NCBI GenBank assembly: GCA_902784585.1
Contig: CACZVM010000002.1
Span: 1-64,000, forward strand
DNA length: 64,000 nt
Direction of reading: 5' to 3'
From: an uncultured Bacteroidales bacterium
Lineage (GTDB): Bacteria; Bacteroidota; Bacteroidia; Bacteroidales; Paludibacteraceae
Part shown: positions 1-64,000 of the stretch, piece by piece
Layout: every line of letters begins with the position of its first letter
Numbering within the stretch: position 1 is the first letter of the stretch
The notes under the pieces: generated by a model
The model's input: the letters and a program-made list of their open reading frames with translations, nothing else
Told to the model about the DNA's origin: nothing
Database searches by the model: none
Translations under genes and position numbers: made by a program

Positions 1-1503
1 TTCGAAGGCATCGCACACGTCTTTGAGCCATGCCAGTTGGATACGCATGTCGTTGAAGGTGGCATTCTCCACGTAGTGGATATTATTGGTCGGAATGCCA
101 AGTGTCTTCTGGCAGTACTTCTGGAAGATAGTACCGTCATTCTTAGCGAAAGGCACAGAGGCTACGTTCTTGTAATCCTCGTTGGCAAAAATGATGACGA
201 AGGTGTTGGGATTGGAGGCGTTGGTCTCGGGAATATCCGTATCTACGGCAGATTTGCCGATCTTGACGGTAGTCTTGGTGATGTTGATCGGACCTTGCTT
301 CGGAGCAGTAGAAGTCTTCGGCATATCAAACTCCACCGGCTCGAAATTATACGTCATCTCAGTCAATTTATAATTGACGGCATCGGTGTTGCGGTAGGTA
401 TATTGTTTGCCGTTCGGCATGGCGATGGTCAGTGCCGACAGTTTGACCTCATCATCGTAAACCTGCATTTGGGGTGTTACTTTTTTGGCGTTCCACTTTT
501 CCTTAAAAGCAGGCGCTTCGTCGAAAGGCACGGCTATATACATCGTGCCGTATTTGGGATCCGTCATGGCGAACACCTCGTTCTCTGCGTCGTATTTGCC
601 CAAGGTTAGATCTAACTTCATCATCTTGGCATGAAAGGCGCAGTATTGGTCCTGCACTTCAGCCAGTAAGTCGTTTATCTTCTGCTGCCGCGCCGACTCA
701 GTGACTCGTTTTTGCCAATCGGCAATACGTTCGAACTCTCCTTTCTTTTGCCACTCATTGATGCCGTTCTCCACATACGCTTTTGCAAAAATAGAGAACG
801 GATAATAATACATCAATGTCTCTTGAGACATCTTAACGTAGGTGCAAGAACCGGTATTCTCGGAAGTTACTGCGTTAGACGAAGTATAAATGGTCAAATT
901 AGGGCAGTCTGAAAACGCACCCCTTCCTATCTTTTCGACGCTCTCGGGAATAATGATAGAGGTCAGATTTTTGCAATACGAAAATGAACAATATCCAATG
1001 GACTTGACACCATTAGGAATAATGATTGAAGTCAAACTTGAACAACAATAGAACATATCGTCTCCTCCCATCCAGACGTTCTCCGGCAGATCGATAGAAG
1101 CTAATTTTCCGCAGAAATAGAAAGCATAGCCCCCTATGTGATTTACGCTTTTGGGAATTACGATGGAAGTCAAGGCAGAACAATATCGAAAAACACCATG
1201 GTTTATTGTTTTAACACCATCAGGGATGATCACAGAACTCAAACTTCTACAATTCGCAAAGGCGTAGTCATCAATACTTGTGACACGGTAGTCTTTCCCT
1301 TTGTAATTAACCGTTTCGGGGATAATGGCTGTCGTTATGTCCCAGCCTTTATTGTAGTCGTAACGCACTTTGCTTTTGTATGTCACTGTGGCGGTAAGAC
1401 GGTCTTTGTCCAGAACATAGTACAAGCCGTCGATGCAGACACCGTTTGCGAACATTGTTCCCGCGCTTATCAGGGCCAGAAGGAGTATATAGATTTTTTT
1501 CAT
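1..1503 (-). CDS. BspA-type leucine-rich-repeat protein with caspase-like domain (C-terminus off the left edge)
   Basis: The frame is open from an ATG at 1503 to base 1, about 501 codons, and runs out of the window. It starts with a signal peptide (MKKIYILLLALISAG...). About residues 75-205 carry LRR_5 repeats of the BspA type, with recurring blocks such as LTSIVIPKSVNHIGGYAF and LTSIIIPESVEKIGRGAF. A charged middle follows (WQKRVTESARQQKINDLLAE). From about residue 430 the sequence (TFVIIFANEDYKN, then PFAKNDGTIFQKYC) matches the start of a peptidase C14 caspase-like domain; its catalytic His and Cys would lie beyond the edge. LRR_5 proteins are usually surface exposed; combined with a caspase-like domain this is probably a secreted or surface protease-like protein. 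Its own promoter lies at 1528-1559, divergent from the next gene. Plus-strand frames overlapping it are shadows. Confidence 0.85.
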   Translation of the reverse strand, partial: MKKIYILLLALISAGTMFANGVCIDGLYYVLDKDRLTATVTYKSKVRYDYNKGWDITTAIIPETVNYKGKDYRVTSIDDYAFANCRSLSSVIIPDGVKTINHGVFRYCSALTSIVIPKSVNHIGGYAFYFCGKLASIDLPENVWMGGDDMFYCCSSLTSIIIPNGVKSIGYCSFSYCKNLTSIIIPESVEKIGRGAFSDCPNLTIYTSSNAVTSENTGSCTYVKMSQETLMYYYPFSIFAKAYVENGINEWQKKGEFERIADWQKRVTESARQQKINDLLAEVQDQYCAFHAKMMKLDLTLGKYDAENEVFAMTDPKYGTMYIAVPFDEAPAFKEKWNAKKVTPQMQVYDDEVKLSALTIAMPNGKQYTYRNTDAVNYKLTEMTYNFEPVEFDMPKTSTAPKQGPINITKTTVKIGKSAVDTDIPETNASNPNTFVIIFANEDYKNVASVPFAKNDGTIFQKYCQKTLGIPTNNIHYVENATFNDMRIQLAWLKDVCDAFE

Positions 1504-1527
1504 ATGCGTTGTATGACCTTTGCGGCG

Positions 1528-1559
1528 CAAAGGTACAACAAATTTCGGACATGAGCAAA
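1528..1559 (-). promoter_or_regulatory. Bacteroidetes-type promoter for the BspA-like gene
   Basis: Read on the minus strand: TTTG (1559-1556), exactly 20 nt, then TACCTTTG (1535-1528). The start codon follows 25 nt later. The spacer contains CTCATGTCCGAAA, a weaker form of the spacer shared by other promoters here. Confidence 0.75.
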
Positions 1560-1626
1560 TAAAAGTGAGATTTTGCAGGGAGAATATGTCTGACACAAAA
1601 AAAAATTGTATTATTTTTCCAAAATA

Positions 1627-1658
1627 TTTGCACATATGAGAAAAAAGTTGTACTTTTG
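1627..1658 (+). promoter_or_regulatory. Bacteroidetes-type promoter for the small T9SS cargo and SusD-like genes
   Basis: TTTG at 1627-1630, 20-nt spacer CACATATGAGAAAAAAGTTG, TACTTTTG at 1651-1658. It is divergent from the promoter at 1528-1559. Confidence 0.75.
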
Positions 1659-1705
1659 CCAGGCAAAAAGAAAGAGTAGTATAACCCAACTAAAATATTA
1701 CGTGT

Positions 1706-2215
1706 ATGAAAAACAAATTTATCCTCATTGCAACCCTGTTGGCCTGCATGATGGCAAATGCCCAAGAGCCGGAAGTGGCACAGATCACCACTCGAGGCAA
1801 GGCAGCAGCAAACATGTCCAGTTTGGATATATCCAATCTGGAACGTATCCAATTTTGCGTAAACGACCAGAACCAAGTACAATCGATATTTGTGTTCGAA
1901 GATCAGACAACGGCCGTTTTTGACAATGTAGAAGTAGTTTCATTCCAGGCCGAGGAGGGCACCGTAGAGATTGATAATTTTGAAGCTATCTCAAACGTCA
2001 ATGCCTCCAATATCTCTATTTATCCGAATCCGGCGATAGAGGCCCTACAAATATCCGGCATGGAAGCAGACAGCAAAGGCATCGTATTTGACCTGAACGG
2101 TCAGCGAGTATGCACCTTCAACGGCACGACCACCACGCTCAATGTGTCCGGTTGGGCCAACGGTACGTATCTGATTCGTATAGACAACTCTATTTTCAAA
2201 CTTATCAAACAATAA
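1706..2215 (+). CDS. Small secreted protein with T9SS type A sorting domain
   Basis: 169 aa. It has a signal peptide (MKNKFILIATLLACMMANAQ), then a short unrecognised region rich in Asn, Gln and acidic residues. From about residue 100 it has a typical T9SS C-terminal sorting domain: the ISIYPNPA motif, the FDLNGQRV strand and the end NGTYLIRIDNSIFKLIKQ. Proteins with this tail cross the outer membrane through the type IX system and are normally anchored or released after tail cleavage. The mature part is only about 80 residues, so this is an unusually small cargo. The next gene starts 6 nt after the stop, so the two are probably cotranscribed. The function of the mature part is unknown. Confidence 0.85.
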   Translation: MKNKFILIATLLACMMANAQEPEVAQITTRGKAAANMSSLDISNLERIQFCVNDQNQVQSIFVFEDQTTAVFDNVEVVSFQAEEGTVEIDNFEAISNVNASNISIYPNPAIEALQISGMEADSKGIVFDLNGQRVCTFNGTTTTLNVSGWANGTYLIRIDNSIFKLIKQ

Positions 2216-2221
2216 GCTGCC

Positions 2222-4648
2222 ATGAAAAAGTCTCTAATAAGTATCGTTCTCGCCTGCTGCTTCATGTCGGCACAGGCAGAGATAATGTGGCATGTAGCAG
2301 GAACCAATCTCTACGCCCGCAAGCAATGCCTTGAACAAGTCAAGATGTATGCAGACAGCCTAACCGGTGTCGATTATTACTTCGCCAATATTCCGCAACA
2401 GATAGATGCCACCAATCTGGATTCCTTGTACGGAATGGTCTTCGACCGTCTGGCACAAACAGGCGCTACGATGCCTTACGGCCGGGGAGATATCCGCATG
2501 GCCGATGAAGGATCCACGAGTTTTTATCGCTGTGTATGGAACCTGAATGAACTACCTGCAGACGGTGGATTCTGGATTTGGAATGACGTAGGAGTCTCGG
2601 ACATACAGGATTGCGCATGGACAACAAATAACCAGATTGTAGGCAGCACCTATTTGCGTCTGCTATACAATCTCATCATCCAAAATCTCTATTTGCAAGC
2701 AGCCGAGCGTCTGAATATGTATCAAGCGGAACAGGCACAAGTTCGTTTTATTCGTGCGCTGACAGCATGGTACCTGCTGGACCTCTTCCCCACTTCGCAT
2801 TTCACCACCCAGCCGATCATAGATGCCAATGTGACGATGACGCGTCAGGAACTCTTCGCCTGGCTGGAAACGGAACTTACGGAATTGATTACGCTTTTGC
2901 CGGCTTCGCAGATGAGCCTCTACAGCGTGGATGCCGATGCCGCCAAGATGCTGTTAGCCCGTTTGTATCTCAACGCAGAGGTATATACCGGCACCCAAAA
3001 ATGGAGTTTGGCTTCGCAATACGCACAGCAAGTGATGGACGGTCGGCATGCTCTGCACACCAACGGAACAAGTGCTTATTCTCCTTATCAGGAGTTGTTC
3101 ATGGGTGATAACGACATCAACGGTGCTGCCCGAGAAGTCCTGCTGATGATCAAACAAGACGGCCAGAGCGCATACAGCTACGGCGGAAGTATGTTCACTA
3201 TCGCCATCACACGCGATGGCAACTCTATGCCTTCCTGCTGCATAAACAACAAATGGCAATGCTGGCGTGCCGGCTACCGCCTGCTGCAGGCTTTCGCTAC
3301 AACAACACAGATGTCTTCTCTGAAAGGAACAGAATATACGATGCCCGCACAACTGGGTGATGACCGAGCCTTGTTCTACGCCGATGCAACCTACCCGACT
3401 CCGACTCTGAGCAATAACTATGGAAGTTTCACCAAAACATGGTCGGTGAATAAATTCACCAACCGTTATTCCACGGATCCGATGGATGGTTCCGCTTGCT
3501 CAGCCAGCTCCATGAGTTGGCCAGACACAGACCTGCCTCTGATACGAAGCGCTGAAGCATGGCTGACATACGCCGAGGCACAATACCGTATGGGTAATAC
3601 GCAAGTGGCCCGCTATACGATAGCCTCGCTGCGCAGTCGTGCGCACGCCGAGACACCAGCCGATATCACCCTGGATTACATTCTGGACGAATGGCTTCGT
3701 GAGTTCTACTCCGAAGGTCGTCGCAGGGTGGATCTGGTACGTTTTGGCCAATTCGCATCGCAGAGCGCCACTCGCACATGGGAGAACCATTCTGCCCGCA
3801 AGAACGCCAGCTACAACACCTATCCTATGCCCGACTTGCTCAGTCTGTATCCACGTTTTGACAATAAGGTGCGCTATAATGCATCCTTTATTCCTCGCGC
3901 TTCGCAGGAGCCATGGAATCCGGAAACAGGTATCCAGTGCGACAGTTGTACGGAAGGCGAAATGTACATAGATACGCAACGGGGTATATCCTACTCTATC
4001 AACTACAACAACTACGGCACAGGTAACTTCGGAATATTTGAATACGTGTACGAACTTAACGCATCCGACACGCTGAACCTGGAATTGGCAGAATTCCCGT
4101 ACATGCAGTATCCGGCCTTTACGGCTCCGCTGCCGGAAGTAACGCCAACAGACGATGCCTTTATCATCATGCTGCATAGCGAGACGGAGTATGGAAACAA
4201 TCTGGTTGTTCTCGGCGATTATCTGAATAGTGCAGGAGAATGGATCTATAGCACAAACAACACCCGGCCTACCACTCACGCCACCTCCGGCACCGGCCTA
4301 AACAACCAGAATTTCACACGCTTCACATCTGTAGGAAACGGATGGTATAGAGCCGTCGTATACCCGATTACAGACAAAGACGGTAATCCTCAAACCATCG
4401 TGCCGGGTTATGCGAGAATTACCGGCATTGCCAACTATCCGGCAGGCAGCTCGAACAACCCGCAGAAAGTGAGCCCGATACAGAAAGTAAGCGGTATTGT
4501 ACAATACTTCACGGAAAAGAGTGACGGATCTACCGAGTTCTTATTCTCGCAACTGTCGTACTACGAAGACCCAACCTACGGTCGGATTTACTACTCGCCC
4601 AAACGCACTGACAGAGTCGTTTACTTAGCGATTCCTGCTATACGCTAG
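2222..4648 (+). CDS. SusD/RagB-like protein with extra C-terminal region, no SusC partner
   Basis: 808 aa. Residues about 1-20 are a signal peptide ending AQA. A Cys at residue 12 (VLAC) is too early for a normal lipobox, so this may not be a lipoprotein, unlike typical SusD. Residues about 90-560 look like a SusD/RagB fold: helical TPR-like parts (AQVRFIRALTAWYLLDLF, DADAAKMLLARLYLNAEVY) and the late SusD signature LPLIRSAEAWLTYAEAQYRMG followed by LDEWLREFYSEGRRRVDLVRFG. SusD proteins bind glycans for a TonB-dependent SusC channel, but no SusC gene is adjacent. SusD usually ends near 500-600 residues; about 240 extra residues follow, including GDYLNSAGEWIYSTNN, reminiscent of a beta-sandwich carbohydrate-binding module. 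That last point is a guess. A terminator follows. Confidence 0.75.
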   Translation: MKKSLISIVLACCFMSAQAEIMWHVAGTNLYARKQCLEQVKMYADSLTGVDYYFANIPQQIDATNLDSLYGMVFDRLAQTGATMPYGRGDIRMADEGSTSFYRCVWNLNELPADGGFWIWNDVGVSDIQDCAWTTNNQIVGSTYLRLLYNLIIQNLYLQAAERLNMYQAEQAQVRFIRALTAWYLLDLFPTSHFTTQPIIDANVTMTRQELFAWLETELTELITLLPASQMSLYSVDADAAKMLLARLYLNAEVYTGTQKWSLASQYAQQVMDGRHALHTNGTSAYSPYQELFMGDNDINGAAREVLLMIKQDGQSAYSYGGSMFTIAITRDGNSMPSCCINNKWQCWRAGYRLLQAFATTTQMSSLKGTEYTMPAQLGDDRALFYADATYPTPTLSNNYGSFTKTWSVNKFTNRYSTDPMDGSACSASSMSWPDTDLPLIRSAEAWLTYAEAQYRMGNTQVARYTIASLRSRAHAETPADITLDYILDEWLREFYSEGRRRVDLVRFGQFASQSATRTWENHSARKNASYNTYPMPDLLSLYPRFDNKVRYNASFIPRASQEPWNPETGIQCDSCTEGEMYIDTQRGISYSINYNNYGTGNFGIFEYVYELNASDTLNLELAEFPYMQYPAFTAPLPEVTPTDDAFIIMLHSETEYGNNLVVLGDYLNSAGEWIYSTNNTRPTTHATSGTGLNNQNFTRFTSVGNGWYRAVVYPITDKDGNPQTIVPGYARITGIANYPAGSSNNPQKVSPIQKVSGIVQYFTEKSDGSTEFLFSQLSYYEDPTYGRIYYSPKRTDRVVYLAIPAIR

Positions 4649-4680
4649 TTATTATAACGGACAAAAGAAGTCCATAAAGA

Positions 4681-4710
4681 AGGCAGATGTGAAAGCGTCT
4701 GCCTTTTTTT
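4681..4710 (+). terminator. Rho-independent terminator after the SusD-like gene
   Basis: Stem AGGCAGA (4681-4687), 10-nt loop, TCTGCCT (4698-4704), followed by a run of T to 4710. Confidence 0.85.
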
Positions 4711-4722
4711 ATTACACAAAAA

Positions 4723-4754
4723 TTTGCATATATAAAAAAAAAGCAGTATTTTTG
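4723..4754 (+). promoter_or_regulatory. Bacteroidetes-type promoter for the dxs-trkA-trkH run
   Basis: TTTG 4723-4726, 20-nt spacer CATATATAAAAAAAAAGCAG, TATTTTTG 4747-4754. The first transcribed bases GCAGCCGATTTTAAT are the same as in the tRNA-Gly/rnpB transcript at 48374-48388. Confidence 0.8.
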
Positions 4755-4861
4755 CAGCCGATTTTAATATGCGCGAGTATGCGCATGCTGGCGCTACGCC
4801 TTACGGCTGCGCCTATCCCCACGAATGGATATGCGTCGGGGACCACATAGAACAGAAGGAA

Positions 4862-6781
4862 ATGGAATATAAGTATATCAGTCATATTGACTCGCCGGCA
4901 GACCTGAAGAAACTGAAAGTGGAAGAACTGCCCGAGGTATGCGCCGAACTGCGGCAATATATCATCGAGACACTGAGCAAGAACCCCGGTCATCTGGGTT
5001 CGTCGCTGGGTGCAATAGAACTGACCGTGGCCCTGCACTACGTCTTTGATACCCCCCACGACAAGCTGGTATGGGACGTAGGTCACCAGGCCTATGCCCA
5101 CAAGATACTGACCGGTCGTCGCGACCGTTTCCCCACCAACCGTCAGTTCAAAGGACTGTCGCCCTTCACCAACCCTGCGGAGAGCGAGTATGACGCCTTC
5201 ATCGCAGGGCACGCGAGCAACTCGATTTCCGCTGCGCTGGGAATCGAGATTGGAAATTCAAAATTAAAAATTAAAAATTCAAAATTATCGCAAAACGTGG
5301 TGGCCATCATAGGCGACGGAGCGATGACGGGCGGACTGGCCTTCGAGGGACTGAACAACACGTCGATGGACAAGAACAACCTGCTGATCGTGCTGAACGA
5401 CAACCACATGGCCATCGACCCGCTGAAGGGCGGTTTCACACAGTATCTGGTGGATCTGACGACCAGCCAGACCTACAACAAATGGCGCTGGCGGCTCTAC
5501 CAACTGGCGGAGAAACTGCACCTGGTGGACGAGCGCAAACGACGTGCCATGCTGCGACGCAACAACAGTCTGAAAGCCGTGTTCAGCAAGCAGCCCAGCA
5601 ACATCTTCACCGGATTGAACATCCGCTATTTCGGTCCGACAGACGGCCATGACGTAGAAGGATTGGTGCGCATACTGAGCGAGATAAAGAACCACCGCGG
5701 GCCGAAAGTGCTGCATATCATCACCAAGAAAGGCAAAGGGTATGCGCCCGCCGAGAACGACCAGACCATATGGCATGCGCCGGGAGAGTTTGACGTTGCC
5801 TCCGGCGAGCGGTTACAGGTTACGGGTGACGGGTTACGTGTTCCTCCGTTGTGGCAGGAGGTGTTCGGCGAGACGCTGCTGGAGTTGGCCAAGAAGAATG
5901 AGAAGATAGTGGGAATCACGCCGGCTATGCCCAGCGGGTGCAGCATGAGCATCATGCAGAAAGAGCTGCCCGACCGCGTCTTCGACGTAGGCATAGCCGA
6001 GGGGCACGCCGTGACATTCAGTGCCGGACTGGCCAAGGCAGGTATGATCCCCTACTGCAACATCTACTCCACCTTCCTCCAGCGTGCGTACGACAACATC
6101 GTACATGACGTGGCACTGCAGAACCTGCACGTGGTGCTCTGTATCGACCGTGCCGGCATCGTAGGCAACGACGGAGCGACACATCACGGCCTGCTGGACC
6201 TCAGCTACCTGCGGCCGATACCCAACATGCAGATATGCGCGCCGATGACGGGTGAAGACCTCCGGCAGATGCTGACACTGGCAGAGAAACTGGAAGGACC
6301 CGTGGCTATTCGCTATCCGCGTGGAAGGGTTACGGGTTACGGGTTACCGGTTACGGATGTCGAATACGGCAAGGGCGTGAAATTGAGGGACGGAAAGGAC
6401 GTGGCTGTACTGACGATCGGTAGCATCGGCAACACGATGGCGGAAGCGATAGAAGGGGTTATGGGTGATGGGTTACAGGTTACGGGTAAGAGCTTTGCGC
6501 ATTACGACATGCGGTGGCTAAAGCCCTTGGACGAAGAGATCTTACACGAAGTAGGTCAGAAATACCAAACCATCGTCACCGCCGAAGACGGCTTGATAGC
6601 CGGAGGTATGGGCAGTGCGGTGCTGGAATGGATGGCCGACCACGGCTACACGCCGCGCGTCATCCGCCTGGGCGTACACGACCAATTCGTCGAACACGGC
6701 TCCACCAAGGAATTGTATCATCTATTAAAACTTGATAAAGAAGGATTATGCGAATCGTTATTGCAGGTGCCGGTGAAGTAG
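4862..6781 (+). CDS. dxs: 1-deoxy-D-xylulose-5-phosphate synthase
   Basis: 639 aa. Condenses pyruvate and glyceraldehyde 3-phosphate using thiamine diphosphate, the first step of the MEP isoprenoid pathway; cytosolic. It shows GHLGSSLGAIELTVALHYVF, the thiamine-binding segment GDGAMTGGLAFEGLNN and NDNHMAIDP, then the transketolase central and C-terminal domains (IAEGHAVTFSAGLAKAG). I chose the ATG at 4862, preceded by AGAAGGAA, over an ATG 31 codons earlier whose extra residues (REYAHAGATPYGCAY...) come from a hairpin-rich leader. Four heptamer arrays are inserted in frame (5254-5288, 5811-5838, 6327-6354, 6456-6483), giving odd loops such as NSKLKIKNSKLS, RLQVTGDGLRV and RVTGYGLPVTD. The key motifs remain, so the enzyme is probably active. 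The 3' end overlaps trkA by 34 nt. Confidence 0.97.
   Translation: MEYKYISHIDSPADLKKLKVEELPEVCAELRQYIIETLSKNPGHLGSSLGAIELTVALHYVFDTPHDKLVWDVGHQAYAHKILTGRRDRFPTNRQFKGLSPFTNPAESEYDAFIAGHASNSISAALGIEIGNSKLKIKNSKLSQNVVAIIGDGAMTGGLAFEGLNNTSMDKNNLLIVLNDNHMAIDPLKGGFTQYLVDLTTSQTYNKWRWRLYQLAEKLHLVDERKRRAMLRRNNSLKAVFSKQPSNIFTGLNIRYFGPTDGHDVEGLVRILSEIKNHRGPKVLHIITKKGKGYAPAENDQTIWHAPGEFDVASGERLQVTGDGLRVPPLWQEVFGETLLELAKKNEKIVGITPAMPSGCSMSIMQKELPDRVFDVGIAEGHAVTFSAGLAKAGMIPYCNIYSTFLQRAYDNIVHDVALQNLHVVLCIDRAGIVGNDGATHHGLLDLSYLRPIPNMQICAPMTGEDLRQMLTLAEKLEGPVAIRYPRGRVTGYGLPVTDVEYGKGVKLRDGKDVAVLTIGSIGNTMAEAIEGVMGDGLQVTGKSFAHYDMRWLKPLDEEILHEVGQKYQTIVTAEDGLIAGGMGSAVLEWMADHGYTPRVIRLGVHDQFVEHGSTKELYHLLKLDKEGLCESLLQVPVK
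5254..5288 (+). repeat. Heptamer array, unit AAATTCA/AAATTAA, five copies, inside dxs
   Basis: Five contiguous 7-mers (AAATTCA, AAATTAA, AAATTAA, AAATTCA, AAATTAT), in frame between IGN and SQNVVAIIGDG of Dxs. Confidence 0.85.
5811..5838 (+). repeat. Heptamer array, unit GGTTACG, four copies, inside dxs
   Basis: GGTTACA, GGTTACG, GGTGACG, GGTTACG. In frame at the boundary between the first and second domains of Dxs. Confidence 0.85.
6327..6354 (+). repeat. Heptamer array, unit GGGTTAC, four copies, inside dxs
   Basis: Three perfect GGGTTAC and one CGGTTAC directly after the codons for RYPRG. Confidence 0.85.
6456..6483 (+). repeat. Heptamer array, unit GGGTTAY, four copies, inside dxs
   Basis: GGGTTAT, GGGTGAT, GGGTTAC, AGGTTAC, in the C-terminal domain of Dxs. 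Confidence 0.85.
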
Positions 6782-8082
6782 GCACGCACTTGGCCAAGTT
6801 GCTTAGCCGGGAGAACATGGAGATCAGTCTGCTGGATGAACGGGACGACCGCCTGGGAGAGCTGAGTGCCAACTATGACCTGCTGACCAAGGTGGGCAGC
6901 CCGACTTCTATCCGCGACCTAAAAGACATACACGTCAAGGATGCCGACCTCTTTATCTCCGTCACGCCGCACGAGACAGAGAACATGACGGCCTGCCTGA
7001 TAGCCAACCAGCTGGGCGCCAAGCGTACACTGGCACGTATCGACAACTATGAATACCTGCTGCCGGAGAACCGTAAGTTCTTCGAAGCCATGGGTCTGAA
7101 CCACCTGATCTATCCGGAGGTGCTGGCCGCCAATGAGATACAAGAGAGTCTGCGTACCAACTGGATGCGTTATCATCTGCATTTGGGACAAGACGCACTG
7201 GAACTATGCGTCATCAAAGTGCGCGAAGGGGCTAAGCCGATAGGAAAACCATTCGCTTCGGGCATCTACAATCACAGCAAATATCGTATCGTGGCCATCA
7301 AACGCGAGCAGGAGACCATCATCCCACGCGGACAAGACACGATAGAGGTGGGTGACCTGATCTACTGCGTGTGTACGAAAGAGAACATGGAGTTCATGCG
7401 CGAGGATCTGGGTAAACCCAAACGCGAGATAAAGAATATCATCTTCTTCGGCGGCGGACGCATCACCCGCAAGGCGGCGATGGAACTGACGAACTCGATG
7501 AACCTGAAGATCATCGAGAAAGACCGCGAGCTATGTAATATCCTGAGCGAGAAAGTGCCCAATGCCCTGATCATCAACGACGACGGTTCGGACATGAGTG
7601 TGCTGAAGGCAGAAGGCATCCAGGACGCAGACGCGTTCGTAGCCGTGACCGACAGCAGCGAGGCCAATATCTTCGCCTGTCTGGCCGCCAAGCGCTTCGG
7701 CGTACGAAAGACCATCGCTGAGGTAGAGAACCTCGACTATATCCCCATGGCCGAAGGACTGGACATAGGCATGGTGCTCAACAAGAAGACCATCGCGGCC
7801 AGCTATATCTACCAAATGCTGCTGGACGCCAGCGTACGCGGCGTGCACAACCTGACGAGTGCCGATGCGGAGATAGTGGAGTTCTACGCCAAAGAGGGCA
7901 GTCCGGTGACGCGTCACAAAGTGCGCAACCTGGACCTACCGGAAGAAGCCAACATAGGCGGCATCGTGCGTGCCGGCGAAGGCATACTGGTGAACGGCGA
8001 GACACAGATCATCGCCGGCGACCTAGTGGTGGTGTTCTGCAAGAGCCATGTGATACGTAACTTAGAGCGATTCTTCAAATGA
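6748..8082 (+). CDS. trkA: Trk potassium uptake regulatory NAD-binding subunit
   Basis: 444 aa. Cytosolic ring protein that gates the TrkH potassium channel in response to nucleotides. It has two tandem RCK units: an N-terminal Rossmann fold (RIVIAGAGEVGTHLAKLL) followed by a TrkA_C domain (about 140-225), then a second Rossmann fold (IIFFGGGRITRKAAMEL, about residue 230) and TrkA_C domain (about 365-444). This duplicated form is standard for TrkA. It begins 34 nt inside dxs and shares the bases ATGA with trkH, so all three are probably translated from one message. The dxs-trkA-trkH order is found in other Bacteroidales. Confidence 0.96.
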   Translation: MRIVIAGAGEVGTHLAKLLSRENMEISLLDERDDRLGELSANYDLLTKVGSPTSIRDLKDIHVKDADLFISVTPHETENMTACLIANQLGAKRTLARIDNYEYLLPENRKFFEAMGLNHLIYPEVLAANEIQESLRTNWMRYHLHLGQDALELCVIKVREGAKPIGKPFASGIYNHSKYRIVAIKREQETIIPRGQDTIEVGDLIYCVCTKENMEFMREDLGKPKREIKNIIFFGGGRITRKAAMELTNSMNLKIIEKDRELCNILSEKVPNALIINDDGSDMSVLKAEGIQDADAFVAVTDSSEANIFACLAAKRFGVRKTIAEVENLDYIPMAEGLDIGMVLNKKTIAASYIYQMLLDASVRGVHNLTSADAEIVEFYAKEGSPVTRHKVRNLDLPEEANIGGIVRAGEGILVNGETQIIAGDLVVVFCKSHVIRNLERFFK

Positions 8083-9527
8083 CACGGATGTTCAACTGGA
8101 GGCTGGTCTTCTCGACCATGGGCATGCTGACAACGCTGGAGGCGCTGTTCATGCTCGTACCTACGTTCACCGCCTGGTGGTACCACGAACCCGACCTGGG
8201 TGCATGGATCGTCAGTTCGGCCATCACGTGGTTCAGCAGTTGGTGGATGCTGCTGGCCGGCCGACACGCGGAGCGACGCGTGAGCGAACGTGAGGGATAC
8301 GTGATTGTAGCCTCTGTATGGTTGGTCTATTCGCTCTTCGGCATGCTGCCATTCTGGCTCAGCGGTGCGCTACCGAGCATCACCGATGCCTGGTATGAGA
8401 CGATGGCGGGATTTACCACCACCGGCTCCACCGTCTTCACCGACGTAGCAGCACAGACACATTCCATCTTGCTCTGGCGCTCGTTGATGCAATGGATAGG
8501 CGGTATGGGTATCATCGTGCTGAGCGTGGCCATACTGCCGATGTTCGGTCTTGGCGGCATGCAGCTCTACAGCGCCGAAGTGACCGGAGTGAGCTACGAG
8601 AAACTCAGTCCCCGCATCGCCGACACAGCCAAACATATGTGGGTGACCTATATCCTGCTGACCCTGAGCGAAGGTGTACTGTTGTGGTTGTTCGGCATGA
8701 ATAAGTTCGATGCCGTCTGCCACTCGCTGGCCACCATCTCGACCGGTGGTTTCGCCACCCATAACGACAGCGTGATGAGCTATGGCCCCGCTATCCAATG
8801 GACCATACTGCTCTTCATGCTGCTCTCGGGTATCAACTTCACCCAACTCATCTACGCGCTACGCGGAAAACCGCAGCGGCTGCTGAAGGACGAGGAGACC
8901 AAATGGTATATAGGCGCGTGCCTGATAGCCGGCGTGGTGCTGAGCGCAGGACTGCTCGCGCACACGCATCTCTGGTCGAGTATACGTATCGGCCTGTTCA
9001 CCGCCGTAGCCACCATCACCAGTACAGGATTTGTGGCGGCTGACTACATGATTTGGCCACCGGTGTTGTGGGTGATCGTCCTATTCCTGATGTTCACGGG
9101 TGGTGCTTCGGGTTCCACCTCCGGAGGTCTGAAATGGGTGCGCATCGCTATCTTCGCCAAATCGGCCCATGCAGAGATCAAACGTCGCATCCATCCCAAC
9201 GCAGTGGTGCCCGTTCGCTTCAACGGCGTGACGGTGCGTGAGCAGACAACGAGTAACATCGTGGCATTCATGTTCTTCTACGCACTGATCATTGGTCTGG
9301 GCACATTATGGTTCTGCGGATGCGGCATAGGTTTTGACGAGTCGCTGGGCATCGCCGTGTCGATGATCGGCAACGTGGGTGTGTCCATCGGCCAGTGGGG
9401 CTCGAGCGGTTGTTATGCCGCCATGCCTGCCGCCGGCAAATGGGTTGCCACCCTGATCATGTTGATCGGACGTCTCGAGATCTTCACCGTATTGCTACTG
9501 TTCAGTCGTAGTCTTTGGAAAAAGTAA
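8079..9527 (+). CDS. trkH: Trk potassium uptake channel subunit
   Basis: 482 aa inner-membrane protein that carries K+ across the membrane with TrkA. Four pore-loop motifs around a selectivity Gly can be seen: AGFTTTGSTVFTD (about residue 110), LATISTGGFATHNDS (about 222), TITSTGFVAADY (about 315) and a final one near MIGNVGVSIGQWGSSG (about 430). Many hydrophobic helices lie between them. The start ATG overlaps the trkA stop (ATGA). Confidence 0.96.
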   Translation: MTRMFNWRLVFSTMGMLTTLEALFMLVPTFTAWWYHEPDLGAWIVSSAITWFSSWWMLLAGRHAERRVSEREGYVIVASVWLVYSLFGMLPFWLSGALPSITDAWYETMAGFTTTGSTVFTDVAAQTHSILLWRSLMQWIGGMGIIVLSVAILPMFGLGGMQLYSAEVTGVSYEKLSPRIADTAKHMWVTYILLTLSEGVLLWLFGMNKFDAVCHSLATISTGGFATHNDSVMSYGPAIQWTILLFMLLSGINFTQLIYALRGKPQRLLKDEETKWYIGACLIAGVVLSAGLLAHTHLWSSIRIGLFTAVATITSTGFVAADYMIWPPVLWVIVLFLMFTGGASGSTSGGLKWVRIAIFAKSAHAEIKRRIHPNAVVPVRFNGVTVREQTTSNIVAFMFFYALIIGLGTLWFCGCGIGFDESLGIAVSMIGNVGVSIGQWGSSGCYAAMPAAGKWVATLIMLIGRLEIFTVLLLFSRSLWKK

Positions 9528-9529
9528 TC

Positions 9530-10816
9530 ATGCGTCCTTCCAAAGTCCTCTTGTTCATCTTCGCCGTGATGGCATGTCTGGCAGTCATGTGCCTGGTTCT
9601 CCCCCACCGATGGGAGGTGGGTAGTCGTACGCTGCGCTGGCCTACGCTGGGAGAAGCGATAGGAGCAGTCAGCAGTCAGCCATCAGAAGTCTGCATTCCG
9701 CCCGATACCATCGCTACAACAGATACGCTTCCGACCGTTCAGGAGAAGACCGAGGAAAAGCCGGTCGTTCCGACGGTGCGGGTGGATTCGACCACCGACA
9801 GTCGCGTCTTCCTCTCCGCCTTCTATGCCTCGCTCGCAGAGGCGAGCACACGTGCGATACGCGTGGTGCACTACGGCGACAGTCAGATAGAAGAAGATCG
9901 CATCACCACCGAGATACGCAAGCACTTGCAAGCCCGCTACGGCGGTGCGGGTGTAGGCTTGATGCCACTGGCACAGACGATCCCCAACCGATCGGTGAAG
10001 CAGCAGTTGTTCATGAGCGGACGACGGGTGGCGGCACTGCAAGGTCCGCGACGCTATATGGTCTATGCTCTCCGGCAAGACCAACGGCAGGACGGGCTAT
10101 ACGGTCCCATGGGACAAGTATGCTGGATGGCCGATAGTCTGGTACGCGGTAGCGAAGAGATCACCACCGTCTGCACCCCAACCGACGGCGCACCATACAC
10201 CCGCTGGCGTGTGCTGGCCGACACCTCGGTGCACTATACGCATCACGGCGACACGATGCACCTGCAGGGACGCGGGGCAGTCTATGGACTCTCACAAGAA
10301 AGCAACACCGGCATCATCGTAGATAACATCCCCATGCGCGGGTGTCTCGGACTGGTGTTCACCAAGATAGATGCCGGACAACTCAGCCGATTCTATAGCG
10401 AGGCTAACGTACGCCTGATCATCATGCAGTTCGGCGGCAATGCCATTCCCTTCAATGAACATCCCGGAACTATCCAAGGTATCGTGAAGGGTCTGCGCGA
10501 TCAGGTGCGTTACATAAAAGCATGTGCCCCCGAGGCCTCTATCCTCTTTGTCGGACCAAGCGATATGTTGACGCAGATAGACGGCGAATGGCAAACCTAT
10601 CCAATGGTGCCATATATGGACAGGTTGCTCCGTAAGATGGCTCTGGAGGAGGAGATAGCCTATTTCAGTCTCTACCGATGGATGGGAGGTAGCGGAAGTA
10701 TGCTACGCTGGCAGGAAGTGGGACTGGCCACCAGCGACGGCGTCCACTTCCTACGCAGCGGTGCCCGCAAAGCCGGCAATGCCATAGCAGAATGGATATT
10801 GGAAGGAAATTACTAA
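9530..10816 (+). CDS. Periplasmic SGNH/GDSL hydrolase-family protein
   Basis: 428 aa. A single N-terminal membrane segment (VLLFIFAVMACLAVMCLVLP) puts the rest in the periplasm. The SGNH blocks are visible: block I VVHYGDSQIEEDRI (nucleophile Ser, about residue 115), a block-III-like MQFGGNAIP, and block V with the DGVHF Asp/His near the C-terminus. SGNH proteins next to MBOAT proteins usually act with them in acylating a cell-envelope polymer; the substrate here is unknown. I chose the ATG at 9530 over a TTG at 9515 that overlaps trkH. A heptamer array at 9664-9686 adds the string AVSSQPSEV to the linker after the membrane segment. The next gene starts directly after the stop codon. Confidence 0.85.
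   Translation: MRPSKVLLFIFAVMACLAVMCLVLPHRWEVGSRTLRWPTLGEAIGAVSSQPSEVCIPPDTIATTDTLPTVQEKTEEKPVVPTVRVDSTTDSRVFLSAFYASLAEASTRAIRVVHYGDSQIEEDRITTEIRKHLQARYGGAGVGLMPLAQTIPNRSVKQQLFMSGRRVAALQGPRRYMVYALRQDQRQDGLYGPMGQVCWMADSLVRGSEEITTVCTPTDGAPYTRWRVLADTSVHYTHHGDTMHLQGRGAVYGLSQESNTGIIVDNIPMRGCLGLVFTKIDAGQLSRFYSEANVRLIIMQFGGNAIPFNEHPGTIQGIVKGLRDQVRYIKACAPEASILFVGPSDMLTQIDGEWQTYPMVPYMDRLLRKMALEEEIAYFSLYRWMGGSGSMLRWQEVGLATSDGVHFLRSGARKAGNAIAEWILEGNY
9664..9686 (+). repeat. Heptamer array, unit AGCAGTC, three copies, inside the SGNH gene
   Basis: AGCAGTC, AGCAGTC, AGCCATC, AG. In frame in the linker after the membrane anchor. Confidence 0.7.
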
Positions 10817-12736
10817 TTGGATTCGATTCGCTACATATTCGGGTTTAACGCAGAGAGTCCGCTGCTGTTCACTCAGTTCTATTTCTGGGCGTTCTTTGCT
10901 TTGGTGTTCGCGGGCTTCGCATTGATAATTGGAAATCAAAAATTACCAATTACCAATCACAAATTACACATGAGAAATGTGTACCTACTCTTCGTCAGTT
11001 GGTTCTTCTACTATAAGACCAGCGGACTATTCCTGCTGATACTGGCCTTCGTCACGCTCTCAGACTGGCTCATCGCCGGGCGAATCAAATCAGCAATTAC
11101 CAATCACAAATTACCAATAGCGAAGCTTCTATTGGCACTTTCAGTGACAATAGATTTGGCTCTGCTCTTCTATTTCAAGTACGCGTATTTCTTCACGAAC
11201 GTCGTCAACGAGTGGTTCGGCACAGACTTTCGGGTGTTTGATATATTCGCATACGTAGGTAACGGTTTTGCTACGGCCGGTCGTTTCTCGGTGGATACGA
11301 TTGTGCTGCCGGTGGGAATATCGTTCTATATCTTCCAAGTCATCTCCTATACTTGCGACGTGTTCCGCCAGAAGATCGAGCCGGTCAGGAACATTCTGGA
11401 TTTCGGTTTCTATGTGTCGTTCTTCCCCCAACTGGTGGCGGGTCCTATCGTGCGTGCGGAGGAGTTCATCCCCCAACTATACAAACCCTACCACTTGAGC
11501 CGCCGTTATTTTGGTCTGGCCGTGTTCTGGATCATCAACGGACTGGCGAAGAAGATCATCATGTCGGATTATCTGGCGGTGAACCTGATTGACCGTGTAT
11601 TTGACAACCCGCTGCTCTTCTCGGGCTTTGAGAACCTGTTCGCCCTCTTCGCCTACTCGCTGCAGGTGTACGCTGATTTCTCCGGCTATACAGATGTAGC
11701 CATCGGTGTTGCATTGCTGATGGGATTTTATCTGCCGATGAACTTCAACAGTCCGTACAAGTCGAAGACGCCTCAGGAGTTCTGGCGGCGCTGGCATATG
11801 TCGCTGGGCCGCTGGCTGAAGACTTATCTGTATATCCCGCTGGGCGGTAACCGGCGCATCGGCTTCGGCACCTATTTCTGGTGGTCGCTCATTGCGTTCG
11901 TCTCCGCCGCTCTCATCGGATGGTGGTGGCTGCTCATTCCGTTCGGCGTCTTCATGGCGATTGTGGCTGTTCTTAACTCCGCTCCCTTCCGAGAGAAGAT
12001 GGGAGCAGGCCGATTGAAACTGCTCTATTCGAACCTCAACTCGTTCATCACGCAGGTGCTGGGTGGGTTGTGGCACGGCGCGAGTTGGAACTTCGTGCTA
12101 TGGGGTGCGATCAACGGTGCAGGTATGATAGTTGAGAAAATCTGGCGTGAGACGGGTTGGCTCCTGCGCATGGCGTGCATGACGATGCTGACGGCCTCAC
12201 TGTTCGCCATCGACCACCTTTGGCCCCTACCCGTCTGGCGGCTCTTTGCCGTATGGGCACTCATCGTCTGGAGCGGAACAGTCATCCGCTACATCTACTG
12301 GCTGTGCACACGCAGCCGAGCCGTCAGCCGTCAGCTGTCAGTCGTCAGCAATCATCTTGCCACGGCGTGGGCCGTACTGCAGACTTTCGCCTTCATTACC
12401 TTCACGCGTCTGTTCTTCCGTTCGAGCAGTAACCTCGATCCCGAGACAGCCAATCGCGTGGCGTGGGAGACGGCAACGAACATGGTGCACCAGATAGGCG
12501 GCGCATGGAACAACAACATCATCCCTGCGTTCGTATGGGAGTACCGCTGGGTGGTGGCGATGTTCGTGCTGGGAATGGCCATTCACTGGGTACCGACAGA
12601 CTGGAAACGGCGTTATCGACTTTGGTTCAGCGCCATGCCTCTCTGGCTGATGGTAGGTGTGGTATGCCTGGCTATCCTCGTCATCTATCAGTTTGTCTCC
12701 GCAGAGATGCAACCGTTTATATATTTTCAGTTCTGA
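10817..12736 (+). CDS. MBOAT-family membrane-bound O-acyltransferase
   Basis: 639 aa, about 12 membrane helices. Family signatures are FRRWHMSLGRWLKTYLYIPLGGNR-like (positions about 11785-11850; key residues WHMSLGRW and YIPLGGN) and LWHGASWNFVLWG with the catalytic His (about residue 420). It resembles AlgI/DltB-type acyltransferases that move acyl groups across the inner membrane to envelope polymers, probably working with the preceding SGNH protein. The likely start is an unusual TTG at 10817, immediately after the SGNH stop and preceded by GGAAGGAA; the first ATG in frame comes about 50 codons later and would remove the conserved first helix. Three heptamer arrays lie in frame (10934-10968, 11094-11119, 12315-12349), all at predicted loops between helices. 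Confidence 0.9.
   Translation: MDSIRYIFGFNAESPLLFTQFYFWAFFALVFAGFALIIGNQKLPITNHKLHMRNVYLLFVSWFFYYKTSGLFLLILAFVTLSDWLIAGRIKSAITNHKLPIAKLLLALSVTIDLALLFYFKYAYFFTNVVNEWFGTDFRVFDIFAYVGNGFATAGRFSVDTIVLPVGISFYIFQVISYTCDVFRQKIEPVRNILDFGFYVSFFPQLVAGPIVRAEEFIPQLYKPYHLSRRYFGLAVFWIINGLAKKIIMSDYLAVNLIDRVFDNPLLFSGFENLFALFAYSLQVYADFSGYTDVAIGVALLMGFYLPMNFNSPYKSKTPQEFWRRWHMSLGRWLKTYLYIPLGGNRRIGFGTYFWWSLIAFVSAALIGWWWLLIPFGVFMAIVAVLNSAPFREKMGAGRLKLLYSNLNSFITQVLGGLWHGASWNFVLWGAINGAGMIVEKIWRETGWLLRMACMTMLTASLFAIDHLWPLPVWRLFAVWALIVWSGTVIRYIYWLCTRSRAVSRQLSVVSNHLATAWAVLQTFAFITFTRLFFRSSSNLDPETANRVAWETATNMVHQIGGAWNNNIIPAFVWEYRWVVAMFVLGMAIHWVPTDWKRRYRLWFSAMPLWLMVGVVCLAILVIYQFVSAEMQPFIYFQF
10934..10968 (+). repeat. Heptamer array, unit AATTACC, inside the MBOAT gene
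   Basis: AATCAAA-like start, then AATTACC, AATTACC, AATCACA, AATTACA. Translates as KLPITNHKL between helices 1 and 2. Confidence 0.8.
11094..11119 (+). repeat. Heptamer array, unit CAATTAC, inside the MBOAT gene
   Basis: CAATTAC, CAATCAC, AAATTAC, CAATA. Translates as AITNHKLPI, nearly the same peptide as the array at 10934. Confidence 0.8.
12315..12349 (+). repeat. Heptamer array, unit CGTCAGC, inside the MBOAT gene
   Basis: A degenerate first copy, then CGTCAGC, CGTCAGC, TGTCAGT, CGTCAGC. Translates as AVSRQLSVVSNH in a cytoplasmic or periplasmic loop. Confidence 0.8.
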
Positions 12737-12737
12737 A

Positions 12738-12772
12738 ATTTAAGATTGCAGATTTAAGATTTAAGATTTAGA
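12738..12772 (+). repeat. Heptamer array, unit GATTTAA, between the MBOAT gene and coaE
   Basis: AATTTAA, GATTGCA, GATTTAA, GATTTAA, GATTTAG; it ends two bases before the coaE ATG, so it fills the ribosome-binding region. Confidence 0.85.
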
Positions 12773-12773
12773 A

Positions 12774-13355
12774 ATGCTCATCGGTATTACAGGGGGAATA
12801 GGTAGCGGTAAGAGCGTTATCGCACAGGAGCTGGCGCGTCGCGGGTACAAGGTGTACGACAGCGATGCGGAGGCAAAGCGTATCATCGCGCAGCACCGTG
12901 AGGTGCAGGCGCATATACGTGCGCTGCTGGGTGAGCAGTCCTTCGTGGACGGCCGCTACAACACTGCCTATGTCGCCCAACGGGTGTTCGCCGACGAACA
13001 ACTGCTCCAGCAACTAAACGCCATCGTCCACCCTGCCGTCAGAGAAGAGATCTCAGCCATCAGCCGTCAGTCGTCAGGCTATTTCTTCGTAGAGAGTGCT
13101 ATCTTGCATGAAGCAGGTCTGGACCGCTTGTGCGACTGTATCATCTATGTGGATGCGCCGGAGGACGTACGCATCGCCCGTACGGTGGCGCGTGACCACT
13201 GCGAGGCGGCACAAGTGCGGGCGAGGATGAGCCATCAGCAGGGTCAGACCTGCGTCTGCCGTCAGCCGTCAGAGCAAAAGAAAACCATCGTCCTCAGGAA
13301 CGATGGCTCTCAATCGATAGAAGCTCTGGTAGATTGGCTTATTTCACAGCTTTGA
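12774..13355 (+). CDS. coaE: Dephospho-CoA kinase
   Basis: 193 aa. Phosphorylates the 3'-OH of dephospho-CoA, the last step of coenzyme A synthesis; cytosolic. It shows the P-loop GITGGIGSGKS at the N-terminus, the VYDSDAEAKRII substrate segment and FVESAILHEAG. Two short heptamer-derived stretches lie in frame (AISRQSSG about residue 95; VCRQPSEQ about 163), the second replacing part of the usual lid or C-terminal region. The 3' end overlaps the convergent nadC gene by 17 nt. Confidence 0.95.
   Translation: MLIGITGGIGSGKSVIAQELARRGYKVYDSDAEAKRIIAQHREVQAHIRALLGEQSFVDGRYNTAYVAQRVFADEQLLQQLNAIVHPAVREEISAISRQSSGYFFVESAILHEAGLDRLCDCIIYVDAPEDVRIARTVARDHCEAAQVRARMSHQQGQTCVCRQPSEQKKTIVLRNDGSQSIEALVDWLISQL
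13053..13077 (+). repeat. Heptamer array, unit TCAGCCG, inside coaE
   Basis: TCAGCCA, TCAGCCG, TCAGTCG, TCAG, in frame; gives SAISRQSSG. Confidence 0.75.
13257..13274 (+). repeat. Short heptamer array, unit GCCGTCA, inside coaE
   Basis: About two and a half copies (GCCGTCA, GCCGTCA, GAG). Short, but the same unit as at 13053 and 12315. Confidence 0.5.
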
Positions 13356-14238
13356 AGCTCATGTCCAGGCTCTTGTAGCTATGGGTGAGTGCACCGACGG
13401 AGACGAAGTCCACACCCTGGACTGCGTAGTCGCGGATGGTGTCGATAGTGATGCCACCGCTCGACTCGATCTCCATGTGACGGCCAGCCGTCTTTTCCCA
13501 TGCGCGAATCAGATCCACAGCCTCTTTCGTTTTCGCGGGCGTGAAATTGTCCAGCATGATACGATCGGGTATATTCGTGGCGAGTGCCTCGCGTATCTCA
13601 TCGAAATTACGCACCTCGATCTCGATCTTCATGTTGAGGAATCGCTGCGCTTTCTCGGAATGCTCGGAAGCACCCTTCTCCTTACAATAATCACGTGCAC
13701 GCGTGAGCGCATTGGTGATGCCACCCGCAAAGTCCACATGGTTGTCCTTCAGGAGGATCATGTCGAAGAGGCCGATGCGGTGGTTCATACCTCCGCCCAT
13801 AGCCACGGCTTCTTTCTCCAGATAGCGCAGTCCCGGCGTTGTCTTGCGGGTGTCGAGCACATGGCAACCGGTGTCTTCGATCAGTCGTTGGTACTTATGT
13901 GCCGTGGTCGCCACGCCCGACATGCGTTGCATGATATTGAGCATCGTACGCTCAATCTGCAGCAGGCTCAGCTCCTTGCCGTATACCTTAAACGCGATAT
14001 CACCCGGCTTGACATGATCGCCGTCGTGCAGAAACTGCTCGAAACGGCATTCCGGATCGAAATATGCGATGATCTCTTTGGCCACCTCTACGCCGGCCAA
14101 CACGCCGGTGTCCTTGATGATGAGTTGCTGGCAACCCATCTGGGTAGGCGGAATACAACTGAGCGATGTATGATCGCCGTCGCGTATGTCTTCTTCAAAC
14201 CAGATGGCGATGAGTTTACGTAGTTCTTGCTTATCCAT
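13339..14238 (-). CDS. nadC: Nicotinate-nucleotide diphosphorylase (carboxylating)
   Basis: 299 aa. Converts quinolinate and phosphoribosyl pyrophosphate to nicotinate mononucleotide in NAD synthesis; cytosolic. Family signatures are EEDIRDGDHTSL at the N-terminus, MLNIMQRMSGVAT, the phosphoribosyl-site segment DTRKTTPGLRYLEKEAV and LLKDNHVDFAGG. The C-terminal barrel end EIESSGGITIDTIRDYA and VDFVSVGALTHS is intact. It is the last gene of the minus-strand run, 26 nt after rlmH; nadA and nadB are not nearby. Confidence 0.96.
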   Translation of the reverse strand: MDKQELRKLIAIWFEEDIRDGDHTSLSCIPPTQMGCQQLIIKDTGVLAGVEVAKEIIAYFDPECRFEQFLHDGDHVKPGDIAFKVYGKELSLLQIERTMLNIMQRMSGVATTAHKYQRLIEDTGCHVLDTRKTTPGLRYLEKEAVAMGGGMNHRIGLFDMILLKDNHVDFAGGITNALTRARDYCKEKGASEHSEKAQRFLNMKIEIEVRNFDEIREALATNIPDRIMLDNFTPAKTKEAVDLIRAWEKTAGRHMEIESSGGITIDTIRDYAVQGVDFVSVGALTHSYKSLDMSFKAVK

Positions 14239-14264
14239 AATAGCTATGATTTTGTTCGTTTGAT

Positions 14265-14735
14265 TTATTCGTGATGATACGGTTCGTTGTGCAGGATCGT
14301 CATGGCGCGGTAGAGCTGTTCCACCATGAAGAGCCGGACCATCTGATGGGAGAAGGTCATTCGGCTCAGGCTGATCATGCCCGCTGCGCGATCGTAGACG
14401 GCACGGGAGAAACCATACGGGCCGCCTATGACGAAGGTCACATCCCTACCCGACGACATGCGCTTCTGCATATGTGCGGCGAACTCGAGGCTGGTGTACT
14501 GCTGCCCGCGTTCGTCCAGAAGTATCAGGTCGGCACCGGCTGGCACGGCCCGGAGGATCAATTCACCCTCCTGCGTCTTCTGCTGTTCGGCCGTCAGATG
14601 TTTGGTTTGCCGCAGTTCGGGGATGACCTGCAGCGCAAAAGGCAGATAATGTCCCAAACGCTTCACGTACTCGCCGATGAGCGCATCCAAGTGCGCATCG
14701 GTGGTGCGCCCCACCATGAGCAAGGTCAACTTCAT
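14265..14735 (-). CDS. rlmH: 23S rRNA (pseudouridine1915-N3)-methyltransferase
   Basis: 156 aa SPOUT-class methyltransferase that modifies helix 69 of 23S rRNA on the assembled ribosome. The knotted SAM site is visible as [17 protein letters not shown], followed by [23 protein letters not shown], which is highly conserved in this family. Full length. Its ATG overlaps the stop of the upstream peptidase gene (ATGA). Confidence 0.97.
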
Positions 14736-15760
14736 CGAACGCGTATCTTCTGACCTATTTGCAGGATCTTGGTCTCCTTGATACCATTGAGCCGGCAGAG
14801 GGCCTTGACCGTCGTACCATATTTCTTTGCGATGCCGCTCAGCGTGTCGCCGCTGCGCACCTTATGGTAGCGCATCGCGGCCTGCTCCGCCCGTTTCTGC
14901 TTCATGGCCTTGATGCCGATGACGTATTCGTCGGGGTTGCGCAACTGACCGGTGGTGAAGTCGATGAACGAGGCGGGGTCCATAGCCTCACCCAGATAAC
15001 GAATCTCGAAGTGGAGGTGGCTACCGGTGGAGCGGCCCGTGTTGCCGCCAAAGCCCAGCAAGTCGCCGGCCTTCACACGTTCGTACTCATCGGCCATCGG
15101 ACGGCTCATATGTCCGTAGATCGTCTCCAGTCCGTTGTCATGACGTACCACTACGTAGTAGCCATAGCCGCGGGGGTCCCAGCCTACGATACGTACCTGT
15201 CCGTCCCATGCAGAACGGATGCTGTCGCCTATCTGCACCTTGATGTCCGTTCCTTTGTGCATGCGATAACGGCGCCAGCCGTACGAACTCGTCACATAGC
15301 CCGGGTGCGGCAGACGGAAGCCTGCCAGAGGGATGTGCACGTCGTCCTTCAGGCTGTCGAACAGTGCACCGTAGGGGTTGACGCGTTCGTCGGTCCATAT
15401 ATGCCGATAGATACTGTCGGCAGGGTGATGGTTCATCAGCGCTGTGTCGCCCAGCATAAACTGCGGTGCGATCTTATACATGACATCGCCATCCTTGGTG
15501 CGGACGATGATCTTACGCGGCAGCAAGTCCAAGTCGCAACCGAGGATGAGGGTATCGTGGACGAAAAGGCCTGCCAGGCACTCAGGCAGCTGGCCGACGC
15601 GAACGTCCAGATCGTCCATCTCCTCAAGTTCGTCACCGCTGTCGATGGCAGCAGAGTCGAGAGGGGGATTGAGTTGCAAGTCCTCGTTGAAGATATTATC
15701 TGCTCTTAATGGAAGCAGAAACACAAGAAGCAAAAGCCCGATAGATGTAATATAACGCAT
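14732..15760 (-). CDS. M23 metallopeptidase with C-terminal LysM domain
   Basis: 342 aa. Secreted or periplasmic cell-wall endopeptidase. It has a signal peptide ([20 protein letters not shown]), an acidic region, then an M23 domain (about 165-275) with the zinc ligands visible in MHKGTDIK and SHLHFEIRY, and a C-terminal LysM (about 295-342; [19 protein letters not shown]). The frame stays open upstream to 16051, but those 97 extra codons lie antisense to nothing useful and read as out-of-frame sequence of the upstream gene, so I chose the ATG at 15760 that begins the signal peptide. It overlaps the 3' end of the upstream membrane-protein gene by 55 nt, suggesting coupled translation. Confidence 0.92.
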
Positions 15761-17349
15761 ATGATAACTAATAGTAAAATGATGATACCTAAGGCCAACA
15801 ACAGTTTCTGCCAACCTTTCATTCCTTTTTTCGTCTGGATGAGCGGGAAAGACACCTGTTCGGTCAGGGTGCGTCCGAAAGGCACAGAGATGATGGCATC
15901 GGCGTTGACGGCCCAGCCGTTGGCGTTGAGCACGGGAGCCAGATTGCGACGGCGCAGCTTCATGTACGCCATGATCATACTCGGTCCGCTGATGAGCAGC
16001 AAAATGCCCACAAAGACGAGTATCTGTTGCCACCAGGTGAGGGTAATCCATCCCTTGGCGACACTCACGAGCATCGTACCGATCATACCCAAAGCCATGC
16101 CGATGGCAGCGAAGATACCGGCGAACTTGGCGATATCGAATGCCGGCTTCTGTGCCGCTTCTCCTTCGGGTTTGAGGGTGGCGTTTTCGGCCTTTGCGGT
16201 CATGTCGTCGAAAGCCTTGGCATCTTTCTCAGCCGCCGACTTGTTGATCTTCTCCTGAATCCAATTGCCGAACTTGCGGTAGGGTGTCCAGAAGGCCTGA
16301 CGGATGGATATAGGGTTGTCGATGATCTTGGTGACCGTAGCATCGTAGTCGAGTCCGGCATTGTCGTAGAAGACGGCATTCTTGCCCACGCTCAGGTTCT
16401 TCACCTCGCCTTGGGTCATGGCAGCCACTATATGTGCCGTCTTGCCAGTCTTCTTGTTCTCGCAGTTGCAATAGAGCAGATACATGCCGCTGAGCGGAGC
16501 CTGTACGTCATGCTTCTGCAGATCGTTGACGCGAATACAGAGGTGGCAGGCACGCTGATCGATGATGAGTGTACCGGCCTGAAACGAAGCCTTGGTGTCG
16601 TCGTTGCCATCATAGAAATCCTCGAAGCAGATGAAGTTACGCAGCAAGCGGTAGAAATCGCGGTGGAGTAGCAGCAGTTTCTTAAGCGGCATGAATTCCG
16701 CTTGCGCAGCGGCCAGTGCCTCGGCGTCGGCGGTCTCAGCAGCCGCCTTAGCTGCCTCGTAATCAGCAATCTGCTTGCCCATAGCAAGGAAGTCTTTCTC
16801 CTTCATGCCCGGCTTCGGTGCGTCCTCGGGGATGAGTGCGAGTCCGAGTTTCTGCAGTTTCTCTTGCTCAAAATAAGCGGCATACTCCGCCTGCTTTGCC
16901 TTGTAGGCAGCCATGACATCGGCCTCCAGCGGTGCATCGGGCACTGCAGTCGGTTCGATGCTGATGGCAGCCAGCGCGGCCTCTACGTCCGCCAGAGCGA
17001 CCTCGGTTTTGTCGGCCGCCACCCTTTTCGCCACGGCAGCGATGCTCTCATCGGCGATGTTGTCGATGGCAATCTCGTCCTTCTGAAGCATCAAGCTCTC
17101 GGGGTCCTTCAGTGCGGCGCAGAGCCACTCGGAGGTAGCCACCACCTCCTTGAGACGCAACTTGCTGTCGCCGTCAATGTCCATCAGGCGAAGCGACTCC
17201 TCACTGATCTCCAGACCACTCACCGGACAGGAGAGTACGGTCCACATTTTCTTGTCCAACTCGCCCAGATGGCGAATGTCCTCGCCCGAGTGGATACGGA
17301 CGCGTGTTACGTTGCCTATCGTGGCAAACGTCCATTGGTAGTTACTCAT
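15706..17349 (-). CDS. Unrecognised membrane protein with an EF-hand-like motif
   Basis: 547 aa from the ATG at 17349 (earlier in-frame starts lie in the promoter leader). I do not recognise the family with certainty. Near residue 60 there is an EF-hand-like loop, [14 protein letters not shown], inside an N-terminal globular region. The middle is rich in Ala and acidic residues with coiled-coil character (about 130-240). Near the C-terminus are two adjacent helices ([20 protein letters not shown] and [17 protein letters not shown]), a basic soluble stretch, then a final hydrophobic helix ([19 protein letters not shown]) and a Cys/Phe-rich tail. It has its own strong promoter and heads the M23-rlmH-nadC run. 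No signal peptide, so the N-terminal part is probably cytosolic. Confidence 0.8.
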
Positions 17350-17414
17350 TATATAGTTGTGTTTGTGTATAAATTCGTTAGCGTTCATCGAGGACCCCGA
17401 AACCTTTGCGGCTG

Positions 17415-17446
17415 CAAAGGTACACATTTTTTCTGACATATGCAAA
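17415..17446 (-). promoter_or_regulatory. Bacteroidetes-type promoter for the EF-hand-like membrane protein
   Basis: Minus strand: TTTG (17446-17443), 20-nt spacer CATATGTCAGAAAAAATGTG, TACCTTTG (17422-17415). Confidence 0.82.
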
Positions 17447-17480
17447 TTTACGAGTAAAAATTTATAAAAATTCACGGGGA

Positions 17481-17512
17481 CTTGCATATGTCAGAAAAAA
17501 GCAGTATTTTTG
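17481..17512 (+). promoter_or_regulatory. Bacteroidetes-type promoter for the RecD-like helicase
   Basis: CTTG 17481-17484, spacer CATATGTCAGAAAAAAGCAG (20 nt), TATTTTTG 17505-17512; divergent from the promoter at 17415-17446 and nearly identical to it. Confidence 0.82.
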
Positions 17513-17542
17513 CAAGGAAAATCCGGAATATTGCGATAGAGG

Positions 17543-18946
17543 ATGCTGGAGGATTTTATCATAGGCAGGATACGCGCTGAGTTGCCGTTTGAGCCGAACA
17601 GCGAGAAAGAGGGTTTGCTACAAGCCCTCGGTCGTTTTCTGGTGTCCAGAGACGAACGCAAGGCCTTCATCCTCCGCGGTTATGCGGGTACGGGTAAGAC
17701 CAGCGTGGTGAGTGCGTTGGTACGTGCGATGGCCGGACTGAAGCAGCCCTGTGTATTATTAGCACCGACGGGCCGCGCTGCCAAGGTGCTGAGTCATTAT
17801 TCCGGAGCACCCGCCTACACCATCCATAAGTGTATCTACCGCCAGCAGCAGTTGGGCATGGAGGCCTTCAGTCTTGGTCAGAACATCCGCCGCAATGCCT
17901 TGTTCATCATAGATGAAGCATCGATGCTGAGCGGCCAGCATGACGGCAGCGGTTTCGGTAGCGGTTGTCTGCTGGATGATCTGGTTAAATACGTGTACAA
18001 CGGCATGGGGTGCAGTATGCTACTGCTGGGCGACGACGCGCAATTGCCTCCTGTGGGCAGCGTGAACAGTCCGGCACTGAATGAGGAGATTATGAGCGGC
18101 TATGAGTTGTCCATAACCGGCTATCAGCTATCGGAGGTAGCGCGTCAGGCGCTGGACAGCGGAATACTAAGCGAAGCGACGAGAATACGGAAAACCATTG
18201 GTAATAGGTCATTGGTGATTGGTGATTTAGCTATTCAGCCGAACGGTGCGGATATCATCCAAGTGCCGGGAGAGGAAGTGATCGAGACGCTGGAAGCGAG
18301 TTGGCGTGAGGCGGGTGCGGAAGAGACGCTGATCATCACGCGCAGCAATCGGATGACGAACCTATACAATCAAGGTGTGCGTGCACGGGTGCTATGGAAA
18401 GAAGATGAGTTGTCGAACGGCGATCGCGTGATGGTAAGCAAGAACAATTATTTCTGGGCGCAAGAGTACGAGGATCTGGATTTCCTTGCCAACGGCGACA
18501 TGCTGGAGATAGAACGGCTTACCAACATACACGAGATGTACGGTTTTCGGTTCGGCAAGGCCAGTCTGCGCTCAGTGGACTACAACTGGGAGATCGATGC
18601 GCTCGTCTGGCTCGACACGCTGACGACAGACAGTCCGGAGACCAACTATCAACTGCAGAAAGAGCTCTTCGCACGCATTGCGGAAGACTATCCGGAGATA
18701 CGGAACAAGAAAGAGCTGGTGAAGAAGATATACGAATCGCCCTACTACAACGCGCTGCAGATACGCTATGCGTATGCCGTGACCTGCCATAAGGCGCAAG
18801 GCGGCCAGTGGCGGCACGTGTATATCGATCCGGGCTTAACGAGTGAAGGAGTGAACGAGTTGACGAGCAGTGAGCGATTAGAATACATGCGATGGCTATA
18901 TACGGCTGTCACGCGAGCAACAGAAAAAATATTCCTTTTGCGATAA
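17543..18946 (+). CDS. RecD-like / ExoV-alpha-type DNA helicase
   Basis: 467 aa superfamily 1B helicase. Motif I is ILRGYAGTGKTSVVSALV (about residue 50), then LLAPTGRAAKVLS, motif II FIIDEASMLSG (about 130), motif III LLLGDDAQLPPVGS, and the C-terminal UvrD_C_2-type motifs YAVTCHKAQGGQWRHVYI and YTAVTRATEKIFLL. It is shorter than RecD proper and lacks RecB/RecC neighbours, so it is probably a stand-alone 5'-3' DNA helicase of the AAA_30 group common in Bacteroidetes. A heptamer array at 18197-18228 is in frame (IGNRSLVIGDLAI), in the insert between domains 1 and 2. Confidence 0.9.
   Translation: MLEDFIIGRIRAELPFEPNSEKEGLLQALGRFLVSRDERKAFILRGYAGTGKTSVVSALVRAMAGLKQPCVLLAPTGRAAKVLSHYSGAPAYTIHKCIYRQQQLGMEAFSLGQNIRRNALFIIDEASMLSGQHDGSGFGSGCLLDDLVKYVYNGMGCSMLLLGDDAQLPPVGSVNSPALNEEIMSGYELSITGYQLSEVARQALDSGILSEATRIRKTIGNRSLVIGDLAIQPNGADIIQVPGEEVIETLEASWREAGAEETLIITRSNRMTNLYNQGVRARVLWKEDELSNGDRVMVSKNNYFWAQEYEDLDFLANGDMLEIERLTNIHEMYGFRFGKASLRSVDYNWEIDALVWLDTLTTDSPETNYQLQKELFARIAEDYPEIRNKKELVKKIYESPYYNALQIRYAYAVTCHKAQGGQWRHVYIDPGLTSEGVNELTSSERLEYMRWLYTAVTRATEKIFLLR
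18197..18228 (+). repeat. Heptamer array, unit ATTGGTG, inside the RecD-like gene
   Basis: ATTGGTA, ATAGGTC, ATTGGTG, ATTGGTG, ATTT, in frame. Confidence 0.8.
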
Positions 18947-18969
18947 TTTTCTATAAAAATTTAGAAAAG

Positions 18970-19001
18970 TTTGCATATGTCAGAAAAAAGCAGTAAATTT
19001 G
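18970..19001 (+). promoter_or_regulatory. Bacteroidetes-type promoter for the lipoprotein-OmpA pair
   Basis: TTTG 18970-18973, spacer CATATGTCAGAAAAAAGCAG (identical to that at 17485-17504), TAAATTTG 18994-19001. Confidence 0.82.
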
Positions 19002-19049
19002 CACGCAAATTTGGCAAAAACAAACAAACAATCTAAATTTATACAAACA

Positions 19050-20963
19050 ATGCAAATCAATTTTCTTCGCACCTTGGGTGCGATCTTGATGGCGGGATGT
19101 ATGCTGACGAGTTGCCACTCGGATATAGACCTGGGCAACGTGGATCCTTCCGCCGAAGTACAGATGGGATTGGTGCTGCCTGTAGGAAGGTTCAGAGTCA
19201 CTGTGGGCGACTTCCTGGGCGATGCCGACAACATCTACATCGCCGACACGTTGGACAGCAAGGGTCTGCTGGTTTGGCGCAACACCTACGCTATCGAGCG
19301 TTCGTTCGCGAAGTTCAACCTGGAGGACTACGTGACCCGTCCGCCGCAGTTTAGCCTGAACGTGTATGACAACCTGCAGGCCAAACATGCTATCGGTCCG
19401 GACGGTAAGATCACGGGTATCGGTCGTCAGGACACGCTGCACTTCACTATTCCTATCAAGCTGGAGGGTGTGAACAGCCCCGACGTGGCGCACCGTATCG
19501 ACAGTGCGCTGATCAACGAAGCGCGTTTCACCTCGCTGATCAATCAGCACAACCTGCCGCTCAAATGGGAGTGGATCGATAGTGTGCAACTGATCCTGGG
19601 CGACCGCGTGCGTCGTCCGCAAGGCAACACGATGACCGTCTATACCAAGAACCATCCGGTTGTGAGCGACTACGGAGACAGCATCAAGACCGACGTGGAT
19701 GCCTTCACGCTCAACATGATGAAGAACAGCCATCTGCACGGCAAGTCCGAGTACTGGAAATATACCGACAACAACGTAGTGGACTCGCTGACGTTCTACA
19801 TCGACTTCCTCTTTACCATTCCTGCAGGCCGTCAGATCACGATCCCCGAGGATGCGGAGTTCAGCTACGACATGACGATCGAGTTCATCAAGTATATCGC
19901 CCTGTGGGGTAACTTCCGTCCTTCGGACGACATGTCAGCCGAAGCGGAAGAGGACCTGAGCGAGAGCTGGAAAGAGCTCGAGTTCTTGCGTACGAGTAGC
20001 CTACCCTTCTCCGATCCGGACGTGAAAGCGAATATCTACACCCAGGTAGCCGGAGCGATGACGCTGACGGGCAAATACCTGTATATCACGGATAAGGACG
20101 ATGTGAAGCACTACGCCACCTTCAACGGCAGTCACGAACGTCCGATGGTCACCTATCGTCCCGGTGCGGCCAGTCCACACTCGCTGGACCCGCACACCAG
20201 TCCGATCGGTGCAGTCAGCGACGACATGTGGATGATCTTCAACAAGGAGGCGGACAAGGGCTGCATCGACAAGCTCTTCTACAACATGCCGCAACGTATC
20301 GGCTATAAGTTCGCTGTCGATTTCGACTATCAGGAGACACCGCAGATCCGCGTGACGCCCAACGATACGATCCGCGTAGAGGCCGACTGCCGTCTGCCGT
20401 TGATCTTCAACAAGGGCGTACGGGTGGTTTACCACGACACGCTACAGGATGTGAACCTGAGCGCATACACCATCGACTCGCTCATCAGCGACATCAAGCA
20501 GATCGACTCCGTCAAGAGCTCGGACATAGCTATCGTGATGAAGGTGGATACCAGCACCCTGCAGTTGCCCGTGAAGGCCTCGATGCGTTGCTACGACGCC
20601 AACGGACAGATCGTGATGGACCCCGACTCGACAGATCAGCCGCTGCTGCTCTTCCCTGCCGACACCGTGTTCATCAATCCGCCTACGTTCGTCACCACCG
20701 GTGGCATCACCGTGCCGGGTGAACCGGGCAGGAGCACCATCTACGGACGCTTGACCAAGAGCAAACTGGATGTGCTGCCGCAGATCAAGACAATCATCTG
20801 GACCGCTATCATCGATGACGAGTCGATGGCATACGTCTTCAACGAGAACCCGAACTTCCGTTCGCGTATCACCAAGGACGAGAAACTGTCTATCCACATC
20901 GGACTGACGGCGAATATCGATGCCTATCTGAATCTGAACAATAAAAACGACAACAATAAATAA
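19050..20963 (+). CDS. Large lipoprotein of unknown function
   Basis: 637-638 aa. I chose the ATG at 19050 because it gives a lipoprotein signal (MQINFLRTLGAILMAGCMLTSC, lipidated Cys about residue 22); the frame is open 17 codons further back, but that would start within the transcribed leader. The rest is beta-rich with repeated segments around predicted strands (IPIKLEGVNSPDV, VDFDYQETPQIRVTPNDTIRVEAD) and has no domain I can name. It probably sits at the outer membrane, facing the periplasm or the surface. It shares a promoter with the OmpA-family gene that starts 13 nt after its stop, so the two may form a complex. This pairing is inference. Confidence 0.82.
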   Translation: MQINFLRTLGAILMAGCMLTSCHSDIDLGNVDPSAEVQMGLVLPVGRFRVTVGDFLGDADNIYIADTLDSKGLLVWRNTYAIERSFAKFNLEDYVTRPPQFSLNVYDNLQAKHAIGPDGKITGIGRQDTLHFTIPIKLEGVNSPDVAHRIDSALINEARFTSLINQHNLPLKWEWIDSVQLILGDRVRRPQGNTMTVYTKNHPVVSDYGDSIKTDVDAFTLNMMKNSHLHGKSEYWKYTDNNVVDSLTFYIDFLFTIPAGRQITIPEDAEFSYDMTIEFIKYIALWGNFRPSDDMSAEAEEDLSESWKELEFLRTSSLPFSDPDVKANIYTQVAGAMTLTGKYLYITDKDDVKHYATFNGSHERPMVTYRPGAASPHSLDPHTSPIGAVSDDMWMIFNKEADKGCIDKLFYNMPQRIGYKFAVDFDYQETPQIRVTPNDTIRVEADCRLPLIFNKGVRVVYHDTLQDVNLSAYTIDSLISDIKQIDSVKSSDIAIVMKVDTSTLQLPVKASMRCYDANGQIVMDPDSTDQPLLLFPADTVFINPPTFVTTGGITVPGEPGRSTIYGRLTKSKLDVLPQIKTIIWTAIIDDESMAYVFNENPNFRSRITKDEKLSIHIGLTANIDAYLNLNNKNDNNK

Positions 20964-20976
20964 GGAGGGCTGAACG

Positions 20977-23568
20977 ATGAAAACGACCAAACGATTTTTC
21001 TTAGCAGCCCTCGTGGCCATGATGAGTATGAGCGCAGTGGCGCAACAGGTGAACACCCTGTTCTTCCTGGAGAACGCACCGATGCGCCATACGCTCAACC
21101 CTGCCTTCCAACCCGTGAGCCGTGGGTTTATCAACTTCACCCCGCTGGGATGGATGAGTGTCGGCATGGGTAACAACTCGCTGATGATGAGCAGTATCTT
21201 CCGTTACGATCCCGCCACCGGCAAGACCATCATCATTCCGCTCCACCCCAACGGCGACAAACAGGCCTTCCTGGGCATACTGAAGAGCATGACCCTGATG
21301 GACACCGAGATGACGCTGGGCTTGCTGAACATGGGCTTCCGCATCAAGGAGAACGGCTATCTGACCATCGGCTTCAACGAGCGCATCGAGTCCGGTGGTA
21401 CGCTGCCTAAGTCGCTCTTCAACTTCGCCCTGAACGGCGGTATGACCAACCTGACCCCCGGCGAGAGCGCCAGCTACGACCTGTCCGGTCTGAGTAGCGG
21501 CGGTTCGGCCTACACCGAGATAGGCGTTGGCTACAGCCATAAGATCAACGACCAGTGGACCGTCGGTGGAAAACTGAAGTTCCTGCTCGGCCAGATGGAC
21601 ATGCGCGTGAGCGGTAACGGTCTGGGGATGACCAGCATTAATCCCGACACGCTCGTACTCCGTGGCAACCTGGACGTACAGATGGCCGGTCCGATCAACT
21701 ACGACAAGTTGCCGGAGATAGAGGATCGTACCGTCAAAGACATCACCAATGACCTGCACTTCGACGATCTGATTTCCAACAATATCGGCAAGCTGCTGAC
21801 GCCGAGCGGTTACGGTGCTGCCATCGACCTCGGTTTCACCTACAAGCCCATCGAGCAACTGCAGATCAGTGCCGCCATCAACGATCTCGGATTTATCTAC
21901 TGGACCAATGCCCGCAAATATACGGGTGCGGTAGATACCACCTTCACCGGCGTAGGCTTGATTGACTATGGCGATGATTGCTGGAAGGACGCAGACGGCA
22001 ATTTCTCCGGACAAAAAGTGCTGGATTCCGTATTCAACAGTCTGCCGGGCCTGGCCAATAGCATCACGATGCACAGCGCCGGTAGCGGTTACGCCAAGAT
22101 GATCTCGGCACGCATGAACATCGGACTGGACGCTAATTTCTGGGAGAACCGCGTAGGCGTAGGTATCCTCTCGGCCACCCGTCTCTACAACGCACGTCTA
22201 TATGAAGAAGTGACCATCGGTGCGGCTTTCCGTCCGTTCAACTGGCTCAACCTGGCAGTGTCCTACTCGCTGATGAACAACGGTCAGTACAGCAATATCG
22301 GTGCCGGTCTTAGCATCATGCCCTACGACGGCGTGAACATGACGCTGGCGATGGACTATATCCCCACCAGCTATGCTGCCATCCCAAATACGAACAAATA
22401 CTTCCTGCCGTCGAAAGCCAAGATGCTGAATGTAGCCCTGGGCTTCTCCATCTGCTGGGGTTCGAACCGCAAGGATAAGGATAAAGACGGCGTATGGGAC
22501 AAACTGGATATGTGTCCGAATACGCCGCGTGGCATCGAGGTGGATATACACGGTTGTCCGTTTGACGAGGACAACGACGGTGTGCCCGATTATCTCGACC
22601 ACTGCCTTGGTACGCCAGAAGGCGCCATCGGTCATGTGGATTCGCTGGGATGCGAACTGGATACGGACGGCGACGGTGTACCCGACTGGAGAGACCGTTG
22701 TCCGAACACACCGGCAGCAGCCATCGGCTATGTGGATTCGCTGGGATGCGAACTGGATACGGACGGCGACGGTATATCCGACTACATGGATGAGTGCGGC
22801 GAGACACCTGAGGCTGCATACGGCAGAGTGGATGAGAAAGGTTGTCCGCTGGATACCGACGGCGACGGCATTGCCGACTATATGGACGAGTGTGCTAACA
22901 CGCCTGCCGAGGCCGGCGTAGCCGTAGACGCGAAGGGTTGTCCGCTGGATACCGACGGCGACGGTGTAGCCGATTACCTGGATCATTGTCCGAACACGCC
23001 GGCAGCAGCCATCGGTCATGTTGACACGAATGGATGCGAACTGGATAGCGACGGCGACGGTGTACCCGACTACATGGACGAGTGTCCGCTGGTAGAAGGA
23101 ACACGCGCTAACAAGGGTTGTCCGGAAGTGAAACGTGAGGTTCGCAAGCTGCTGCAGAAAGCTATGCAAGGTATCGAATTCGAGACCGGCAAGGCTGCTA
23201 TCAAGAAGAAATCGTTTGCTCTGCTTGACGAGATAGCCACTATCTTCATCGAGAACAGCAACTATATGATCGAGATCCAAGGTCACACCGATAACACCGG
23301 TAAGGCCGAGGTGAACAAGCGCATCTCGCAGCAACGTGCGGAAGCCGTGAAGAAATACCTGGAGAAGAAGGGTGTGGACGGCAGTCGTATGACCGCTGTG
23401 GGCTACGGTCAGGATGAACCTATCGCAGACAACAAGACTGCTGCAGGTCGTCAGAAGAACCGCCGCGTAGAGTTCAAGATCAGTTTCGAGGAAGTACACT
23501 ACGAGACCGTTCTGGACCACGCTGATCCGAAGCCGGAACAACAACCGGAACAAACACAGGCTGAATAA
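20977..23568 (+). CDS. DUF5723 / thrombospondin type 3 repeat / OmpA outer-membrane protein
   Basis: 863 aa. It has a signal peptide (ending SAVAQ), then an N-terminal region of about 470 residues resembling the DUF5723 beta-barrel family (NTLFFLENAPMRHTLNPAFQP). Residues about 500-710 carry calcium-binding thrombospondin type 3 repeats (DTDGDGVPDWRDRCPNTP and six close variants). The C-terminal OmpA domain (about 720-845) shows IEIQGHTDNTGKAEVNKRISQQRAEAV and the Asp/Arg that bind peptidoglycan, so the protein links the outer membrane to the wall. The start is well supported by AAGGAGG 11 nt upstream. The TSP3 stretch is a repeat at DNA level (period 105-120 bp) and produces long false frames on the other strand. 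A GC-rich hairpin follows the stop. Confidence 0.92.
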   Translation: MKTTKRFFLAALVAMMSMSAVAQQVNTLFFLENAPMRHTLNPAFQPVSRGFINFTPLGWMSVGMGNNSLMMSSIFRYDPATGKTIIIPLHPNGDKQAFLGILKSMTLMDTEMTLGLLNMGFRIKENGYLTIGFNERIESGGTLPKSLFNFALNGGMTNLTPGESASYDLSGLSSGGSAYTEIGVGYSHKINDQWTVGGKLKFLLGQMDMRVSGNGLGMTSINPDTLVLRGNLDVQMAGPINYDKLPEIEDRTVKDITNDLHFDDLISNNIGKLLTPSGYGAAIDLGFTYKPIEQLQISAAINDLGFIYWTNARKYTGAVDTTFTGVGLIDYGDDCWKDADGNFSGQKVLDSVFNSLPGLANSITMHSAGSGYAKMISARMNIGLDANFWENRVGVGILSATRLYNARLYEEVTIGAAFRPFNWLNLAVSYSLMNNGQYSNIGAGLSIMPYDGVNMTLAMDYIPTSYAAIPNTNKYFLPSKAKMLNVALGFSICWGSNRKDKDKDGVWDKLDMCPNTPRGIEVDIHGCPFDEDNDGVPDYLDHCLGTPEGAIGHVDSLGCELDTDGDGVPDWRDRCPNTPAAAIGYVDSLGCELDTDGDGISDYMDECGETPEAAYGRVDEKGCPLDTDGDGIADYMDECANTPAEAGVAVDAKGCPLDTDGDGVADYLDHCPNTPAAAIGHVDTNGCELDSDGDGVPDYMDECPLVEGTRANKGCPEVKREVRKLLQKAMQGIEFETGKAAIKKKSFALLDEIATIFIENSNYMIEIQGHTDNTGKAEVNKRISQQRAEAVKKYLEKKGVDGSRMTAVGYGQDEPIADNKTAAGRQKNRRVEFKISFEEVHYETVLDHADPKPEQQPEQTQAE

Positions 23569-23577
23569 GCCCATATG

Positions 23578-23603
23578 GGTGGCGGCTTTGATCGGCCGCC
23601 ACC
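23578..23603 (+). other. Stem-loop between the OmpA gene and yebC
   Basis: GGTGGCGGC, 8-nt loop, GCCGCCACC. Perfect 9-bp stem without a T run, so it may be an mRNA-stabilising or processing hairpin rather than an intrinsic terminator. Confidence 0.6.
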
Positions 23604-23641
23604 TAACAAGACTAAATTACTAACTAAAAAAATCACAATTT

Positions 23642-24361
23642 ATGGGACGCGCATTTGAATATCGCAAAGCAACCAAACTGAAAAGATGGGGACACATGTC
23701 CCGCACATTTACCAAACTCGGCAAAGAAATCACTATTGCAGCCCGCGAGGGCGGACCGGATCCCGACTCCAACCCGCGTCTGCGTGCATTGATCCAACAA
23801 TGCAAGCGCGAGAACATGCCGAAGGACAATATCGACCGTGCCATCAAGAAGGCCACCGACAAATCATCTGAGGGCTATAAGGAAATCAACTACGAAGGCT
23901 ACGGTCCACACGGCATTGCCATCTTCGTAGAGACTGCCACCGACAACCACATGCGTACAGTGGCTAACATCCGCTCCTACTTCACCAAGTTCGGCGGCAC
24001 ACTCGGCACACAGGGCAGCCTGCAGTTCCTCTTCGACCGCAAGGCATGCTTCACCGTGACGATGAAGGACGGCATTGATCTGGACGAACTCGAACTGGAA
24101 CTGATTGATTTCGGCGTAGAAGAATTAGGCGTGGATGAGGAGGAGAACACCATCGTCATCTATTCGGACTTCAACGAGGCCATCAATATGCAGAAATATC
24201 TGGAGGAGCACGGCTTTGAGATCCAAGCTATGGAGTTCGTTCGTATCCCTAACGATACCAAAGAACTCAGCGATGAACAACGCGAGTCGGTACAGAAACT
24301 CATCGACAAGATCGAGGAAGACGAGGACGTACAAAACGTGTTCACAAACATGGCGGAGTGA
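23642..24361 (+). CDS. yebC: YebC/PmpR-family protein (translation/transcription regulator)
   Basis: 239 aa, the usual family length. It begins with the conserved MGRAFEYRKATKLKRWGHMSRTFTKLGKEI, followed by REGGPDPDSNPRLRALI and the central YEGYGPHGIAIFVETATDN segment. Members are cytosolic and have been described both as DNA-binding regulators and as factors that relieve ribosome stalling at proline runs. The next gene, rsmG, starts 30 nt later across a heptamer array. Confidence 0.95.
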   Translation: MGRAFEYRKATKLKRWGHMSRTFTKLGKEITIAAREGGPDPDSNPRLRALIQQCKRENMPKDNIDRAIKKATDKSSEGYKEINYEGYGPHGIAIFVETATDNHMRTVANIRSYFTKFGGTLGTQGSLQFLFDRKACFTVTMKDGIDLDELELELIDFGVEELGVDEEENTIVIYSDFNEAINMQKYLEEHGFEIQAMEFVRIPNDTKELSDEQRESVQKLIDKIEEDEDVQNVFTNMAE

Positions 24362-24388
24362 CGTTTAACGTTTAGCGATTAACGTTTA
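24361..24388 (+). repeat. Heptamer array, unit ACGTTTA, between yebC and rsmG
   Basis: ACGTTTA, ACGTTTA, GCGATTA, ACGTTTA. Its first base is the last base of the yebC stop codon, and it ends three bases before the rsmG ATG, filling the whole gap. Confidence 0.85.
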
Positions 24389-24391
24389 GAG

Positions 24392-25006
24392 ATGATTATC
24401 TCCGAATACTTTAAATTAACAGAACGTCAGGCTGAGCAATTCGCTCAGCTTGACGCACTTTATCGCGACTGGAACAGCAAGATCAATGTGATCTCTCGTA
24501 AGGACATCGACAACCTGTACGAGCACCATGTGCTCCACTCGCTGGCGATCGCCAAACTACTGCCCTTCCAACCGGGTACGACAATCATGGACGTAGGCAC
24601 CGGTGGCGGTTTTCCCGGCATCCCACTGGCCATCCTCTTTCCGGAGTGCCAGTTTTTGCTGATCGACTCGATCGGCAAGAAGATCAAGGTGGCTACCGAG
24701 GTGGCGCAAGCCCTTGGGCTGACGAATGTGGTCTGCAAGCAGGAACGCGCGGAGGAAGAGAAGCAGAAATTCGACTTTGTCGTCAGCCGTGCCGTAATGC
24801 CCCTACCCGACCTCGTAAAACTGGTACGAAAGAATATATCGAATAAGCATCGTAATGCTGTTCCCAACGGACTGGTGGTGCTGAAAGGCGGCGACCTGAA
24901 AGACGAACTGGCACCATACATAAAAAGCGCGGAAGTAACGCCTTGCAGCAATTACTTCCGCGGTGAGTGGTTTACCACGAAGCAGGTTATCTACCTACCT
25001 ATGTAA
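24392..25006 (+). CDS. rsmG: 16S rRNA (guanine527-N7)-methyltransferase
   Basis: 204 aa. SAM-dependent methylation of G527 in 16S rRNA. It shows the family N-terminus (RDWNSKINVISRKDIDNLYEHHVLHSL), SAM motif DVGTGGGFPGIPLAILFP and the later VVSRAVMPLPDLV. It ends two bases before the convergent M3 peptidase gene, with no room for a terminator. Confidence 0.96.
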   Translation: MIISEYFKLTERQAEQFAQLDALYRDWNSKINVISRKDIDNLYEHHVLHSLAIAKLLPFQPGTTIMDVGTGGGFPGIPLAILFPECQFLLIDSIGKKIKVATEVAQALGLTNVVCKQERAEEEKQKFDFVVSRAVMPLPDLVKLVRKNISNKHRNAVPNGLVVLKGGDLKDELAPYIKSAEVTPCSNYFRGEWFTTKQVIYLPM

Positions 25007-25008
25007 GA

Positions 25009-27153
25009 TTATTTGATTTCCTTGACGGGAATACCATCGCGTTCGAGCAAGGCATTGATTGTCGGTTCGCCGCCACGGAAACGGAGGTACAGATCCATCG
25101 CACGCTCGGTGCCACCCTTCTCAAGGATATTCTCGCGGAAACGCTTAGCGGCCTTCTTATCGAAGATTGTGCCGCTTTTCTTTTGTGCCTGTTTGAATAC
25201 AGAGAACGCATCGGCATCCAGCAATTCGGACCACTTGTAGCTATAGTAACCAGCTGCATATCCGCCAGAGAAGATATGCGTAAAGGCGCAACACATCTGC
25301 GTACCCGGTACCGTAGGCAGCACCTGAACGGATGCCATAGCTTGGTCGCTGAAACGTACGACCGACTCCACCGTGCCGATAGTAGGATTGACCTCAAATG
25401 GTTTCTCCAGCGAGTGCCAACTCATATCCAGATAGCCGAAACTCAACTGGCGTACGCACGCATAGGCGGCATGATAGGTCTGTGAGGCATGCATCTTGTC
25501 CAGCAACTCTTGCGGCAGTGCTGCTCCGGTCTCGTAATGCTTAGCAAAAGTATCGAGGAACTCTTTCTCATCGATAAAGTTCTCGTTGAACTGAGAAGGC
25601 AGTTCCACAAAGTCACGCGGTACGTTGGTTCCGCTTTGCGCCGCATACTGGCAACGCGTGAGCATGCCATGCAGAGCATGACCGAACTCATGCAGGAAGG
25701 TACGCACCTCGTCGTAGGTGAAGAGAGCCGGCTTTTCTGCCGTAGGACGGGTGAAGTTCATGACATTCACAATGTGCGGACGATGGTCTTTCTTGCCCGT
25801 CATGTATTGCGGCTGGAAATCATTCATCCATGCACCACCGCGTTTACCGTCCCGCGGATGGAAGTCGGCGTAGTACACCGCGAGGAACTTACCCTTCTCG
25901 TCAAACACCTCGTAGGCAGTCACCTCAGGGTGGTAGACTTGGATCTTCTTGTTCTCCTTGAAGGTGAGGCCATAGAGCCGTTTGGCGAGGCCGAACACAC
26001 CCTGCTTAACAGCCTCCAGTTCGAAGTACGGACGCAGGTCATCATCGCTGATGGCATATTTCTCCTGTTTGAGCTTCTTGCTATAATAACTCCAGTCCCA
26101 AGGCTGGATATGTGCGGCATAGAAACCGTGAGCGTGAGCATATTCCTCCAGCTCCTTTACCTCAGCCTGCGCAGCCGGCATATACGCCTCGCGCAACTCA
26201 TCCAGCAGTTTGTACACATTCTCAGGCGTCTCGGCCATGGTCTTGTAGAGCGATTTCTCTGCGTAGTTCTTCTTGCCGAACAGATGCGCCAGCGCCAGAC
26301 GTGTGTTGACAATCTCTACGATGATCGCAGTGTTGTCGAACTCACCGCCCACGCACTTACCGGCATTGGCCAGATAGAGTTCGCGACGGATGTCACGGTT
26401 GTCTAGGTCTTGCATCACAGGGATAGTGGTGGTAGGTTTGAGGTTGAGCAGCCAGCCGTCCAGCCCCTTCTTCTCTGCATTCGCGCGGAGCATCGACTTA
26501 GTGTCGTCATTCAGTCCTGCCAGCAGTGCTTCGTCGGTGATGAGCATGGTCCATGCATTGGTGGCCTTCAGAACGTTCTGTCCGTACTGGAGCGTGAGTT
26601 GGCTCAGTTTGGCAGTCAGCTCGCGATAGGTCTGCTTGTCCTCCGGCGAGAGGTTGGCACCGTTGTTGGCGAACGACTCGTAGATATCCTCCAGCAGTTT
26701 CTGCTGTGCCTTGTTGAGTTTGAGTTTTGCCCGCTGGTCATACACCGCCTTGATACGCTGGAAGAGTTTTTCGTTCAGACGAATCGTGGAACTGTACTCG
26801 GACATCTTCGGACTCAATTCCAATTCAATCTGCTGAATCGAGTCGTTGGTCTCAGAGTGGGTAAGGTTATAGAAACAACCTGCTACTACAGTGAGCAATT
26901 CACCGGATTTCTCATACGCCTCGATTGTATTGGCGAAAGTGGGTGCAGCGGGGTTGTTGACGATAGCGTCAATCTCCTCGAGTCCCTGCTTCATCGCCTC
27001 CTCAAAGGCCGGCATGTAGTGCTCAGCATAGATCTCGTTGAACGGATAGGTGCCATGAGGCGTCTTCCAGTTCTTGTAATCAAAGAACGGATTCGTAGCA
27101 GCCGTTGCTACCATAGTTGTGGCCAGTGCCATAGTAAGAAAGAGATTTCTCAT
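25009..27153 (-). CDS. M3-family metallopeptidase (peptidyl-dipeptidase Dcp-like)
   Basis: 714 aa. It has a signal peptide (MRNLFLTMALATTMVATAA), so periplasmic. The zinc motif HEFGHALHG lies at about residue 487, with the third ligand Glu in the FNENFIDEKEFLDTF region about 25 residues later. The length and sequence across the long helical N-terminal half match Dcp/oligopeptidase A proteins, which trim dipeptides or short peptides. The 5' end abuts a heptamer array. The upstream T9SS type B gene is on the same strand about 30 nt away. Confidence 0.94.
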   Translation of the reverse strand: MRNLFLTMALATTMVATAATNPFFDYKNWKTPHGTYPFNEIYAEHYMPAFEEAMKQGLEEIDAIVNNPAAPTFANTIEAYEKSGELLTVVAGCFYNLTHSETNDSIQQIELELSPKMSEYSSTIRLNEKLFQRIKAVYDQRAKLKLNKAQQKLLEDIYESFANNGANLSPEDKQTYRELTAKLSQLTLQYGQNVLKATNAWTMLITDEALLAGLNDDTKSMLRANAEKKGLDGWLLNLKPTTTIPVMQDLDNRDIRRELYLANAGKCVGGEFDNTAIIVEIVNTRLALAHLFGKKNYAEKSLYKTMAETPENVYKLLDELREAYMPAAQAEVKELEEYAHAHGFYAAHIQPWDWSYYSKKLKQEKYAISDDDLRPYFELEAVKQGVFGLAKRLYGLTFKENKKIQVYHPEVTAYEVFDEKGKFLAVYYADFHPRDGKRGGAWMNDFQPQYMTGKKDHRPHIVNVMNFTRPTAEKPALFTYDEVRTFLHEFGHALHGMLTRCQYAAQSGTNVPRDFVELPSQFNENFIDEKEFLDTFAKHYETGAALPQELLDKMHASQTYHAAYACVRQLSFGYLDMSWHSLEKPFEVNPTIGTVESVVRFSDQAMASVQVLPTVPGTQMCCAFTHIFSGGYAAGYYSYKWSELLDADAFSVFKQAQKKSGTIFDKKAAKRFRENILEKGGTERAMDLYLRFRGGEPTINALLERDGIPVKEIK

Positions 27154-27183
27154 TGGTTATTGGTAATTGGTGATTGCTAATTA
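27152..27183 (-). repeat. Heptamer array, unit ATTGGTA, upstream of the M3 peptidase gene
   Basis: On the plus strand: ATTGGTT, ATTGGTA, ATTGGTG, ATTGCTA, ATTA. It touches the start codon of the M3 gene and the stop codon of the T9SS type B gene. Confidence 0.8.
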
Positions 27184-28383
27184 TTTTTTTCTGAGCAGAT
27201 TGATGTCACCGGACAGATTATAGATACCTAGGGAACCATCAGTAGGATCCGTACCGGCATCGGTACCGCGTGCGCGGATCACATAGTAGTACGCGCCTTC
27301 GGCGGCGTTGCGTCCGTTGATGGTACCATCCCATCCCTTGGCGGGATCGGTGGACTCATACACCTGTTTCCCCCAGCGGTTGTACACCCATATATGAAAC
27401 TCCTTGAGCGAACGATAGGACACGCGGAACTCATCATTCTGGCCGTTGCCGTCCGGGGTGAAGACATTCGGCACCGCCAGATACGACTCAGCGATGCTCA
27501 CCTTCACCACCGACGAATCAGAGGTGCACTCGTTGTTGTTGACCAGGCACACTACGCGATAAGCACCAGGTTCGTTGAATGTATAGCGTAGGTCGCGATC
27601 ATGACGTGTGACGAGCAGCGTCGTGGTGTGGTAGACACGCCAAGTGTAGAACAACACGGCGGGCGTAGGATTGCTATAGAAAGCCACCTCCAGTGGTCCG
27701 CTATACTCGGAACCGGCTATCAGCGTCTGACTCGTCGGACGATTACGCTCATTGGATTTCTCGCCCTCTGTACCACGCGTAGTGGCGATCGAGGTCAGCT
27801 CCATTTTCACTGCTTTCACCTCCTCTGCCGTCAGTTGCGCAACTATGCAGGCAGAGTCGAGTCCGAGTTCGCTACGCAGCGCGGCATCGTAGCAGAGCGT
27901 GATGGGCGTCGCGCCATGGAGCGGCGGCAGGAAGAGGGTGCTCTTCAGCGTACCGTTCTGTTGGGCAGCAGAGTCCACCCACGCCTCGGTATTCCATGCC
28001 AGGGCATTGTAACTGATCTGATAGGTATGTTCACCGGACAGGTCACCAGTCACGTGCAAGACCGTGGCATTACAGGTCGGTTCGATGGTGAAAGCCAAGT
28101 CGTTGATAGCATGATACAAGGTCACGCGGAACGTACTTCCCGCAGCCCGATACACTCCTTCGTCCGGCCATATCTCATCGGTATTGGAGGCGTAGATCGA
28201 ACCGTCGGCGTTATACCAATTGATATTACCGATGGTGGAGCGCAAATGGATCTCATCGCGGAACACGAAGGTCGTGTCGTGACCTTTCACCTGCTGCGCA
28301 GCAACGCCTACGCACACAATATCTGCGGCGTAAGCGCATGCGACAACAAGCATTAAAAGCGCTATTAGAAATGATCTGCGCAT
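27181..28383 (-). CDS. Secreted protein with PKD-like and T9SS type B (gliding-type) sorting domains
   Basis: 400 aa. It has a signal peptide (MRRSFLIALLMLVVACAYA). A beta-rich N-terminal half has no clear name; a PKD/Ig-like domain (about 225-290; YTFNEPGAYRVVCLVNNNECTS) follows. The C-terminal about 95 residues are a gliding-motility-associated CTD: VPNVFTPDGNGQNDEFRVSY, IWVYNRWGKQVYES and GWDGTINGRNAAEGAYYYVI. Such proteins leave the cell by the type IX system and are often large; this one is small. Its ATG overlaps the serA stop codon (TAATG), so it is translated from the serC-serA message. No motility role should be assumed from the domain name alone. Confidence 0.9.
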   Translation of the reverse strand: MRRSFLIALLMLVVACAYAADIVCVGVAAQQVKGHDTTFVFRDEIHLRSTIGNINWYNADGSIYASNTDEIWPDEGVYRAAGSTFRVTLYHAINDLAFTIEPTCNATVLHVTGDLSGEHTYQISYNALAWNTEAWVDSAAQQNGTLKSTLFLPPLHGATPITLCYDAALRSELGLDSACIVAQLTAEEVKAVKMELTSIATTRGTEGEKSNERNRPTSQTLIAGSEYSGPLEVAFYSNPTPAVLFYTWRVYHTTTLLVTRHDRDLRYTFNEPGAYRVVCLVNNNECTSDSSVVKVSIAESYLAVPNVFTPDGNGQNDEFRVSYRSLKEFHIWVYNRWGKQVYESTDPAKGWDGTINGRNAAEGAYYYVIRARGTDAGTDPTDGSLGIYNLSGDINLLRKK

Positions 28384-29303
28384 TACTTGTTCACTTGGAA
28401 GCGGGTGTTACCGTTTTGGATGAAGTCCACGATCTGCTTAGCGGCCGCAATACCTGCATTGATATTCGCCTCGGCTGTCTGTGCGCCCATCTTCTTAGGT
28501 GTTGCGAAGTAGCGACCCTCGAAGAGTGTGCGGAACTTCGCATCCGCTACCGGCATAATATCCGTCATATACTTCAGGTCGGTACGCTCCTGCATGAGGG
28601 CGATCAGACCTTCCTCGTCGATGACTTCTTTGCGTGCGGTATTGACCAGCACACCACCCTTCGGCATCAAGCCTACCAAATCATGATTGATGGAGTTCTT
28701 CGTCTCAGCAGTAGCAGGAATATGCAGACTGACGATGTCGCAGGTCTTGTAGAGTTCCTCTGCGGAGTGCAGCGGCGTAACGTGCGCAGCAGTCATCGCC
28801 TCGTCGGGGCAATAAGCGTCATAGGCATATACCTCCATGCCGAAGCCCTGCGCAATGCGGGCTACGTTGCGACCCACATTACCGAAAGCGTGAATACCGA
28901 GTTTCTTGCCTTTGAGTTCGGTACCGCTGGTGCCGTTGTACAGATTACGAACGGCGTAAACCATCATACCGAGCGCCAGTTCGGCCACCGCATTGCTGTT
29001 TTGGCCGGGCGTATTCATCGCTACGACCTGATGGGCGGTAGCCGCTTCGAGGTCGATATTATCATAGCCTGCGCCGGCACGAACAACGATCTTCAACTGC
29101 TTGGCTGCGTCCAGTACGGCGGCATCCACGATATCCGAACGGATGATGAGTGCGTCGGCGTCGGCCACAGCGTCCAGAAGCTGCTGTTTGTCTGTATATT
29201 TCTCGAGCAGTGCAAGCGTATAACCGGCACCCTCTACCACTTCACGAATGCCATCCACAGCCACTTTCGCAAAGGGTTTCTCTGTTGCAACTAATATTTT
29301 CAT
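28383..29303 (-). CDS. serA: D-3-phosphoglycerate dehydrogenase
   Basis: 306 aa from the ATG at 29303 (MKILVATEKPF); the frame is open 28 codons upstream, but those residues do not match the family. NAD-dependent oxidation of 3-phosphoglycerate, first step of serine synthesis; cytosolic. It shows the NAD site KLGIHAFGNVGRNVARIA, the catalytic Arg in VVRAGAGYDNIDLEA and later catalytic residues around NTARKEVIDEEGL. It lacks the C-terminal ACT domain of long SerA enzymes, so feedback by serine through ACT is not expected. serC lies just upstream; serB is not in the window. Confidence 0.94.
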   Translation of the reverse strand: MKILVATEKPFAKVAVDGIREVVEGAGYTLALLEKYTDKQQLLDAVADADALIIRSDIVDAAVLDAAKQLKIVVRAGAGYDNIDLEAATAHQVVAMNTPGQNSNAVAELALGMMVYAVRNLYNGTSGTELKGKKLGIHAFGNVGRNVARIAQGFGMEVYAYDAYCPDEAMTAAHVTPLHSAEELYKTCDIVSLHIPATAETKNSINHDLVGLMPKGGVLVNTARKEVIDEEGLIALMQERTDLKYMTDIMPVADAKFRTLFEGRYFATPKKMGAQTAEANINAGIAAAKQIVDFIQNGNTRFQVNK

Positions 29304-29387
29304 TTTATGTACAAGTGTTGTAAAGAACTCGGCTTGCGCCGTTTTCTTTCGGGTTGGTTCGGAATGATGAAAAGAGAAATAAGGCAT

Positions 29388-29436
29388 TAATTCTTAATTC
29401 GCAATTCGTAATTCTTAATTTTTAATTTTTAATTCC
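29388..29436 (-). repeat. Heptamer array, unit TAATTCT, seven copies, between serC and serA
   Basis: On the plus strand: TAATTCT, TAATTCG, CAATTCG, TAATTCT, TAATTTT, TAATTTT, TAATTCC. The serC stop codon (29415-29417) and its last residues LKIKN lie inside the array. Confidence 0.9.
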
Positions 29437-30503
29437 TCGTATTCGTGGATGCAGTCAACGAGTGCCTGAACGCCCTCGATGTCCATTGCGTTGTAGCAGC
29501 TGGCGCGGAAACCGCCTACGAGACGATGGCCCTTAATACCCACCATACCTTTGGCGGTAGCGAACTTGAAGAAGTCGTCCTGCAGGTCAGCATACTCGGG
29601 TTTGAACACGAAGCATATATTCATACGCGAGCGGTCCTCCTTCTTGGAGATCGTCGGCATGAACAGCTTCGATTCGTCGAGGCACTTGTAGAGCAAGTCT
29701 GCTTTGGCTTTGTTGCGTGCCTCAATCCACTTCACGCCACCATTGGCCTTGAGCCAGCGCAGTGTGAGGACTGCGGTGTAAACCGGCAGTACAGGAGGTG
29801 TGTTGAACATCGAACCGCCGTCGATATGCGTCTGGTAGTTGAGCATCGTCGGTATATAACGGCTCACCTTACCGAGGCACGACTCCTTGATGATGACGAA
29901 AGTGACGCCGGCAGGCGCGAGGTTCTTCTGTGCACCACCGTAGATGATGTCGTATTGACTCACGTCGATCGGACGGCTGAGGATATCCGAACTCATATCG
30001 GCTACCAGAGGTACATTACCCTTCTTCTTGTATATCTCCGCCAACTTCTCGTCGTTGATCTCGGTACCGAAGATGGTATTATTGGTGGTAATATGGAAAT
30101 AATCGGCATCCTGCGGTATTTCGTAATCGGTAGGAATCGAATCGGTGCTGGCTGCCACTTCGATGGCTTCGCCGAAGCCTTTGGCTTCCTTCAAGGCCTT
30201 CTTGCTCCATACGCCGGTGTTGAGGTAAGCAGCTTTGTGCTCCAACATATTGAACGGCACCATGCAGAACTGCAGGCTGGCACCGCCACCGAGGAACAGC
30301 ACACGATAGCCTTCGGGCACGTTAAGCAATTCCTTTACCAACGCTTCCGCTTCGTCCATGACGGGTTGGAAATATTTCGCACGGTGGGAGATCTCCAGTA
30401 CAGAAAGGCCCTCACCCTGAAAATCGATAACAGCCTCAGCCGTTTGTTTGATCACTTCTTGCGGCAGGATGCTCGGTCCTGCATTAAAATTGTACTTTTT
30501 CAT
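29415..30503 (-). CDS. serC: Phosphoserine aminotransferase
   Basis: 362 aa. PLP enzyme, second step of serine synthesis. It shows the start [14 protein letters not shown], the PLP lysine in [18 protein letters not shown] (about residue 190) and the end [22 protein letters not shown]. The last residues (ELKIKN) and the stop are read from a heptamer array, so the C-terminus was probably extended or replaced by that insertion. The ATG overlaps the stop of the upstream carboxyltransferase gene (ATGA), giving an unusual oadA-like-serC-serA operon. Confidence 0.95.
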
Positions 30504-32137
30504 AATGTATATGGGTTAAATCTTTTCCATTGTGTTGAACGGATGACGGGCAGAGTGGCAGCCGGTGCCTCCGTCGGTTGTTGGGCCATATGCATCGCCA
30601 TCGCTACGGCAGCCAACTCATCTTCACTCGTCTCCGGCTTCGGTAGCAGATGCTCGGGGATAGGTTTACCCGCCTTGCGCATACGCTCTACCAGATCCTT
30701 GTTGAACTGCTCCTTGGCCAGGCCGGACTTGTACTCGCGGTACTGCTTGTCGTGCATGGCAAACTCGAACAGCTCCTCATCGTCCTGGCCGCGATCCCAA
30801 CCGAGTTCCTTCATCTCCTTGATATACTGCGGCAGCACATCAGGATAGAGAGCTTGCGGATCGTCGGTGTAGAACTCCATGCCTTTCTCCTTAGCCAGTT
30901 CGATGATCTCCGGTGCTAGTTGGCCGGGCAGCTTACCCGACTTGCCGAGGATCATACCCCACATAGCAGGATCCATGCGAGTGAAAGGTTTCTCGCCCAT
31001 CGAGCGAGAGAAGATATTCATCAGCGCAGCATTCTTCACATATTGGCTGAACGGCGTAACGAGGCACGGTGTACCGAGCATCGGCCATACGCGTTGTACC
31101 TCCTGGAAGAGCTCGACGAGCAGTTCATCTTCGCTCAGTGCTTTCTCTCCGCGCTTGACGAGGTTGGCATTGATAGCCGCATGCAGCCCCTTCAGGTCGG
31201 CCATGAGCGAACCCATCATACCGCCCGGAAGACCGCAGCCCACAAGCAACGAGGTCATCTTACTGTTACGCGGGTCAATCCAATAACCCAAGAAGTCATC
31301 GATAAACTCCTGCGTCAGCTTACGCGCCTCCATATAGGCCTTCATGTTGATATCTTTCACCAAGAATCCTGCCTCGCGGAACATTGCCTGGATGGTGATC
31401 ACATCCGGGTGCACCATACCCCAACTCAGCGGTTCGATAGCTACGTCGAACACGTCACCACCGGCCTTGGCGATCTCAAGCATCGAAGCGACGCTGAAGC
31501 CGGGCCCCGTATGACCGTGGTACTGGATGATGATATCAGGGTGCTTAGCCTTGATAGCAGCTACAATCTTTCCGAGCATCGTCGGACGACCAATACCCGC
31601 CATGTCTTTCAAGCAGATCTCCTGCGCACCGCCTTCGATGAGCTCCTCGGCGAGGTTAACGTAGTACTCCACCGTGTGAACCGGCGAGTAGGTCATACAC
31701 ATCGTCGCTTGCGCCGTCATGCCGGCTTCTTTCGCCCATTTGATAGACGGGATGATATTCCGCGGGTCGTTCAGACCGCAGAAGATTCGCGTGATATCTA
31801 CGCCCTGTGCGTGCTTTACCTTATACATCAACTTACGCACATCCGCAGGCACGGGATTCATACGCAACGCGTTCAGACCGCGGTCCAGCATATGCGTCTT
31901 GATGCCTACCTCATTGAACGGCTTGGTGAAGGTACGCACAGCCTGATTGGGGTTCTCGCCGTAGAGCAGGTTGACCTGTTCACTCGCACCACCGTTGGTC
32001 TCCACGCGGTCGAAGCAACCCATATCGATGATGACAGGTGCTACGCGTGCCAATTGGTCTTTTCGGGGGACGTACTTTCCGCTACTCTGCCACATGTCGC
32101 GGTAGACAAGCGAAAATTGAATTTCTTTCTTTGCCAT
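30500..32137 (-). CDS. Oxaloacetate-decarboxylase-alpha-like carboxyltransferase without biotin domain
   Basis: 545 aa. It shows the HMGL-like carboxyltransferase barrel: early metal and substrate residues ([22 protein letters not shown] in place of the usual RDAHQS start), [23 protein letters not shown] with the His metal ligands, then the conserved carboxylase (PYC_OADA) domain. The family moves CO2 between a biotin carrier and oxaloacetate, pyruvate or methylmalonyl-CoA. The usual C-terminal biotinyl domain with MKM is absent and no carrier or beta/gamma subunit gene is adjacent, so it must act with a carrier encoded elsewhere. It overlaps serC by 4 nt. Confidence 0.88.
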
Positions 32138-32182
32138 ATTTTGTTTTTTTGATTATCCTCTATGCCTCTGACCGCTCATCCT

Positions 32183-33352
32183 CTACAATCCGAATTTCTC
32201 TTTCATCGTCGGGTTGGCGTATGTCAGACGCTTGATCGTCACATCGTCCAGTTTCTTATCCGCCTGATTGAGGTTGTCGCCTGATTTGATGAGGTTCTCG
32301 CGCACCTTGGTCAGGTGGGCGATGGTCTTGTCTATCTCGTCGATTGCATCGGAGAAACGCTCGTTGGCCAAGCGCACATTGCGGGCAAACCCCTCCTTGA
32401 ATGTATTGAGTTTCTCCTCGAAATGGGTCACATCTATCTGCTGGGCCTTGACGAGTGCCAGCTCACGCTTGGCATCCAGGCTCTTGCGGCTGGTCTGGGT
32501 CAGCAGCGTGATCAAGGGCACGAAGAACTGCGGACGGATGACGTACATCTTCTCGTAGCGATGACTCATGTCCACGATGCCACCGTTGTAGAGTTCGCTC
32601 TCCGGCTCCAGCAGCGAGACGAGCACCGCGAACTCACAGTTCTTCTTGCGGCGGTCTTCGTCGAGTTTCTTCAGGAAGTCCTCGTTCTTATGCTTCGTCG
32701 CCGTCTCGTCGTTCTCGTTCTTCATCTCGAACATGATGGATATATACTCCACTCCGTCGTCCGAGCTGTCGCGGAACACAAAGTCGCCCTTGGTGCCCTC
32801 TACCACCTCGTTGTCCTTCTCGAAATACGCGTTCGGGAAGTACGGGCGTATACGTGCGAACTCATTGGCGCAGTGCTGCTCAAGCGTCTCGCCTACCATC
32901 TTCGTCGAGAGGCGGATCTTCATGTCCTTATAGTACGCTATCTGCTCTTGCGCGGCCTTGAGTTGCGCCTCCATCTGCGTACGCAGCGTGGCCAACTCCT
33001 GTTCCTTCTTCATGTATGCCTCGGTGGCCTGCTGACGGACCTGCGCCACGGCCAGCTGCTTCTGCTGGTCGGCCTGGGCCAGCTGGTTCTTCAGCTCGAC
33101 CAGTCGTGTCCGCTCTGCCGTCAGCTGCTCGTTGAACTGCTGCTCACGACGGCTCTGCTCGGCCTGCTGCTGCGCCTGTGCGGCCTGACGCTCCGCCTGC
33201 TGACGGGCCTGCTGCATCTGCTCCAGATCATGCATACGACGAGCCAGTTCGGCCTCGAACTCACTGTTCTTCACCTGACTAAGCAACAGGGCATAGTCCG
33301 CCTCATCGACGGTGAACGTACTACCACATTTCGGACATTTCAGTTCTTTCAT
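32183..33352 (-). CDS. DUF2130 protein with zinc ribbon and coiled coil
   Basis: 389 aa. The N-terminus is a zinc-ribbon half (KCPKCGSTF). Residues about 30-150 form a long Gln/Arg-rich coiled coil (QQARQQAERQAAQAQQ). The C-terminal half is the DUF2130 core (KGDFVFRDSSDDGVEYISIMFEMKNE with acidic and Lys residues reminiscent of a restriction-endonuclease-like fold). The function of the family is unknown. It has its own promoter, which overlaps the terminator of the upstream gene. Confidence 0.9.
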   Translation of the reverse strand: MKELKCPKCGSTFTVDEADYALLLSQVKNSEFEAELARRMHDLEQMQQARQQAERQAAQAQQQAEQSRREQQFNEQLTAERTRLVELKNQLAQADQQKQLAVAQVRQQATEAYMKKEQELATLRTQMEAQLKAAQEQIAYYKDMKIRLSTKMVGETLEQHCANEFARIRPYFPNAYFEKDNEVVEGTKGDFVFRDSSDDGVEYISIMFEMKNENDETATKHKNEDFLKKLDEDRRKKNCEFAVLVSLLEPESELYNGGIVDMSHRYEKMYVIRPQFFVPLITLLTQTSRKSLDAKRELALVKAQQIDVTHFEEKLNTFKEGFARNVRLANERFSDAIDEIDKTIAHLTKVRENLIKSGDNLNQADKKLDDVTIKRLTYANPTMKEKFGL

Positions 33353-33374
33353 CTCCTTATTCTCAAATCGCCTG

Positions 33375-33406
33375 CAAAGTTACAACAAAAAAATGACATA
33401 CGCAAG
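33375..33406 (-). promoter_or_regulatory. Bacteroidetes-type promoter for the DUF2130 gene
   Basis: Minus strand: CTTG (33406-33403), 20-nt spacer CGTATGTCATTTTTTTGTTG, TAACTTTG (33382-33375). Its -33 box lies inside the terminator hairpin of the upstream gene. Confidence 0.78.
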
Positions 33407-33412
33407 CGTATG
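33386..33412 (-). terminator. Terminator of the metallophosphoesterase gene, overlapping a promoter
   Basis: CATACGC, AA, GCGTATG (33397-33412), followed on the minus strand by ATTTTTTTG. The stem contains the -33 box of the next promoter. Confidence 0.65.
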
Positions 33413-33440
33413 CCATTCTTTTTTGCTATTTTCATTGCAT

Positions 33441-35024
33441 TTATTGCACTTCGGTGCCTTCCGCAGTGTATGTTTTGCCGCCGCGGAGGATATAGAGCAC
33501 GCCATCTTTGATCACTTTATTGGTGATTGGTGATTGGTGATTGGTAATTTCGTCGATGGCCTCATGCTGACGCGGGCTATTGATATGCAGACTCAGGCGG
33601 AGATCATCGGTGCGGTCGGCGTAGGTCTGACCATAGCCGGTGATGTCTTCCACCAGCGAACGGAGGATAGGATCTACCTTTATCTGTAAAATACCGGTAA
33701 GCAGGTTGAGTACTTCCGGCAGTGACAACATCGTACCACTGACTGCCTCCGCCATCATGGCATTCATATTGGTCTCCAGTGCCTCAGCCAGCGAGTCCGC
33801 CTCGGGGTGTTCCGGTTCGTTGGCCTCGCTATGCAGCAAATAGAGCGATACTACGGTGCTGCCCAAGTGGCGCTCCACAAGATCCACCTTTGCACTGTCA
33901 GTATTGTATTTGGCCACGGCTTGATCGAAGGCATCATCCAATCCCAAGAAAGAACTTCCGGGAATAGAACTGATCTTGGTGCGTGCCGTTTCCACACCGG
34001 TGTCCCACATCTCTACAGCCAGACGCGGGAGCATGTTCGCCGTATGGATACGCATCCACTCACGGCTATACGCCTCCAGCTGCGGGTAACCCGGCAGCGA
34101 GTTCAGATAATCGGTTGTCACACTTACCGTCTCGCGGTCGGCCGACAAGGTCAACCAGCGGTAAGGGCATGGATACGTGATCGGTGCACCGGAGGTTATC
34201 TCCACGATGCTGTCGCCGGTGAGACCCGTCGTGTCGCGGAAGGTAGTGATGCCATTCACATGGAAATGACCGGTCAGCACCATGTGCACACCATGACACA
34301 TCAGGCTGTCGCGCAGCGCATCGGCCTTCTGGAAGCGGCAGGCACTCTCCAGCGTACCCTGTGCATCAAAATGCTCCAGGATCTGCCAGTGGCTCATGGC
34401 AATAATGGTATTACCTTTGGCTACCGCACTGTCAGCCTGCGCCAGCACCCACTTCTGCGTCCGGGACGAGAGTACACCCGTAGCGGCGGTGTTGTTTGCG
34501 CCGTCGATAGCCAGCACCGTTAGCCCCTCTATCGGCTCTGCTACGTAACTATGCGAGTCGGGATCTTTGGCCACTGCATGCGCATACACCGAGGCATACA
34601 TCGTTTCCCAGTCGGAGTTGGTCAGATTGGCCACCTGTGTCTTCTCCGCACCGGTGTACGCATAGGCATTTCCGCCTATGTCATGATTGCCGGGGATGAC
34701 CAGCGCCTTGATGCCGGCCTGCTCCAGACGGTTCAGTTGCGCCGCCACCACCTGATGGCTGGCCCACTCGCTGTCCTTCGTCAGATCGCCCGGGATAAGC
34801 ACCACGGCAGGATGATAGGCAAGCGCAGTGTCCACCAGTGCCATAAAAGCCGGTTCACTCAGATGAATCATTTTGCGTTGGCCGTTCAGCATCTCGCCAA
34901 ACGAAAGGCTGGTGGTATCCATCAGCGACGAAGCCAGCACATGGGGGTCGGTAAAGACCATCATACGTTCTTGCGCCACCAGCATCGCAGGCAGCAAGGC
35001 CAAGAAGAGGAAGATTTTTTTCAT
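33441..35024 (-). CDS. Secreted calcineurin-like metallophosphoesterase
   Basis: 527 aa from the ATG at 35024 (MKKIFLFLALLPAMLVAQ, signal peptide). The phosphoesterase motifs are FTDPHVLA (DxH), IPGDLTKD (GD), IPGNHDIGG (GNHD), MSHWQILEHF and LTGHFHVNG (GHFH). The metal site is complete. Many members cleave phosphodiesters or phosphomonoesters; the substrate here is unknown. A heptamer array is in frame near the C-terminus (ITNHQSPITN), then comes a short tail VIKDGVLYILRGGKTYTAEG that resembles short basic/aromatic tails on other secreted Bacteroidales proteins. A terminator hairpin follows. Confidence 0.9.
   Translation of the reverse strand: MKKIFLFLALLPAMLVAQERMMVFTDPHVLASSLMDTTSLSFGEMLNGQRKMIHLSEPAFMALVDTALAYHPAVVLIPGDLTKDSEWASHQVVAAQLNRLEQAGIKALVIPGNHDIGGNAYAYTGAEKTQVANLTNSDWETMYASVYAHAVAKDPDSHSYVAEPIEGLTVLAIDGANNTAATGVLSSRTQKWVLAQADSAVAKGNTIIAMSHWQILEHFDAQGTLESACRFQKADALRDSLMCHGVHMVLTGHFHVNGITTFRDTTGLTGDSIVEITSGAPITYPCPYRWLTLSADRETVSVTTDYLNSLPGYPQLEAYSREWMRIHTANMLPRLAVEMWDTGVETARTKISSIPGSSFLGLDDAFDQAVAKYNTDSAKVDLVERHLGSTVVSLYLLHSEANEPEHPEADSLAEALETNMNAMMAEAVSGTMLSLPEVLNLLTGILQIKVDPILRSLVEDITGYGQTYADRTDDLRLSLHINSPRQHEAIDEITNHQSPITNKVIKDGVLYILRGGKTYTAEGTEVQ
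33519..33549 (-). repeat. Heptamer array, unit ATTGGTG, inside the metallophosphoesterase gene
   Basis: On the plus strand: ATTGGTG, ATTGGTG, ATTGGTG, ATTGGTA, ATT. Encodes ITNHQSPITN. Confidence 0.85.
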
Positions 35025-35074
35025 AATCATATCTGTTTGTTGTGTCGTTATTTATTATCCTTTGGAAAGATTTA

Positions 35075-36259
35075 TTACTGGAGTAATATTTCTACACGCC
35101 TGTTCCGGCTTCGCCCTTCTTCGGTGTCGTTGGTAGCCACAGGGCGGGTGTCGCCATAGCCGAAGGCCTGTATCTGCGCTTCGTCGCAGCCGAAGTCGAT
35201 CAACTGCTGTCTGACGGCCATCGCACGGGCTTGCGACAGGGACTTGTTCGCTTCCGGCTGTCCGACATTATCCGTATGACCTGCCAGGCGTACGCGATAG
35301 CCGTAGGTCTGAATGAGCGTGGCTATTCGCTTCAGTTCGGGTAGCGAACTCGGCAGGATGGTCGCCTTGGCGGTCTCGAACAAGAGGTTCTCTATCGCCA
35401 TCGGCTGGTTGGTCTGGAGCACCGTAATGGTCTGCGGCCGTTTGTCCTCGGGCAGTTCCACGGCGTATATGTCATGTCTGCGGCCGCTCTTCTGTGCGTA
35501 GTAGGCCGTGCGGCCGTCCGTGGTGATCTTATACCAGCAGTCGCGTCCGCTGGTGTTGATGTCCGGTCCCATGTTCTCCGGCTCGGACCAGCAGTTCCAG
35601 CATGTGTCGCTCAGCCGGCGACTGATCCATACATCCAGCTCGCCCAGTGTGCCTTCTCTGTCCGAGGAGAAATAGAGCGTCTTCATGTCCGGGTGGAGGA
35701 AGGGCGAACGCTCCATGCCGGGGGTGTTGATAGCGGGCCCTAAGGAATAGGGAGTGCCCCAACGCCCTTGCGCATCGCGCTCGGAGATAAAGATGTTGAG
35801 GCTGGCTTTCTCTTCTCCCTCCGCCGGATAGTTGGCGGCAAAGAGGAGTGCCGAGCCGTCAGCCGTGATCATTGCATCGGCCTGCCAATTGCCCAACTGC
35901 AGGTAGGACGGCAGTGGTCGCGGTTCGGTCCAGCCGTGCGGGCCTCGCTCGGAGAAGCACATCCGTCCTTCCACGAAGAGCAGCATCGTGCGTCCGTCAC
36001 CGCTCAGGGAGGTAGGTGCCTCGTTGCGATATGGGTTGCTCAACTCGGGTATGCGCCGGGCAGCACTCCACTCGCCGGTTCGCGGGTCGCGACGCGAGAC
36101 GTATATGTCCTCCGTCGCACTGCCGTCCTCGCGGTTCAGGCCCACGAAATAGAGCGTCCGATCGTCCATCGTCAAGGTGGGACCGTACTCCTCTCCCTCC
36201 GGAGTGTTCACCGCCGCCGGCAACAGGACGGCAAATAATATCGTGAGAAGACCTAACAC
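35075..36259 (-). CDS. PD40/OmpA-family outer-membrane-associated protein
   Basis: 394 aa. The start is a GTG at 36259, 13 nt after the cinA stop in the same frame; no ATG is available before the signal peptide (LGLLTILFAVLLPAAV). Residues about 20-275 hold WD40-like PD40 beta-propeller repeats (YGPTLTMDDRTLYFVG, DMKTLYFSSDREGTLGELDVW). The C-terminal OmpA domain (about 285-394) has RLAGHTDNVGQPEANKSLSQARAM and ends RRVEILLQ. It resembles PD40-OmpA proteins such as the T9SS-linked PorE, but lacks PorE's TPR and other domains, so I do not assign that name. It is transcribed after cinA. Confidence 0.9.
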   Translation of the reverse strand: MLGLLTILFAVLLPAAVNTPEGEEYGPTLTMDDRTLYFVGLNREDGSATEDIYVSRRDPRTGEWSAARRIPELSNPYRNEAPTSLSGDGRTMLLFVEGRMCFSERGPHGWTEPRPLPSYLQLGNWQADAMITADGSALLFAANYPAEGEEKASLNIFISERDAQGRWGTPYSLGPAINTPGMERSPFLHPDMKTLYFSSDREGTLGELDVWISRRLSDTCWNCWSEPENMGPDINTSGRDCWYKITTDGRTAYYAQKSGRRHDIYAVELPEDKRPQTITVLQTNQPMAIENLLFETAKATILPSSLPELKRIATLIQTYGYRVRLAGHTDNVGQPEANKSLSQARAMAVRQQLIDFGCDEAQIQAFGYGDTRPVATNDTEEGRSRNRRVEILLQ

Positions 36260-36274
36260 GCTATTGGTATCTGT

Positions 36275-37513
36275 TTACTTATCTAACAACTTAAGCATTC
36301 CTACCAGGGCCTTCATGCACGCCCGTTCGGTGATCTGTTCGCGCAGGTGTCCCAGATGGAAGCACTCGGCCGTGGTGCCTTCGGGTGTGGCCCAGGCTAT
36401 CCACACGGTGCCTACGGGCTTCTCCGGCGTGCCTCCCGACGGCCCTGCTATGCCGCTGGTGGCTATTGCATAATCAGTGTGCAGCAGTTGGCGAACATGC
36501 TCCGCCATCACACGCACCACCTCTTCGCTCACCACTCCGTGCGCACGAATCATCTCTGCGGGTACACCCAGCACCTGCTCCTTGACGCTATTGTCGTAGC
36601 TGACAACCGAGCCCCAATAGAAGGCGGACGAACCGGCATGCCGGTTGAGCAAGGCAGCCAGTCGGCCACCGGTGCAACTCTCTGCCGTGGCGATGGTAGC
36701 GCCCCGCGCTTTGAGTCGTTCACCCACCAGCACCTCGAGCGGTTGGTCGCTGTCGGCTATCCTATAGTCGGCCGTGAGTGTCTGCAGCCGGTCCACCCAC
36801 GCTTGCATCTCTGCCTCCGTCAGGTCGCCGTACGACGACAGGCGCAGACGGATGATGCCATCTTTGGGCAGGTAGGCCAGATGCAATCCCTCCGGCATGC
36901 TGTTCTCGAAGTTCTCCAGCAAAATAGCCAAGCGGCTCTCGGGAATACCCGTCACCTGCAGAGTGCGATGCAAAATGGCTGAATGCTGAGTGCTGAATGC
37001 TGAATGCTCCAAATACGGCAGTATTTGCTCCTCCATGGCTATCTTCATCTCATAGGGAACGCCGGGCATGCAGACCAGCATCTTGTCGTCTTTGCGGAAC
37101 ACCATCAGCGGTGCACTGCCTACCCTGTTCTCCAGGATCGTTGCGTTCTCCGGCACCTGCCACTGCGTGGCTGTCAGTCGGTTCAGCACATCGGGGCGAT
37201 CGGCGTAGAGGCGCTGTATATGCAGGCGCACCTGCTCGTCCTCCACCAGACGCGTATGGAAATAGTCGCACAGCACCTGCTTGGTTATATCATCCTTGGT
37301 AGGCCCCAAGCCACCGGTGGTCAGCACCAACTCGGCACGAGAGAAGGCCTCGTCGAGTGCGGCGATGATATGCGCCCGTTCGTCATGTACGGACGTGATC
37401 TGAAACAGTTCGATCCCTTGTTCATTCAGGCGTTCTGCCATCCAGGCGGAGTTGGTATCCACCACCTGTCCGATCAGCAGTTCGTCTCCTATGGTAATTA
37501 TCTCTGCGCGCAT
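36275..37513 (-). CDS. cinA: CinA-family protein (NMN amidohydrolase type)
   Basis: 412 aa from the ATG at 37513 (MRAEIITIGDELLIGQ); seven codons further upstream come from a heptamer array. N-terminal MoaB/MogA-like domain (TTGGLGPTKDDITKQ) and C-terminal CinA domain (IATAESCTGGRLAALLNRHAGSS, YAIATSGIAGPSGG). Members deamidate nicotinamide mononucleotide and hydrolyse ADP-ribose in pyridine nucleotide salvage. A heptamer array at 36977-37010 adds EHSAFSTQHSAIL between the two parts. Confidence 0.95.
   Translation of the reverse strand: MRAEIITIGDELLIGQVVDTNSAWMAERLNEQGIELFQITSVHDERAHIIAALDEAFSRAELVLTTGGLGPTKDDITKQVLCDYFHTRLVEDEQVRLHIQRLYADRPDVLNRLTATQWQVPENATILENRVGSAPLMVFRKDDKMLVCMPGVPYEMKIAMEEQILPYLEHSAFSTQHSAILHRTLQVTGIPESRLAILLENFENSMPEGLHLAYLPKDGIIRLRLSSYGDLTEAEMQAWVDRLQTLTADYRIADSDQPLEVLVGERLKARGATIATAESCTGGRLAALLNRHAGSSAFYWGSVVSYDNSVKEQVLGVPAEMIRAHGVVSEEVVRVMAEHVRQLLHTDYAIATSGIAGPSGGTPEKPVGTVWIAWATPEGTTAECFHLGHLREQITERACMKALVGMLKLLDK
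36977..37010 (-). repeat. Heptamer array, unit TGCTGAA, inside cinA
   Basis: On the plus strand: GGCTGAA, TGCTGAG, TGCTGAA, TGCTGAA, TGCTCC. In frame. Confidence 0.85.
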
Positions 37514-37520
37514 AAAAAAC

Positions 37521-37555
37521 AATTCAAAATTCAAAATTCAAAATTCAAAATTCTT
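37521..37555 (-). repeat. Heptamer array, unit AATTCAA, five copies, upstream of cinA
   Basis: Four perfect AATTCAA and one AATTCTT, starting 8 bp upstream of the cinA ATG. Directly followed by a CCCC-AAA-GGGG hairpin and ACGATTATT. Confidence 0.9.
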
Positions 37556-37579
37556 ATCCCCAAAGGGGAACGATTATTT
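37551..37579. repeat. Short hairpin element, copy 1 (TTCTTA-CCCC-GGGG-ACGATTATT)
   Basis: TTCTTATCCCCAAAGGGG followed by AACGATTATTT. A close copy lies at 58107-58136 after tRNA-Thr. Confidence 0.5.
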
Positions 37580-37585
37580 CACAAT

Positions 37586-38176
37586 TCATTTGCTCATTTG
37601 TTTGTGCCATTCCTCTGCGGTCAGGCACAGTTCATCATACCAGGCTTGTCCGAAGCGTCGTATCAGCGGTTCGCGTAGGAAGCGATACAGCGGGATATGC
37701 TGTTTCTTACCCAGCATACGGGCACAATGGCATATATCCCAACGGTGGTACTCCAGTCCCATCATCTCCCCCACTCTCGTCAGACGTATCGGATAGAGGT
37801 GACAACTAATGGGCTTGATAAATTGGTGATTGGTGATTGATGATTGGTTATAGTATTTCTCTATGAGGCAGTATGTCCAGCCGCGATGGTCGGTGCGGGC
37901 AAAGATACAATCTTTGCCATTGACGATCGAGAGCACCTGTTCGCCGGAAGGATCGAGGTAGCTGAGTCCTTGCGTTTCAAGCACCTCGCGTGCCTCTTTG
38001 GTCATCTGTGGTAAGAGTTCCGGCAACAAAGCTTTGATCTGCTTCAACTCCTCATCCGTGACGGGTGCACCCGCATCGCCCTCTATACAGCAACAACCGC
38101 GACAGGTCTCCAAATCGCAGCAGAACTCCTTCTCCAGCACATCCAGGCTGACTAATGTATTCTGTATGAGGAACAT
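37586..38176 (-). CDS. DUF3109 family protein (Cys-rich, YkgJ-like)
   Basis: 196 aa. It has an N-terminal Cys cluster (FCCDLETCRGCCCIEGDAGAP) and later Cys (DCIFA, TYCLIEKYY, ISCHLYPIR, WDICHCARM), consistent with a metal- or Fe-S-binding fold. The family is widespread in Bacteroidetes, and its function is unknown. A heptamer array in frame (QSSITNHQFI) interrupts the stretch between KYY and KPISCHLYPIR, where relatives are continuous. The ATG abuts another array. Confidence 0.92.
   Translation of the reverse strand: MFLIQNTLVSLDVLEKEFCCDLETCRGCCCIEGDAGAPVTDEELKQIKALLPELLPQMTKEAREVLETQGLSYLDPSGEQVLSIVNGKDCIFARTDHRGWTYCLIEKYYNQSSITNHQFIKPISCHLYPIRLTRVGEMMGLEYHRWDICHCARMLGKKQHIPLYRFLREPLIRRFGQAWYDELCLTAEEWHKQMSK
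37821..37851 (-). repeat. Heptamer array, unit ATTGGTG, inside the DUF3109 gene
   Basis: On the plus strand: ATTGGTG, ATTGGTG, ATTGATG, ATTGGTT, AT. In frame. Confidence 0.85.
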
Positions 38177-38223
38177 TCTTAATTCTTAATTTTGAATTTT
38201 GAATTCTGAATTCTGAATTATAA
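38175..38223 (-). repeat. Heptamer array, unit AATTCTG/AATTTTG, seven copies, between mntP and the DUF3109 gene
   Basis: On the plus strand: CATTCTT, AATTCTT, AATTTTG, AATTTTG, AATTCTG, AATTCTG, AATTATA. It holds the mntP stop codon at one end and touches the DUF3109 start codon at the other. Confidence 0.9.
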
Positions 38224-38778
38224 CATCATCCTCCCTTCCATCCAGATCTTCAGGCCTATACCTATCAAGATCAGTCCGCCCATCAGCTCCACGTTCCAAT
38301 GGAAGCGTTCGCCTATATATCTGCCGATGAGGTAACCGCCGATGGCGAAGAGGAGGCTGACGAGTCCGATGATGCCGACACCTATCCAGAGCACCTGCGG
38401 TACGGGAATGAAGATCACTCCGGTGGCCAGGGCATCGATGGAGGTGGCTACGGCCAGCAGCAGGAGGTTAAGCCATCCCCAACCGCCTTTCTCCTCCTCT
38501 CTCTGCTGCAGCGACTCCCAGATCATCTTTCCGCCGATGCCGAGCAGCAGCGTCAGGGCTATCCACGGGGCATAGACGCGAAAGAAATCGGCGAACACCC
38601 CTCCGGTGTAGTAACCTATCAGCGGCATGCCCCCCTGGAAGAGTCCGAAGAGCACAGCCATCCGCAGGGGTTGAGGACGATCGGCCGAGACACGCGTGGA
38701 CAGACCCTGCGCAATGCTCACCGCAAAACAATCCATCGCCAACCCGATAGCAATCAATATGATGGATAATAAATCCAT
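38218..38778 (-). CDS. mntP: Manganese efflux pump
   Basis: 186 aa from the ATG at 38778. Six membrane helices in two repeated halves, each with an acidic motif: GLAMDCFAVSIAQG near the N-terminus and SIDALATGVIF near residue 115. These Asp residues are needed for Mn2+ export in this family. The start is immediately followed upstream by a heptamer array, and the stop lies inside another. Confidence 0.94.
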   Translation of the reverse strand: MDLLSIILIAIGLAMDCFAVSIAQGLSTRVSADRPQPLRMAVLFGLFQGGMPLIGYYTGGVFADFFRVYAPWIALTLLLGIGGKMIWESLQQREEEKGGWGWLNLLLLAVATSIDALATGVIFIPVPQVLWIGVGIIGLVSLLFAIGGYLIGRYIGERFHWNVELMGGLILIGIGLKIWMEGRMML

Positions 38779-38817
38779 TACCAATCACCAATTACCAATC
38801 ACCAATTACCAATTACC
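38776..38817 (-). repeat. Heptamer array, unit AATTACC/AATCACC, six copies, upstream of mntP
   Basis: On the plus strand: CATTACC, AATCACC, AATTACC, AATCACC, AATTACC, AATTACC. Its first three bases are the mntP start codon. Confidence 0.9.
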
Positions 38818-38829
38818 AGTGAGAAATTT

Positions 38830-39378
38830 TTAATTTCTCCTGTACTTGTACCGTGCACCGGTCTTACCCTTGGCGATAGACGCCAGTTTGTTGCGGACGA
38901 AGGTCTTGCGGATGGGCGAGATGCGATCGGTGAACACATGTCCCTCCAGGTGGTCGTACTCATGCTGGACGATACGAGCCTGAAAACCCGTAAAGGTCTC
39001 TTCGTGTTCCTCGAAGTTCTCATCCAGAAAACGCAGGACGATCGTCTCGGGGCGCACCACGTTCTCGCTGATACCGGGCAAAGAGAGACAGCCCTCGCTA
39101 TAGGTGCAGGTTTGCTCGCTCTCTTCGATCAGTTCCGGATTGATAAACACCCGTTTGAAGTCCTTGCACTCGGGATAGTCCTCGCCCAGCTCGCTACCGT
39201 CCACGACGAACAGTCGCCAGGGTTTGCCTATCTGCGGTGCCGCCAGGCCGCAGCCCTCTGCGGCCGTGAGGGTTTCAAACATATCAGCAATCAGTTGCTT
39301 GAGTTCCGGCGTCGGTTCTATCTCCTCCGCCTCTTTGCGTAATACCGGTTGCCCGTATAGATATATTGGTAAAATCAT
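38830..39378 (-). CDS. def: Peptide deformylase
   Basis: 182 aa. Removes the formyl group from new proteins; cytosolic metalloenzyme. All three motifs are present: GCGLAAPQIG, EGCLSLPG and QHEYDHLEG. The internal acidic insert (ELGEDYPECKDFKR) is normal for Bacteroidetes enzymes. Between ruvX upstream and mntP downstream. Confidence 0.97.
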   Translation of the reverse strand: MILPIYLYGQPVLRKEAEEIEPTPELKQLIADMFETLTAAEGCGLAAPQIGKPWRLFVVDGSELGEDYPECKDFKRVFINPELIEESEQTCTYSEGCLSLPGISENVVRPETIVLRFLDENFEEHEETFTGFQARIVQHEYDHLEGHVFTDRISPIRKTFVRNKLASIAKGKTGARYKYRRN

Positions 39379-39386
39379 AGATATTA

Positions 39387-39421
39387 TTTATGATTTATGA
39401 GTTCAAATTTATGATTTAAAC
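39387..39421 (-). repeat. Heptamer array, unit TTTATGA, between ruvX and def
   Basis: On the plus strand: TTTATGA, TTTATGA, GTTCAAA, TTTATGA, TTTAAAC. The ruvX stop codon lies inside. Confidence 0.8.
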
Positions 39422-39822
39422 TCGAGGTATCCCTCGAGGATGATGCAAGCAGCTATCTTATCTACCACTGCTTTGTCCTGCCGGTCTTTCTTCTTCATGC
39501 CACCGGCGAGCATCGCACGATGCGCCAGCACCGAGGTGAAGCGCTCGTCATACATAGTTATCGGTTTATCTGGGAATTGTTTTCGGAAGTTCCCCATGAA
39601 CGGCCGTATATAGTTCATCGACTCCGAGTCCTGTCCGTTCATCTGCGTAGGATGACCTATTACCACCTCGTCCACTTGTTCGTGTGCGAAGTAATCGGTC
39701 AGCCATGCCATCAGGCCGTTGGTCTCAATCGTAAGCAACGGATTAGCCGTTATTCGGAGCGGATCCGTAACGGCTAATCCTGTACGCTTACGACCGTAGT
39801 CTATCGCTAAGATGCGACCCAT
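39409..39822 (-). CDS. ruvX: Putative pre-16S rRNA nuclease / Holliday junction resolvase YqgF
   Basis: 137 aa, full length. RNase H-like fold with the catalytic Asp in ILAIDYGRKRTGLAV, the VVIGHPTQMNG loop, DERFTSVLA and the final Asp/Lys in KDRQDKAVVDKIAA. The family matures the 5' end of 16S rRNA. The ATG overlaps the stop of the TPR gene (TAATG). Confidence 0.95.
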   Translation of the reverse strand: MGRILAIDYGRKRTGLAVTDPLRITANPLLTIETNGLMAWLTDYFAHEQVDEVVIGHPTQMNGQDSESMNYIRPFMGNFRKQFPDKPITMYDERFTSVLAHRAMLAGGMKKKDRQDKAVVDKIAACIILEGYLEFKS

Positions 39823-41063
39823 TAGAGGTTCTGCAGTTTTTCGTTCATCTCGTTGTACTTGTCGTCCATGCCGAAGCGGTAGTAGAGGCCCTTCAGCGTC
39901 TGGATGTAGGTACGGTCGGTCGGGTTGAGTTCGTGTGCTTTCTCGAAGAAGGGCAACGACTCACGGAACACGACGTTCATCTCCTCCAGGGCTTTCTTGT
40001 ACGCCTTGTTGTCGCTGATCATGGCTGCGTCCTCGTTCATCTTCACGGCCTGGTTGTAATAGACGCGACCCTTGCCGGCCTGTGCGTCAGCCATCGTCGG
40101 ATCGATCACCAGTGCCTGGTCGAAGTCGGCCAGTGCCTCAGCATAGTGCTTCTGGTTCTCGTTGAGGTTACCGCGGATCAGGTAGTACTGAGCCACGTTG
40201 GGTTCGTTGGCGATAGCCGTAGCCAGATAGTCGATAGCCGTCTGCTCCTGACCGGAGAAGATATAGTAGTTGATCAGGTTCTGGAGGAACCAACTCTCCT
40301 GCGGGAAGCGAGCGATGGCGTTCTGGAGCGTAGCCACAAACTTGGCGGTGTCCTTCAGCGCCACATACTCCTGATAGAGGAACTGGTTGGTAGAGACAGC
40401 CTCATACTCACCGTCCTTGAGTTGCTCGAGCAGCGCCACTGCCTCCGGGTGGAGTTCGCTCTGTACGGCGAAGATGGCAGCGTAGTACTTATACTGGATA
40501 TACGTGGTGTCACGCGGCATATCCTTCTGCAGCTTCGCATCTTGCATCATCTCCAGTTCAGGAATATCGATATGCATCTTGAAGGCACGGTACGCACCCT
40601 CGTAGTCGCGTTGCTCATTCAGATAGATACCGTACTTGACGAGTTCCAGTCCCTTGTAGTACTCCAGCATCATCTTCTGCAGCTTACCGCGCATCTTCGG
40701 GTCGGTCGGCACCTCGTTGCCCTTCTTGTCGGTAGTGAGCACCTGTGCCAGTTTGTCGGCTTTGAGCCAGTAGTTGTAGCTCTCTACTACGGCCTGACCG
40801 GCAGCAGCCTTGTTGATGCCCTGACCCATCATCTCGTTGTAGTTCTCGCGTTGGTTCTCTTTGTAGCCTACCATACCGGCCCAGTAATAGGTCTCGGCGG
40901 TCGGTTCCTGAGCGAGGGCTTCCTCCATCAGGTCACGCGCCTCACGGAAATCCGGAGTCTCAGCGTTGCACAAACTCTTCGCTTTTTTCACCAGCGGGTT
41001 TTTCTGCGCCATGCAGCCGGCACTCATGAGCACCAAGGCTGCCAAGATCAAACTTTTTCTCAT
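39822..41063 (-). CDS. TPR-repeat lipoprotein
   Basis: 413 aa. Signal sequence with a possible lipobox (LMSAGC, Cys about 17), then helical TPR units, clearest in the second half (AQYYLIRGNLNENQKHYAEALADFDQALVIDPTMADAQAGKGRVYYN). It is probably a periplasm-facing scaffold at the outer or inner membrane. It lies 11 nt after gyrA and is probably in the gyrA transcript; a link to gyrase function is not implied. Confidence 0.88.
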   Translation of the reverse strand: MRKSLILAALVLMSAGCMAQKNPLVKKAKSLCNAETPDFREARDLMEEALAQEPTAETYYWAGMVGYKENQRENYNEMMGQGINKAAAGQAVVESYNYWLKADKLAQVLTTDKKGNEVPTDPKMRGKLQKMMLEYYKGLELVKYGIYLNEQRDYEGAYRAFKMHIDIPELEMMQDAKLQKDMPRDTTYIQYKYYAAIFAVQSELHPEAVALLEQLKDGEYEAVSTNQFLYQEYVALKDTAKFVATLQNAIARFPQESWFLQNLINYYIFSGQEQTAIDYLATAIANEPNVAQYYLIRGNLNENQKHYAEALADFDQALVIDPTMADAQAGKGRVYYNQAVKMNEDAAMISDNKAYKKALEEMNVVFRESLPFFEKAHELNPTDRTYIQTLKGLYYRFGMDDKYNEMNEKLQNL

Positions 41064-41074
41064 AATACGTAATA

Positions 41075-43678
41075 TTATTCGTTTGTTTCGTTGTTGTTTT
41101 CTTCATTCGGCTGCGTAGCCGCATCATTGAGCGGCTCTGCCGCGCTCATTTCACCATTCTCATCTTCGTCTTTCGGTACGATACATCCGCTGACGAGGGT
41201 GTCGTTGCGTTTGACGAGGTCGATCAGTTTGACGCCTTGTGCGGCGCGTCCTGTCTGACGAATCGGGCTGACGGCCATACGGATGGCGGTACCGGACTTG
41301 GTCATGAGCATCAGGTCGTCCTCGTCGGTCACGGCGTGGATGCCTACCAGATGACCTGTCTTCTCGGTGATCTCTATGGTCTTCACACCCTTACCGCCAC
41401 GGTAGGTGACACGATAGATAGCGTTGCCTTCCTCATCATCGACGGCGGTACGCTTACCGAATCCGTGCTCGGAGATGACGAGAATAGTCTTGTCTGTACC
41501 CTTCTCTACACAAACCGTGCCAATCACGCGATCTTGGCCATCTTCTTCCAAAGTTATTGCCTTCACGCCGGTTGCTCCACGGCCCATCGGACGCACGCCT
41601 GCCTCGTTGAATCGGCATACCTTACCGTTGTACGAAGCCACGAGCATCTCGCTCTGTCCGTCGGTTAGCGTGACGCCTATCAGCTCGTCGCCTTCGCGCA
41701 GACCCAGGGCGATGATACCATTGGCACGCGGACGGCTGTAGGCCTCCAGCGTGGTCTTCTTCATCAGACCATTCTTGGTGATGAAGATCAGGTAGTGGTT
41801 CTCCACGTACTCCTGGTCGTTCAGTCCCTTGACGTTGATGCAGGTACGTACCTTGTCGCCCTTCTGCAGGTTGATCATGTTCTGGATGGCACGGCCTTTC
41901 GACTGCTTGTTGCCCTCGGGCAGCTCATATACCTTGAGCCAGTAGAGGCGACCCATCTCGGTGAAGAACATCATGGTCGAGTGCATCGACGCCTGGTGAA
42001 CATACTCGATGAAGTCCTGGTCGCGTGCGCTGCCGGCCTTGCTGCCGATGCCGCCGCGTGTCTGCTGACGGAAGTCGGCCAGCGGGGTACGCTTGATATA
42101 GCCGAGGTGGGAGATGGTGATCACCATATCGTCGTCGGCATACATATCTTCGGGGTTGAACTCGGTAGCCATCTTCACGATCTTGGTGCGACGCTCGTCG
42201 GCGAACTTCTCCTTGATCTCCACGAGTTCGGCATTGATCACGTCGTAGCGCATCTCCTCGTTGGCGAGCAACTCGTTGAGGTGTGCAATCAGTTTCTCTA
42301 TCTCGGCGTACTCGTTCTTCAGTTCATCGATACGCAGGCCTGTCAGCTGGCTCAGACGCATATCGACGATGGCTTTCGACTGCAGGTTGTCGAGGTTGAA
42401 TCGCTGCTCGAGGTTAGCCTGAGCGTCGGCCGGCGTACGGCTGGCGCGGATGATACGTACCACCTCGTCGATGTTATCTACGGCGATGATCAAGCCCTCC
42501 AAGATATGTGCTTTCTCCTCGGCTTTCTTCAGTTCGAAGCGTGTGCGGCGGGTCACCACCTCCATGCGGTGCTCGATGAAGTTACCTATCAGCTGCTTGA
42601 GGTTGAGCAGCATCGGACGGCCCTTGACGAGGGCGATGCTGTTCACAGCGAAGCTCGACTGCAGGGCGGTGAACTTATATAGTTTGTTGAGCACCACCTG
42701 TGCGTTGGCGTCGCGCTTGACGTCGATGACGATGCGGATGTCGCGCTTCGAGTGGTCCTGTATGTCGGATATACCTTCTATCTTCTTGTCGTTGGCCAGT
42801 TCGGCGATGGCTTTCACCAGTTCGTTCTTCACCACGCCGTAGGGCAGTTCGGTGATGACGATACGCTCGCGACCGTTGTCGTCGGTCTCGATGTCGGCGT
42901 TGGAGCGGATCACCACGCGGCCGCGACCGGTCTCATACGCGTCCTTGACGCCCTGATAGCCGTAGATGGTACCGCCTGTCGGGAAATCCGGTGCCTTGAC
43001 GTACTCCATCAGGTCCTCCACGCTTATCTCCGGGCAGAACTCGTCGTGCATACGTGCCTTGATGTTGTTGACGTAGGCGCAGCAGCCGTCTATCACCTCA
43101 CCCAGATTATGGGTCGGCATGTTGGTAGCCATACCTACGGCTATACCGCTCGCGCCGTTCACCAGCAGATTGGGGAAGCGGCAAGGCAGCACTACCGGCT
43201 CGCGCAGCGAGTCGTCGAAGTTGAGCTGCATGTCCACGGTGTCCTTCTCGATGTCGCGCAGCATTTCCTCGGCCAGCTTGGAGAGGCGTGCCTCGGTGTA
43301 ACGCATGGCGGCAGGGCTGTCGCCGTCCACCGAACCGAAGTTACCTTGTCCGTCCACGAGGCAATAACGCATTGCCCAGGGCTGTGCCATACGCACGAGT
43401 GTACCGTAGATAGAGCTGTCGCCGTGGGGGTGGTACTTACCCATCACCTCACCCACGATACGTGCGCTCTTCTTCGTCGGCTTGTCGGAGGTGTTACCCA
43501 GTTCGTTCATACCAAACAGCACACGGCGGTGTACGGGTTTGAAGCCATCACGCACATCGGGCAGCGCACGGCTTACGATCACAGACATCGAGTAGTCGAT
43601 ATACGAGGACTTCATTTCCTCATCGATCTTCACGGGGATGATGTGATCATTCTTGATCATTTCGTTGTTTTCTTCCAT
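41075..43678 (-). CDS. gyrA: DNA gyrase subunit A
   Basis: 867 aa. Cuts and rejoins both DNA strands during negative supercoiling, with GyrB. The quinolone-resistance region is visible as [25 protein letters not shown], and the catalytic Tyr sits in [11 protein letters not shown] (about residue 126). Six beta-pinwheel blades make up the C-terminal domain, including the GyrA-box-like [14 protein letters not shown] and the [11 protein letters not shown] segment. The tail is acidic ([15 protein letters not shown]). It has its own promoter. Confidence 0.98.
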
Positions 43679-43720
43679 TGCTATAATTGTTATTTAATGA
43701 ATTCCAAATATTTTGCGCTG

Positions 43721-43752
43721 CAAAATTACTACTTTTTTTTGATATATGCAAG
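43721..43752 (-). promoter_or_regulatory. Bacteroidetes-type promoter for gyrA
   Basis: Minus strand: CTTG (43752-43749), 20-nt spacer CATATATCAAAAAAAAGTAG, TAATTTTG (43728-43721). Confidence 0.82.
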
Positions 43753-43912
43753 TTTTTTGCCATTTTTTTGAATTTTTATTCTTTTTCGAGGGGATGTCGA
43801 TAGCTATTCGCCATGCGCTCAGACGGCCTCTAAATGCCCTTTATGCCCTTTTCCTTATTTCTCGCGCACGCCACCGCACGTGTATGGGTGCACCTATCTG
43901 CACGTTCAGTAA

Positions 43913-43942
43913 CGAAAAAAAAGAGAGGCGCGATGCCTCTCC
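43913..43942 (-). terminator. Rho-independent terminator after bcp
   Basis: On the minus strand GAGAGGC, ATCGC, GCCTCTC, then a run of eight T. Confidence 0.85.
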
Positions 43943-43948
43943 TTTTTC

Positions 43949-44389
43949 TCACATGATCTGTGCGGTGTGGTTCTTGGTGTCCACCTTGTCGATGATGCGT
44001 TCCAGTATGCCGTTCTCGTCGAAGATGAAGGTCTTGCGGAGCGTACCCATCGTCACCTTGCCGTAGTTTCGTTTCTCTCCCCATGCGCCGAAGGCCTGTA
44101 GCATCTCGGTGGTAGGGTCGCTCAGCAGCGGGAAGGGCAAGTTGTATTTCTCTTTGAACTTGACGTGCGAGGCCTGGCTGTCCTTGCTCACGCCGAAGAC
44201 CTGATAGCCTTGTGAGAGTAAGGCGTGGTGGTTGTCGCGTATGTTACATGCCTCGGCGGTGCATCCCGGAGTGGAGTCCTTCGGGTAGAAATAGATGACG
44301 GTCTTCTTGCCGAGCATATCTCTGTCGGTGACCATCCTGCCCTGTTCGTCTGCCACGCTAAAAGCAGGCATTTTATCTCCTATATTCAT
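43949..44389 (-). CDS. bcp: Thioredoxin-dependent thiol peroxidase
   Basis: 146 aa peroxiredoxin that reduces hydroperoxides using thioredoxin. The peroxidatic Cys is in YFYPKDSTPGCTAEACNIRD (Cys about 43) with the resolving Cys five residues on, as in the PrxQ type. Together with rubrerythrin and sodB upstream, it forms an oxidative-stress group. A terminator follows; the start lies three bases from a heptamer array. Confidence 0.96.
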   Translation of the reverse strand: MNIGDKMPAFSVADEQGRMVTDRDMLGKKTVIYFYPKDSTPGCTAEACNIRDNHHALLSQGYQVFGVSKDSQASHVKFKEKYNLPFPLLSDPTTEMLQAFGAWGEKRNYGKVTMGTLRKTFIFDENGILERIIDKVDTKNHTAQIM

Positions 44390-44392
44390 GAG

Positions 44393-44441
44393 GGGTTATG
44401 GGTTATGGGTTACGGGTTACGGGTTATGGGTTACGGGTTAT
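44393..44441 (+). repeat. Heptamer array, unit GGGTTAT/GGGTTAC, seven copies, left flank of the four-helix-bundle gene
   Basis: GGGTTAT, GGGTTAT, GGGTTAC, GGGTTAC, GGGTTAT, GGGTTAC, GGGTTAT. The four-helix-bundle stop codon lies inside. An array of the reverse-complement unit lies at 44811-44838. Confidence 0.92.
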
Positions 44442-44751
44442 GGGATTTAAGTCTACGGGAACGGAGACCGGATAATAGCCGAGCCTCTCTATCAATTAAC
44501 TCCATAATATCATTAAAAGATTCAGGAGTAATATAATGAAGATCGCATGCGATATCTAACTGGGTCTCAACTTCCAGCAATGAGCCATAAGCAATCTCAA
44601 TGAATCGAAGTTGCTCCTTCTCAGATACGCGACCAAGTCCTTCTGCAACGTTGGAAGGAATAGATATAACTGCGCGACGCAACTGGTCGCATAGCGCATA
44701 TTGTTCTTCCTTGGGAAACGTTTGCAGCACAGCATAAACGCGAATCACCAA
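44431..44751 (-). CDS. Four-helix-bundle (S23/IVP-type) protein, start codon unclear
   Basis: From the only standard start (TTG at 44751) it encodes 106 aa. The family signature is LRRAVISIPSNVAEGLGR, with FPKEEQYALCDQ before and FIEIAYGSLLEVETQL after. Homologues begin about 15-20 residues earlier with a first helix of the form ...ELDVWxxA...; here the matching residues (RPYKTLDVYTVAKTL) are present in the same frame at 44793-44749, but no ATG, GTG or TTG precedes them. The frame stays open back through the heptamer array to 44859. At the 3' end the last residues (HNP) and the stop lie in the left array. So the gene fills the space between two inverted heptamer arrays and may have lost its start, or use a non-standard one. 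Proteins of this family form small helical oligomers and occur in rRNA intervening sequences and near retroelements; the function here is unknown. Confidence 0.78.
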   Translation of the reverse strand: MVIRVYAVLQTFPKEEQYALCDQLRRAVISIPSNVAEGLGRVSEKEQLRFIEIAYGSLLEVETQLDIACDLHYITPESFNDIMELIDREARLLSGLRSRRLKSHNP

Positions 44752-44810
44752 TGTTTTCGCAACTGTATAGACATCTAATGTCTTATATGGACGTATATAC
44801 TTCGTATTCC

Positions 44811-44838
44811 CGTAACCGGTAACCGATAACCGGTAACC
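44811..44838 (-). repeat. Heptamer array, unit GGTTACG (minus strand), four copies, right flank of the four-helix-bundle gene
   Basis: On the plus strand CGTAACC, GGTAACC, GATAACC, GGTAACC, i.e. the unit of 44393-44441 in inverted orientation. Confidence 0.9.
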
Positions 44839-44845
44839 GTTAAAA

Positions 44846-45388
44846 TTAGTAATTTTCTGCTAATAGCTGGAAGTACGCTTGAGGATGGTTGCATACAGGG
44901 CACTCTTCGGGCGCAGCCTTACCCACTACGATATGTCCGCAATTGGCGCATTGCCATATGCAGTCGCCGTCGCGTGAGAAGACCACCTTATCCTCTATGT
45001 TCTTCAGCAGCTTGCGGTAGCGTTCTTCGTGGTGTTTCTCGATGGCGCCTACTTGTTCAAATTTCTCAGCAATCTCGTCGAATCCTTCTGCGCGTGCTTC
45101 TTCGGCCATACGAGCATACATGTCGGTCCACTCGGCGTTCTCGCCTTCGGCGGCAGCCAGCAGGTTGGTCATGGTGTCGCTTACGGAGCCGCCATTCAGA
45201 TATTTGTACCACATCTTGGCGTGTTCTTTCTCGTTGTCGGCAGTCTCTTCAAATATCTTGCTTATCTGCACGAAGCCGTCTTTCTTGGCTTTTGAGGCAA
45301 AATAGGTGTACTTGTTGCGTGCCATCGACTCGCCGGCAAATGCCTCCATGAGATTCTTCTCAGTCTTTGTTCCTTTTAAGTTTTTCAT
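44846..45388 (-). CDS. rbr: Rubrerythrin
   Basis: 180 aa. Non-haem di-iron peroxidase that removes hydrogen peroxide in anaerobes. Helical di-iron domain with Glu and His ligands ([43 protein letters not shown]) and a C-terminal rubredoxin-like site (CANCGH and [11 protein letters not shown]). Full length. Flanked by sodB, the four-helix-bundle gene and bcp. Confidence 0.97.
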
Positions 45389-45410
45389 AAATATAAATTT
45401 TTATATTATT

Positions 45411-45445
45411 AAATCTTAAATCATAAATCTTAAATCATAAATCCT
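45411..45445 (-). repeat. Heptamer array, unit AAATCTT/AAATCAT, five copies, between sodB and rbr
   Basis: On the plus strand: AAATCTT, AAATCAT, AAATCTT, AAATCAT, AAATCCT. The sodB stop codon (45435-45437) lies inside the array. Confidence 0.9.
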
Positions 45446-46010
45446 CATACCTGCGGTTCACTTCTTCCCAGTTGATGATCTGCCATAGTGCTTGCAGGTG
45501 TGCCGCACGTCTATTGCGGTAGTCGATATAGTAGGCATGCTCCCATACGTCCATCGTCAGCAGTGGCCGGAGTCCTTTGGTGACGGGGTTGTTGGCATTG
45601 GTTTCCTGGGTGATGACGAGTTTGCCCTCTTTGTCGGCGCTGAGCCATACCCATCCCGAGCCGAAGAGGCTCACCCCTTTCTGTTCAAACTCTTTCTGGA
45701 AGTCCTCGAGCGAACCGAAGTCGCGGTTGATAGCCTCGAGGATAGCACCTTGGGGAGTATGATTGTCTGCGGTGACGGGTGAGAATTGTCCGAAGTACAG
45801 ATTATGGTTGAGTATCTGTCCGGCGTTGTTGAAGATGCCTCCTTCTGACTTACGTACTATCTCTTCCAGCGTCATGGCTTCCAGCTCTGTGCCCGCCACC
45901 ATTTTGTTGAGGTTGTCCACATAGGTCTGCAGGTGTTTGCCGTAGTGAAACTCTATCGTCTCGCGGCTTATCACGGGTTCCAGTGCCTCGGGTGCGTACG
46001 GAAGTGTCAT
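45435..46010 (-). CDS. sodB: Superoxide dismutase (Fe/Mn)
   Basis: 191 aa from the ATG at 46010 (MTLPYAPEALEP), the usual family start; an upstream ATG at 46034 would add eight residues and cannot be excluded. Metal ligands are visible in IEFHYGKH, GQILNHNLY, and DVWEHAYYIDY. It converts superoxide to peroxide, which rbr and bcp can then remove. It has its own promoter at 46069-46100. Confidence 0.96.
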   Translation of the reverse strand: MTLPYAPEALEPVISRETIEFHYGKHLQTYVDNLNKMVAGTELEAMTLEEIVRKSEGGIFNNAGQILNHNLYFGQFSPVTADNHTPQGAILEAINRDFGSLEDFQKEFEQKGVSLFGSGWVWLSADKEGKLVITQETNANNPVTKGLRPLLTMDVWEHAYYIDYRNRRAAHLQALWQIINWEEVNRRYEDL

Positions 46011-46068
46011 CAATGTAAAAAGTGCTGCTAACATACAGATGTCGATTTGAGGTTAAACAATTTCGGTG

Positions 46069-46100
46069 CAAAGATACAACAATTTTTGGGAATAAACAAA
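46069..46100 (-). promoter_or_regulatory. Bacteroidetes-type promoter for sodB
   Basis: Minus strand: TTTG (46100-46097), 20-nt spacer TTTATTCCCAAAAATTGTTG, TATCTTTG (46076-46069). The spacer lacks the CATATGTCA word. Confidence 0.78.
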
Positions 46101-46138
46101 TTTTAGTCTTAAAATCTTGAAAAAATATGCCTGCCTAT

Positions 46139-46522
46139 CTACGAGAATGGATGAGACTGGCGATATTCGTGTTGGAGTGAGTTGAATTTCCAAGACCAAG
46201 CCGTGGTATAGGTTATTCCGTTGGAGCCAATATGGTTAGCGGCTTCAAACTCCGCCTTAAGTTGAGTTTTCCATTCGGGAGTTCCGTAGCGTTGTGCCAT
46301 CTGTGCATTGGCAAAGGCAAAGGCATCAGAGTTCCACTTCTGCCGCGGGGATTGGTTCTTTTGGTAGGTTTCTTCGCGTGTACGATAGAATTGATTGCCA
46401 TTACGCATGTAGAAATAGCCGTGATCCTTGCTATTTGGCCTTTCCACACACTCCTTCAATGCCAGATGATGTTTTGATTTTTGCCATGAGAAAAAAGGTG
46501 TTAAAAAGTATATTATATACAT
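46139..46522 (-). CDS. Small protein of unknown function
   Basis: Up to 127 aa. The first 45 residues (MYIIYFLTPFFSWQ...) may not be translated; an internal ATG gives MRNGNQFYRTREETYQ. The central part, ETYQKNQSPRQKWNSDAFAFANAQM, looks conserved and protein-like, with a helix (WKTQLKAEFEAANH) after it. I do not know the family. No promoter of the type used elsewhere was found upstream. It borders the repeat-bearing AT-rich region. Confidence 0.55.
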   Translation of the reverse strand: MYIIYFLTPFFSWQKSKHHLALKECVERPNSKDHGYFYMRNGNQFYRTREETYQKNQSPRQKWNSDAFAFANAQMAQRYGTPEWKTQLKAEFEAANHIGSNGITYTTAWSWKFNSLQHEYRQSHPFS

Positions 46523-46840
46523 AATATAGTAAATGTTAGTAAAATTTTCGCCGTTTCGGGGCTAGAAAAAGCGGAAAAACTATAGTGATATGTTATTTAT
46601 ATACTATAATGCTCTAATCATCAGCCACCTCGCAAATGGTCACAAAATCCGAGTCATTTTTGGCTTGGATTTTTCTTTTTTAGGTCATTTGCTCAGAGCA
46701 TCAGAAGAATCGGGTTTCCGGGTAATCTGCTAATCTGCCCAAATCAGACTGTTTTTTCGGTCTGATTGTTCCAATACACACGCACGATGGAAGGGAAAAA
46801 CAGGTTCAAATAGTATATAATTGACTGAGATAATCAGATT

Positions 46841-46906
46841 AATCACCTACTAATAACCTACTAATCACCTACTAATAACCTACTAATCACCTACTAATGT
46901 CCTATT
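46841..46906 (+). repeat. Tandem 11-bp repeat, six units, alternating two forms
   Basis: AATCACCTACT, AATAACCTACT, AATCACCTACT, AATAACCTACT, AATCACCTACT, AATGTCCTATT. The alternation gives a 22-bp higher period. The first seven bases equal the heptamer AATCACC used in arrays elsewhere. Confidence 0.92.
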
Positions 46907-46937
46907 ACATCCAGGACAATCGGTTGAAATGACGCAA

Positions 46938-46965
46938 CAAACAAACAAACAAACAAACAAACAAA
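46938..46965 (+). repeat. CAAA tetranucleotide repeat, seven copies
   Basis: Perfect (CAAA)7, intergenic, 27 bases after the 11-bp repeats end. Confidence 0.95.
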
Positions 46966-47045
46966 AAGGAGGTGGTGAGAGAAGAAAAAATAATACATAA
47001 ATTTAGAAAAATATAAAAAAATTTGTATATAAAAATAAGGAAATA

Positions 47046-47077
47046 TTTGTATATGTCAATTATTTGTAGTATCTTTG
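47046..47077 (+). promoter_or_regulatory. Bacteroidetes-type promoter for the SH3/beta-barrel gene
   Basis: TTTG 47046-47049, 20-nt spacer TATATGTCAATTATTTGTAG, TATCTTTG 47070-47077. Only about 8-17 nt of leader before the possible start codons. Confidence 0.8.
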
Positions 47078-47101
47078 CGGCATATTTAACAAATGACTCC
47101 T

Positions 47102-48316
47102 ATGAAACGCAGAATTCTCCTTGTAGTGGCCATGCTGGTGATGGCGTTGGCACTAAGTGCAAAGACCTATCAAGTGACAGCCAACAAACTCAATGTGCGC
47201 AATGCTCCGGAGAGCGGTGCCGTGATCGGTTCGTTGACCCTTGGAACGGAAGTGGAAGTAGTCAGCATCAACAAAGGTTGGGCAGAGATCACCTACAAAG
47301 GCAAGAAAGCCTATGTGTCCGCACAATTTCTCTCGCCCGTGAAGAAAGCGGCTGCAACGAAGGACACGGCCAAGAATGCGGCGAATGACAAGTCGAATGC
47401 TAAGAACGCGAAAGATAAGAACGCAAAAGATAAGAATGCAAAAGATAAGAATGCAAAAGATAAGAACGCCAAGAACGCGAACAAGGCAAATGCCAAGAAT
47501 GATAAGTCCGGGAAGAACGCTAAGAAAGACACAAAGAAGGACATTAAGACGGATGGCAACGAGATTAACAACGTGACTGATCCGATCATCGCGGGCTTCC
47601 ATATGTCGTGGGATATGCTCTGGGAGGGCCGTAATGTGTATCGTCGCGAAGTTGATGAATATGGCAAGAAGAGCGGTTGGAGTAAAGCAAAAATGGGTGC
47701 CAACGGCGATGAGATATTCGGTTTCTCGATTGGTCTTGGCATGGAATATAATGGCATCGTCCATCGTACGCCCAAGGCGAATATCATGGTAGGTTTCCGC
47801 ACGGGTGTGTATTACGACTGGTACGGTAGCCTCAAGCACAGCATACCTCTGTATGTTGACCGTTCGGTTCCAGCACGCTGGTCCATCCATTCGTTCACCA
47901 TACCACTCCAACCTACGGTCTCCTTTGAATGGCGAACCAAATCGGGCCTGCCTATGGGCTTTGGATTCTACACCGGTCCGATCTTCGAACCGTATTTTGC
48001 ATTCGACGTGATTCAACTTGACAAAAGCGGTTTTACATTCGTCAACTACATCACCGGTCACGCCATTACACTCTCAGGTGAGGGGATTGGGTCCGGAGTA
48101 GAGTACCCCGATCGTTGTGGCGTATTCAGTTGCCTCTGGGGCACCGGTGTATGGCTGCAAATCAGCAAGATACGTTTCTTGGTATCTACGGACTGGGAGA
48201 TAGACAACTACCCGTTGGCTCACGGAGGTAAGCTGTCCTCAGGAAAGATCGAGCCCCACGTGGACGGACATCTGAACCGGTTTATTACTCTCGGTTTCTC
48301 CTATGTATTTCATTGA
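47102..48316 (+). CDS. SH3-domain protein with Lys/Asn/Ala/Asp repeat linker and barrel-like C-terminus
   Basis: 404 aa from the ATG at 47102 (MKRRILLVVAMLVMALALSA, signal peptide); an ATG at 47093 is also possible. Residues about 20-80 are a bacterial SH3 domain (YQVTANKLNVRNAPESGAVI). Residues about 95-155 are a low-complexity linker, with KDKNA repeated four times (15-bp DNA repeat at about 47410-47470). The rest, about 250 residues, resembles an outer-membrane beta-barrel of the porin-family type (FGFSIGLGMEYNGIVH, ending FITLGFSYVFH with a terminal aromatic, as barrels do). Likely an outer-membrane protein whose SH3 part reaches the wall. The linker is strongly basic. Confidence 0.85.
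   Translation: MKRRILLVVAMLVMALALSAKTYQVTANKLNVRNAPESGAVIGSLTLGTEVEVVSINKGWAEITYKGKKAYVSAQFLSPVKKAAATKDTAKNAANDKSNAKNAKDKNAKDKNAKDKNAKDKNAKNANKANAKNDKSGKNAKKDTKKDIKTDGNEINNVTDPIIAGFHMSWDMLWEGRNVYRREVDEYGKKSGWSKAKMGANGDEIFGFSIGLGMEYNGIVHRTPKANIMVGFRTGVYYDWYGSLKHSIPLYVDRSVPARWSIHSFTIPLQPTVSFEWRTKSGLPMGFGFYTGPIFEPYFAFDVIQLDKSGFTFVNYITGHAITLSGEGIGSGVEYPDRCGVFSCLWGTGVWLQISKIRFLVSTDWEIDNYPLAHGGKLSSGKIEPHVDGHLNRFITLGFSYVFH
47410..47470 (+). repeat. 15-bp coding repeat (KDKNA)
   Basis: Four units of AAAGATAAGAAYGCA-like sequence inside the SH3-protein linker; in frame and multiple of three, unlike the heptamer arrays. Confidence 0.85.
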
Positions 48317-48342
48317 TGCATAGAAAAATTTTTATGCATATG

Positions 48343-48374
48343 CTTGCATATGTCAGAAAAAAGCAGTAATTTTG
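48343..48374 (+). promoter_or_regulatory. Bacteroidetes-type promoter for tRNA-Gly and rnpB
   Basis: CTTG 48343-48346, spacer CATATGTCAGAAAAAAGCAG (20 nt, same as at 17485), TAATTTTG 48367-48374. Confidence 0.85.
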
Positions 48375-48441
48375 CAGCCGATTTTAATCGAGGGTGATAT
48401 ATTACCTGAGAAAAATCGCCAAACAGCGATTTTGTAAAGTT

Positions 48442-48512
48442 GCGGTGTTAGCACATCGGTAGTGCATCGGCTTCCCAAGCCGAGGAGGCGGGTTCGATTC
48501 CCGTACACCGCT
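48442..48512 (+). tRNA. tRNA-Gly (anticodon CCC)
   Basis: Cloverleaf: acceptor GCGGTGT/ACACCGC, D stem GCAC/GTGC, anticodon stem TCGGC/GCCGA with loop TTCCCAA (anticodon 48474-48476), T arm with TTCGATT. CCA is not encoded. A leader hairpin (AAAATCGC...GCGATTTT, 48412-48433) precedes it, and rnpB starts three bases later, so the two share a transcript. Confidence 0.95.
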
Positions 48513-48515
48513 CTT

Positions 48516-48777
48516 GAGTAAGCCGGTCTATCGCGCCGTAAGGTGAGGAAAGTCCGGGCAGCACAGAGCACCACAGCGGTTAACGGCCGTCAGGCAGCAA
48601 TGTTTGGTCACTGCTACAGAGACGAGTCGCCTTCGGGCGGGTGAAACGAGCATACTGTGGGCTGCAATTCCAAGTAAACCGGCGCTTGAGCGTTGCTCGC
48701 GTGAGTCGGAGGGTAGGAAGCGTTAGATTAATGATAGACACCCGCAAGGGTACAGAACCCGGCTTATAGGCTTGCTC
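48516..48777 (+). ncRNA. rnpB: RNase P RNA (compact)
   Basis: Catalytic RNA for 5' processing of tRNAs. Conserved blocks are GAGGAAAGTCCGGGC near the 5' end (CR-I), CACAGAGCACCACAG..., GTGAAACGAG, and ACAGAACCCGGCTTATAGG at the 3' end (CR-V). The outer helix P1 pairs GAGTAAGCC (48516) with GGCTTGCTC (to 48777), and a T run follows (48780-48787). About 262 nt by these ends, smaller than the roughly 330-400 nt usual for bacterial type A RNAs, so some peripheral helices are missing or short. It directly follows tRNA-Gly, one of its own substrates. Confidence 0.95.
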
Positions 48778-48791
48778 TTCTTTTTTTGACC

Positions 48792-50108
48792 ATGAAGAAG
48801 ATTTCCGAGATAGCTGATTTTGTGCGCTACGACATGTGGCGTCGCACGACGACAGAGATGACCAGCTGGCATAAACGTTTAGGCTACCTCGTCATCCGCA
48901 CTATCGTACTGGTGATCCGCGGGTTCGGCAGTAAGAACCTGAACGACAAAGCCAAGAGCCTCACCTACTCGCTTATCTTCGCCGTCATCCCCATCCTAGC
49001 CATGATCATCGCCGTAGCCAAAGGCTTCGGTGTTGTCAACGTGATCGAACAGCAGTTGAGTCATTCGTTTCTGGGCGAGACAAACATGGTGCCTACGATC
49101 ATGGAGATGGTGGAACGCTATCTGGACACCACACAAGGCGGCATGTTCATCGGTATCGGCCTGCTGATCCTGCTGTGGGCCGTCTATTCGTTCTTCCAGT
49201 CGGTGGAGTCGGCATTCAACAAGATATGGAATGTGCAGCGTTCGCGCTCCATATTGCATCAGATAGCGACATACATAGCCATCGTCGTACTTATCCCCGT
49301 GCTGATCGTCTGCTCGGCAGGTATCAACATCCTCGTCCACTCCGCAGTGGAGGGTGTGCACGAACTGGGACTGGTGCACAACGTGCTGCACAACAGCGGC
49401 ATCGAGATGCTGCAGTTCGGGATGTGCTGGCTGCTCTTCACGCTGATGTATATAGCGGTGCCCAATACCCGAGTAAGGCTGATGAGCGCACTCATCCCCG
49501 GCGTACTGATGGGTACGCTCTTTCAGCTGCTGCAGATGCTATCGGTGTACCTGATTACCATGCTCTCGCGCACCAGCCTGGTGTACGGTGCTTTTGCCAG
49601 CATACCTATCCTGATGACATGGCTACAATATACGAGTCTGCTGATCCTGATAGGCGCAGAGATGAGTTATGCCATCCAGAACAACGAGGAGTTTGAGTAC
49701 GAGCACGACCTGAACAGCATGTCACGCCGCTACAAAGACTTCATCATGCTATATCTGCTCTCGCTCATCGTCAAGCGTTTCGAGGCCGGCGAACCGGCTT
49801 ATACCTCGCATCAACTGGCGGAGATGAACCGTCTGCCCATCCGACTGGTGAACCAGTTGTTGGGCCGCATGGTGGAGACAGACATCCTGACCGAAGTGAA
49901 GAACGAAGAAACCGAGGAATGTACCTACCAGCCTGCGCTGGACATCCATCGCATCAGTGTAGGCATGGTTGTCTGTCGCATCGAGGAGCAAGGCTCCGAG
50001 CAGTTCATTCAGTCGCCTACAGCGGAGATGCAAGCCTTCTGGGAACGCTATCTGGCGCTGAAAGAGAAGCATCATTCTACAGAGAACATCCTATTAAACG
50101 AATTATAA
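48792..50108 (+). CDS. YihY/BrkB-family inner-membrane protein
   Basis: 438 aa from the ATG at 48792; a TTG two codons upstream is less likely. Six membrane helices in the first 310 residues, with family segments LNDKAKSLTYSLIFAVIPILAM and LVYGAFASIPILMTWLQYTSLLILIGAE. A cytosolic C-terminal domain (about 315-438) looks like a winged helix (YTSHQLAEMNRLPIRLVNQLLGRMVETDIL), as in some relatives. Once called RNase BN, but the family is now known not to be a nuclease; its role is unclear. The next gene follows directly. Confidence 0.9.
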   Translation: MKKISEIADFVRYDMWRRTTTEMTSWHKRLGYLVIRTIVLVIRGFGSKNLNDKAKSLTYSLIFAVIPILAMIIAVAKGFGVVNVIEQQLSHSFLGETNMVPTIMEMVERYLDTTQGGMFIGIGLLILLWAVYSFFQSVESAFNKIWNVQRSRSILHQIATYIAIVVLIPVLIVCSAGINILVHSAVEGVHELGLVHNVLHNSGIEMLQFGMCWLLFTLMYIAVPNTRVRLMSALIPGVLMGTLFQLLQMLSVYLITMLSRTSLVYGAFASIPILMTWLQYTSLLILIGAEMSYAIQNNEEFEYEHDLNSMSRRYKDFIMLYLLSLIVKRFEAGEPAYTSHQLAEMNRLPIRLVNQLLGRMVETDILTEVKNEETEECTYQPALDIHRISVGMVVCRIEEQGSEQFIQSPTAEMQAFWERYLALKEKHHSTENILLNEL

Positions 50109-50109
50109 T

Positions 50110-51963
50110 ATGAAGAAACACATTTTTCTTTTCGCAGCCGCAATGCTGATGAGTCAATTGTCGTTTGCGGCACCTAAGATCCAACAAGTGGAACCGCTGA
50201 GCTGGTGGACCAACATGCAGACTCCGCTCACACTGATGATGCACGGCGAGGACCTGAGCGACGCACAGGTGAGCATCCAACAGGTGGTGAACGGCAAACT
50301 GCAGAAAGGCGAGTGCGCCGGACTGGTGGTAAAGGGTCAGCACAACGCAGAGAGCCCCAACTACCTGTTCGTGGACATGCAGGTCAACAAAGCCGGCACC
50401 TATCGTATCACGCTCAAGAAAGGCAAGAAGAAAGCCAGCGTGGACTACGTCATCGCAGATCGCCGACCGGGTAGCCGTCAGCGTCAGAGCTTCACCGCCG
50501 CCGATGTGGTCTATCTGATCATGTCCGACCGTTTCGTGGACGGCGACGAGAGCAACAACAGCACCAAAAACACCCGCGAGAAAGCCGACAAGAAGAACGT
50601 CAACGGACGTTTCGGAGGCGACATACAAGGTATCATCAACAGTTTCGACCATATCTCCAAACTGGGTTGCACCGCTATCTGGCCCACCCCGATGCTGGGT
50701 GACGACGAGGCGGCATGGAGTTATCACGGATATGCTTGTTCGGATTACTATCATATCGACCCGCGCTACGGCACCAACGAACTGTATGCCCAGATGGTAC
50801 AACAGGCTCATCAGAAGGGTCTGAAGATCCTGATGGATATGGTGCCCAACCACTGCGGTGCCGCCCACTGGTGGATGAAAGACCTGCCTTATCGCAACTG
50901 GATCAACCAATTCCCGCAATTCACCAACACCAACAACTGCTTCACCGCCAACTACGACATCAACGCTTCGCAGTTTGACCGTCAGTTGAGTAACCGCGGC
51001 TGGTTTGACACGCCGATGCCGGACATGAACCTGGAGAACCCCGACCTGCTCAAGTATTTCCAGCAGTGGGCTATCTGGTGGGTGGAATATGCCGACCTGG
51101 ACGGTCTGCGTGTGGATACCTATCCGTATATTGAGAAGCAGCCCGGAGCGGACTGGCTGGCTGCCATTCGCAAGGAATACCCGAATATTAATATCGTAGG
51201 TGAGTGCTGGACGCGTCCCGCTCCCGCAGTAGCCTACTGGCAGAGCGGCGTGAAGAACTTCGACGGATTTGACAGCAACCTGCCTACCGTGATGGACTTC
51301 CCCACTGAAGAGGCAATTCGTCAAGCACTGGAGAACGACGGCAGCGGATGGGGAAACGGTCTGACCCGCGTCTATGACGCGCTGACCATGGATTATATGT
51401 ACGCTGATGTCAACAAGTTGCTGACCTTCCTCGGCAACCACGACATGGCTCGTATCACCGATGTGGTGAAGAACAAAGACCTGCGTCGCGTGAAGCTGGC
51501 CTACGTGCTGCTGGCTACCATGCGCGGCATTCCGCAAGTGCTGTACGGCGATGAGTATGCCATGACTTCGGCCAACAAGGAAGATGTAAACAACCACTCT
51601 TATCTGCGCGCTCCGCTGCCGCAAGGTAAGGAGGTGACCGATGAGATGCAAGATATGTTTGACTTCCAGTCCAAGCTGCTGAACTGGCGCAAAGAAGAGC
51701 CGGCTATCCACTGGGGTAAGACCATGCATTTCCTGGCACGCGACAACACCTATTCCTTCTTCCGTTATACGGAGAACGAGGCCGTGTTCGTATTCGCCAA
51801 CGCAGCCGAAGAACCGCGTGAAGTGCCCGTAGATCACTACCGAGAGATACTGGATCAATACAACCCCGAAGGCTACAACCCGCTGACGGGTGAGAAAGTG
51901 AACCTGGCCGAGCCGCAGAAAGTGGACGCGCTGAGTACCATGATCGTCAAACTGACCCGATAA
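50110..51963 (+). CDS. GH13 alpha-amylase / neopullulanase (SusA-like)
   Basis: 617 aa. Signal peptide (ending LSFAA), N-terminal beta-sandwich (about 25-125; the cyclomaltodextrinase-type domain), then the GH13 barrel. Catalytic residues: nucleophile Asp in GLRVDTYPY (about 335), acid/base Glu in IVGECW (about 364), third Asp in FLGNHDMAR (about 443). It degrades starch or pullulan pieces in the periplasm and resembles SusA of Bacteroides, but no susC/D/E/F genes are here. The lack of a lipobox fits a soluble periplasmic enzyme. Confidence 0.94.
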   Translation: MKKHIFLFAAAMLMSQLSFAAPKIQQVEPLSWWTNMQTPLTLMMHGEDLSDAQVSIQQVVNGKLQKGECAGLVVKGQHNAESPNYLFVDMQVNKAGTYRITLKKGKKKASVDYVIADRRPGSRQRQSFTAADVVYLIMSDRFVDGDESNNSTKNTREKADKKNVNGRFGGDIQGIINSFDHISKLGCTAIWPTPMLGDDEAAWSYHGYACSDYYHIDPRYGTNELYAQMVQQAHQKGLKILMDMVPNHCGAAHWWMKDLPYRNWINQFPQFTNTNNCFTANYDINASQFDRQLSNRGWFDTPMPDMNLENPDLLKYFQQWAIWWVEYADLDGLRVDTYPYIEKQPGADWLAAIRKEYPNINIVGECWTRPAPAVAYWQSGVKNFDGFDSNLPTVMDFPTEEAIRQALENDGSGWGNGLTRVYDALTMDYMYADVNKLLTFLGNHDMARITDVVKNKDLRRVKLAYVLLATMRGIPQVLYGDEYAMTSANKEDVNNHSYLRAPLPQGKEVTDEMQDMFDFQSKLLNWRKEEPAIHWGKTMHFLARDNTYSFFRYTENEAVFVFANAAEEPREVPVDHYREILDQYNPEGYNPLTGEKVNLAEPQKVDALSTMIVKLTR

Positions 51964-51966
51964 AGT

Positions 51967-52155
51967 ATGGTTGAGTCTGCTCATACAGGAAAAGAGAAAG
52001 TGTGTCCCCGCTGCGGGGCACACTTCGTTTGTACACATGACGCTTTTTGCCAGTGCACAGGCATCATGCTCAGCGAGCGGGCACGTGCATACATGCGTAC
52101 TCATTATACCGATTGTCTCTGCCGTCAGTGCCTCATTGATTTGACAAAAATGTAA
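51967..52155 (+). CDS. Cysteine-rich CWC-family protein
   Basis: 62 aa. Cys pairs CPRCGAHFVCTHDAFCQC and CLCRQC, the pattern of the CWC family of small putative metal-binding proteins in Bacteroidetes. It begins 3 nt after the amylase stop, so they share a transcript. Function unknown. Confidence 0.85.
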   Translation: MVESAHTGKEKVCPRCGAHFVCTHDAFCQCTGIMLSERARAYMRTHYTDCLCRQCLIDLTKM

Positions 52156-52170
52156 AATGTACGCAGATAA

Positions 52171-52202
52171 TTTGCACGTTCGGATTTTTTTTCGTATCTT
52201 TG
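52171..52202 (+). promoter_or_regulatory. Bacteroidetes-type promoter for lysS
   Basis: TTTG 52171-52174, 20-nt spacer CACGTTCGGATTTTTTTTCG, TATCTTTG 52195-52202. The spacer is unlike the CATATGTCA group. Confidence 0.78.
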
Positions 52203-52263
52203 CAGCGGATTTTATGTGAATACATAAATTCATAAAAAACAGCATAAAAATATTAAAATTATA

Positions 52264-53790
52264 ATGGAATTAAGCGAACAAGAACAAGTACGCAGGCAGA
52301 GTCTGCAGACGATGCGCGATCTGGGCATCGACCCCTATCCTGCTGCGGAGTATGAAGTGACCGGTCACTCCACCGATATAAAGGAGCATTTTGACGAATG
52401 GGACGGCAAGCCCGTTCGTATTGCCGGACGACTGATGAGTAAGCGTATCATGGGTAAGGCCTCGTTCATCGAGTTGCAGGACTCGAAGGGACGTATTCAG
52501 GTGTATGTGTCAAGAGATGATATCCAAGCACCTGTGGCAGAAGGCGAACAAGCAACGACCATAGAGCAGCAGATGTATAATGTCGTATTCAAGAAATTGC
52601 TGGACATCGGCGACTTCATCGGCATTGAAGGATTTGTGTTCCGCACCCAAATGGGTGAGATCAGCGTGCACGCAAAGAAACTGACCGTACTCGCCAAGAG
52701 TCTGCGTCCGCTGCCTATCGTCAAATATAAAGACGGTGTAGCGTACGACGGATTCAATGACCCCGAGCAACGTTATCGCCAGCGTTATGTCGATCTAGTG
52801 GTGAACGAAGGCGTGAAGGACACTTTCCTCAAACGTGCCACCATCCTGCGTACGATGCGTCAGGTGTTCGACGAGGCAGGTTATACGGAGGTGGAAACCC
52901 CTATCCTACAGCAGATTGCCGGCGGCGCAAGCGCGCGTCCGTTCATCACGCACCATAACACGCTGGATGTGGATATGTATCTGCGTATTGCGACCGAGTT
53001 GTATCTGAAGCGGCTGATTGTCGGCGGTTTTGAGGGCGTGTATGAGATCGGCCGTAACTTCCGTAACGAAGGCATGGACCGCAGCCACAACCCCGAGTTC
53101 ACCTGCATGGAGCTGTATGTGCAATACAAGGACTACAACTGGATGATGACGTTCACGGAGAACCTCCTGGAGCGCATCGCCATCGCCGTCAACGGCACGA
53201 CCAAGGTGAAAGTGGGTGAGAACGAAATCGACTTCAAGGCTCCCTACCGCCGTCTGCCGATTCTCGACGCTATCAAGGAGAAGACGGGTCTCGACCTGAC
53301 CTCGATGAGCGAGGACGAGATCCGCGTGGAGGCCAAGAAACTGGGCGTAGAGGACACGGAGCACATGGGCAAGGGCAAACTGATTGACGAGATCTTCGGC
53401 GAGACCTGCGAGGGCTCCTTCATCCAACCGACCTTCATCACCGACTACCCCGTAGAGATGTCGCCGCTGACGAAAATGCACCGCAGCAAACCCGGTCTAA
53501 CCGAGCGATTCGAGCTAATGGTGAACGGCAAGGAATTGGCCAACGCCTACAGCGAGCTGAACGATCCGATCGACCAATACAACCGCTTTGTAGAACAGAT
53601 GAAACTAGCCGACAAGGGTGATGACGAGGCGATGGTGATTGATCATGACTTCATGCGCGCCCTTGAGTATGGCATGCCGCCGACCTCGGGTATCGGCATC
53701 GGCATCGACCGTCTGGCAATACTGATGACCGGACAGCCGACCATACAAGAAGTACTTCTGTTTCCAACGATGAAACCGGAAGCGAATTAA
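52264..53790 (+). CDS. lysS: Lysine--tRNA ligase (class II)
   Basis: 508 aa. Charges tRNA-Lys; cytosolic. N-terminal OB-fold anticodon-binding domain (VRIAGRLMSKRIMGKASFIELQD), then class II motif 2 (EIGRNFRNEGMDRSHNPEFT) and motif 3 (GIGIGIDRLAILMTGQ). Lysine site residues are seen in PPTSGIGIG. Full length. gpsA and pgi follow on the same strand. Confidence 0.98.
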   Translation: MELSEQEQVRRQSLQTMRDLGIDPYPAAEYEVTGHSTDIKEHFDEWDGKPVRIAGRLMSKRIMGKASFIELQDSKGRIQVYVSRDDIQAPVAEGEQATTIEQQMYNVVFKKLLDIGDFIGIEGFVFRTQMGEISVHAKKLTVLAKSLRPLPIVKYKDGVAYDGFNDPEQRYRQRYVDLVVNEGVKDTFLKRATILRTMRQVFDEAGYTEVETPILQQIAGGASARPFITHHNTLDVDMYLRIATELYLKRLIVGGFEGVYEIGRNFRNEGMDRSHNPEFTCMELYVQYKDYNWMMTFTENLLERIAIAVNGTTKVKVGENEIDFKAPYRRLPILDAIKEKTGLDLTSMSEDEIRVEAKKLGVEDTEHMGKGKLIDEIFGETCEGSFIQPTFITDYPVEMSPLTKMHRSKPGLTERFELMVNGKELANAYSELNDPIDQYNRFVEQMKLADKGDDEAMVIDHDFMRALEYGMPPTSGIGIGIDRLAILMTGQPTIQEVLLFPTMKPEAN

Positions 53791-53825
53791 AATTCATAAT
53801 CAAGAATTAAACATTACGAATTATG
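53786..53825 (+). repeat. Degenerate heptamer array between lysS and gpsA
   Basis: AATT-led units with 7-bp spacing from 53791: AATTCAT, AATCAAG, AATTAAA, CATTACG, AATTATG. The last three bases are the gpsA start codon. The lysS stop lies at the left end. Confidence 0.65.
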
Positions 53826-54812
53826 TATCGTAAGATAGCCATTCTCGGTTCAGGCAGTTGGGCCACGGCACTGGCGAAGATCGTCATGCAGAACCAAGGT
53901 GAGATCAACTGGTTCATCCGCCGACAGGAAGTGATAGACGAGTTCATCGCGACAGGTAAGAATCCCTCGTATCTGGGTGCAGCCAATTTTGATGTGAGCA
54001 GAATCCATTTCTCGTCGGACATCAACCAGACGATTTCGCAATCGGATGTGCTGATTCTGGCCATCCCGTCGCCGTACGTGAAACAGTCGCTGACCAAGAT
54101 ACGCCGTAACATGACGAGCAAAGTAGTCATCTCTGCGGTGAAAGGTATGATCCCAGATGAGAACATCATCATCACCGACTATCTGCATAAGCGCTTCAAC
54201 ATCCCTATGGACCAACTGGGCGTCATTGCAGGTCCGTGCCACGCAGAGGAAATCGCGCTGGAGCGTCTGAGTTATCTGACCATCGGTTGCGAAAACCGCC
54301 AGAACGCAGAAGCTTGGGCCAAACTGTTCCAGACAGACTATGTGCACACCACTACCTCCAGCGATGTAAGCGGACTGGAGTACAGTTCGGTGATGAAGAA
54401 TATATACGCCATCGCAGCAGGTATGTGCCAGGCACTGCATTACGGCGATAACTTCCAAGCCGTACTGCTCTCGAACGCCATTCAGGAGATACAACGTTTT
54501 GCCACTGCCATGAGCAATGTGCCACGTGACATCACCGCCTCAGGTTATCTGGGCGACGTGCTCGTGACAGGCTATTCGCAGTTCAGCCGCAACCGTCAGT
54601 TCGGTCAGATGTTAGGCATGGGTTACTCCGTGAAGGCCGCACAGATGGAGATGGAGATGGTAGCAGAGGGCTACTATGGCACCAAGGCCATCCACCTCGC
54701 CAACGAACGTATGCAGGTACAGCTGCCTATCGTGGACGCGATGTATGAGATACTCTACAACCGCCAGAAGGCTAAACCCATCATCAAGTCATTAACAACT
54801 AAATTACAATAA
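53823..54812 (+). CDS. gpsA: Glycerol-3-phosphate dehydrogenase [NAD(P)+]
   Basis: 329 aa. Makes sn-glycerol 3-phosphate from dihydroxyacetone phosphate for phospholipid synthesis; cytosolic. NAD site [17 protein letters not shown], then [31 protein letters not shown] (Lys/Asp catalytic region nearby) and AYGxN-like [15 protein letters not shown]. It stops two bases before pgi. Confidence 0.96.
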
Positions 54813-54813
54813 T

Positions 54814-56157
54814 ATGAAAATCTGTTTGAAGAACGCTGCAGGTTTTGTTCCTGCAGGCGCATTGGAGCAACTGAAAGCTCAGACTGAGGCCGCCAACCAA
54901 CTGCTGGAGAACGGTCAAGGTGCAGGCAACGATTTTATCGGTTGGGTTCACCTACCCTCCTCCATCACCGACGCTTTCCTCAATGAGGTGCAAGCCTGCG
55001 CAGACGAGCTGCGTAAGCGTTGCGAGGTGGTGATCGTAGCAGGTATCGGCGGTTCGTATCTGGGTGCACGCGCCGTGAACGAAGCACTCTGTTCAGCTTT
55101 CGACGCCTTCCAAGCCAAGGATCGCAAGAACCCCTATGTGGTATATGCAGGTAATAACATCGGAGAGGACTACCTGGCCGAACTGATGGAGTTCATCAGC
55201 GACAAGCAGTTTGGTATTATCAATATTTCCAAATCGGGTACAACCACCGAGACCGCTCTCGCTTTCCGACTGCTGAAGACCATGCTGGAGAAGCAGGTAG
55301 GCAAAGAGGAAGCACGCCATCGCATCGTAGCCGTGACCGACAAAGCCAAAGGTGCACTGCGCAGCCTATCTACCAAAGAGGGCTACAAGACCTTTATCAT
55401 CCCTGATAATGTAGGCGGCCGTTTCTCGGTGCTCACCCCTGTAGGATTGCTGCCGATAGCCGTAGCCGGAGGCGACATCAAGGCACTCGTGAAAGGTGCT
55501 CAAGACATGGAGAAAGCTACGGACGTGACTGTGCCGTACGCAGAGAACCCCGCATGCCAGTACGCCGCAATGCGTAATGCCCTCTATCGCTTCGGCAAGA
55601 AGATAGAGATACTTGTCAACTTCAACCCCAAACTGCATTATTTCAGCGAGTGGTGGAAGCAACTTTACGGTGAAAGCGAAGGTAAGGACAAGAAGGCCAT
55701 CTTCCCAGCCAGCGTAGATTTCACCACCGATCTGCACTCGATGGGTCAGTGGATCCAAGACGGCGAGCGCACCATCTTTGAGACCGTCATCTCAATAGAA
55801 AAAGCCAACAAGCAGGTACTCGTGCCGATGGATGAAGAGAACCTCGACGGACTCAACTTCCTTGCCGGGAAGCGTGTAAATGAGGTGAATAAGATGGCCG
55901 AACTCGGTACACGTCTCGCTCATATTGACGGCGGTGTACCCAATATCCTCATCGAGTTTGAGAAGATAGACGAATATAACATCGGTCAGTTCATCTATTT
56001 CTTTGAACGCGGTTGCGGTATATCCGGTTATGTGTTGGGCGTCAATCCGTTCAACCAGCCGGGTGTAGAGGATTATAAGAAAAATATGTTCGCCCTGCTG
56101 GACAAACCCGGTTATGAAGAGGCCAGCAAAGCTATCAAGGCGCGTCTGGCAAAATAA
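54814..56157 (+). CDS. pgi: Glucose-6-phosphate isomerase
   Basis: 447 aa, the shorter form found in Firmicutes and Bacteroidetes. Interconverts glucose 6-phosphate and fructose 6-phosphate. Family signatures: [63 protein letters not shown], and the C-terminal [15 protein letters not shown] with the catalytic Lys. Follows gpsA. Confidence 0.97.
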
Positions 56158-56184
56158 GAAAAACAATCAACAGAACAAAAGCAT

Positions 56185-56622
56185 ATGAAACGTTTTACTA
56201 TCCTTGCCCTGCTGGTGGCTATGTTCACCATGGGTATTCAGGCTCGCGGCAAGCAACCTATCGTATTCAATAAACTTCCTGAGGCAGTACAGACCGAAGT
56301 AAAGAAGAACTTCACCGAAGATCAGATCCACTTCATCACCTCGCAGCGCATTATGCCGCGTCGCTACATGTATGTGTTCACGCTGGCCGACAATACGCAA
56401 TTCAAGTACGACAACAAGGCTCGTCTGAAAAAGATCAACAGCCCTGCCGGCGTACCGGAAGCACTGCTGCCGGAGGAGATCAAGACCTACGTAGCCAACA
56501 CTTTCCCCAACACCATCATCACCGAATATGAGCCGGAGATGCTGAGCCAGAAAGTGAAGTTGGACGAGAAGATGACGCTGATCTTCAGTAAGAAAGGTAA
56601 GTTTATTCGAATCGATGACTAA
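56185..56622 (+). CDS. Secreted PepSY-like protein
   Basis: 145 aa. Signal peptide (MKRFTILALLVAMFTMGIQA), then one or two PepSY-like units (IVFNKLPEAVQTEVKKNF and PEEIKTYVANTFPNTIITEY with KMTLIFSKKGKFIRID). Members are small periplasmic proteins of uncertain, possibly inhibitory, function. The 3' end overlaps the convergent DUF5103 gene by 20 nt. Confidence 0.85.
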   Translation: MKRFTILALLVAMFTMGIQARGKQPIVFNKLPEAVQTEVKKNFTEDQIHFITSQRIMPRRYMYVFTLADNTQFKYDNKARLKKINSPAGVPEALLPEEIKTYVANTFPNTIITEYEPEMLSQKVKLDEKMTLIFSKKGKFIRIDD

Positions 56623-57877
56623 ACAATCCGACTAAACGATCGTACCGCGCACCGAAAGGTCGCCAATAGACCAGCACGGTATACTCGTTCTCAGTCTGCC
56701 AATAACTACCATCCACTCGTTGGGTGGTAGTTGTTTTATTGATGATTTCTGATTTCAGATTTGTACTCTTGGGCACGAACCAATACTGGTAGTCATATCC
56801 GCCTTGCTTTACCAGCGAGGTGAGATAATAGCAACGCGACTCCGCGTCATACTCCATTCTGTTGCGCAACGTGCACTCATTCCGGAATATCTCACCGCCA
56901 ATATACACCAAACCATCCAACCATGGGCGCTCAACAGGCAACGTCCAATGTACCCACACATACTCTGCCTCTGTGTCAGGATCGGAGGTACGCTCAGCAT
57001 TCACCACAAAACGGCCATCGCTATCGTACTCGTGGATATAGGTTCCCTGCTGCGGTTCATTCGGAATCAACTGCGCATGGTAGTCACCCATGGCATAACT
57101 CATCCGGTCGATGCCTACCCCAGCAAAATAGATGGAAAACGCATCAAAATGGTGGTATTCGTTGCCGCCCTCGAAGATGAGATCCTTGCGGTTGATATAC
57201 CGCAACTGCTGTCCCTCAGAAAAAGTAGGATGGGTCAACCAAACCTGATTGTCGGTACGGTTATTCTGACGCACCAGCACACGCAGTTCCGACGGGTCGC
57301 GCAGATCAAGAGCCGTCGTCTTCACATCCACGTCCACCTGCTGATAGCGACCGTTGAACTCAATATCTGTATTTGCACGTACGCGCACGTCCATCTTCGT
57401 CATCGGCTCCACCACACAGATATCCACCTCTGCTATTCTATGGCTAGGATCTCCGTCCTCATAGACAGACAAACGATAGTTACCGCTTCGGGTAATTTGC
57501 ATGTCCGAAGACGGAAAGACGAAGCGATAATGTGTGTATTCGCGCGATGTGTTTTGCGAATGCGCATAATCGGTGATATCCCGGGTTGTAAAGCCACGCA
57601 AGTATTCTCCGGATGTCAAGTCGCTTTCGGCAGACCAGTCGGCTGTCATATGACGCACTGTATAGGTGTACATATGCACATCATGACTCATCTCGTCGAA
57701 ACTGATCTCCATGCTGTTGTTGGGATCTGTGCCGTCGATGCCATCGCCGTCCAACACCAGGTAATCGCGATCGACACGCAACGTACGAATCTGCTCACTG
57801 AACACACGTCGTTGAACCTGCGCTGGCAAAGAGAGACAGAGCGACAAAAGAAATAATATGATTGCAGTTCTTCGCAC
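56603..57877 (-). CDS. Type IX secretion system plug protein (DUF5103)
   Basis: 424 aa. Signal peptide (RRTAIILFLLSLCLSLPAQ), then the beta-sandwich DUF5103 domains. Segments typical of the family include RTLRVDRDYLVLDG (near the start), ISFDEMSHDVHMYTYTVRHM and the end YDRLVGLFSHRF. In better-known species this protein closes the SprA translocon pore from the periplasmic side. It indicates a working T9SS, in line with the sorting domains found elsewhere in this window. A heptamer array lies in frame near the C-terminus (NLKSEIINK). It has its own promoter. Confidence 0.9.
   Translation of the reverse strand: MRRTAIILFLLSLCLSLPAQVQRRVFSEQIRTLRVDRDYLVLDGDGIDGTDPNNSMEISFDEMSHDVHMYTYTVRHMTADWSAESDLTSGEYLRGFTTRDITDYAHSQNTSREYTHYRFVFPSSDMQITRSGNYRLSVYEDGDPSHRIAEVDICVVEPMTKMDVRVRANTDIEFNGRYQQVDVDVKTTALDLRDPSELRVLVRQNNRTDNQVWLTHPTFSEGQQLRYINRKDLIFEGGNEYHHFDAFSIYFAGVGIDRMSYAMGDYHAQLIPNEPQQGTYIHEYDSDGRFVVNAERTSDPDTEAEYVWVHWTLPVERPWLDGLVYIGGEIFRNECTLRNRMEYDAESRCYYLTSLVKQGGYDYQYWFVPKSTNLKSEIINKTTTTQRVDGSYWQTENEYTVLVYWRPFGARYDRLVGLFSHRFE
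56744..56764 (-). repeat. Heptamer array, unit GATTTCT, three copies, inside the DUF5103 gene
   Basis: On the plus strand: GATTTCT, GATTTCA, GATTTGT; preceded by a partial copy. In frame. Confidence 0.7.
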
Positions 57878-57886
57878 TTACGGCTG

Positions 57887-57918
57887 CAAAATTACAAAAA
57901 ATATACCAATTACACAAA
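57887..57918 (-). promoter_or_regulatory. Bacteroidetes-type promoter for the DUF5103 gene
   Basis: Minus strand: TTTG (57918-57915), 20-nt spacer TGTAATTGGTATATTTTTTG, TAATTTTG (57894-57887). Divergent from the tRNA-Thr promoter 16 bp away. Confidence 0.78.
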
Positions 57919-57933
57919 ATTATTCCAGAAAAA

Positions 57934-57965
57934 TTTGCACATGTCAAAAAAAAGCAGTACTTTTG
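57934..57965 (+). promoter_or_regulatory. Bacteroidetes-type promoter for tRNA-Thr
   Basis: TTTG 57934-57937, 20-nt spacer CACATGTCAAAAAAAAGCAG, TACTTTTG 57958-57965; the tRNA begins 12 bases later. Confidence 0.82.
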
Positions 57966-57976
57966 TCGCCGATTTC

Positions 57977-58049
<73 letters not shown>

Positions 58050-58051
58050 CA

Positions 58052-58079
58052 AAGAGAGAAGGCATCAGCCTTCTCTCTT
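58052..58079 (+). terminator. Stem-loop directly after tRNA-Thr
   Basis: Perfect 11-bp stem AAGAGAGAAGG / CCTTCTCTCTT with a 6-nt loop. No T run, so termination is less sure than for the hairpin at 58217. Confidence 0.55.
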
Positions 58080-58106
58080 GCCATTCCAGGGCCTCGAATC
58101 CGGGGG

Positions 58107-58136
58107 TTCTTAGCCCCTAACGGGGCACGATTATTG
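58107..58136. repeat. Short hairpin element, copy 2 (TTCTTA-CCCC-GGGG-ACGATTATT)
   Basis: TTCTTAGCCCCTAACGGGG followed by CACGATTATTG; matches 37551-37579. Confidence 0.5.
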
Positions 58137-58216
58137 TGTAGAGCACAATTTCCGAGTCCGGGAAAATTGCGAAGCAATAATTGACTAGAGCATAGCAACG
58201 GAGAAGTGGCTCAGAA

Positions 58217-58241
58217 AAACGTCTTTCGAGGCGTTTTTTTT
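58217..58241 (+). terminator. Rho-independent terminator of the tRNA-Thr unit
   Basis: AAACGTCT, TTCG tetraloop, AGGCGTTT, with a T run to about 58241. Immediately after the second copy of the tRNA end. Confidence 0.8.
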
Positions 58242-58250
58242 CGTATATCA

Positions 58251-58282
58251 TTTGGATATATCAAAAAAAATGTGTAATTTTG
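58251..58282 (+). promoter_or_regulatory. Bacteroidetes-type promoter for the amylase pair
   Basis: TTTG 58251-58254, 20-nt spacer GATATATCAAAAAAAATGTG, TAATTTTG 58275-58282. Confidence 0.8.
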
Positions 58283-58303
58283 CGGCGCAAAATTGTGGAT
58301 ACT

Positions 58304-60349
58304 ATGAAAAAATTCCTTCTTTTCTTGCTGATGACCGCCATGGTGGCGGCAAGTTGTCAACGTAATGTCGTTGCAGAACGACTGGCGGTGACCGATCCTA
58401 TCATGCCCGTGCGTATGCAGGCAGACACCACCCATATAGTAATGACAGACTATGTGCCGGCGCTGTACGGAGACACCTCGCTCTGGCGCGGGCTGCACTG
58501 GATGGGCAGCGATCAACTCGACTGTATCAACCTAACAGGTACTAAACGCGTGGTACGCGAGATGGATATCATCAATCGTGACCACTCCATCCATGCACTG
58601 AATTTCTATAACCGTCATGCCGCATTCTCTATCGTTGTGCTGCCGGCCAAGCCGGTGCGTCAGTCGCTCGTGTCACTTGCCTATGAAGACGGCACGTTGC
58701 GCGTAGGTTTCTGCGAGACGGTAGCCAACCCAACGTTGGTGGCTTATGTACAGAACATGCCCCTGCCGCAGAGCTGCTGGGAGCAAGCGGAAGACGGTAC
58801 GTGGCTACTCCGATTGGCGGAGAGCGAGGAGGTGAAGCGATGCAATGAGGGCCGCGCCTACCTGCGCGTGTTTGCAGAGGATGAGCGCTACCTCTACAAC
58901 GACCTGCTGCTTCCTCTTCAGAACGGTCAGGTAGTGACCAGTACAGAGCAGCTGAACCGTCATGATCCGCAGGCCCAAGTGCTCTACTCGCTGATGGTAG
59001 ACCGTTTCTACAACGGCAACGAGGCCAACGACTGGAAGATGAACAGTCAAGAAGTGCTGGATATAGTGGATTACCAAGGCGGCGACCTAGCCGGCGTGAC
59101 CAAGATGATCAGCGAAGGCTATTTCGATCGTCTGGGCGTGAACACCCTCTGGATAAGTCCGATCACGCAGAACCCCTGGGATGCGTGGGGCTGCTACGTT
59201 TTCCAGACTGGCAATAAATACGACAGCACGAAGACCTACACCAAGTTCAGCGGCTACCACGGCTACTGGCCCATCTACGCTACGCAGTTGGACACCCGCT
59301 TCGGTACGCCGGATGAACTGAAGTCCTTATTAGATAGCGCGCACGCGCACGAGATAAACGTGGTGCTCGACTATGTAGCCAATCATATGCATATCAACTC
59401 GCCGACGCTGCAAGAGCACCCCGACTGGCACACGGATTCTATCCTGCCGGATGGCCGTCGTAACTTCGAGCTCTGGGACGAAGCGCGCCTGACTACCTGG
59501 TTTGACAAGCACATCCCCACCCTGGACCTGGAGCGGGAAGAAGTCTGCGAGCAGATGAGCGACAGTGCGCTCTACTGGTTGGCCAACTATGAGTTGGACG
59601 GCTTCCGTCACGATGCCTGCAAGCATATCCCCGAGGGTTACTGGCGTATGCTGGGACAGAAGATTGCCACACGCTGGCCGGGACGCGCGATCTGGATGAT
59701 CGGCGAGACCTACGGCAGCCCAGAGCTGATCGGCAGCTACGTGAAGACAGGTATGCTGAACGCACAATTTGACTTCAATGTCTATTTCACGACGCGCGAA
59801 GCGCTATGCGGACTGACGGGCATGGACCAGATACTCAACAACGAGCTAACCTCACTGGCCACCTATGGTGCTCACCACACCATGGGTAATATCAGCGGCA
59901 ACCACGACCAGATACGTTTTGCCTCTATCGCCGGCGGCGCGATTGACATCCACAGTCAGGGCAAGGAAGAGGGCTGGACGCAGGAAGTAGGTATCGGTGA
60001 TGCAGAGACCGCCTACAAGCGTGCACTGCTGCTGGAGGTGATCAACCTGACACTGCCCGGCGTACCCTGTATCTACCAGGGCGACGAATATGGCGAGGTG
60101 GGCGGCAACGATCCGGACAACCGTCACATGATGCGCTTTGACAATCTGAACGAGCAGGAACAAGCGATGCGCGCAAAAGTAGCGGAACTGACCGCTATGC
60201 GTCGTCACTCGATGCCGCTGCTCTACGGCGACATGATTGTAATGGAGAACACTCCTGACGAAATCAGCTACAAACGTGTCTATCTGGGTAAAGCCGTAGT
60301 GGTAACCATCAACCGCAATGAACTAACTTATAATATCTCCGAAGAATGA
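58304..60349 (+). CDS. GH13 alpha-amylase-family lipoprotein
   Basis: 681 aa from the ATG at 58304 (MKKFLLFLLMTAMVAASC; lipidated Cys about 18); an earlier in-frame ATG at 58280 lies within the promoter. N-terminal beta-sandwich of about 200 residues, then the barrel with nucleophile Asp in DGFRHDACKH (about 434), Glu in WMIGETYG (about 467), and Asp in SGNHDQIRF (about 533). An insert around VFQTGNKYDSTKTYTKFSGYHGYW is typical of extracellular alpha-amylases. Probably surface or periplasm facing at the outer membrane. Shares ATGA with the next amylase gene. Confidence 0.92.
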   Translation: MKKFLLFLLMTAMVAASCQRNVVAERLAVTDPIMPVRMQADTTHIVMTDYVPALYGDTSLWRGLHWMGSDQLDCINLTGTKRVVREMDIINRDHSIHALNFYNRHAAFSIVVLPAKPVRQSLVSLAYEDGTLRVGFCETVANPTLVAYVQNMPLPQSCWEQAEDGTWLLRLAESEEVKRCNEGRAYLRVFAEDERYLYNDLLLPLQNGQVVTSTEQLNRHDPQAQVLYSLMVDRFYNGNEANDWKMNSQEVLDIVDYQGGDLAGVTKMISEGYFDRLGVNTLWISPITQNPWDAWGCYVFQTGNKYDSTKTYTKFSGYHGYWPIYATQLDTRFGTPDELKSLLDSAHAHEINVVLDYVANHMHINSPTLQEHPDWHTDSILPDGRRNFELWDEARLTTWFDKHIPTLDLEREEVCEQMSDSALYWLANYELDGFRHDACKHIPEGYWRMLGQKIATRWPGRAIWMIGETYGSPELIGSYVKTGMLNAQFDFNVYFTTREALCGLTGMDQILNNELTSLATYGAHHTMGNISGNHDQIRFASIAGGAIDIHSQGKEEGWTQEVGIGDAETAYKRALLLEVINLTLPGVPCIYQGDEYGEVGGNDPDNRHMMRFDNLNEQEQAMRAKVAELTAMRRHSMPLLYGDMIVMENTPDEISYKRVYLGKAVVVTINRNELTYNISEE

Positions 60350-61689
60350 AAAAGACCCTTTTGATTGCGCTGGCCAGCCTGTGTCTGGCTAGTTGCGCTG
60401 AGAAAGTGGAACTTCGTCACCCCAAATGGGCGTACGATGCCACCATCTATGAACTCAACACCCGTCAAGCCACGGAGGAAGGTACGTTCCAAGCAGCGGA
60501 GGCACTGCTGCCGACGCTCAAGGAGAACGGCATCGACATCATCTGGGTGATGCCATGCCAACCGATCGGCGTGATTACCCGCAAGGGTTCGCTGGGTAGT
60601 TACTACTCCATCATCGACTACTGCGCCATCAATCCTGAGTTTGGTACGCGTGCAGACTTCGAGCATTTCCTCAACGAGGCTCACAAACTTGGCTTCAAGG
60701 TCATTCTGGACTGGGTAGCCAACCACACTGCGCCGGACAGCGAGTGGACCAAGAACGACGGGTGGCACTACCGCGACAGTCTTGGTAACCTGATGGTACA
60801 ATATGACTGGACCGACATCAGCAAACTCAACTACGAGAACCAAGACATGCGCCAAGAGATGCTCAAGGCTATGCATTGGTGGATGGACTCGATCGGTATT
60901 GACGGTTTCCGTTGCGACGTAGCCGGCGAAGTACCCACCGACTTCTGGAACTGGGCGATGGCCGACTTGCGTCAGACGCACCCCGACATGTTCACTCTGG
61001 CAGAGGACGAGGACAAAGCACAAGAGCTGACCGAGACCGCCTTTGACATGTACTACGGCTGGAGTCTGCATCATGCCATGAACAAAGTAGCACAAGGAGA
61101 AATGGGTGTAGAAGACCTGTGGGCTAACTTCGCCAAGGCTGACTCGACCATCCGTCCCGAGGCTATCCGCATGAACTTCATCTCCAACCATGACGAGAAC
61201 AGCTGGAACGGCACCGAGCAGGAACGCATGGGTGCGGCAGTGCCTCTGTTCCAAGCCTTCTGCTATGTAGTGCCGGGAATGCCGATGATCTACACCGGTC
61301 AGTTGAGCGGTAACCACCACCGTCTGGCTTTCTTTGAGAAAGACATGATCGATATAGACGAAGAGAGTTCGGAAGCAGCACTCTACAAGCAACTGAACGA
61401 CCTGCGTGAGCGCAACAAAGCACTGTTCAGCCCTGAGGCCGGTGCACCGATGCTGCGTCTCAAGACCGACAACGACAAGATCTTTGCGTGCGTACGCCAT
61501 AAAGAGGGTCGCTGGCACAACAACACCGTCATTGCCGTCATGAATATGAGTGGCGAGGAGCAGACGGTGCAAGTGGACCTAGTAGGATATGAAGGACGCT
61601 ATCGCTGCCTCTGTGGCGAGAAACATATTCTGCAGACCAAGCAGACTTTCACCCTCAAGCCATGGAGCTTCAAGATCTACGAGAAGTGA
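60346..61689 (+). CDS. GH13 alpha-amylase-family lipoprotein (second)
   Basis: 447 aa. Lipoprotein signal MKKTLLIALASLCLASC (Cys about 17). No N-terminal extra domain; the barrel starts at once (WAYDATIYELNTRQATEEGT). Nucleophile Asp in GFRCDVAGE (about 190), acid/base region FTLAEDEDK (about 219), Asp in SNHDENSWNG (about 283), and a C-terminal beta domain. The Glu motif LAEDED differs from the usual GE[TV], but a Glu is at the right place. Translated with the preceding amylase; the two lipoproteins probably act on the same glucan. Confidence 0.92.
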   Translation: MKKTLLIALASLCLASCAEKVELRHPKWAYDATIYELNTRQATEEGTFQAAEALLPTLKENGIDIIWVMPCQPIGVITRKGSLGSYYSIIDYCAINPEFGTRADFEHFLNEAHKLGFKVILDWVANHTAPDSEWTKNDGWHYRDSLGNLMVQYDWTDISKLNYENQDMRQEMLKAMHWWMDSIGIDGFRCDVAGEVPTDFWNWAMADLRQTHPDMFTLAEDEDKAQELTETAFDMYYGWSLHHAMNKVAQGEMGVEDLWANFAKADSTIRPEAIRMNFISNHDENSWNGTEQERMGAAVPLFQAFCYVVPGMPMIYTGQLSGNHHRLAFFEKDMIDIDEESSEAALYKQLNDLRERNKALFSPEAGAPMLRLKTDNDKIFACVRHKEGRWHNNTVIAVMNMSGEEQTVQVDLVGYEGRYRCLCGEKHILQTKQTFTLKPWSFKIYEK

Positions 61690-61724
61690 AAAAAATGGAA
61701 AGGTGAAAGATAAAAGAATATAGA

Positions 61725-61756
61725 AAATCCCGCGCTCGTTGGAGTGCGGGATTTTT
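61725..61756. terminator. Bidirectional terminator between the amylase and fabG
   Basis: AAATCCCGCGCTC, short loop GTTG, GAGTGCGGGATTT, with A and T runs on both sides; serves convergent genes. Confidence 0.85.
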
Positions 61757-61773
61757 ATGGATAGAGCATGAAG

Positions 61774-62514
61774 TTATGCCATGGCTCCGTTGACCTGAAT
61801 CACTTGTCCGGAGACGTATGAGCTGAGGTCGCTGGCAAGGAAGAGTGCCACTTTGGCCACCTCTTCGGGTTCGCCGCCTCGACGCATAGGAATCATCGTG
61901 ACGAACTGCTTGAGCGTCTCTTCGCTCAGCGCCTTAGTCATATCGGTCAGTATGAAACCCGGGGCGATGGCGTTGGCGCGTACGCCGCGGCTTCCCAGCT
62001 CTTTGGCCACCGACTTGGTGAGGGCGATGATACCCGCCTTGGAGGCGGCGTAGTTGGCCTGTCCGGCATTACCGTTGATACCGACAACGGAACTGAGCGA
62101 GATGATCGAACCGCTACGCTGACGCATCATTACAGGTGTGACAGCATGGGTGAAATTGAATGCGGACTTAAGGTTGACCTGGATCACCAGATCCCACTGC
62201 TGTTCGGTCATACGCATGAGCAGCGTGTCACGCGTAATGCCGGCGTTGTTGACCAGAATATCTACGGTGCCGAACTCCTGCTGCACTTGTTCCACCACCT
62301 GATGGGCGGATTCGAAATCAGCAGCATTGCTTGCATAGAACTGCACCTTTACACCAAGGGCGGCTATCTCGTTGCGAGTCTCCTCGGCAGCTTCGTTCAG
62401 TTCCAGATCGGTGAAGGCAATATTAGCGCCTTCGCGAGCAAAAGCCAGTGCTATTTGTTTGCCTATACCACGAGCTGCGCCGGTGATAATAGCAGTTTTG
62501 TTACTTAGTAACAT
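61774..62514 (-). CDS. fabG: 3-oxoacyl-[acyl-carrier-protein] reductase
   Basis: 246 aa short-chain dehydrogenase. NADPH site IITGAARGIGKQIALAFA, NNAGITRDTLLMRM, catalytic Ser in ISLSSVVGINGN and Tyr/Lys in NYAASKAGIIALT, all as expected for FabG of fatty acid synthesis. It follows lptC on the same strand across a heptamer array. No other fab gene is in view, so a reductase role outside fatty acid synthesis cannot be excluded, though the sequence fits FabG well. Confidence 0.94.
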   Translation of the reverse strand: MLLSNKTAIITGAARGIGKQIALAFAREGANIAFTDLELNEAAEETRNEIAALGVKVQFYASNAADFESAHQVVEQVQQEFGTVDILVNNAGITRDTLLMRMTEQQWDLVIQVNLKSAFNFTHAVTPVMMRQRSGSIISLSSVVGINGNAGQANYAASKAGIIALTKSVAKELGSRGVRANAIAPGFILTDMTKALSEETLKQFVTMIPMRRGGEPEEVAKVALFLASDLSSYVSGQVIQVNGAMA

Positions 62515-62516
62515 AC

Positions 62517-62551
62517 GTGATTTATGATTTCAAATTTTAGATTTATGATTT
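62517..62551 (-). repeat. Heptamer array, unit ATGATTT, five copies, between lptC and fabG
   Basis: On the plus strand: GTGATTT, ATGATTT, CAAATTT, TAGATTT, ATGATTT. Three bases from the fabG start codon; the lptC stop codon (62550-62552) overlaps the end. Confidence 0.85.
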
Positions 62552-63125
62552 ACTCTTCTTCATTTATAGGGAATACTCCCGTAGGGTGTAAGATCGTATA
62601 TTTGCTCATCTCTTCGTTGGACTCAAACCCGATGCCGTGGATGATACTCGTCTCTCGTGTAATATGGATGACGGAGTCTGACCAAACGCGGTGCTCCTTC
62701 TGCTCCCAAATCAGTTCGGGTGTATCAAACTGCTCTCCCTTGCGGTTGAGCGAATGCACGTTGCCCCGCAGCGTCCACACTTGCTCGGTCTCGTTGTAAT
62801 AAGCATAGTCGGCCTTTAGCGAAGCCTGAACCTGCAGCGCTTCGTCAAACTGCTCCAGATAGACACCGGAGGGGAACTCCTGGTATGGCGGTTCGGTCTT
62901 GTCGTACACCAACCACTCCGCCGCCACGATGCGATAACGGGTGATGCCGGAGTCGGAGATGAGTGTGCTGACCGAATCGGTAGTCATCATGGGCATCGCC
63001 TGACGTTCTAAGACATAACGGTTCTCTGTATCGACACCTCTACCACAAGCAGAGAAAGTCATAGCGAGCCACACGAATGTGCTCGCTATGAACCCTATAG
63101 AGATATGTAGATGAGTTGTCTGCAA
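62550..63125 (-). CDS. lptC: LPS export periplasmic protein LptC
   Basis: 191 aa. N-terminal membrane or lipoprotein segment (IASTFVWLAMTFSAC), then the LptC beta-jellyroll (YRIVAAEWLVYDKTEPPYQEFPSGVYLEQFDE and LRGNVHSLNRKGEQFDTPELIWEQKEHRVWSDS, the typical repeated strands). It bridges the inner-membrane LptBFG transporter and LptA in lipopolysaccharide export. In Bacteroidetes lptC often follows TPR-protein genes, as here (3 nt from the upstream stop). Confidence 0.9.
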   Translation of the reverse strand: MQTTHLHISIGFIASTFVWLAMTFSACGRGVDTENRYVLERQAMPMMTTDSVSTLISDSGITRYRIVAAEWLVYDKTEPPYQEFPSGVYLEQFDEALQVQASLKADYAYYNETEQVWTLRGNVHSLNRKGEQFDTPELIWEQKEHRVWSDSVIHITRETSIIHGIGFESNEEMSKYTILHPTGVFPINEEE

Positions 63126-63128
63126 CGT

Positions 63129-64000
63129 TTAACGAATAGAAGTCGTTTCTCCGATCCATCCGCCAACGGTGAAGGTGGAGCCACTGAACTCGTTCGGCAG
63201 GTCGAAGCGCTCCTCTTTGGTCGGATAATAGCGGCTATAGGACGAGATGTACTCGTTGGCGGTAGCCTCAACCGACGGATCCACTTGTTTTGCCTTGACA
63301 AACTTATCCACTGCTACCCAATAAACGGTCTTGTTGAGGATAGCGCCCTTAGCATCGTTGCCGTACGGACGGCTGGCAGCATAAGCCATGCCGATGATGA
63401 TGTAGCAGCGGCCCTGACCCTTGTTGATACCCAGACCCTGCAGCGTCTGAATAGATGCCTGAGCATACTTACGTGCATCTGGGTAGCGTTTGAGGTTGGC
63501 GAAGCAGTAAACAGCTGCATTGTACTGGTAGTCAGCTACGTCCTCCAGCTCGTCCTCCACCATAGCAAACTTGATAGCCTGGTCGTAGTAGGCAATAGCC
63601 TGCTCGAAGTCGCCCTTCTTGGCGGCCATCGATGCACATCCGGCAGCAGACTCCTGGGTGGGTTGCAGCTTGTGCGCCGATTCGCAGGCTGCGAAATAGA
63701 CATCACTCTCGGTGCAACGTACGCGCTTGTAGAGCTTAGCAATCTTCTGCAACATATCCAAGTTGCCGATGTTCTCCTGAACCACAGCGGCGTAGATCTC
63801 ATCCAACTTCGAGCAGTCGGCTGCGCCGGAGATGGCGAAGATATTATCCACGTAGTCCTTCTGCTTGCCGGCTACCTCGGCGTTCTTGTTGCTGGCGTCA
63901 GCGGCCAGAGTGCCCAGGTGGGTGCTAGCCATCTCATAATCAGCGATGAACTGCTCTGCCAGCTTGTCAGGATTCTGCTTGTAGAGGGCGTAGGACACAT
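63129..64000 (-). CDS. TPR-repeat protein (N-terminus off the right edge)
   Basis: At least 290 codons; the frame is open to the edge. A GTG at 63998 is the first possible start in view, but the beginning reads as the inside of a protein, so the real start is probably outside the window. TPR-like helices include KKGDFEQAIAYYDQAIKFA and DVADYQYNAAVYCFANLKRYPDARKYAQASIQ. Ends 3 nt before lptC. The mix of TPR units and a Cys pair (ADCSKL, VRCTES) is similar to periplasmic or outer-membrane scaffold proteins in Bacteroidetes. Confidence 0.85.
   Translation of the reverse strand, partial: VSYALYKQNPDKLAEQFIADYEMASTHLGTLAADASNKNAEVAGKQKDYVDNIFAISGAADCSKLDEIYAAVVQENIGNLDMLQKIAKLYKRVRCTESDVYFAACESAHKLQPTQESAAGCASMAAKKGDFEQAIAYYDQAIKFAMVEDELEDVADYQYNAAVYCFANLKRYPDARKYAQASIQTLQGLGINKGQGRCYIIIGMAYAASRPYGNDAKGAILNKTVYWVAVDKFVKAKQVDPSVEATANEYISSYSRYYPTKEERFDLPNEFSGSTFTVGGWIGETTSIR

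Follow-up and report, generated by a model that had tools for sequence, protein, structure and literature searches.

Four-helix-bundle genes between inverted tandem heptamer arrays in bacterial genomes: a probable class of mobile elements

Organization of the locus

The window analyzed here is the whole stretch of 64,000 nucleotides at the start of contig C2 of an uncultured Bacteroidales draft genome (1.63 Mb, 79% complete), and a short cassette in it separates two protein genes. The features of the locus are given below, the names of the two neighbouring genes being putative and following an earlier note on this DNA, made from the sequence alone.

43949..44389, minus strand: bcp, the downstream neighbour
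44393..44444, plus strand: left array, seven GGGTTAY units (44393-44441) and one partial unit
44431..44784, minus strand: four-helix-bundle gene (FHB, PF05635/TIGR02436), domain match 44470-44784, stop codon 44431-44433
44812..44839, plus strand: right array, four RTAACCG units, extended to 44843 by TRF
44846..45388, minus strand: rubrerythrin gene (rbr), the upstream neighbour

From their sequences, the neighbours in the window are putatively bcp, rubrerythrin and superoxide dismutase. The left array lies 3 bp from the start codon of bcp and the right array 6 bp from the stop codon of rbr, and the cassette fills the space between these two codons. The seven GGGTTAY units on the left are where the earlier note had placed them, and none of 100 shuffles matched this array. 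The note had also described the right array as four units of the exact reverse complement at 44811-44838; the four units were recovered one base further on, and the reverse complement of RTAACCG is CGGTTAY, which differs from GGGTTAY at one of the seven positions. Left and right array carry one heptamer in inverted orientation, without being exact reverse complements of each other. When the cassette was folded as RNA, the left and right arrays paired (z -5.66 against 100 shuffles). The site lies between two protein genes and not inside a 23S rRNA gene, and no Rfam rRNA match at gathering score was obtained at 43800-45500.

The sequence between the arrays is one S23/IVP-type four-helix-bundle gene, as had been proposed. 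The ORF encodes a full PF05635/TIGR02436 protein (E 1.1e-34 and 7.2e-32), with 119 bits for PF05635, the IVP family, against a cut-off of 33.8. Its stop codon is within the left array and its frame runs open into the right array, again as described before, with no ATG, GTG or TTG ahead of the domain. An in-frame ATG precedes the domain in 112 of 114 relatives, and the two genes lacking it are the window copy (locus L001, 44393-44843) and L113. Genome G035 encodes a protein 94% identical to the window FHB, behind a rubrerythrin gene, with the same GGGTTAY arrays and with a start codon. The window copy may be decayed or may use an unusual start.

No catalytic domain was recognised in the FHB protein in Pfam or NCBIfam, and neither a nuclease nor a transposase or reverse transcriptase is encoded in the cassette. 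The net charge of FHB proteins has a median of 0 and their pI a median of 6.6, and with such a charge the binding of DNA or RNA is not obvious. The PDB relatives 2gsc and 2rld, found by sequence, have five chains per entry, in agreement with the pentameric state of this family. We know of no established role for PF05635-family genes outside rRNA. FHB-family genes are present in at least 48 of the 61 genomes of the genus, with up to ten per genome among the matches listed.

FHB loci of the source genome and scoring of flanks

The source draft genome has four PF05635 matches, each located between inverted arrays of its own unit:

L001: the window cassette, GGGTTAY arrays
L002: TTAAGAA/TTAAAAA arrays
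L003: on contig C15, ATTGGTN arrays
L004: weak family member, a longer protein with a TIGR04258 four-helix suffix domain, octamer arrays of CTAGT type

The likeness of flanks was expressed as an inverted score, for which the 150 bp upstream were aligned locally with the downstream 150 bp in reverse complement and the best alignment was taken; a cut-off of at least 24 was applied. For L001 to L004 the scores are 42, 38, 51 and 18 when flanks are taken from the domain ends, and 40, 38, 21 and 34 when they are taken from the start and stop codons. The codon-based score of L003 drops because its array overlaps the stop codon, and the domain-end score of L004 is low because its ORF continues beyond the domain; in one measure or the other, all four loci score 34 or more. 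Start/stop-codon flanks underlie the larger counts given below, which are conservative to that extent. The arrays of L004, whose unit is nearly palindromic, match in both the inverted (34) and the direct (46) orientation.

Distribution of inverted flanks across taxa

The genus set holds 114 FHB loci among the matches listed, from 44 genomes of the 61-genome search (33 automatic loci and 81 matches in 80 fetched stretches); matches close to the end of a contig, fragmentary matches and most of the weakest ones were left out. Matched inverted flanks were found in 69 of these 114 loci and in 11 of 257 control ORFs of the same sequences and the window, the control ORFs being drawn from a simple ORF finder so that some are probably not genes. 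The corresponding figures are 5 of 143 for control ORFs of 360-600 nt, 2 of 49 for the ORFs of the window and 1 of 23 for rubrerythrin-sized ORFs in rubrerythrin loci. In direct orientation the cut-off is reached by 21/114 FHB loci and 10/257 control ORFs. The 45 FHB loci which miss the inverted cut-off include 9 with direct similarity and 33 with a periodic array on at least one side.

The enrichment, which the earlier note had suggested looking for, is present in other taxa also. A scan of named genomes gave a multi-phylum set of 80 loci kept from 586 confirmed ones, one of them too short to score, and here 53 of 79 are at or above the cut-off in inverted and 17 of 79 in direct orientation. 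By record title the set covers Bacteroidota, Verrucomicrobia, Fibrobacter, Patescibacteria and Cloacimonadota along with Desulfosarcina, Nitrospira, Acidobacteria and Thiobacillus. A plasmid set was made from 16 of the 22 records, 15 of the 16 being cyanobacterial (20 of the 22 by name); 11 of its 16 FHB loci, two of them near-duplicates, have inverted flanks and one more has direct arrays.

Among the 122 cassettes of the two large sets that are over the cut-off, the clearest period is 7 in 61, 14 in 17, 8 in 16 and another value in 13, and it is unclear in 15. Polarity is conserved in these cassettes, the upstream arm having more G than C in 102 of 122 and more C than G in 15. Many arrays of the genus hold mini-hairpins with the frame AGACCG-N-CTNANA (FHB flanks of L006, L008, L018, L019, L065 and L066), whose inner stems vary in sequence yet pair (CCTTCGG, TCCTTCGGA, CACCTTTGGTG, CGGCAAAGCCG), and this suggests that structure is kept in them.

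The nearest relative of known context is the Avd protein of diversity-generating retroelements (DGR), which belongs to a homologous fold family. A PF22296 search of 296 genomes gave 30 loci. Unlike the FHB loci, the best 19 of these 30 (L224-L242) have no case of inverted flanks (0/19), and such flanks are present in 9 of the 10 scorable cases among the lower-scoring L243-L253. Ten of the 30 proteins were checked with NCBIfam: in the first group three of five pass the Avd cut-off and two stand at 62 bits, and in the second all five are TIGR02436. A YxDD reading frame lies beside six of nine inspected Avd loci of the first group. The window protein stays below the Avd cut-offs (NF033474, 31.1 bits against 80; PF22296 (bAvd), 28.4 against 40), and no PF00078 match to a reverse transcriptase was found in the source draft genome. 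Six Avd sequences are basic (pI 9.2-10.2), whereas the FHB proteins are neutral. With this difference and with inverted arrays in 0/19 Avd loci, an Avd-like role is not favoured for FHB; the kinship with Avd that had been pointed out stands as a homologous fold family and does not extend to Avd/DGR surroundings.

Correspondence of repeat unit and protein

All pairs of the 114 loci were compared by aligning one locus's upstream flank with its partner's downstream flank; descent of the locus does not make these positions homologous. For pairs without homologous neighbouring ORFs, a score of at least 26 was reached by 57 of 135 pairs of at least 60% identity and by 56 of 5274 pairs below 40%, and the wrong-orientation control for the former pairs gave 17 of 135. 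In a matrix permutation on all pairs, which are not independent, the observed correlation was reached in 0 of 300 cases. As far as comparison of sequences goes, the array unit co-varies with the FHB protein even between loci whose neighbouring genes are unrelated.

Occupied, empty and alternative junctions

The genes rbr and bcp are co-directional and within 500 bp of each other in 3 of 30 rubrerythrin loci, and these three represent three states. The window has the cassette, G044 (rbr 92% identical) has no space between the genes, its contig ending within bcp, and G027 (rbr 94%) has an array without a gene. The array of G027 resembles the FHB flanks of its own genome (score 74, against a mean of 18 and a maximum of 57 for other genomes). 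The suggestion that strains with bcp next to rbr and no cassette should be sought was thus borne out by G044, with G027 carrying the array only.

Similar junctions were found on cyanobacterial plasmids. In Anabaena sp. 90 (L257) cas6 and cas4 are separated by an FHB gene, where Nostoc UHCC 0302 (74% identity) has only 23 bp; Dolichospermum UHCC 0315A was considered as a clean empty site at this junction and rejected, as it has 245 bp of other sequence there (99.3% identity, 55% of the query). Between nrdB and nrdA an FHB gene on the opposite strand is present in Nostoc edaphicum and absent in Calothrix NIES-4105 (85% identity). A three-gene operon of Nostoc plasmids has bare junctions in L273, L275, L277 and L278 (91.7-94.6% identity to L265); its first junction contains an FHB cassette in L272, L274 and L276, and in L265 a different FHB with a different unit occupies the second junction.

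The FHB genes of L257, L258 and L261 occupy the cas6-cas4 junction or that of cas10/cmr2 with cmr3. In PMC10910872 the 23S rRNA IVP is named in the legend to a figure on CRISPR-linked proteins, perhaps owing to insertions of this type.

Gene-less arrays and elements

At a score of 40 the window holds 19 period-7 arrays, the two of the cassette included. Ten arrays nearly fill gaps of 28-52 bp between co-directional genes and twelve are inside ORFs called by a simple gene finder. The positions are as follows.

6327..6356, plus strand: gene-less GGGTTAC array inside a called ORF, with diverged copies at 5811-5842 and 6456-6483
33519..33549, plus strand: gene-less ATTGGTG array (the unit of L003 on contig C15)
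18197-18227, 27144-27182, 37822-37848, 38777-38818: other gene-less ATTGGTG arrays
5254-5287, 5811-5842, 6327-6356, 9664-9695, 10941-10967, 12319-12349, 13053-13077, 18197-18227, 33519-33549, 36978-37008, 37822-37848: arrays inside ORFs

Arrays seem to enter or to grow in coding sequence too, and by eye the orphan arrays of the window follow no strict orientation with respect to transcription. Three tandem copies of ATTGGTN gave 142 matches in the source genome and are present in 34 of the 61 genus genomes. Such arrays of GGGTTAN are present in 15 of the 61, and among the loci examined only the window and G035 have a cassette with this unit.

Four units were picked by eye from the multi-phylum set and their threefold repeats were counted in six genomes including that of the window; the matches overlap, so the arrays are fewer. 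GGGAATN gave 77 matches in its cognate genome, Xanthomonas dyei, 2 in Deefgea and none in the other four. GTGAATN gave 26 in Oryzomonas (cognate), 7 in the source genome and none in the other four, and GGGAGTN gave 23 in Deefgea (cognate), 16 in Xanthomonas and none in the other four. The prediction failed for one unit of the four, GGGACTN, with no match in its predicted cognate Faecalibacter and 9 in Deefgea. The inverted score of the FHB locus is above the cut-off in Oryzomonas (38) and below it in Xanthomonas (19), Deefgea (18) and Faecalibacter (10, direct 107), and by eye the X. dyei gene is flanked by GGGAAT-type units in spite of its score. Close inverted pairs without a gene-sized gap were also found, 64 bp apart in Xanthomonas and 39 bp apart in Oryzomonas.

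A same-genome ranking of 81 orphan arrays appeared strong at first and was mostly reproduced by a reversed-sequence control. After correction by this control, a strong match to FHB flanks is seen in 10 of 78 own-genome comparisons and in 93 of 3354 other-genome comparisons, a modest excess (p 0.002 for the mean excess).

One gene-less element was found to interrupt an FHB gene. The gene, intact in L272 and L274, is split in L276 by 182 bp (980-1161), which consist of a heptamer array, a spacer and an inverted array and belong to the same family as the cassette's own ends. Two further copies of this element on other Nostoc plasmids have both boundaries in common with it. Of 72,556 plasmid records searched by blastn, 43 contain similar sequence, at 100 places in all; 28 of the 43 have a place that covers at least 80% of the 182-bp query, and the organism names are cyanobacterial. 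In comparison with L272 and L274 the target-site duplication at the L276 element is at most 1 bp, and the GATAAA at its right end is present in these target copies as well; no consistent duplication was found at the plasmid junctions and the L276 element. Versions without the gene, as supposed earlier, do occur and are bounded by the same inverted heptamers.

Comparison with known systems and literature

The REP/RAYT (REPIN) system is similar in that a small gene lies between inverted short repeats, single or paired repeats without the gene occur elsewhere, and protein and repeat are matched. Inverted repeat copies flanking the gene and dispersed gene-less copies were both found for FHB, the latter with the failure of one unit in four. 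RAYT belongs to the Y1 (HUH) transposases and a REP is a short palindrome, whereas the cassette has a four-helix bundle and tandem-array ends, and no Y1_Tnp match was found in the source genome (a 79% complete draft). The REP/RAYT-like arrangement proposed in the earlier note is therefore retained for the anatomy and the gene-less copies; FHB itself was rejected as a RAYT, the gene being PF05635.

The intervening sequence (IVS) of 23S rRNA with its IVP has in common with the cassette a PF05635 protein and an ORF within a structure closed by inverted ends. The cassette differs in lying between protein genes, at a place with no Rfam rRNA match (43800-45500), and to our knowledge the IVS has not been described with tandem heptamer ends or with gene-less families. 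The 182-bp element of L276 resembles a MITE in its inverted ends, lack of a gene and many dispersed relatives, and it differs in its tandem-heptamer ends, in a duplication of at most 1 bp and in a presumed autonomous partner without a transposase. The class lacks a defining feature of each of RAYT, rRNA IVS and DGR, though it is REP/RAYT-like in its working.

Heptamer repeats already in print (cyanobacterial STRR, GGGNATC of Xanthomonas and Nostoc, and TAACTGA), in the parts of those papers available, are like the arrays here in being dispersed, mainly between co-directional genes, with some inverted pairs. The accessible text of PMC4692102 describes GGGNATC-type arrays in Xanthomonas and Nostoc, counts 70 and 75 convergent pairs for two genomes of Xanthomonas, reports that the arrays are generally not associated with mobile elements and that their role is still to be elucidated, and contains neither "four helix" nor "S23". 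That of PMC4679880 deals with TAACTGA arrays from Beggiatoaceae, cyanobacteria and Bacteroidetes, for which it reports no evident transmission mechanism, and contains neither "four helix" nor "23S". In PMC2670836, as far as available, the 7-bp STRRs of cyanobacteria are of no known function. No link between heptamer arrays and four-helix-bundle genes was found in the open-access literature as accessible, and other papers or preprints may hold one.

Interpretation

The best explanation, to which we assign a probability of roughly 0.7, is a widespread class of small mobile elements that end in inverted tandem arrays, have one FHB protein dedicated to them and give rise to gene-less derivatives. 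It rests on features read from sequence, namely the anatomy, the enrichment, the match of left and right units, the co-variation of unit and protein, the occupied and empty junctions and the gene-less element inside an FHB gene; from these we infer movement and a part of FHB in it. The ends of such an element would be inverted arrays of a short tandem unit, mostly of 7 bp but also of 8 bp or longer, the G-rich strand being as a rule the one upstream of the FHB gene, which would be the sole gene and matched to the unit. The gene-less derivatives would comprise MITE-like elements of array, spacer and inverted array, and single arrays between co-directional genes.

Lacking a nuclease, transposase or reverse transcriptase of its own, the element would depend on borrowed catalysis. 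The FHB protein most likely acts in recognition of folded repeats and in recruitment of host enzymes, the recruitment being conjectural. The FHB oligomer might recognise the repeats of its own element where single-stranded DNA or RNA has folded and the arms close a stem, and might attract host enzymes of replication or repair, which would place the element in gene junctions by copying or joining. Arrays could then lengthen by slippage or template switching, and solo arrays could be remnants or partial copies. The protein may be what makes the arrays move; the earlier note had linked it to their movement or copying.

A mobile class of this type would join FHB genes and dispersed heptamer arrays in one system, in which a protein has its cognate repeat, the gene is present in some copies and missing from others, and junctions are either occupied or empty. 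If mobile, the element does so with no transposase, recombinase or reverse transcriptase of its own that is recognised as such, and it would explain the FHB genes inside unrelated operons such as cas6-cas4, cmr2-cmr3 and nrdB-nrdA. A bolder version, which we put forward only tentatively and hold to be nearer doubtful than probable, is that FHB proteins drive transposition or copying without a known nuclease or polymerase of their own, each reading its own unit, and that the heptamer repeats of cyanobacteria, Xanthomonas, Beggiatoaceae and Bacteroidetes and the 23S rRNA IVS are all footprints of this process.

It is also conceivable, though unlikely, that FHB is an RNA- or DNA-binding regulator whose operators are the arrays, the flanking pair serving autoregulation and the scattered arrays forming a regulon. 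Co-variation of unit and protein would fit this, as would the location of arrays mainly between co-directional genes; most such Xanthomonas repeats are transcribed according to the available text of PMC4692102, and translational regulation is proposed in that of PMC4679880. However, autoregulation needs no inverted arrays on both sides, and it does not lead one to expect an FHB gene on the opposite strand inside the nrdB-nrdA operon, FHB genes in two different junctions of one Nostoc operon, or a gene-less array pair inside FHB coding sequence. The same portion of PMC4692102 reports that no role in gene regulation was found.

Alternatively, the array-bounded elements may be moved by an unrelated host transposase, for example of the Y1/IS200-IS605 type, with FHB as passenger or stabiliser, which we regard as improbable to much the same degree. 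The nested element of L276, with no duplication above 1 bp and next to a GATAAA that the two other copies likewise have at that end, speaks for it, as this may recall IS200/IS605 targeting. Against it, Y1_Tnp, the only transposase family searched, is absent from 16 of the 22 FHB-bearing genomes of at least 90% completeness (among the matches listed) and from the source genome too, and a passenger FHB would leave the co-variation of unit and protein unexplained.

Origin of the arrays everywhere by polymerase slippage, with FHB genes flanked by chance or through intergenic tolerance, is very improbable: period-7 arrays are common (19 in the window) and slippage is cited as a hypothesis in the part of PMC4692102 available, but it accounts neither for matched inverted pairs (controls 11/257, Avd 0/19) nor for cassette-free junctions and the common unit of related FHB genes in unrelated neighbourhoods. 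The controls exclude slippage as the full explanation, and it may set the length of arrays.

Other repeats in the window

At 46840-46898 the window also has a tandem repeat of 22 bp (TAATCACCTACTAATAACCTAC), and at 47401-47469 a repeat of 15 bp inside an ORF.
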